This document shows positions 1 to 20,510 of a DNA stretch of 20,510 nucleotides, piece after piece (the stretch's first letter is position 1; each line of letters opens with the position of its first letter). Both the position numbers and the translations under genes were made by a program. This DNA is from a virus. Location: IMG/VR virus record IMGVR_UViG_3300021061_000143, positions 1 to 20,510 of that record; one strand, written 5' to 3'. The notes below the pieces were generated by a model. That model saw only the letters and a list, made by a program, of their open reading frames with translations. It had not been told where the DNA came from and made no database searches.

Positions 1-3000
1 ATAGTGCTGGCTTCTGGCGATATATTAGCTAAAGCCTCTAGATATTTTTGTTGATAATTTGTTACATCTTGTAATTGTTTTTGATAAGTATTAATTTGAT
101 ATTGAATAGCAGCAGCTTGAGAATCCTTTTCAGTGGGCGCATTATCTCCAAGCTGCTCTTTTTTCATTTCTGTGCGACCTTTAGTAGTCTGCAACTCCCT
201 AATAAATTGCATATACTCTTTGCCAGTGTTGAGCGCAATTACTCTTAACTGTAAAGCCGTGGTTATTAATGCCTCCATTGCTTTTTTCTGATCTACTAAA
301 GCATTGCTAATTTCCGATTCTGCTCCTACAGCATCTTCTCTAGCTTTAGCATAAGCCTGAGCAGCAATCAATACTTCTTTCATTTGTGGCGATATGTCAT
401 CACCCCTATTGCTTAGAATTTGATTAATTACTTCAGAACCTTTTTTGTCAGCCTCATTTAATAATGAATAAATGCCCCCACCCATGCCACCCATTTCAGG
501 TAACTGCATAACTCTGTTGATTTCAGCATAATCAACAGAATACATATCAGTTCTAAGCTTATTAATTTGTTTTTGATAATCTTTTAACTTTTCACTTGCT
601 GTATCTATGCCACTGCTACGGTTTTGCCAATCTAAAGAGCCTTGTGTGATGTCACCAGATAGGTATTGACTATTATTTTTTAATTGCTCTTGTATTTGCT
701 TACTTTGAGCTTTAAAGTTAATACCAGTTAATGAAACATTGAACAGTTTTACTGAGTTAGCTAACTTAATGAATGATGTATCTAAAGATTTAATAGCATT
801 ATCATATTTGGCTATCAAGCCTTCACCCAATTCTATGTTTTTGTTTAGCTTCGCCTTATTATTTTCAGTATTTTGTAGTATTTCTGCTGTTTTTTCGGGA
901 TATAGTTGAATGGCATTTTTAGCATATTCATCTAAACCTTCAAGTAAAGCTTTATCATTCTCTACCTGTTTTCTCAAAGATTCTATATCACCATCAAATG
1001 TGACGTTAAGAATCATATTTTGTTCTTTAGTTAGCGCTGCGATTTCTTCTTTAATAGCAGTAGATTTGCTGGTATCTCCTTGTTCTTTAGCTAATGTGTC
1101 CTGAAGTTTTAAATCCCTAATCCTATTTTCAATAGCTTGAACTTTCTCCTCTACTTTATCGAGCAGTGGTGTTTTATTGGTTTCGAGATCTGCAATAAAG
1201 TCTTTTAAATACTCAATTTCTTTTCTTGAATCTTTAAATAGTTCTATATTTCCAGTTTTCCCAGCTTTTGAATTAATAATTTGAGTTCTTTCCAGTTGTT
1301 TTTTAAGTTCTGCTAGGCTTGATTCTGGGCTAGAAAACTTCATTTCTAATCTGGGTTTAATTATACCAATATTTTCAGATGATTTTTTAAATGTTTCTTC
1401 AAGTCGCCATTTATCCATATTTAGATCATGTACGTCAAAGAATCTCTTAGGATTAAGGTTTCGCAATCCCCGTCCTAAGCCATCACCAATATCACCAAGT
1501 GTAAAATTATTACCAATTTCTGAAGTTTCTTTTAATGTTTTGTTTAATGTTTTTGCTGAGTTTTCTAAGTCTTTTATTTGTTGTGAACCAGCAGTAAAGA
1601 TCTTAAAGACTGCATATAAACTACCAAGAACTACAGCAGGCACAATTAAAGATTGTAACCCACCTTTTATAGCAGCCCCTAATGTTCTAAAGCTATTCAC
1701 GCCATCTAGCTCTAAAGCTTTCAAAACAGCCGCAGCTAGTTTTGTTTCAATTATTAGGTTCCATAATGCGGGTATAACTTTAGACGCTACAACTAAACCG
1801 ATAGATGTTAAGCCAATACCAATTAAATCAGTATTTTTTCCTAAAACGTCTAAAGCTTTATTTACTACTGGGAACCCGACAGCCTTCATTACCACGGCTG
1901 TAGGTTTGCCCATGTTCTCTCTAAATATTGTTAATTTATTATCAAGCTTGGTGATTTGGGATTCTAAACTACTGGCAGCAGCTTCCAAACCACCAGCACT
2001 TTCACGCTCTAGTTGTGCTGCCATCTTAGGTAATAAGTCTTGAGATAGCACTTGACCGCTTTCAATAAGTTTAAATAACTCTGCTGTCGTGACACCTAGC
2101 GCCCTAGCTGCAATATGAGAGGCGCCAGCTAAACCACTATCAGATAGCTGCTGGTTAAGTTCTTCCATGCTCACTTTCCCTTTAGAAGCCATCTGACTTA
2201 CGGCAACTAAAGCATTCTTCTGTTGTTCCATACTAGCGTCACGAACCGATAGCCCCTTCTGGAAGCCCTCAAAAATAGCATCAGTTTGTGGTTCTAGCTG
2301 AGTACCCCTAACAGCGCTAGAGAACGTCTTGTATCCCTCTCTGAGTGCCTTGTAGGACGTTCCCAATGTATCAGCTTGCTGTTCTAATCCGCTTAGAACT
2401 TTAGCACCATCTTTACCAGTGGCAAACCCGATCGCTGTGGAAAATCGTTCAGCTTCAACGGCTGCTTGAAAAGCTGTTTTGCCAAAATTGACAAAAACAT
2501 CACCTAGCGTGTTGATCCCCATTACCATTAAAGCAGTTCTTCCAATGTCACCCAACATATTTTTGAACTGTTTCAACCAAGGCATTTTTTCAACAAGATC
2601 GTCAATACTAGATCTTACCGCTTTAAATGCTGCTGGTACTGTAGGGAGGTTATCGATAGCCACATCTGGAATGCGCAGGTAGTCGCCTTGAGACAATCCC
2701 GCATATTCTGATTTAAGATTCTGAACGCGTTCCGCTAATTCTTGTAATGCCTCCGATTCCTCAGGGAATAGTTCACCAGGGGTTTGCTTAAGAGCATTAA
2801 GTAGGTTTGCATATTCTTGGCTTAATTGATTAAACTCTTGCCTAATCTCACCTATTCTTTTTTTGTTTTCAGGTGATATTATTGTATTAAGGAAATCAAA
2901 AACCTTATTTCCAGGTAATTTTAAGTTTGTTGGCAAATTCCCTAAATCTGCCTTAGTTAGTGGTGGATTTTTAGGAATAGATGCTGGAATTGGTCTAACT

Positions 3001-6000
3001 TCATCTAAAGCAACCGAATCTCGAACTATTAAGGCTCTTGATTGTGGTTTGGGTTTTAAGTATTCGGGTATGTTGTTTGGTTTTGGAGGTTCTCCAATAT
3101 TGTTGTTATTAGTATTATTCTGTTGATTATTACTTTCGTTTTGGGTAGCAATTAATTTTTCATATTCTTCTCTAAGCTCTCTAATGCGTTTTTTAGCGTT
3201 TATCGCTATTTTAACTTCTTCTGGAAGAAACTTATTAGGATTTTTGTTTATTTTGTCCATTGATGCCTTATACTCGGCACCAAGCAAATGTAACTCTTTT
3301 CTGATTTCGTTTAGTTTTCGTTTGGGATCAAAAGAGTTTGTATTATTACTAGATTGTTTGTTGAAAAGTTCTGGATGTGGTATTAAAGCTTTACTTTTTG
3401 ATCCTTCTAATGATTCTTTAAGTTCTTCTTGTGTTTTTATTGCGCCTTCAGTAATATATGCAAGATTTGTCAATGCCTCAAAAGGTTCTATTATATTAGC
3501 CGTAGATATTTCTACTTCTCCTAAAGCTTTGTATTCTTCTTGTAGTTTTTTAACTTCTTTTTGGGCTTGTTCTATCTCTGCAAAAACCGTTAATGAAGTC
3601 TCATCAAAACTAATGGGCTTGACTTCTACTACTTGTGGTTTTGATTCTGGTAATAAAGCAAGGGGTGATATTCCTGCTGGTAGTAAATTAAGGTTTTGGG
3701 GTATGCCTTTTCTAACTTCAGCCACCGCTTCTACAATTTCCCCATAAACAACTTCAATTGCTTCAACAGTTGCGGCGACTTCTTTTTCCACATTGGTTGT
3801 GGCATTTTTAACTGTTTGTTCTGAATTTGAAGAAACAACCTCCGAAACAGGCTGAGGTTCAGATTGTACTTTTTCAACATCAATTATATTTACAGGACTG
3901 GTACCTAATTCTTTTTTCTTTCTAAATGCTGTCAATCTACCCCGAATATTGTTGACAACACCCTCCAATCCATTATTAATATTTTTAAAAAACTCACCAA
4001 TTACAACACTTAACAATTGTGGTAATTTATTGATATTTTTTAATTTGATAACTAATTCATTAAAAATCCCAGAATTAATATTTATTTTTTTAGATTCCTC
4101 TTCACCATCTCTTAAAGTGGTTATTAGAGAATCAATAATATTACCAACGATAAGTAGAACACCACCAGCAAGTAAGGCACCAACACCATAAACCATAGGT
4201 CGGAAAGTTTTATCAAACTCTCCAAAAGTTTTTTTCATTGCCTCCACTTTAACTTTTTCAAAGTCTTTACCGCTTATTATTGTTGGTGTTTGTTCTGATA
4301 GTATATTTGAATTTGTAGATTGATTCTGTGCCTGTATTATGGGATTAGCGGGTTGCTCTGCTAAACCTGGCTGTACTGTTATTCCACCTGTAAGAATACC
4401 CCCAGTGATTAATCCAGCAGCAGCAATTTGCTTACCTGCTAATTTAGCCTTCTCTACCGCCTCATCAAAACTTTGGGTTAAACTAGATAGCTCTCTCTTA
4501 GCAACACCAACACCGACACTCAAGCTATCCTTTAAACCAAGTACAAAACCAACGCCAGTAAATCCACCCAACCTTCTCATCTTCTTAGATGGGCTGGCTA
4601 TCTCAAAGCCAGTCTTAACTGTTGTTAAAACTGCGTTAACAAGTGACGTTGATACCTTACTTAAATCCCCAATAGATCCTCTTAACCCAAGACTTAAACC
4701 CCCGCCAGCGAATTCACCCAGTTGTTCCATGGCAGCTTCGGGATTAACATTGCCAACAATTGATTTAGCTTTTTTTTCAGCACTGGTTATCTTACTTCTA
4801 GCATCTTTAACAGCATTGTTAACAGGTTTGGTTTTTTCTTTTTTGCTTAAATTACTAGCTAATCTCTCAATTTCAATTCTCGCATCTTCTGCCTGAGCTA
4901 AAATGTTCAGAGCTAGCCTCTTAGCTTCTTCTGGATCAGTTTTTTGAACACGATCTATATCTTTCTGGGTAGAGAAGAAGTTACCCGCTATTGATTTAGT
5001 AGCAGAAACACCCTGACTAACTAACCCAGCACGACTTACAGTAGGTTCGGGAATATCAGCTTCTAGGCTTCTAGCAAAAACTTCAATAGCTTTAATTTCG
5101 TCTGCTTTATTTGCCATATATGCGTTAGCAGATTTTTCAACTTGAACCAACGCTCCTTTATAACTTGCTAGTTCAGCCCCCTCGCCAGACATCCTCCCTA
5201 TCCCTTGAGGTAAGGCGGCAATAGCAGAATCAACCTCAGTGATCGCTCTACCCACATTATCAACAATCGTGGCAGCTAGAGCTTTAGCTTTGTCTCCCCC
5301 AGACCCTTTAATTTGCTTCAACTCCTTACTGGCAGCAATTACGCCTCTTGCCGCCTTCAAAGCTCTAGTTAAAGATTCTTCCGTTTTCGCTTCAATAGCT
5401 CTAGTTGATTGTGGTAACGCTTGAATTTCTTTTTGATTAGATGGATTCAACACAGCTTTAGCTGCTTGTCCTCCAGCGCCTAGTAAAGCCTTACCCCCAC
5501 CGATGGCAACAGCAGCACTCCCTCCAATCTCTGCGGCTGCACCTGAAGCTGCTCCCAAGCTACTTGTAAGCCCCTGTGTGATAGCTGTGCCGAGTTGATG
5601 TCCCACTAGTGGAACCATCTCTAAACTACCCTGTATAGCCCCACCAATGCTTAATGCTAATTCTTGACCTGCTCCAGCCAAAAGAGGATTTAACGCACCT
5701 TGAGCTAAATGAGTTGCCCCTTCAGCTAACATCCCACCACCAGGAACAAAATGAGTAGCTGCACCAAATGCCGCAGCAGGAACGGCAGTCTGTTGTAGTA
5801 GCCCTTTAGCCATTCTCCCACCAGGAAGCATAGCCAGGGTGATATTTTCTACTCCTTTTACCACACCATATAAACCCTTTACGGCTGGTAGAAGCGCACC
5901 TACAGCAACATTAGTTCCCTTTTGCAAAGCCACAGCACCGCCACCTGCGACTTTCCCAGCTATTTGTCCAGCTTGCTTAAACCCAAATTGATCCAAGCTT

Positions 6001-9000
6001 GTTATTTGGCTACTGGCATCAACTTCTCCAGAGTCACCAGGAACAAAACTTAACAAACTGTTAACAACGTCTAACTGTTTTTGAGCTTTAGCTAGTCTTT
6101 CAGAAATAGTGGTTTCTATTTGAGTAAAAGATGTGACAATTTCTTCAGAAATTTTACTTAAGTCTGGTGTTTCAGGAATGCTAACATTAATTGTTTTCTC
6201 TGATTGCTGAAGATCCTCTTTTAACTTAAAGGCTTCGTTCATCAACGCAATATATTCTTCTATACCAGCATCATCGACTAAGCTATTTTGTAATTCTACA
6301 GGATTAACGCTTTCAGGCATGGTAATGGGAGAACCCAGAGCTTGCATAATCGCCTTGTCTAGGTCTTGATTAATTCCTAAGCCTGACTGAGCTAACTCAT
6401 CAAAAGCTACCGTGTCAGTTCTTCCTGAAGCCTCATATTTAATAATAGTGTCAATAAATTTATCTAGAAACTGACTAAGCTTTTGAGCATCAGTCAAATT
6501 ACCTTGAATGCCCTTTCTTTTAACATAGGGATTAAGATCCTTAGTTTTTTTAGATAAGTCTTTTAGTTTTGAAAATGGATTATTTTTTAGAACTTCTTGA
6601 AACTTAGCATTTCCTTCTTCGGTTTTACCCTCGGCAATTAGCTTTTTGGCTTCAATGAGCGGTTTAATAAAATCACGTTTAAATATTTCAACCTCTTTTT
6701 CATACATCTGGAAAAAAGCCAATAATGCTTTTTCTTTCTGTTTATCAGTGTCAGTTGTATAAGTTTTTTGAGAGTGTTTACCACGCATTTCGCCATAGGT
6801 GGGTTGTTGACCTACTGTGGGTATATTGGCAGCATCCCACAAGAAAGAACCAGAATTAAGTTTTCCCTTATCATCAATATATTGTTCACCCGACATTTCT
6901 TCATATTTGCGAACCTCTTCTAAGAAAGCTTCCCAAACAGGCTTCATCTCATCTTTGTATTCTCTGACTGGAACCTCTTTATCTTTCCAAAGTTGCACCA
7001 AACTGCCAAAATCGCCAACAGGTAAGTTAATATCAGCAGCCGATTTTTCCAATGTGCTTTCTAATTTTTCAAGGCTTTCTAAATTAGGATCAATAATATC
7101 TAAAACATTTTCAGGAAAGACGGGCTTCTCGCCTTTCATTTTTGCAATTTCATTAACAATGCTATTTAATAGTGGCACTAATTCGGTATTCTTATGAGCC
7201 ATAAAATTAGACTTTCGAGAACCCAAACCAGGCAAACCACTTAAACCCAAACCCTGTGTTATTTTTCCTTGTAGTATCTGTTTGACTTTGGGTAAGTCTT
7301 CTTTTATTCCTTTAGCTTCAGCATCATTTAACTTAGCATTTTTAAATTTACTTAATTGTTTGATAACATCAGATAAACCCGATGTATCTATTTGTTCACC
7401 AATATTTTTATTAACTTCCTCAATATTAGAAAATATGTCTTCAACAGATTGAATATATTCATTAATTTCAACTGTGGGATCTAGTTCTGATATATTATTG
7501 AATATTTCAACTAATTTTGAACTATCAGCACCATCAATCTCTTGACCCTTTAAGAATTGGGAAACCTGTATTAAAAAATCTGAAATAGGCTTCCCCAAAT
7601 CCCCTATCATCTCCCCTACTTTGTGTTCATATCCCCAATCAGGCAATATAGTTTGCTGACCAGAAGGAAACAACGCCCCAGCAGGTAAACCAGGCTCTCT
7701 TTCTAAATTTTGATATTCCTTAGAATTAGGATCTATTTTGCCATCATATAAACCTTTACCATAAAAACCCTTACCTACATTATCAATGTTGCCCATGTAA
7801 GCTTTAAACTGTACTGGGTCATCCTTGCTTTGTTTCGACGTTGCCGTTAATCCTGCCATTGGTGTTCCAATCGCAATTGCTTTAACTCTACTCAACGCTT
7901 TCTTAAGGTGTGGGTAGGTTTTAGCCATTTGATTGAGTATGGCTACAGCTTCTTCAACAATAAATCCACCACCAGAAGCACCGCCTAGTAAAATATCTTT
8001 ATCTGGGAAAGCTTGAGCCGCACCCATAGCTTTAGACGCCATTTTAATAGCATCTTCGCTATAACCTTTCTCGTGCTGCCTCAATACCCCTTCTATCGGG
8101 TGGGGATTGGCTAAATTACCAATTACAGCATCAACTTTTTCAACGCCAAAAGTTTCCTTTAATGCTTCTTGGTTTTCTTTAATCCAAGGTAATAATTGTT
8201 CTCTTACCACCTTATTAAAAACCCCTTGTTCTAAATCTTCTACCGATACTGTAGTACGAGGTTCAACAGTATCCATAAAGGCGTTGGGGAATAAGGCTTT
8301 AAATCCAGCACCCATCGTGCCTGTAGTTTCTGTTGCTGGCGCACCCCGCTTTGATTGGGCTGGTGCAGTACCACCCACAAAAATACCGATTCCTTCAGCT
8401 TGTTCAATCTCCTTACGGTTTTTCTCGTAATAATTTTGATGAATTTTCGCTTGCTTTTGAGAAATTCCCGCAGATTCTCCTAATTGTACCCGCTTTCTAA
8501 TTCTTAGCGGTTGTGCCGCCATTTTGAGGGTTGCACCTAACGCTCTAGCAGTATCTTCCTCAATTACGCTCTCAAACCTATTTCTAATCTTCTGTAAGCT
8601 ATCAGCTACAATCTTTTCTATTTCACTTTTAGGAGCGTTGGGTAAATTAACCTGCGCCCTCGCCACCATGTAGTCTTCTAGTTCAGCAAAGAAGGTAGGA
8701 TCGGTAAAGTTATTATAAAAAGCATCAATATTCTTTTTAGCTAGATTAGCCGCAGTTTTAGTACCTTTGGGGAAATTAAATAAATTTACAAATGCTGAAT
8801 CTAAAATAACCTGGAAACGCTTAATCTTATTCTTTAAGTCTAATCCTAAAATTCTACCGTGTTGCTCAAAATCAATACCAATGGTTTTAGCAACACCGTT
8901 ACCAACTCTGCTACCAATAGAATGACCAGCCCCTTGTACTACACCAGATGCTGCATTATTAACTAAAGCTCTTAAACCTCTTGCTGGCTTAGTCTCTCTG

Positions 9001-9455
9001 GTATTTTCCTTAATTAGATGTGGAAGTTCATCAATTACATTTAGTATTTTGTATAATGCGGTGACGGTAGCATAGTTAGCTCTTTCTTGGTTCTTCTGAA
9101 CAGCCGTCTGGGTAGTCCTAACACTTACACTCATCCCATTAAGCGATCGCACTTCTTTAAGCGACTGCTTCAAGCGAACTAACTCAGCATCGTTAACCCG
9201 TACTGCTAATGGTGAGATGTTCCACTCTTGTTGGATTGAACGAGTGTGCTTGCGCTTTGATTCTAAATGTTTATTGAGATCTGTTAATCGGCTGTCATCT
9301 ACTTTCGTGGTGACTTTTAAGCTATTTAGTCGGTTTAATGTTTTTTCGATAAGTGCTGTTTGTTGTTTGGCACGACTTAAAGCAGCATCAATTACTTTTG
9401 ATGCGTTATCTTCCGCTTTAAGCTCTAAAATTAAACTTTCTAAAGTAACCGCCAT
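1..9455 (-). CDS. Giant tail tape measure protein with embedded alpha/beta-hydrolase-like domain (3' end outside window)
   Basis: This single open frame begins MAVTLESLILELKAEDNAS at 9455 and stays open for 3,151 codons to the window edge, so the C-terminus is missing. Tape measure proteins set tail length and line the tube before ejection. A tape-measure domain of the TIGR02675/TMP_3 kind lies at about residues 2320-2485 (SKGKVSMEELNQQL, then AARALGVTTAELFKLIESG and LLPKMAAQLE). A phage-typical SPSKKMRRLGG segment followed by a glycine-rich stretch lies near residue 1619. Residues about 355-615 look like an alpha/beta hydrolase: strand IFVGG, nucleophile elbow GASGG (Ser494), strand AIAIGTPMAG, Asp558 and His611. 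Gly/Ala-rich hydrophobic stretches lie at about 1150-1340, 1672-1695, 1753-1777 and 2542-2618. The rest is mostly charged and probably coiled coil. It follows the tail chaperone genes, as expected. The tape measure call is firm; the hydrolase activity is inferred from motifs. Confidence 0.93.
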   Translation of the reverse strand, partial: MAVTLESLILELKAEDNASKVIDAALSRAKQQTALIEKTLNRLNSLKVTTKVDDSRLTDLNKHLESKRKHTRSIQQEWNISPLAVRVNDAELVRLKQSLKEVRSLNGMSVSVRTTQTAVQKNQERANYATVTALYKILNVIDELPHLIKENTRETKPARGLRALVNNAASGVVQGAGHSIGSRVGNGVAKTIGIDFEQHGRILGLDLKNKIKRFQVILDSAFVNLFNFPKGTKTAANLAKKNIDAFYNNFTDPTFFAELEDYMVARAQVNLPNAPKSEIEKIVADSLQKIRNRFESVIEEDTARALGATLKMAAQPLRIRKRVQLGESAGISQKQAKIHQNYYEKNRKEIEQAEGIGIFVGGTAPAQSKRGAPATETTGTMGAGFKALFPNAFMDTVEPRTTVSVEDLEQGVFNKVVREQLLPWIKENQEALKETFGVEKVDAVIGNLANPHPIEGVLRQHEKGYSEDAIKMASKAMGAAQAFPDKDILLGGASGGGFIVEEAVAILNQMAKTYPHLKKALSRVKAIAIGTPMAGLTATSKQSKDDPVQFKAYMGNIDNVGKGFYGKGLYDGKIDPNSKEYQNLEREPGLPAGALFPSGQQTILPDWGYEHKVGEMIGDLGKPISDFLIQVSQFLKGQEIDGADSSKLVEIFNNISELDPTVEINEYIQSVEDIFSNIEEVNKNIGEQIDTSGLSDVIKQLSKFKNAKLNDAEAKGIKEDLPKVKQILQGKITQGLGLSGLPGLGSRKSNFMAHKNTELVPLLNSIVNEIAKMKGEKPVFPENVLDIIDPNLESLEKLESTLEKSAADINLPVGDFGSLVQLWKDKEVPVREYKDEMKPVWEAFLEEVRKYEEMSGEQYIDDKGKLNSGSFLWDAANIPTVGQQPTYGEMRGKHSQKTYTTDTDKQKEKALLAFFQMYEKEVEIFKRDFIKPLIEAKKLIAEGKTEEGNAKFQEVLKNNPFSKLKDLSKKTKDLNPYVKRKGIQGNLTDAQKLSQFLDKFIDTIIKYEASGRTDTVAFDELAQSGLGINQDLDKAIMQALGSPITMPESVNPVELQNSLVDDAGIEEYIALMNEAFKLKEDLQQSEKTINVSIPETPDLSKISEEIVTSFTQIETTISERLAKAQKQLDVVNSLLSFVPGDSGEVDASSQITSLDQFGFKQAGQIAGKVAGGGAVALQKGTNVAVGALLPAVKGLYGVVKGVENITLAMLPGGRMAKGLLQQTAVPAAAFGAATHFVPGGGMLAEGATHLAQGALNPLLAGAGQELALSIGGAIQGSLEMVPLVGHQLGTAITQGLTSSLGAASGAAAEIGGSAAVAIGGGKALLGAGGQAAKAVLNPSNQKEIQALPQSTRAIEAKTEESLTRALKAARGVIAASKELKQIKGSGGDKAKALAATIVDNVGRAITEVDSAIAALPQGIGRMSGEGAELASYKGALVQVEKSANAYMANKADEIKAIEVFARSLEADIPEPTVSRAGLVSQGVSATKSIAGNFFSTQKDIDRVQKTDPEEAKRLALNILAQAEDARIEIERLASNLSKKEKTKPVNNAVKDARSKITSAEKKAKSIVGNVNPEAAMEQLGEFAGGGLSLGLRGSIGDLSKVSTSLVNAVLTTVKTGFEIASPSKKMRRLGGFTGVGFVLGLKDSLSVGVGVAKRELSSLTQSFDEAVEKAKLAGKQIAAAGLITGGILTGGITVQPGLAEQPANPIIQAQNQSTNSNILSEQTPTIISGKDFEKVKVEAMKKTFGEFDKTFRPMVYGVGALLAGGVLLIVGNIIDSLITTLRDGEEESKKININSGIFNELVIKLKNINKLPQLLSVVIGEFFKNINNGLEGVVNNIRGRLTAFRKKKELGTSPVNIIDVEKVQSEPQPVSEVVSSNSEQTVKNATTNVEKEVAATVEAIEVVYGEIVEAVAEVRKGIPQNLNLLPAGISPLALLPESKPQVVEVKPISFDETSLTVFAEIEQAQKEVKKLQEEYKALGEVEISTANIIEPFEALTNLAYITEGAIKTQEELKESLEGSKSKALIPHPELFNKQSSNNTNSFDPKRKLNEIRKELHLLGAEYKASMDKINKNPNKFLPEEVKIAINAKKRIRELREEYEKLIATQNESNNQQNNTNNNNIGEPPKPNNIPEYLKPKPQSRALIVRDSVALDEVRPIPASIPKNPPLTKADLGNLPTNLKLPGNKVFDFLNTIISPENKKRIGEIRQEFNQLSQEYANLLNALKQTPGELFPEESEALQELAERVQNLKSEYAGLSQGDYLRIPDVAIDNLPTVPAAFKAVRSSIDDLVEKMPWLKQFKNMLGDIGRTALMVMGINTLGDVFVNFGKTAFQAAVEAERFSTAIGFATGKDGAKVLSGLEQQADTLGTSYKALREGYKTFSSAVRGTQLEPQTDAIFEGFQKGLSVRDASMEQQKNALVAVSQMASKGKVSMEELNQQLSDSGLAGASHIAARALGVTTAELFKLIESGQVLSQDLLPKMAAQLERESAGGLEAAASSLESQITKLDNKLTIFRENMGKPTAVVMKAVGFPVVNKALDVLGKNTDLIGIGLTSIGLVVASKVIPALWNLIIETKLAAAVLKALELDGVNSFRTLGAAIKGGLQSLIVPAVVLGSLYAVFKIFTAGSQQIKDLENSAKTLNKTLKETSEIGNNFTLGDIGDGLGRGLRNLNPKRFFDVHDLNMDKWRLEETFKKSSENIGIIKPRLEMKFSSPESSLAELKKQLERTQIINSKAGKTGNIELFKDSRKEIEYLKDFIADLETNKTPLLDKVEEKVQAIENRIRDLKLQDTLAKEQGDTSKSTAIKEEIAALTKEQNMILNVTFDGDIESLRKQVENDKALLEGLDEYAKNAIQLYPEKTAEILQNTENNKAKLNKNIELGEGLIAKYDNAIKSLDTSFIKLANSVKLFNVSLTGINFKAQSKQIQEQLKNNSQYLSGDITQGSLDWQNRSSGIDTASEKLKDYQKQINKLRTDMYSVDYAEINRVMQLPEMGGMGGGIYSLLNEADKKGSEVINQILSNRGDDISPQMKEVLIAAQAYAKAREDAVGAESEISNALVDQKKAMEALITTALQLRVIALNTGKEYMQFIRELQTTKGRTEMKKEQLGDNAPTEKDSQAAAIQYQINTYQKQLQDVTNYQQKYLEALANISPEAST
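2000..2500 (-). other. Tape measure (TMP_3-like) domain
   Basis: The stretch encoding about residues 2320-2485 holds the recognisable tape measure signature: an S-K-G-K-V-S-M-E-E-L core, then A-A-R-A-L-G-V-T-T-A-E-L, then a Q-V-L-S-Q-D-L-L-P segment. In many siphovirus and prophage tape measures this domain lies near the N-terminus. Here more than 2,300 residues precede it, which implies a large N-terminal extension containing the hydrolase-like domain. Confidence 0.8.
7620..8395 (-). other. Predicted alpha/beta-hydrolase (lipase/esterase-like) domain inside the tape measure protein
   Basis: Residues about 355-612 of the tape measure protein carry the ordered signatures of a serine alpha/beta hydrolase. 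There is a hydrophobic strand with a glycine turn (GIGIFVGGTAP), then KDILLGGASGGGF matching GXSXG with Ser494, then strand VKAIAIGTPMAGL, which resembles the GTP turn of lipases. Next comes a strand ending in an acidic turn (FKAYMGNIDNVG, Asp558), and finally DWGYEHKVGEM with His611. The spacing and order Ser-Asp-His fit the family. Substrate is unknown; an envelope lipid or acylated polysaccharide is only a guess. Confidence 0.62.
9143..9150. repeat. HIP1 palindrome GCGATCGC (one of six)
   Basis: GCGATCGC occurs at 9143-9150, 10510-10517, 11236-11243, 16682-16689, 17042-17049 and 20426-20433. This octamer is strongly over-represented in many cyanobacterial genomes and supports a cyanobacterial host. 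None is present in the first 9.1 kb, the rest of the tape measure gene. Confidence 0.85.
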
Positions 9456-9539
9456 CTGTATAACCTGATAGTATCTTATACAGTTTGATTGGTTCTAAAA
9501 TAGTTAAAATAACGTATTTTAGGGGTTTAGAGAGTTGAG

Positions 9540-10001
9540 TCAATCTTTCAGCACATCTTTATCTTTTGGTAATTTCTCCCTTGTTTTGTAATATTTTCTA
9601 TTCTTAAACCACTCATAACGCTCTTGGGGTGTCATACCATCTGGTTTTAGCGAACCGCATAGAACACCACTGGGTTCTTCATCACCAACATTTGATTGTA
9701 AAATCACATCAGTATGAAAATACCACTTTTCACCCGTTATTTGTCTCAACTCTCTATGACACTGCATAGCTATCCATTCAGCTAGTTCCCAAAGAGTATC
9801 AGGTTCATTGACTTCATTAGAGATGAATAAGTGAAAATCAATTTCATGTAAATCATCAGGAATATTATAAACGAGTTTAACTCTTTCAACAAATGGTAAA
9901 TTTTTTAACTTGGAAGTCAAATCTTCAATTTTTTTAATAGCAATACGATTTGATGTTGGCGCAAGTTTAAAAAAGTGTTTAATTTTTTTAAAAAGTTTCA
10001 T
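9540..10001 (-). CDS. Hypothetical protein between tail chaperones and tape measure
   Basis: A 153-residue protein with a strongly basic N-terminus (MKLFKKIKHFFKLAP), a central alternating segment (RVKLVYNIPDDLHEIDFHLFI) and a lysine-rich, charged C-terminus. I do not recognise the family. It sits where siphoviruses place chaperones and the tape measure gene, 43 bases after the frameshifted chaperone and 84 bases before the tape measure start, so it may help tail assembly or be an inserted passenger. No signal peptide or membrane segment is evident. The gene runs on the late-operon strand, has no overlapping rival frame, and reads like a real globular protein. Confidence 0.75.
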   Translation of the reverse strand: MKLFKKIKHFFKLAPTSNRIAIKKIEDLTSKLKNLPFVERVKLVYNIPDDLHEIDFHLFISNEVNEPDTLWELAEWIAMQCHRELRQITGEKWYFHTDVILQSNVGDEEPSGVLCGSLKPDGMTPQERYEWFKNRKYYKTREKLPKDKDVLKD

Positions 10002-10044
10002 TTGTATTGTGCAACTTTTCGGATGTTTATCTAACTATATTATA

Positions 10045-11105
10045 TCAATTTCTGGCAATATCTACAATTTCATCTAAATGCTCATCAATCATAGCTTTAT
10101 AGCCACTATCTAGCCAATCGTAATGTTCAAGAATAGATAAGGCAGTATAGCGGGAAATATGGAGTTTTCTCTCCTGCATTGACTGCATCCACACATGAGG
10201 GTGCGGCAAAAGAACCGCCTCATCTTTGAGCGGCTTAGATTTCTTAGGATCTTGTTTTGAATTAATAAAAGTTTGGAAAAACCGAGCCAGAGTTAATTGG
10301 TCTAAGTTCCTACTTTGTTGAACAGTATTAACAGCCTGTTTGATTAACCATACAGGCTGTTTAGCAAATTTCTTATAATTAAATCTATCATCTGTCAGTT
10401 TACCCTCTTGAACCAGCCAGAAGACCTTTCCCCAATCACTAGGGATAATCTTCTGGCTTTTCAAAGAGGCAACTATTTTCCCGCGTCTTCCTCATCCTCT
10501 GCGGTTGGAGCGATCGCTGGAGCTTCTGGTAACTTCCCACCATTAGCTTCTAGCTCAATATATTTCACAAGTTCGTTAATACGACTGGTAGGCATTGCTG
10601 CTGTTTTACCTAGCGTCCATTCCCCATCGTATCGACTAACCATAAAAAATGACACTTTCAACCAATTGATTGTAATATCATCATCAATAAGCTTTGCCAT
10701 TTCCCCAATTTTCTGTAACTCTTGGGTATGGTTTAGCAAAAAGTTTTCATATTCAGGAGAATCTAAAACACTCTGAAGCTGTTTTTTATTCTTATTTTCT
10801 TCTGGGATGCTGCCAAACAATAGCGACATGGCATCTGAAAGCCTCTCTACGCCACACTTACTCTTTAACTCCTGTGCGAGTAAGGTGAGGTTGATTTGTA
10901 GCTCCTGACGGCGATTCCCAAGCTGGGAGCCTAAAAGCTCGAACCACCAGACCTCGCGGGAGAGAAGCTCATTGAATTTAGGAATCTCGTAACCAGCTAC
11001 CTTCTCTTTAGAGCAGTCTCCAAAGTCTGGGCTAATTTCAAAATCTAGATCGAACGGGAGTTTAGATTCGAGCGCTTTTGTAGTTACAAACTGTTTGAAT
11101 AACAT
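10045..11105 (-). CDS. Tail assembly chaperone, long form made by -1 ribosomal frameshift (GT-type)
   Basis: The predicted frameshift product joins the 210-residue upstream protein to a 143-residue extension, giving 353 residues. Reading goes from 11105 to the AAA codon at 10478-10476, slips back one base, and continues as ATA GTT GCC TCT into the downstream frame, ending at TGA 10047-10045. No stop lies between the slip site and the downstream frame. The downstream frame read alone would need a TTG start at 10464, only 8 bases after the upstream stop and without a clear ribosome binding site, so it is better read as the extension. In lambda the matching G and GT proteins chaperone the tape measure protein during tail assembly; the position just before the tape measure gene agrees. 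The extension is basic in its first half and holds a helical C-terminus. Confidence 0.82.
10404..10469 (-). promoter_or_regulatory. Frameshift-stimulating stem-loop
   Basis: In minus-strand RNA a 21-base arm (10469-10449) can pair with a 21-base arm (10424-10404). The inner part is a perfect 10-bp helix (AGCCAGAAGA with TCTTCTGGCT). The outer part pairs CCTC with GAGG and TTGAA with TTCAA around small bulges. The 24-base loop can form a short extra helix (TCCC with GGGA). The stem starts 6 bases after the slippery heptamer, inside the usual spacer range for -1 frameshift stimulators. Confidence 0.78.
10473..11105 (-). CDS. Tail assembly chaperone, short form (G-type)
   Basis: A 210-residue protein, mostly helical, ending in an acidic, proline/alanine-rich tail (APTAEDEEDAGK). 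It is the unshifted product of the chaperone locus and ends at TAG 10475-10473, immediately after the slippery site. In lambda-like phages the short form is made in excess over the frameshifted form and both bind the tape measure protein. The call rests on position (after the tail tube, before the tape measure), size, acidic end and the frameshift signal; primary sequence alone would not have identified it. ATG at 11105 is the first start in the frame. A DNA methyltransferase gene separates it from the tail tube gene, which is unusual. Confidence 0.8.
   Translation of the reverse strand: MLFKQFVTTKALESKLPFDLDFEISPDFGDCSKEKVAGYEIPKFNELLSREVWWFELLGSQLGNRRQELQINLTLLAQELKSKCGVERLSDAMSLLFGSIPEENKNKKQLQSVLDSPEYENFLLNHTQELQKIGEMAKLIDDDITINWLKVSFFMVSRYDGEWTLGKTAAMPTSRINELVKYIELEANGGKLPEAPAIAPTAEDEEDAGK
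10476..10482 (-). other. Slippery heptamer G GGA AAA for -1 frameshift
   Basis: On the minus strand the codons GCG GGA AAA TAG contain GGGAAAA in the exact X XXY YYZ phase of the upstream frame. The lambda G-T site is GGGAAAG. Slipping back one base avoids the TAG directly after the heptamer and enters the open downstream frame. Confidence 0.85.
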
Positions 11106-11135
11106 AGATTACAAATTGACAACAATAGAATGGTT

Positions 11136-11879
11136 CTATATTAGTTTGATGTGGTTACTAATTCTCTCTTGAGCTATCTGGTAATAATTTTTGTCTTTCT
11201 CAATGCCAATGTAGTTACGGTTGGTGTTAATTGCTGCGATCGCCGTTGTACCAGAACCAATGGTAAAGTCTAGAACTGTTTCGCCGTCATTGGTGTAGGT
11301 TTTGATTAAATATTCAAATAATGAGATTGGTTTACCCGTGGGGTGAAAGCATTTTTCTTTTTTTGTTTTTATACAGGAATTTGGATAATTTGTAAATTTT
11401 GTAATATATTCTTTTTGACATAGTGTATTGTTCCCATGATCACCCATAACTTCACCAGCCGACCCCATTTTCCTAACTCTACTTTTTGGTTTTATTTCCT
11501 TCAACCCTTGTGGGTTGTATATTGGTAAACATTTGTAAAAAACTAAAACATCTTCAAAACCTTTAAGTGGCATTCTATTAGCATTTGCAAACCCCGTTGA
11601 ATAATCCTTGTCCCAGATCCATGTATATCTAAACATTTTCATATTGCTAGATATTAAATTTGTAGTAAAAGGTTGAGCAGCAGTTAAAACAATAGCCCCA
11701 TTTGGCTTAATAACCCGCTTCAGTTGCTCCCACATCGGTTCTAAAGGAATAATCGAATCCCATTTACAGGCTGTCGTTCCATAAGGTGGATCACATAAAA
11801 TCATGTCAATCGATCCATCTGGTATATCCCTCATCACCTCTAAGCAATCCCCTAGGTATATTTGGTTTATTTCAAGCAT
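11136..11879 (-). CDS. DNA methyltransferase, beta-class N6-adenine/N4-cytosine type
   Basis: A 247-residue SAM-dependent DNA methyltransferase. Catalytic motif IV DPPY is at residues 30-33 (LCDPPYGTTACKW); HPTGKP (179-184) starts the motif X-like helix; the SAM-binding motif I is VLDFTIGSGTT (202-212), a variant of the common DPFxGSGTT. The order catalytic motif first, SAM motif last marks the beta class. No restriction partner is seen beside it, so it is an orphan enzyme, probably protecting phage DNA or altering its expression. It lies between a hypothetical gene and the tail chaperone, 30 bases upstream of the latter, on the same strand. The target sequence cannot be read from the protein by eye. 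Confidence 0.92.
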   Translation of the reverse strand: MLEINQIYLGDCLEVMRDIPDGSIDMILCDPPYGTTACKWDSIIPLEPMWEQLKRVIKPNGAIVLTAAQPFTTNLISSNMKMFRYTWIWDKDYSTGFANANRMPLKGFEDVLVFYKCLPIYNPQGLKEIKPKSRVRKMGSAGEVMGDHGNNTLCQKEYITKFTNYPNSCIKTKKEKCFHPTGKPISLFEYLIKTYTNDGETVLDFTIGSGTTAIAAINTNRNYIGIEKDKNYYQIAQERISNHIKLI

Positions 11880-11935
11880 TCATAATTGATTTAGGTGGTC
11901 AATTATAGTTTGGATGCTTTTTAGCCTTTACTTAA

Positions 11936-12313
11936 TTACTGAACAAAATATAAAATTTTATCTACAATATCGATTGAAAAATCTTTATCAAAAGTTGTAT
12001 CCTCACCCCAAACTTGTTTGTCTTTGAAGTTGCGATAGAAAAATTCCACATTCCCATCACCAAAAACTTCACATTCTAGATAATGTCCCTTTTGAAACCA
12101 TGTATACATAATATTATCGTTGCTGCCAGGGCAAGTATTTGGGATGGTTAAATGTTTTCCTGGAGTAATAACCACCTCCCTATTAAGTCTTTCCCACATC
12201 TGTTCAGCAATATCAACAACTGCTACCGTGAACTCAACCTCGTTCATGGCTAGCGCCTCTTGACGAAGCTTTTCTAAATAATCCTGGAGTCGTATTTTTT
12301 GTGTATCAAGCAT
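11936..12313 (-). CDS. Hypothetical protein, helical N-terminus and beta-rich C-terminus
   Basis: A 125-residue protein starting MLDTQKIRLQDYLEKLRQEA. The first half looks helical; the second half has alternating strands with aromatic residues (NIMYTWFQKGHYLECEVFG, then NVEFFYRNFKD). I cannot name the family; its style recalls small cyanobacterial hypothetical proteins. A likely terminator of the RNA ligase gene lies just upstream, so it may have its own start of transcription. A GGAAA stretch stands about 10 bases before the ATG. It precedes the methyltransferase gene by 56 bases and could share its transcript. Confidence 0.75.
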   Translation of the reverse strand: MLDTQKIRLQDYLEKLRQEALAMNEVEFTVAVVDIAEQMWERLNREVVITPGKHLTIPNTCPGSNDNIMYTWFQKGHYLECEVFGDGNVEFFYRNFKDKQVWGEDTTFDKDFSIDIVDKILYFVQ

Positions 12314-12339
12314 TTAAAATAAATTTCCATAATATAAAA

Positions 12340-12367
12340 GAAGCCCCAACTTATTGCATGGAGCTTC
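12340..12367 (-). terminator. Terminator after the RNA ligase gene
   Basis: In minus-strand RNA GAAGCTCC pairs with GGGGCTTC through 8 pairs including one G-U wobble, closing a 12-base loop, followed by TTTTATATTAT. On the plus strand the same position would be a C-A mismatch, so the structure is meant for the minus strand. It starts 15 bases past the RNA ligase stop codon. Confidence 0.65.
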
Positions 12368-12381
12368 AATAAAATCTTTGA

Positions 12382-13374
12382 TTAGTGTAGCTCAGTTCCG
12401 CCTTTCCGAAGTAAGTAACGATCACTTATTAACTTCAGCACTACCCGTCCAACTTCTAAATCTGTTCTCTCAATCACAGGTTGAACTACAATACCTTCCA
12501 TCATGCAATCGCTGCTCAGTACGCTATCAGCATTGTTAAACTGTGAAACAATCTCCCAACTATAAGAACCATGAAAAAGTAGTGGAACTCGTGGTAATGA
12601 AAAATCTTCACAGAATTTCACAAACTCATCATAATTTAAAAACTTTCCATCTCTCTTTACAGCAAATAAAGCAAAATCAATCTTTCCGTTCTTTAAACCA
12701 TATTTAATATCCTGAACGCCATATATTTCACCAAACACTTGTGTATTAGACGGTAGATTATGTAAGTTGGGGTTTTCATTGTATACCCTCACATAAACCA
12801 GAGCCTTATTGTTGCTATTATTCTTCCAGAAATAGTTATGGCTTCCTATATGCGGTGTTCCCTCAGCATCTACCATGACAGTAAAGTTAGTACCGTGCAG
12901 TTTCTCCGTCACTACCACTTCTTCACCATCAATAAAGATATCCCGATATCTTTTTAAATTCTCTGGACTGGGAAATTTGTACTGAGCGATGGGCGATTCC
13001 ATGTCCCCATTCATTGATTGGGAGATGGGATATTCGTACTTAGTCACTCCAAAATATTCGGTATAGTCGTCTCCCACGTTTCCTGTAAAATCCTCACCAA
13101 CAGGAATCAGCAACCCTTCAGAAAAGATGCCCCGTAGCTTTGCTGCTCTTAGCTTTTTAGAGTAGTGGGGACGAATGCCAAACTTATCTAGCCACTCATC
13201 ACCAATCACGCTATCAATGGGGAAATAGAATGCTAAATCACCTGGTTTAAAGTTGCCTTTGCCAGTCACTACTTGATAAGCCATACCCTCAATGGTAGCA
13301 ATGTCTAACCTATCTGCATTGGGGTGGGGAACGATATTGTTGATTCTGACAACTTCTACCTTGAAAACACTCAT
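12382..13374 (-). CDS. RNA ligase, Rnl5 (Deinococcus RNA ligase)-like
   Basis: A 330-residue ATP-dependent RNA ligase. Residues 1 to about 110 look like the N-terminal OB-type module seen in the Deinococcus radiodurans enzyme (VEVVRINNIVPHPNADRLDI, KPGDLAFYFPIDS). The nucleotidyltransferase core follows: motif I EKLHGTN (157-163, Lys158 the AMP-accepting lysine), motif III FGEIYG (214-219), motif IV EGIVV (293-297) and motif V LKLIS (313-317, Lys314). All key motifs are present, so it should be active in sealing RNA nicks. Phage RNA ligases often repair tRNAs cut by host anticodon nucleases; that role is inference here. The gene has a terminator after it and a promoter-like TATAAT before it (13410-13405), so it may be expressed apart from the late operon. 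Confidence 0.88.
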   Translation of the reverse strand: MSVFKVEVVRINNIVPHPNADRLDIATIEGMAYQVVTGKGNFKPGDLAFYFPIDSVIGDEWLDKFGIRPHYSKKLRAAKLRGIFSEGLLIPVGEDFTGNVGDDYTEYFGVTKYEYPISQSMNGDMESPIAQYKFPSPENLKRYRDIFIDGEEVVVTEKLHGTNFTVMVDAEGTPHIGSHNYFWKNNSNNKALVYVRVYNENPNLHNLPSNTQVFGEIYGVQDIKYGLKNGKIDFALFAVKRDGKFLNYDEFVKFCEDFSLPRVPLLFHGSYSWEIVSQFNNADSVLSSDCMMEGIVVQPVIERTDLEVGRVVLKLISDRYLLRKGGTELH

Positions 13375-13404
13375 CTGTCTTATTTGTGTAGTTTACCTTC
13401 CTTA

Positions 13405-13410
13405 ATTATA
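13405..13410 (-). promoter_or_regulatory. Possible -10 box for RNA ligase gene
   Basis: TATAAT on the minus strand, 30 bases upstream of the RNA ligase ATG. No good -35 hexamer is seen at the standard distance, so this is tentative. Confidence 0.3.
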
Positions 13411-13416
13411 ATTTAT

Positions 13417-13458
13417 TTTCTAGTTTTATTGCTTTTTTACAATCTAGTTTCTAGTTTT
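13417..13458. repeat. Three CTAGTTT repeats upstream of the antirepressor cassette
   Basis: CTAGTTT occurs at 13420-13426, 13444-13450 and 13451-13457; the first and last are within identical TTTCTAGTTTT blocks (13417-13427 and 13448-13458). They lie between the divergent RNA ligase and antirepressor genes, just before a plus-strand TATAAT (13464-13469). This arrangement fits an operator, but chance in AT-rich DNA is possible. Confidence 0.4.
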
Positions 13459-13463
13459 GAGGT

Positions 13464-13469
13464 TATAAT
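13464..13469 (+). promoter_or_regulatory. Possible -10 box for the antirepressor cassette
   Basis: TATAAT on the plus strand, 63 bases before the antirepressor ATG and directly after the CTAGTTT repeats. No convincing -35 box is seen at 16-18 bases. If used, the transcript would start near the hairpin at 13478-13501. Confidence 0.35.
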
Positions 13470-13477
13470 ATAAAAGA

Positions 13478-13501
13478 AGCCTCAGGAGATGACCTGAGGC
13501 T
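13478..13501 (-). terminator. Perfect 9-bp hairpin followed by U-rich tract on minus strand
   Basis: AGCCTCAGG and CCTGAGGCT form a perfect 9-bp stem around a 6-base loop. On the minus strand it is followed by TCTTTTATATTAT, so it can stop late transcripts coming from the tail tube gene. On the plus strand it would instead lie in the leader of the antirepressor mRNA. The downstream block ATAATATAAAAGAAGCC (13465-13481) is identical to 12329-12345 at the RNA ligase terminator. Confidence 0.6.
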
Positions 13502-13532
13502 GCTGTAAATCTTTTGAGCAAAGAATTGTATT

Positions 13533-14249
13533 ATGTCTACTTTAGCACAATTGTTCGGAACGTATAATCAGGTTGAAATCCGATGGAATAAGAACTTAGA
13601 TAACCCAGTGTGGGTTGCTAAGGATGTCTGCGATGTTCTCGAAATTAAAAATAATCGTGATGCTCTAACCAGTCTAGATTCCGATGAGAAGGACGTAGTT
13701 AAAGCCGACACCCCTGGCGGAACTCAAGAATTAGCAGGGGTTACAGAGCCAGGACTGTACCGCTTGATCTTTAAATCTCGTAAGGATGGTGCTAAAGCTT
13801 TTCAGCGTTGGGTGTTCCATGAAGTGTTGCCACAAATCCGTAAAACGGGTGGATATCAAAAACCAGTAGTAGACCTTAACAACCCACCCGAACTCATTGC
13901 GGCTCGTCAGTGTGTAGAAATCTATCAAAACCTGGAAAACTTTAACCCTCGTCTAGCTCAACTGTTTACTGACAAACTAGCCAATCGTGTCGTTTATGGC
14001 GAAAACACTCTCCCAGAAGCCGATCGCCTAATGGGTGTGGTAGAGATTGCTGAAGAGATGGGACTTAAAGTGCCGCCTAACTTTGCATCTTCCCTCGGTC
14101 GCTATGTTTCTCAGCGCTGTGAATCTGTAGCAAAAGTGGAAAAGCGCTTAGTAAATGGTCGTTGGTGTGATACAAAACTTTATCCAATCGGTAACGAATA
14201 CGTTAAGGGTGCGATCGTTGAATACCTAAGAGCTAAAGAAATCGCATAA
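13533..14249 (+). CDS. BRO-N family antirepressor-like protein
   Basis: A 238-residue protein whose first ~108 residues match the BRO-N fold pattern of phage antirepressors: VWVAKDVCDVLEIKN (26-40), an acidic loop DSDEKDVV (49-56), TEPGLYRLIFKSRK (71-84) and AFQRWVFHEVLPQIRKTGGY (89-108). The C-terminal part has a helix-turn-helix-like stretch (MGVVEIAEEMGLKVPPNF, 167-184, then SLGRYVSQR) and a basic end, suggesting DNA binding. Such proteins modulate lysogeny or gene expression. It stands on the opposite strand to the structural genes, followed by a small acidic protein and a strong terminator, forming an independent cassette. The ATG at 13533 has only a weak upstream purine stretch. Confidence 0.88.
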   Translation: MSTLAQLFGTYNQVEIRWNKNLDNPVWVAKDVCDVLEIKNNRDALTSLDSDEKDVVKADTPGGTQELAGVTEPGLYRLIFKSRKDGAKAFQRWVFHEVLPQIRKTGGYQKPVVDLNNPPELIAARQCVEIYQNLENFNPRLAQLFTDKLANRVVYGENTLPEADRLMGVVEIAEEMGLKVPPNFASSLGRYVSQRCESVAKVEKRLVNGRWCDTKLYPIGNEYVKGAIVEYLRAKEIA

Positions 14250-14281
14250 AACAATCAATCTGGCAAATTAAGGGTGTAAAA

Positions 14282-14488
14282 ATGAAGAAGTTTAAATTTT
14301 GGATAGGATCGAGCCGAAACATTACGTTCAAATACGAAGAAACATTTGATTTAGATGATTTGGGCTTCGATCTAGAAGAATGGGAGAAGTTAAGTGAATC
14401 TGAAAAAGCAGAAATTCTTGATGACTATGGCACACAATTAACTACAGGATACGTTGATTGGTCAGTTACAGAGATGCCTGACGAATAG
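14282..14488 (+). CDS. Small acidic hypothetical protein
   Basis: A 68-residue protein beginning MKKFKFWIGSSRNITFKYEE, then very acidic (DLDDLGFDLEEWEKLSESEKAEI) and ending VDWSVTEMPDE. The style, a short strand pair followed by an acidic helix and a tryptophan near the end, is common among small phage proteins of unknown role. TTAAGGG ahead of the ATG can serve as ribosome binding site. It lies 32 bases after the antirepressor on the same strand and is followed by a terminator, so the two are probably cotranscribed. No function can be assigned. Confidence 0.75.
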   Translation: MKKFKFWIGSSRNITFKYEETFDLDDLGFDLEEWEKLSESEKAEILDDYGTQLTTGYVDWSVTEMPDE

Positions 14489-14527
14489 CGTAGGGTAATT
14501 AAAATCCCATTAGCTCACCCATAGCAG

Positions 14528-14556
14528 AAAGCCCTCCAATCAGAGGGCTTCTTTTT
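14528..14556 (+). terminator. Rho-independent terminator of the antirepressor cassette
   Basis: AAGCCCTC pairs with GAGGGCTT around a 6-base loop, followed by CTTTTTT on the plus strand. It ends the plus-strand cassette and reaches the stop codon of the convergent 73-residue minus-strand gene. In minus-strand RNA the stem is equally good but the following sequence is not U-rich. Confidence 0.85.
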
Positions 14557-14777
14557 TATAGTTTTATAAAAGTCAGGTTTTCAACAATCCCGGGCAATAG
14601 GGCTTTCTGAATCTGCTTTGGCACCAATACCCTAAATTTATCCCCACTCTCTTTATTTATCAGTGTTACGGTATCTGGTAGTCCCTCAGAGAAGAGAACT
14701 ACCTCACAAATCAGATAGTTTGAGATCTCTTCAATCCCAAACAAGATTAATGATTGTGAGGCAGTATGCAAAACCAT
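14556..14777 (-). CDS. Small phage protein downstream of the tail tube gene
   Basis: A 73-residue protein (MVLHTASQSLILFGIEEI at the start, VENLTFIKL at the end). It begins 2 bases after the tail tube stop codon, which argues for cotranslation in the tail operon. The composition suggests a small beta-rich protein; no domain is recognised. Its last codons abut the terminator of the plus-strand cassette, which looks as though it was inserted right behind this gene. Confidence 0.7.
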   Translation of the reverse strand: MVLHTASQSLILFGIEEISNYLICEVVLFSEGLPDTVTLINKESGDKFRVLVPKQIQKALLPGIVENLTFIKL

Positions 14778-14779
14778 TC

Positions 14780-15550
14780 TTAGGTTAGTGCTGCTAGACC
14801 AGCTAACGCACGAGCCTCATTCAGTTTGGTCTTCTGTCCAGCTTCTAGATAAGAATATGCTCCAACACGAGCAAAAGGAGCCTGGAACATTAGATCGAAG
14901 GAAGGACGGCTGATTTCATCGATCGCGTTGTCATCAGTCAAGCTAGAAATCTGACAAGCACCGAATGCGTGTTCAGCATTCGTAACGATCATCACAAAAA
15001 CGTTAGATGCGTTTTGGGTTGCTGGGTGAATGACTTCGTAGTACGCGCGATCAGTAGCCTGGTTGATGATCTGCACACTGGAGTTCAAGTTAACACGAGT
15101 CTTGACCTCACTACCTTGCAAGCCATAAGTGTAGTCTTTCCGATCCACGTTGGTAGAATCAGACGCTAGAGGCAACGCTGTAGGAGACAGGACGCGCAAC
15201 AAGCCCCAGGTTTCAGCAGTATTACCATTAACAGGTAAAACAGATGCTAGAGGCTCAACAGGCACAGCAACAGCAGCAGCACCACCTTCAATTTCAGTCG
15301 TTTCCGCCACTACTACGGGAGCGCCAACAGTAAATTTCAAACGAGCGCCACGACGCAAAGTAACATCGATATCAGATGTCATTTCTAATGTTTCGTTGCC
15401 AATAGCAATGGTGGTGTCAACAATAGTTAGCGTTGCGGTTGCGGGTTCTTCAGCAGCACCAGTCAGCTTGCCAACTAGCAAAATAGATCCGCTAGTCTGA
15501 ACAACGTTTGAAGGTGTTACCTCAGATACAAAAGATTGAGCAATTGCCAT
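14780..15550 (-). CDS. Probable major tail (tube) protein
   Basis: A 256-residue protein with many beta-strand-like stretches and an alanine/valine-rich middle (EGGAAAVAVPVEPLASV). The second half has NVFVMIVTNAEHAFGACQI and SRPSFDLMFQAPFARVGAYSYL. It lies directly after the neck and terminator genes and ahead of the chaperones and tape measure gene, where siphoviruses encode the tube subunit. The length fits. A GGAA stretch about 8 bases before the ATG can bind ribosomes. I cannot point to a diagnostic motif, so the call depends on gene order and general character. A head decoration protein is a less likely alternative. Confidence 0.65.
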   Translation of the reverse strand: MAIAQSFVSEVTPSNVVQTSGSILLVGKLTGAAEEPATATLTIVDTTIAIGNETLEMTSDIDVTLRRGARLKFTVGAPVVVAETTEIEGGAAAVAVPVEPLASVLPVNGNTAETWGLLRVLSPTALPLASDSTNVDRKDYTYGLQGSEVKTRVNLNSSVQIINQATDRAYYEVIHPATQNASNVFVMIVTNAEHAFGACQISSLTDDNAIDEISRPSFDLMFQAPFARVGAYSYLEAGQKTKLNEARALAGLAALT

Positions 15551-15605
15551 AGTTAATTTCCATAAAAAGATTTCTTATTTAGTTTGTGGGATGTTGTTTT
15601 AAAGC

Positions 15606-15611
15606 TATAAT
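15606..15611 (+). promoter_or_regulatory. Possible -10 box for the 85-residue plus-strand gene
   Basis: TATAAT on the plus strand, 26 bases before the ATG at 15638, in a very AT-rich stretch between divergent genes. No strong -35 match is evident. Confidence 0.35.
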
Positions 15612-15637
15612 AATATTATAGTTTATTAATTAAATCA

Positions 15638-15895
15638 ATGACAAACACAAAAATAATTAATACTGAGAGTGTAGAAACAAAACCAAGAATTAACAGTGTT
15701 GAATTATATGGTGAATACATAGACGATGAAACAGGACAAGACAAAACAGGAGTTGTTATTAACTTTGATCCACCATTAATTGATGAAGATGGAACAGAGC
15801 TTGTTTTAGTTTTGAACAAAGAGATAGAAGAAGAATTTAGAGAATATATAAAACAACTTACAGAAGAACAGTTAGGTGAGGATTTAAGAATCTAG
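15638..15895 (+). CDS. Acidic hypothetical protein on the opposite strand (moron-like)
   Basis: An 85-residue acidic protein (VELYGEYIDDETG, NFDPPLIDEDGTELVLVL, ending in a glutamate-rich helix EIEEEFREYIKQLTEEQL). Codon use and composition look like a real protein, while the overlapping minus-strand frame does not. It is transcribed against the tail genes, diverging from the tail tube gene, and its stop overlaps that of the convergent terminator gene: both stops share CTAG at 15892-15895. I do not recognise a family. The setting suggests an independently transcribed accessory gene. Confidence 0.7.
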   Translation: MTNTKIINTESVETKPRINSVELYGEYIDDETGQDKTGVVINFDPPLIDEDGTELVLVLNKEIEEEFREYIKQLTEEQLGEDLRI

Positions 15896-16290
15896 CTCCT
15901 AAAAGTTGAATATAAATCTTGGTGACGGTAGGTGAGAACAAGTTGATTGTATGAGCCTACTGTTTTGTTTTGGGGAATATAAGTGGTGTGGGAATTATAG
16001 AAGAATCGGGTTAGACGATCGCAAGCCTTCTGGAATGTATCAGCACTACATCCTTCTCTCTGCACCAACACAATATCCCAAGTGTCTTTACGATAAATTT
16101 CATTGGATAACCATTGACCTGAGGAATCTGGCATTATCGGCAAAATCACTTCTAATCCGCTCACAGTTACTCCAGGGGGGGATTCTCCCACAGCAATAGC
16201 AGGACGAGTAAAGCCATTTGTATACTTATAGATGCCTAGCAGCCCCGTCAAGGCGGTTGTAAGCTTATTTGTTAGAGTTTGTACATTCAT
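15892..16290 (-). CDS. Probable tail terminator / head-tail joining protein
   Basis: A 132-residue protein with an N-terminal helix (MNVQTLTNKLTTALTGLLGIY), a central beta section (VTVSGLEVILPIMPD, DTWDIVLVQREG) and a helix (TFQKACDRLTRFFYN) before a last strand (QLVLTYRHQDLYSTF). This helix-strand pattern and size resemble lambda gpU-type tail terminators, which cap the tube and join it to the head. It lies 27 bases after the gp10-like gene and ahead of the tail tube gene, the expected place. The family is inferred from order, length and pattern rather than a diagnostic motif. Confidence 0.58.
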   Translation of the reverse strand: MNVQTLTNKLTTALTGLLGIYKYTNGFTRPAIAVGESPPGVTVSGLEVILPIMPDSSGQWLSNEIYRKDTWDIVLVQREGCSADTFQKACDRLTRFFYNSHTTYIPQNKTVGSYNQLVLTYRHQDLYSTFRS

Positions 16291-16317
16291 AGTAGTTTTG
16301 ATTCGTTGTAGAGCCTT

Positions 16318-16722
16318 CTAGAGGCTAGCTTTAAAGTTTGTGATATATACATTAGGCAGATCCATTTCTCGAAGGGCTTGCCTAACCCAAGGACGACCTG
16401 GAACCCGCCTACCAGTGCGAGTAGTCCAACCAAAGTATTGAAGGGCTGCTGGTGTCTCTCCGTTCCCGTCCCAAGCTAGTTGAGCTTTGAGGGGAGATAA
16501 GAAAGAAACATTCTGCGAATCGCGGAGATTACCCAAATCTACAATATTCCTGAAGCTACCAGATACGACTTCACCACTTCGTCTTTGAGTCACTCCAAAT
16601 CCACCATCCCAGTTTCTAGGTTGGCTGACGATCTCCTCATTCTTGTCAGCGAACTCCTGGGCAGTGGATTGGAAGGCAGAGGCGATCGCTTGATTTAGAT
16701 TCAGGTGCTTGATAATTTTCAT
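16318..16722 (-). CDS. HK97 gp10-like tail completion / neck protein
   Basis: A 134-residue basic protein. The helical start (LNQAIASAFQSTAQEFADK), a middle with RRSGEVVSGSFRNIVDLG and QLAWDGNGETPAALQYFGW, and PGRPWVRQALRE (about 111-122) resemble the HK97 gp10 / minor tail Z group, in which a late PFxxxA-type motif precedes the last helix. Such proteins complete the head-tail interface. It sits between the connector-like gene and the terminator-like gene. A 228-base spacer without a recognisable gene lies upstream. Confidence 0.55.
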   Translation of the reverse strand: MKIIKHLNLNQAIASAFQSTAQEFADKNEEIVSQPRNWDGGFGVTQRRSGEVVSGSFRNIVDLGNLRDSQNVSFLSPLKAQLAWDGNGETPAALQYFGWTTRTGRRVPGRPWVRQALREMDLPNVYITNFKASL

Positions 16723-16950
16723 CTTAGAAATACCATGTGAGAATTTACTGTTTTCTTGGTTGGTCTTAGCTATTCGATACCGCTTTTAATACTATAAGGA
16801 CTATCGAACACCTCCACCCCTTACCCCATATATCTTTGGTCGATTTCAGCTTTTTTAAATTTTTCACTAAATTAAGCTAAATCTGCTGTCAATAACTCTC
16901 CCTTATTGCAAATAACTGTGAGGCATTTTGTGGATAAATCTAGACACAAT
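16723..16950. other. 228-base spacer without a recognisable gene
   Basis: This AT-rich gap between two neck genes contains no plausible coding frame, tRNA or strong hairpin. A plus-strand TATAAT-like stretch near its left-to-right end points into the antisense strand of the connector-like gene and is probably fortuitous. The gap breaks the otherwise tight spacing of the neck genes. Confidence 0.5.
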
Positions 16951-17355
16951 TTAGGTATAATTGCTTAGTGGTTCTAGGTTATTCATCACCACGGTGGCTT
17001 CTATTCTCTCGCCAAAGTATTCGTCTAAGTTAAATCGAGATGCGATCGCAGGAGTCAAACTCGCGTCTCCTGATATTATTTCTTCCCCAACTTTTAACTC
17101 GATTCTGGCTCTCCTCTGCCGCCTCTGAGATGGTGTTAGATGACGGGGACAGACACAACGTCCCATTAGCTTGTTACCTTGCTCGTTAGCTCCTGACATG
17201 GCGCTCTCAAGCCAGTTAGACATATCTTCTATACTCACTTCCACTACTGACTCGGTAGACGAGGTAAAGATAGGCTCTCCTGTGACTGGATCGAACTCAG
17301 TTGGAGAACCGGAAGAATCTTGAAAGTAAAGCTTGCCGTTTGGTGTGTAGAGCAT
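16951..17355 (-). CDS. Possible head-tail connector / head closure protein
   Basis: A 134-residue protein. The N-terminal third is polar (LYTPNGKLYFQDSSGSPTEF); the middle has RCVCPRHLTPSQRRQRRARI; the C-terminal part ARIELKVGEEIISGD, then FNLDEYFGERIEATVVMNNL, looks like a small beta barrel. Head-closure proteins of siphoviruses are of this size and fold, and the gene is first in the series that ends in the tail tube. I see no diagnostic motif. The two cysteines in RCVCPRH could bind metal but are only one pair. The family call is weak; the reality of the gene is well supported. Confidence 0.45.
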   Translation of the reverse strand: MLYTPNGKLYFQDSSGSPTEFDPVTGEPIFTSSTESVVEVSIEDMSNWLESAMSGANEQGNKLMGRCVCPRHLTPSQRRQRRARIELKVGEEIISGDASLTPAIASRFNLDEYFGERIEATVVMNNLEPLSNYT

Positions 17356-17469
17356 GGCGTTTACTTTTAGTTTGATTTTATCTATTTAGTGGGTGTTCGA
17401 GTAAACCAACTTGAAAACTTGAAACCTTCTTGATATATAGCTTTGATAGTGATCGAGATTAAACTATTT

Positions 17470-17502
17470 AGAGGTTGTGAGGTTTGAAACCTCACAACCT
17501 CT
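17470..17502. repeat. Perfect 33-base palindrome, hairpin-forming
   Basis: AGAGGTTGTGAGGTTT is followed by one G and then its exact reverse complement. It is joined directly by a second small palindrome, CCCC GT GGGG (17503-17512), and then CCCC (17517-17520). It lies in the 279-base spacer between the macrodomain gene and the neck genes. It may be a terminator without a U tract, an RNA-stabilising hairpin, or a mobile-element end. Confidence 0.75.
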
Positions 17503-17672
17503 CCCCGTGGGGCAAACCCCTTAGAACCAAAGCTTTCATAGTAAAAGAGCAAGCATTCCGCCGTGGTAATTCTGACCCTGGATCGAACAAGCTACCAGAA
17601 CCGCTAGATGTTTTGGCAGGTATGGATTTGAGGCTTAGATCGAAGGAGCAAAAATAAACACATCTATTTCTG
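17481..17672 (+). pseudogene. Start-less coding-like frame, possible gene remnant
   Basis: A plus-strand frame is open from just after TGA (17478-17480) to TAA at 17670-17672. It has no plausible start at its beginning, yet the part from 17541 reads like protein (VKEQAFRRGNSDPGSNKLPE, then PLDVLAGMDLRLRS). The end overlaps the 3' end of the macrodomain gene by 38 bases. It could be a decayed insert or chance; I do not recognise it. Confidence 0.3.
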
Positions 17673-18087
17673 GTATCTGGATAAAAGTTGATAGAAGCAA
17701 CAGACTAACTTCTTCCCAATCTAATCCGCCATTACCGCACCCTAAAGCAGGAATGGCGATTGAATTAATTTTTAGTTGTTGAACTTCTTGAGCTAATGCT
17801 CTTAACCCAATTTCAACATCTTCTATTCTTGAATTTTCCCGCCAGTGACGTTTAGTGGGGAAGTTAATAATATATTTTGGCTGTAGTAATCCTGTTGATG
17901 TGGTGAACATCTGTCCTGGTTTTACTTCTTTGTTATGGCAAGCTTTTTCATATTGTTTGTAATTTTCAGGAAAAGCTTTTTTAAATTGCAAGGCAATACC
18001 CTTACCCATAATACCAACACAATTAACAGCATTAACCAAAGCCTCTGCTTTTGCTTCTAGTAAGTTACCTTGTCTAAATTCAATCAT
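17635..18087 (-). CDS. Stand-alone macrodomain protein, DarG/TARG1-like ADP-ribosyl hydrolase
   Basis: A 150-residue protein that is a single macrodomain. Matches to the DarG type include QGNLLEAKAEALVNAVNCVG (residues 6-25), IMGKGIALQFKKAFP (26-40), INFPTKRHWRENSR (74-87) and IPALGCGNGGLDW (112-124). Lys79 in NFPTK corresponds to the catalytic lysine of DarG macrodomains, which remove ADP-ribose from thymidine in DNA. DarG itself carries an additional C-terminal region; here only the macrodomain is present and no DarT gene stands beside it. A good AGGAG site lies 8 bases before the ATG, and TATAAT (18128-18123) lies further upstream. Relief of DarT-type defence, or removal of other ADP-ribose marks, is the likely role. 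Confidence 0.9.
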   Translation of the reverse strand: MIEFRQGNLLEAKAEALVNAVNCVGIMGKGIALQFKKAFPENYKQYEKACHNKEVKPGQMFTTSTGLLQPKYIINFPTKRHWRENSRIEDVEIGLRALAQEVQQLKINSIAIPALGCGNGGLDWEEVSLLLLSTFIQIPEIDVFIFAPSI

Positions 18088-18122
18088 TATTGATGCTCCT
18101 AATTAATACGGTATACTCTACT

Positions 18123-18128
18123 ATTATA
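18123..18128 (-). promoter_or_regulatory. Possible -10 box for the macrodomain gene
   Basis: TATAAT on the minus strand, 35 bases upstream of the macrodomain ATG, in an AT-rich spacer shared with the divergent plus-strand gene. No clear -35 box is visible. Confidence 0.35.
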
Positions 18129-18209
18129 AAACAATTAATGTGTTAGTATTTAAATACATCTCCTCAGTGAACACCTAGTTTTTAGGTCTTAGCTGCTAGG
18201 GTAGTCTAT

Positions 18210-18272
18210 ATGGCTACCATCAAATATTTAAAAATAGAAAAAGATTGGGTACTCATTTGTGAGAAAAAATAG
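18210..18272 (+). CDS. Short upstream ORF overlapping the 97-residue gene
   Basis: A 20-codon frame, MATIKYLKIEKDWVLICEKK, ends at TAG inside the next gene, overlapping its GTG start by 14 bases. The overlap suggests translational coupling or a leader peptide, since the following gene lacks a clear ribosome binding site. It may equally be the truncated end of a former partner gene. Its ATG shares a base with the GGGTAGTCTATA motif (18199-18210). Confidence 0.35.
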   Translation: MATIKYLKIEKDWVLICEKK

Positions 18273-18552
18273 GATTAAGCTTTCTGAGTTTGCCACGCTT
18301 TCGGAAAGTGAAATAGAACAGCGCTTAGTTGATATGTTTCAAGCTGCTGTCAACCCAACCCCTGAAGAGCATCAGGAACAAGAGCGAGAGGTTGATGAAC
18401 AAATTCGTGATTTTGAGACTTGTTACAAAATGTCATCCTATGAGATGAAGAGGCTTTTAAGAAGTGGTCAAATACAAGAAGACTCTGATATTTGTGATTG
18501 GTTGATGTTGTTGAACATTAAGAATCGGTTTCAAAATAAGCAAGCAGCCTAA
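18259..18552 (+). CDS. Small hypothetical protein, antitoxin-like style
   Basis: A 97-residue protein starting at GTG, the only usable start after an in-frame TAG at 18235-18237. The sequence is helical and charged (SESEIEQRLVDMFQAAV, EEHQEQEREVDEQIRDFE, then YKMSSYEMKRLLRSGQIQ and DICDWLMLLNIKNRFQ). The pattern of a glutamate-rich helix followed by an M-S-S block and an acidic D-W-L-M-L end recalls small cyanobacterial antitoxin-like proteins, but no toxin gene is next to it. It lies on the plus strand, divergent from the macrodomain gene and convergent with the DUF4942 gene. Function is not assigned. Confidence 0.65.
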   Translation: MRKNRIKLSEFATLSESEIEQRLVDMFQAAVNPTPEEHQEQEREVDEQIRDFETCYKMSSYEMKRLLRSGQIQEDSDICDWLMLLNIKNRFQNKQAA

Positions 18553-18776
18553 TTCGCCAAAACCTATACTATATAAGGGTTTTGAATTTCCCGATTTGTA
18601 ATCGGAAAAATCAATGAACCTGTTACACAATCATAAAAGGATATGATAAGGCTTCATACCCTTGCAACCTCAATACCTTCAGAATCTCTAAAACCCTTTG
18701 TAGGAAAGTCTTTAACCCTTGCAAGCAATAATTTAGTGGTATCCGATTTGAAATCGGAGTCCCCAAAAGTAGTGGT
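18553..18776. repeat. Spacer with two near-identical palindromes and short direct repeats
   Basis: The 224-base spacer between two convergent genes contains CCGATTTGTAATCGG (18591-18605) and TCCGATTTGAAATCGGA (18742-18758), which differ by one base in their 15-base core. It also contains ACCCTTGCAA twice (18658-18667 and 18715-18724). No gene is seen. The palindromes can form short hairpins and may end the convergent transcripts; the first is followed by AAAAA on the plus strand, that is, a U run on the minus strand. Confidence 0.6.
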
Positions 18777-20198
18777 TTAATGATCCGCCCCTAACCAGTT
18801 CTTTCCTTCCGCCACAGTGCGATTAAAGTCAGCCCAGACTTTCTCATCCTTAAAGTAAAGGTGAACAGTTCCCTTCTTATATACTCTAATATCAAAGAAC
18901 TCACTGCTAAACTTATCCGTCAGATCTTGGCTAACCTCATCTGATCGGTGGCAGAACTCCGATATTGAATCTCTAACTGTTTTAATGTTCCCTATATCTT
19001 TACCAGAGAGATAGCAGCAACATTTATCTAAATCTTTTAGTAAATCATCAGATCGATAATTCAGCTTAAAGCTTCCCCAAGACCACTCAACAGCGTAAGG
19101 ATGGATAATCTTTTTGGCTATCTTGTAGCTTTTGTTGGTCTTCCAGCCTTCGTTGTGGATAATGTTCTTCTCGTGGTATTGGGTGATGCGATCGAATGTG
19201 TGGATCAGACATTCTTTCATAATTTCATGTCGGTTAAGGAAGAACATTTCTAAAATAGAAATTATATTTTCTTCAGTGAATGCCATAGTTGCGTTCTGCT
19301 GCGAGAATTCCTGAAACCTCTCTTGCATCTTACTGGTGGTGATTTCAGCAATGCGAGTCTTGCTAAATACCGTAGCCCAGAATCGAGACTTCAACACTAG
19401 TAGTTGTTCATTTAGGTCATATTTGTTTTCGAGGCTCTCGCGCTGATCTTTATCTGAGGTTTGGTAAACTGGGCTGCTAACGCCTTTCATGTAGAGGTCG
19501 AGTAGCTTTTGCTGTTTATTTCGTGCTTGAAGAATTGACACAGATGCGTTGTAGCGGCTCACCAAGTCTTTGATAGCATCATTATAAGCCAGCATACTTG
19601 GGTTTATTTCTTCTTCTTTCTCTAGATGATCTTGCTTAAGGTTGAGATCTTCAAATATCTTGCTTTCATCTTGCTTGAGCTTCTTCAGATAAATTAACGC
19701 CACCTCTACGTCTGTAGGTCTTTCAGCCGTTTTGAATGCCTGTCCTATGCTTTCCCACTCACCATGCTGCGAAATCAGTTCTAGGAGGTTCTGGCGCTCT
19801 TTCGTGTGAGGATTCTTTAAGGTTTGAGCATTAACAATCGCTACTAGCTCACCACCATCCCTCAATACCTGCCAAGCTCTCATAACGTGAGTAGAACCAT
19901 TAGAGAAAGGCGGGTTCATCACAATTACTGGAAAAGTTGTGGGTTCTGAGTAGGTCAGGAAGTCAGTTCCAATAACCGTATAGCCTTTACCCTGCAAAAT
20001 AGAGCGTAATTCTGGCTCAATTTCAATCGCATAAAAGTCACTCTTGCGGTAGTAGCGTTTGTGAGTGTTCTTTATTTCATCTAGTAAATCGCCTTTGCCA
20101 GCACTCGGATCAAGTATGGGCGTTCCCCATTTCTTGATCTTAGCCGCCATTTGAGCTATTACAGGCTGGGGAGTGGGGAAGAATTCTGAATTGAACAT
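18777..20198 (-). CDS. DUF4942-type protein with N-terminal adenine methyltransferase-like domain
   Basis: A 473-residue two-part protein. The N-terminal ~170 residues form a SAM-dependent methyltransferase: FFPTPQPVIAQMA (6-18), motif I LDPSAGKGDLLDEI (29-42), acidic loop EIEPEL (59-64), and catalytic motif IV NPPF (95-98). A charged linker with coiled-coil character follows (about 175-250). The C-terminal part (about 260-470) resembles DUF4942, ending in FDIRVYKKGTVHLYFKDEKV. Phages and plasmids carry such fusions; NPPF suggests N6-adenine methylation, but the DUF4942 role is unknown. It is the second DNA-methyltransferase-like gene of the window. A 12-bp inverted repeat surrounds its probable -10 box. 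Confidence 0.85.
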   Translation of the reverse strand: MFNSEFFPTPQPVIAQMAAKIKKWGTPILDPSAGKGDLLDEIKNTHKRYYRKSDFYAIEIEPELRSILQGKGYTVIGTDFLTYSEPTTFPVIVMNPPFSNGSTHVMRAWQVLRDGGELVAIVNAQTLKNPHTKERQNLLELISQHGEWESIGQAFKTAERPTDVEVALIYLKKLKQDESKIFEDLNLKQDHLEKEEEINPSMLAYNDAIKDLVSRYNASVSILQARNKQQKLLDLYMKGVSSPVYQTSDKDQRESLENKYDLNEQLLVLKSRFWATVFSKTRIAEITTSKMQERFQEFSQQNATMAFTEENIISILEMFFLNRHEIMKECLIHTFDRITQYHEKNIIHNEGWKTNKSYKIAKKIIHPYAVEWSWGSFKLNYRSDDLLKDLDKCCCYLSGKDIGNIKTVRDSISEFCHRSDEVSQDLTDKFSSEFFDIRVYKKGTVHLYFKDEKVWADFNRTVAEGKNWLGADH

Positions 20199-20201
20199 TA
20201 A

Positions 20202-20248
20202 TTTATAGTCTACTAATTAAATTATAAAATAAAAGGGTAGACTATAAA
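20202..20248. promoter_or_regulatory. Inverted repeat flanking a -10-like box upstream of the DUF4942 gene
   Basis: TTTATAGTCTAC (20202-20213) and GTAGACTATAAA (20237-20248) are perfect 12-bp inverted arms around a 23-base spacer; with a 2-base insertion the similarity extends through ATTAA. A minus-strand TATAAT (20226-20221) lies between the arms, 4 to 28 bases before the DUF4942 ATG. This fits an operator over a promoter, or an mRNA hairpin at the start codon. Confidence 0.6.
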
Positions 20249-20250
20249 AA

Positions 20251-20502
20251 TTAATCTGGTAAGTCTTCTTTGTTCGGACCCGGTAAGATATCATCAGTAA
20301 AGAGCATATCTTTTGCGTACAATCTACCTGTTACGCTCAAAACACTACCGCAACCAACGCCAATAAGCTTAACTATGGTTGAGATTTTGAGTTGGTTTTT
20401 ATCTATTGCTTCGGATAATTCAGGGGCGATCGCTACAATAGCAGTTAGTACAATTCCCCAAAAAGTCCTACTTTTGAAAAGTGATTTTTTAGATATCATC
20501 AT
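20251..20502 (-). CDS. Small membrane protein, holin candidate
   Basis: An 83-residue protein with a basic N-terminus (MMISKKSLFKSRTFW), a hydrophobic segment at about 14-30 (FWGIVLTAIVAIAPEL), a short polar turn, a second weaker hydrophobic segment at about 42-58 (STIVKLIGVGCGSVLSV) and an acidic end. The size, two segments and charged ends resemble small phage holins, which open the membrane for the lysis enzyme. No endolysin gene is seen, but it could lie beyond the right edge. A second ATG directly follows the first, so the true start may be 20499. The holin function is a guess from topology. Confidence 0.5.
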   Translation of the reverse strand: MMISKKSLFKSRTFWGIVLTAIVAIAPELSEAIDKNQLKISTIVKLIGVGCGSVLSVTGRLYAKDMLFTDDILPGPNKEDLPD

Positions 20503-20510
20503 AAAATTAA

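Follow-up and report, generated by a model that had tools for sequence, protein, structure and literature searches.

Structure modeling and sequence comparison confirmed the prediction of an alpha/beta-hydrolase domain in a tape measure protein (TMP) encoded in the 20,510-nucleotide stretch of viral DNA analyzed here (the window); the domain spans residues ~335 to 650. Our preferred reading, to which we assign a probability of about 0.6, is that this N-terminal module of a cyanophage TMP is a catalytically competent cutinase/LysB-like hydrolase, namely, a virion-borne esterase or lipase with the predicted triad Ser494-Asp558-His611. Many cyanobacterial viruses have such an apparently intact lipase/esterase-like domain within the TMP, which determines tail length, and this suggests that an enzyme that cuts lipids or esters may reach the host by way of the tail at infection. 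Little is understood so far of how tailed phages pass their DNA through the membranes of diderm hosts, and a recurrent lipase/esterase-like module with conserved catalytic residues in TMPs is a concrete, testable candidate for a lipid- or acyl-directed entry step.

The protein that contains the domain and its genomic context

The ORF that harbors the domain is located on the minus strand (positions 9455 to 3), has an ATG start, encodes at least 3,151 amino acids, and is open at the contig end. It contains a TMP_3 domain at residues 2327 to 2516 (Pfam PF20155, positions 1908 to 2477, minus strand) and matches several PHROG tape measure families. The E value of 3e-23 for TMP_3 and the PHROG matches in a very long ORF identify its product as a phage TMP, as the original prediction had proposed. 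No peptidoglycan-degrading domain was detected by Pfam in these 3,151 amino acids, and the C terminus lies beyond the contig end. The window contains 6 copies of the HIP1 sequence GCGATCGC, compared to ~0.1 expected in 20.5 kb, which supports a cyanobacterial host. HIP1 sites are absent from the relatives L154 to L156, L159 to L163, and L165, and their hosts may thus differ. Two genes close to the TMP gene are unusual for a tail region, encoding a DNA methyltransferase (phrog_67; positions 11136 to 11879) and an RNA ligase (phrog_968; positions 12382 to 13374). Positions 18777 to 20198 encode a DNA methyltransferase-like protein with full-length matches in Fusobacterium, Tunturiibacter, and Bacteroidota phages, and some of its phage matches are annotated as DUF4942.

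Identification of the domain and its family by sequence searches

The domain, as delimited by AlphaFold2 and by profile matches of its relatives, spans positions 7506 to 8453 (minus strand). The original prediction had placed it at positions 7620 to 8395, which cover the core of a modeled domain that is wider. The ordered motifs that it had listed are all found at the residue numbers claimed. These are, on the minus strand, (i) the first beta strand with its Gly pair (IFVGG at residues 358 to 362, within GIFVGG at residues 357 to 362; positions 8370 to 8387), a candidate oxyanion-hole loop according to its conservation and the model strand, (ii) the GASGGG elbow with the nucleophile Ser494 (positions 7974 to 7976), (iii) AIAIGTP, (iv) Asp558 in MGNIDNVG (positions 7782 to 7784), the candidate triad acid, and (v) His611 in GYEH (positions 7623 to 7625), the candidate triad base.

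With the window domain as a single query sequence, the match to the Pfam Cutinase profile was only suggestive (E value of 0.051; 14 bits compared to a cut-off of 25.9). A tblastn search with the domain gave no match in INPHARED (50,697 phages) or PLSDB (72,556 plasmids). Exact-peptide scans gave no match in viral contigs for the window domain, the whole TMP, the RNA ligase, or the TMP_3 stretch, nor in genome contigs for the window domain. A sample of cyanobacterial genomes was then accessed via a PsbA query. Matches to the elbow region were found in 6 of 218 Nostocaceae genomes, every one inside an ORF of 1,456 to 3,175 amino acids, and profiles built from these relatives detect the domain with E values of 1e-10 to 1e-99 in ORFs of ~1,450 to 4,200 amino acids that are mostly TMP_3 fusions. 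The strong profile matches (E < 1e-10) in 391 Cyanobacteriales genomes equally fall in long ORFs. Using the alignment to define a search pattern, we found the domain in 21 viral contigs as well. Pfam matches of family members include Thioesterase (6.9e-6), Cutinase (5.6e-4), PGAP1, Lipase_3, and further families of this superfamily, of which Lipase_3 exceeds its cut-off in L137; the Cutinase score in L101 is 16.1 bits, below the cut-off of 25.9. Comparison with LysB using hhalign resulted in an E value of 0.001 and a probability of 20%, with an alignment around the elbows only, and the control gave an E value of 0.13. Weak Pfam matches to DUF4160, REST_helical, Oxidored_nitro, and GvpG were treated as chance, and genome matches with E values of 1e-3 to 1e-5 (e.g., L112 and L126, and C-terminal matches in L143/L144) were excluded from the family.

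Predicted fold

A structure model based on the single sequence had a pLDDT of 42.6 and was discarded. AlphaFold2 with a 16-row alignment, drawn entirely from the window and viral contigs, resulted in a model with a pLDDT of 72.7, a pTM of 0.70, and a core of alternating strands and helices. The first strand corresponds to residues 355 to 360, and the elbow is formed by a strand (model residues 163 to 169), Ser170 (equivalent to Ser494), and a helix (model residues 172 to 189). The matches listed by a Foldseek search of the PDB were all cutinases, with a probability of ~1, yet with weak E values (best, 4.9e-3). Nearly all of the best 50 solved structures were cutinases, and LysB of mycobacteriophage D29 was among them. 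VIA-align superimposed the cutinases with Z scores of 10.4 to 9.5 and an rmsd of ~3.4 Å over ~150 residues, and the Z score for D29 LysB was 9.7. One of the best-matching viral models is designated tape measure domain protein; as judged on length alone, gp047/gp048 of Aphanizomenon phage vB_AphaS-CL131 are probably also among the best matches. The stretches that carry Asp558 and His611 have pLDDT values below 50, and the assignment of the triad thus rests on conservation and order and not on geometry. On the basis of sequence and model, the domain belongs to the alpha/beta-hydrolase superfamily, the fold that had originally been proposed, and is predicted to be cutinase/LysB-like.

Two alternatives concern the activity of the domain. 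The fold matches include a structure of carbohydrate esterase family 5 (4psc), and the domain might be an esterase whose substrate is a polymer coat, namely, a sheath or extracellular polysaccharide that bears acetyl or acyl groups; it would in effect be a tail-carried deacetylase that is not directed at lipids. Filamentous cyanobacterial hosts make sheaths, and phage depolymerases can contain esterase domains (PMC9862828). However, surface depolymerases sit on fibers or spikes, outside the tube, and a TMP would meet the sheath late since it stays within the tube up to the time of ejection; we consider this activity unlikely. Processing of the TMP, or of a tail or host protein, by the domain acting as a serine peptidase or transacylase is quite improbable, as is delivery of the domain into the cell as an effector, since the closest folds are lipolytic and zero peptidases are among the matches listed. 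This holds although alpha/beta hydrolases include peptidases and thioesterases, one family copy weakly matches Hydrolase_4/S33, members match Thioesterase, and TMPs can be cleaved in assembly, as established for lambda gpH.

Conservation of the predicted active site and copies outside TMPs

The G-x-S-x-G elbow is invariant, as is Ser494 across the distinct viral copies and the TMP copies from genomes. Neither Ser nor His varies in any of the 16 rows of alignment A4. G362 is also invariant and G361 is conserved to at least 90%, while the window residues have a mean identity of only 32% in the alignment. In agreement with the roles that had been assigned to Ser494, Asp558, and His611, these residues are kept in 8 of the 8 closest relatives; Asp558 and His611 are alignable in the remaining copies, in which a D is found within one column. 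MAFFT had misplaced the window His in alignment A2, where we paired GYEH with EGHP by motif, and this pairing was confirmed by closer relatives. Between close relatives, dN/dS is 0.06 to 0.07 at a dS of ~0.9, indicating strong purifying selection. The conservation of the triad speaks for most copies being functional enzymes. A purely structural role, i.e., that of a pseudoenzyme for spacing or trimerizing the TMP, is very unlikely, because no complete TMP copy has lost the nucleophile Ser and the triad positions rank with the best conserved of a domain that otherwise diverges to ~20 to 35% identity, although some copies outside TMPs have lost Ser and His and the second copy in the L150 TMP is broken and lacks the elbow.

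Phage CL131 contains four copies of the domain, one in gp047 and three in gp048. Both proteins are annotated as hypothetical and carry Cys-rich CGxxCIPKxxKC motifs; they belong to the same domain family as the window domain but are separate from the TMP and encoded just before its gene, gp049, whereas the window domain is fused. In gp048, the Ser is missing from the third copy. Free-standing three-copy proteins are also found beside other large ORFs in Nostocaceae (L098 to L100), and in their third copies Cys replaces Ser and Gly replaces His. The loss of Ser in the third copies of CL131 and L098 to L100 indicates that part of the family has turned noncatalytic, and the latter replacements that nonenzymatic roles exist within it. 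The proteins at L098:7672-12114, L099:8858-14104, L100:8050-12417, and L171:11404-17828 are large, with up to three hydrolase copies and repeated CGxxCIPKxxKC motifs; the third copy of L171 has lost its Ser, and L099 also has a HipA/kinase-like match.

Distribution and architecture among TMPs

The domain precedes TMP_3 within one chain in 13 ORFs of Cyanobacteriales genomes (L096, L097, L101, L132 to L137, and L139 to L142). Of the 21 viral contigs, 16 likewise have it N-terminal to TMP_3. These numbers are not fully independent, since L147 seems to be identical to L097 (a contig of 31,209 bases) and several of the viral contigs nearly duplicate one another. In the other 5 viral contigs, TMP_3 is outside the sequence examined, and the order of hydrolase followed by TMP_3 holds wherever both are visible. 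Two copies of the domain are present in L135 and L137. The window TMP is homologous to L157 and L154 over residues ~23 to 1110, including the domain, and homology resumes at TMP_3. Four chains combine the N-terminal hydrolase with a C-terminal muralytic (peptidoglycan or cell-wall hydrolase) domain that is M23 in L137:2746-11793 (4.9e-15) and L148:8645-19150 (1.5e-11), VanY in L145:8855-18484 (2.6e-37), and Hydrolase_2 in L151:8657-16783 (1e-4). On contig G234:C29, the hydrolase is in an ORF of 1,647 amino acids (L138:6837-11777) and TMP_3 in a separate ORF of 1,587 amino acids (L213:3894-8654), ~12 kb apart.

Not all TMPs of this type contain the hydrolase. The sample of 391 genomes has 29 TMP_3 places above the Pfam cut-off, 10 of which have the domain in the same ORF. 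One further place (L210) is cut by the contig end, and 9 of 10 others that were searched at full sensitivity had no clear copy in the TMP_3 ORF. Since only about one-third of the TMP_3 TMPs in this sample carry the domain, the hydrolase is an optional module, and its lack in about two-thirds indicates that entry does not generally require it.

Proposed function

TMPs exit the tail when the DNA enters the host, and we infer that the hydrolase would be released together with the TMP. If enzymatically active, it may then hydrolyze esters in envelope lipids (glycolipids, lipid A, or phospholipids) or remove acyl groups from polymers of the envelope, which would help the DNA channel to form. For some siphophages, the C terminus of the TMP has been reported to lie closest to the tail tip. 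If this applies here, the hydrolase would emerge after the muralytic domains, and an inner-membrane or periplasmic target would be no less likely than the outer membrane; an N-terminal position fits an outer-membrane role poorly if the C terminus leaves first. To our knowledge, the enzymes known in TMPs act on peptidoglycan. A broader proposal, which we put forward tentatively and hold to be less probable than not, is that cyanobacterial siphophages have a class of TMPs that delivers a lipolytic alpha/beta hydrolase and peptidoglycan hydrolases in one polypeptide, corresponding to a tail-borne lipid-cutting entry step that is undescribed for Gram-negative-type hosts. The occurrence of the family in the isolated phage CL131 and in cyanobacterial genomes makes it open to expression and assay, and the domain annotates part of giant, mostly unassigned TMPs.

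Comparison with known systems

Cutinases and carbohydrate esterase family 5 are the best fold matches of the window domain and match it weakly in Pfam. The triad of cutinase is S120-D175-H188, with an Asp-His spacing of 13, whereas this spacing is 53 in the window domain. The latter also differs in a large insertion between the first-strand region and the elbow, and it lacks the cutinase disulfides, as residues 330 to 650 contain no Cys.

LysB is a cutinase-like phage esterase that acts on an outer membrane and has the triad S82, D166, and H240 (PMC6116114). Mycobacteriophage D29 LysB (gp12; PDB 3hc7), a mycolylarabinogalactan esterase, is, like the window domain, a phage-encoded cutinase-like alpha/beta hydrolase with a G-x-S-x-G elbow, and the order Ser-Asp-His with long gaps is common to both (84 and 74 residues in LysB, 64 and 53 in the window domain). 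By analogy, the LysB precedent shows that phages use a cutinase-like fold against envelope esters. However, sequence similarity between the two is marginal. LysB is a separate protein that acts on mycolate esters in lysis at the end of infection, encoded by a stand-alone gene beside those of lysin A and holin in phages of a mycobacterial host, whereas the window domain is fused within a cyanophage TMP on a contig with the cyanobacterial HIP1 signature. The window domain may work like the cutinase family and LysB, but with a sequence below the Cutinase cut-off, no disulfides, and a marginal match to the LysB profile we assign it to neither.

Enzymes in TMPs are already known. The TMP of TM4 carries a peptidoglycan hydrolase that helps entry (PMC1796659), and other TMP lysins are listed in a review (PMC6116005). 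No report of a lipase, cutinase, esterase, or beta-hydrolase domain in a TMP was found in open-access papers, with most subscription literature outside this coverage; within the papers searched, an alpha/beta hydrolase in a TMP is undescribed. The TMPs of TM4, T5 (pb2), and phiIPLA35 share with the window TMP an embedded envelope-type enzyme. Their enzymes target peptidoglycan and have lysozyme, transglycosylase, or peptidase folds, whereas the window domain is predicted to be an alpha/beta hydrolase, of a type that is located N-terminal to TMP_3 and can share its chain with muralytic domains.
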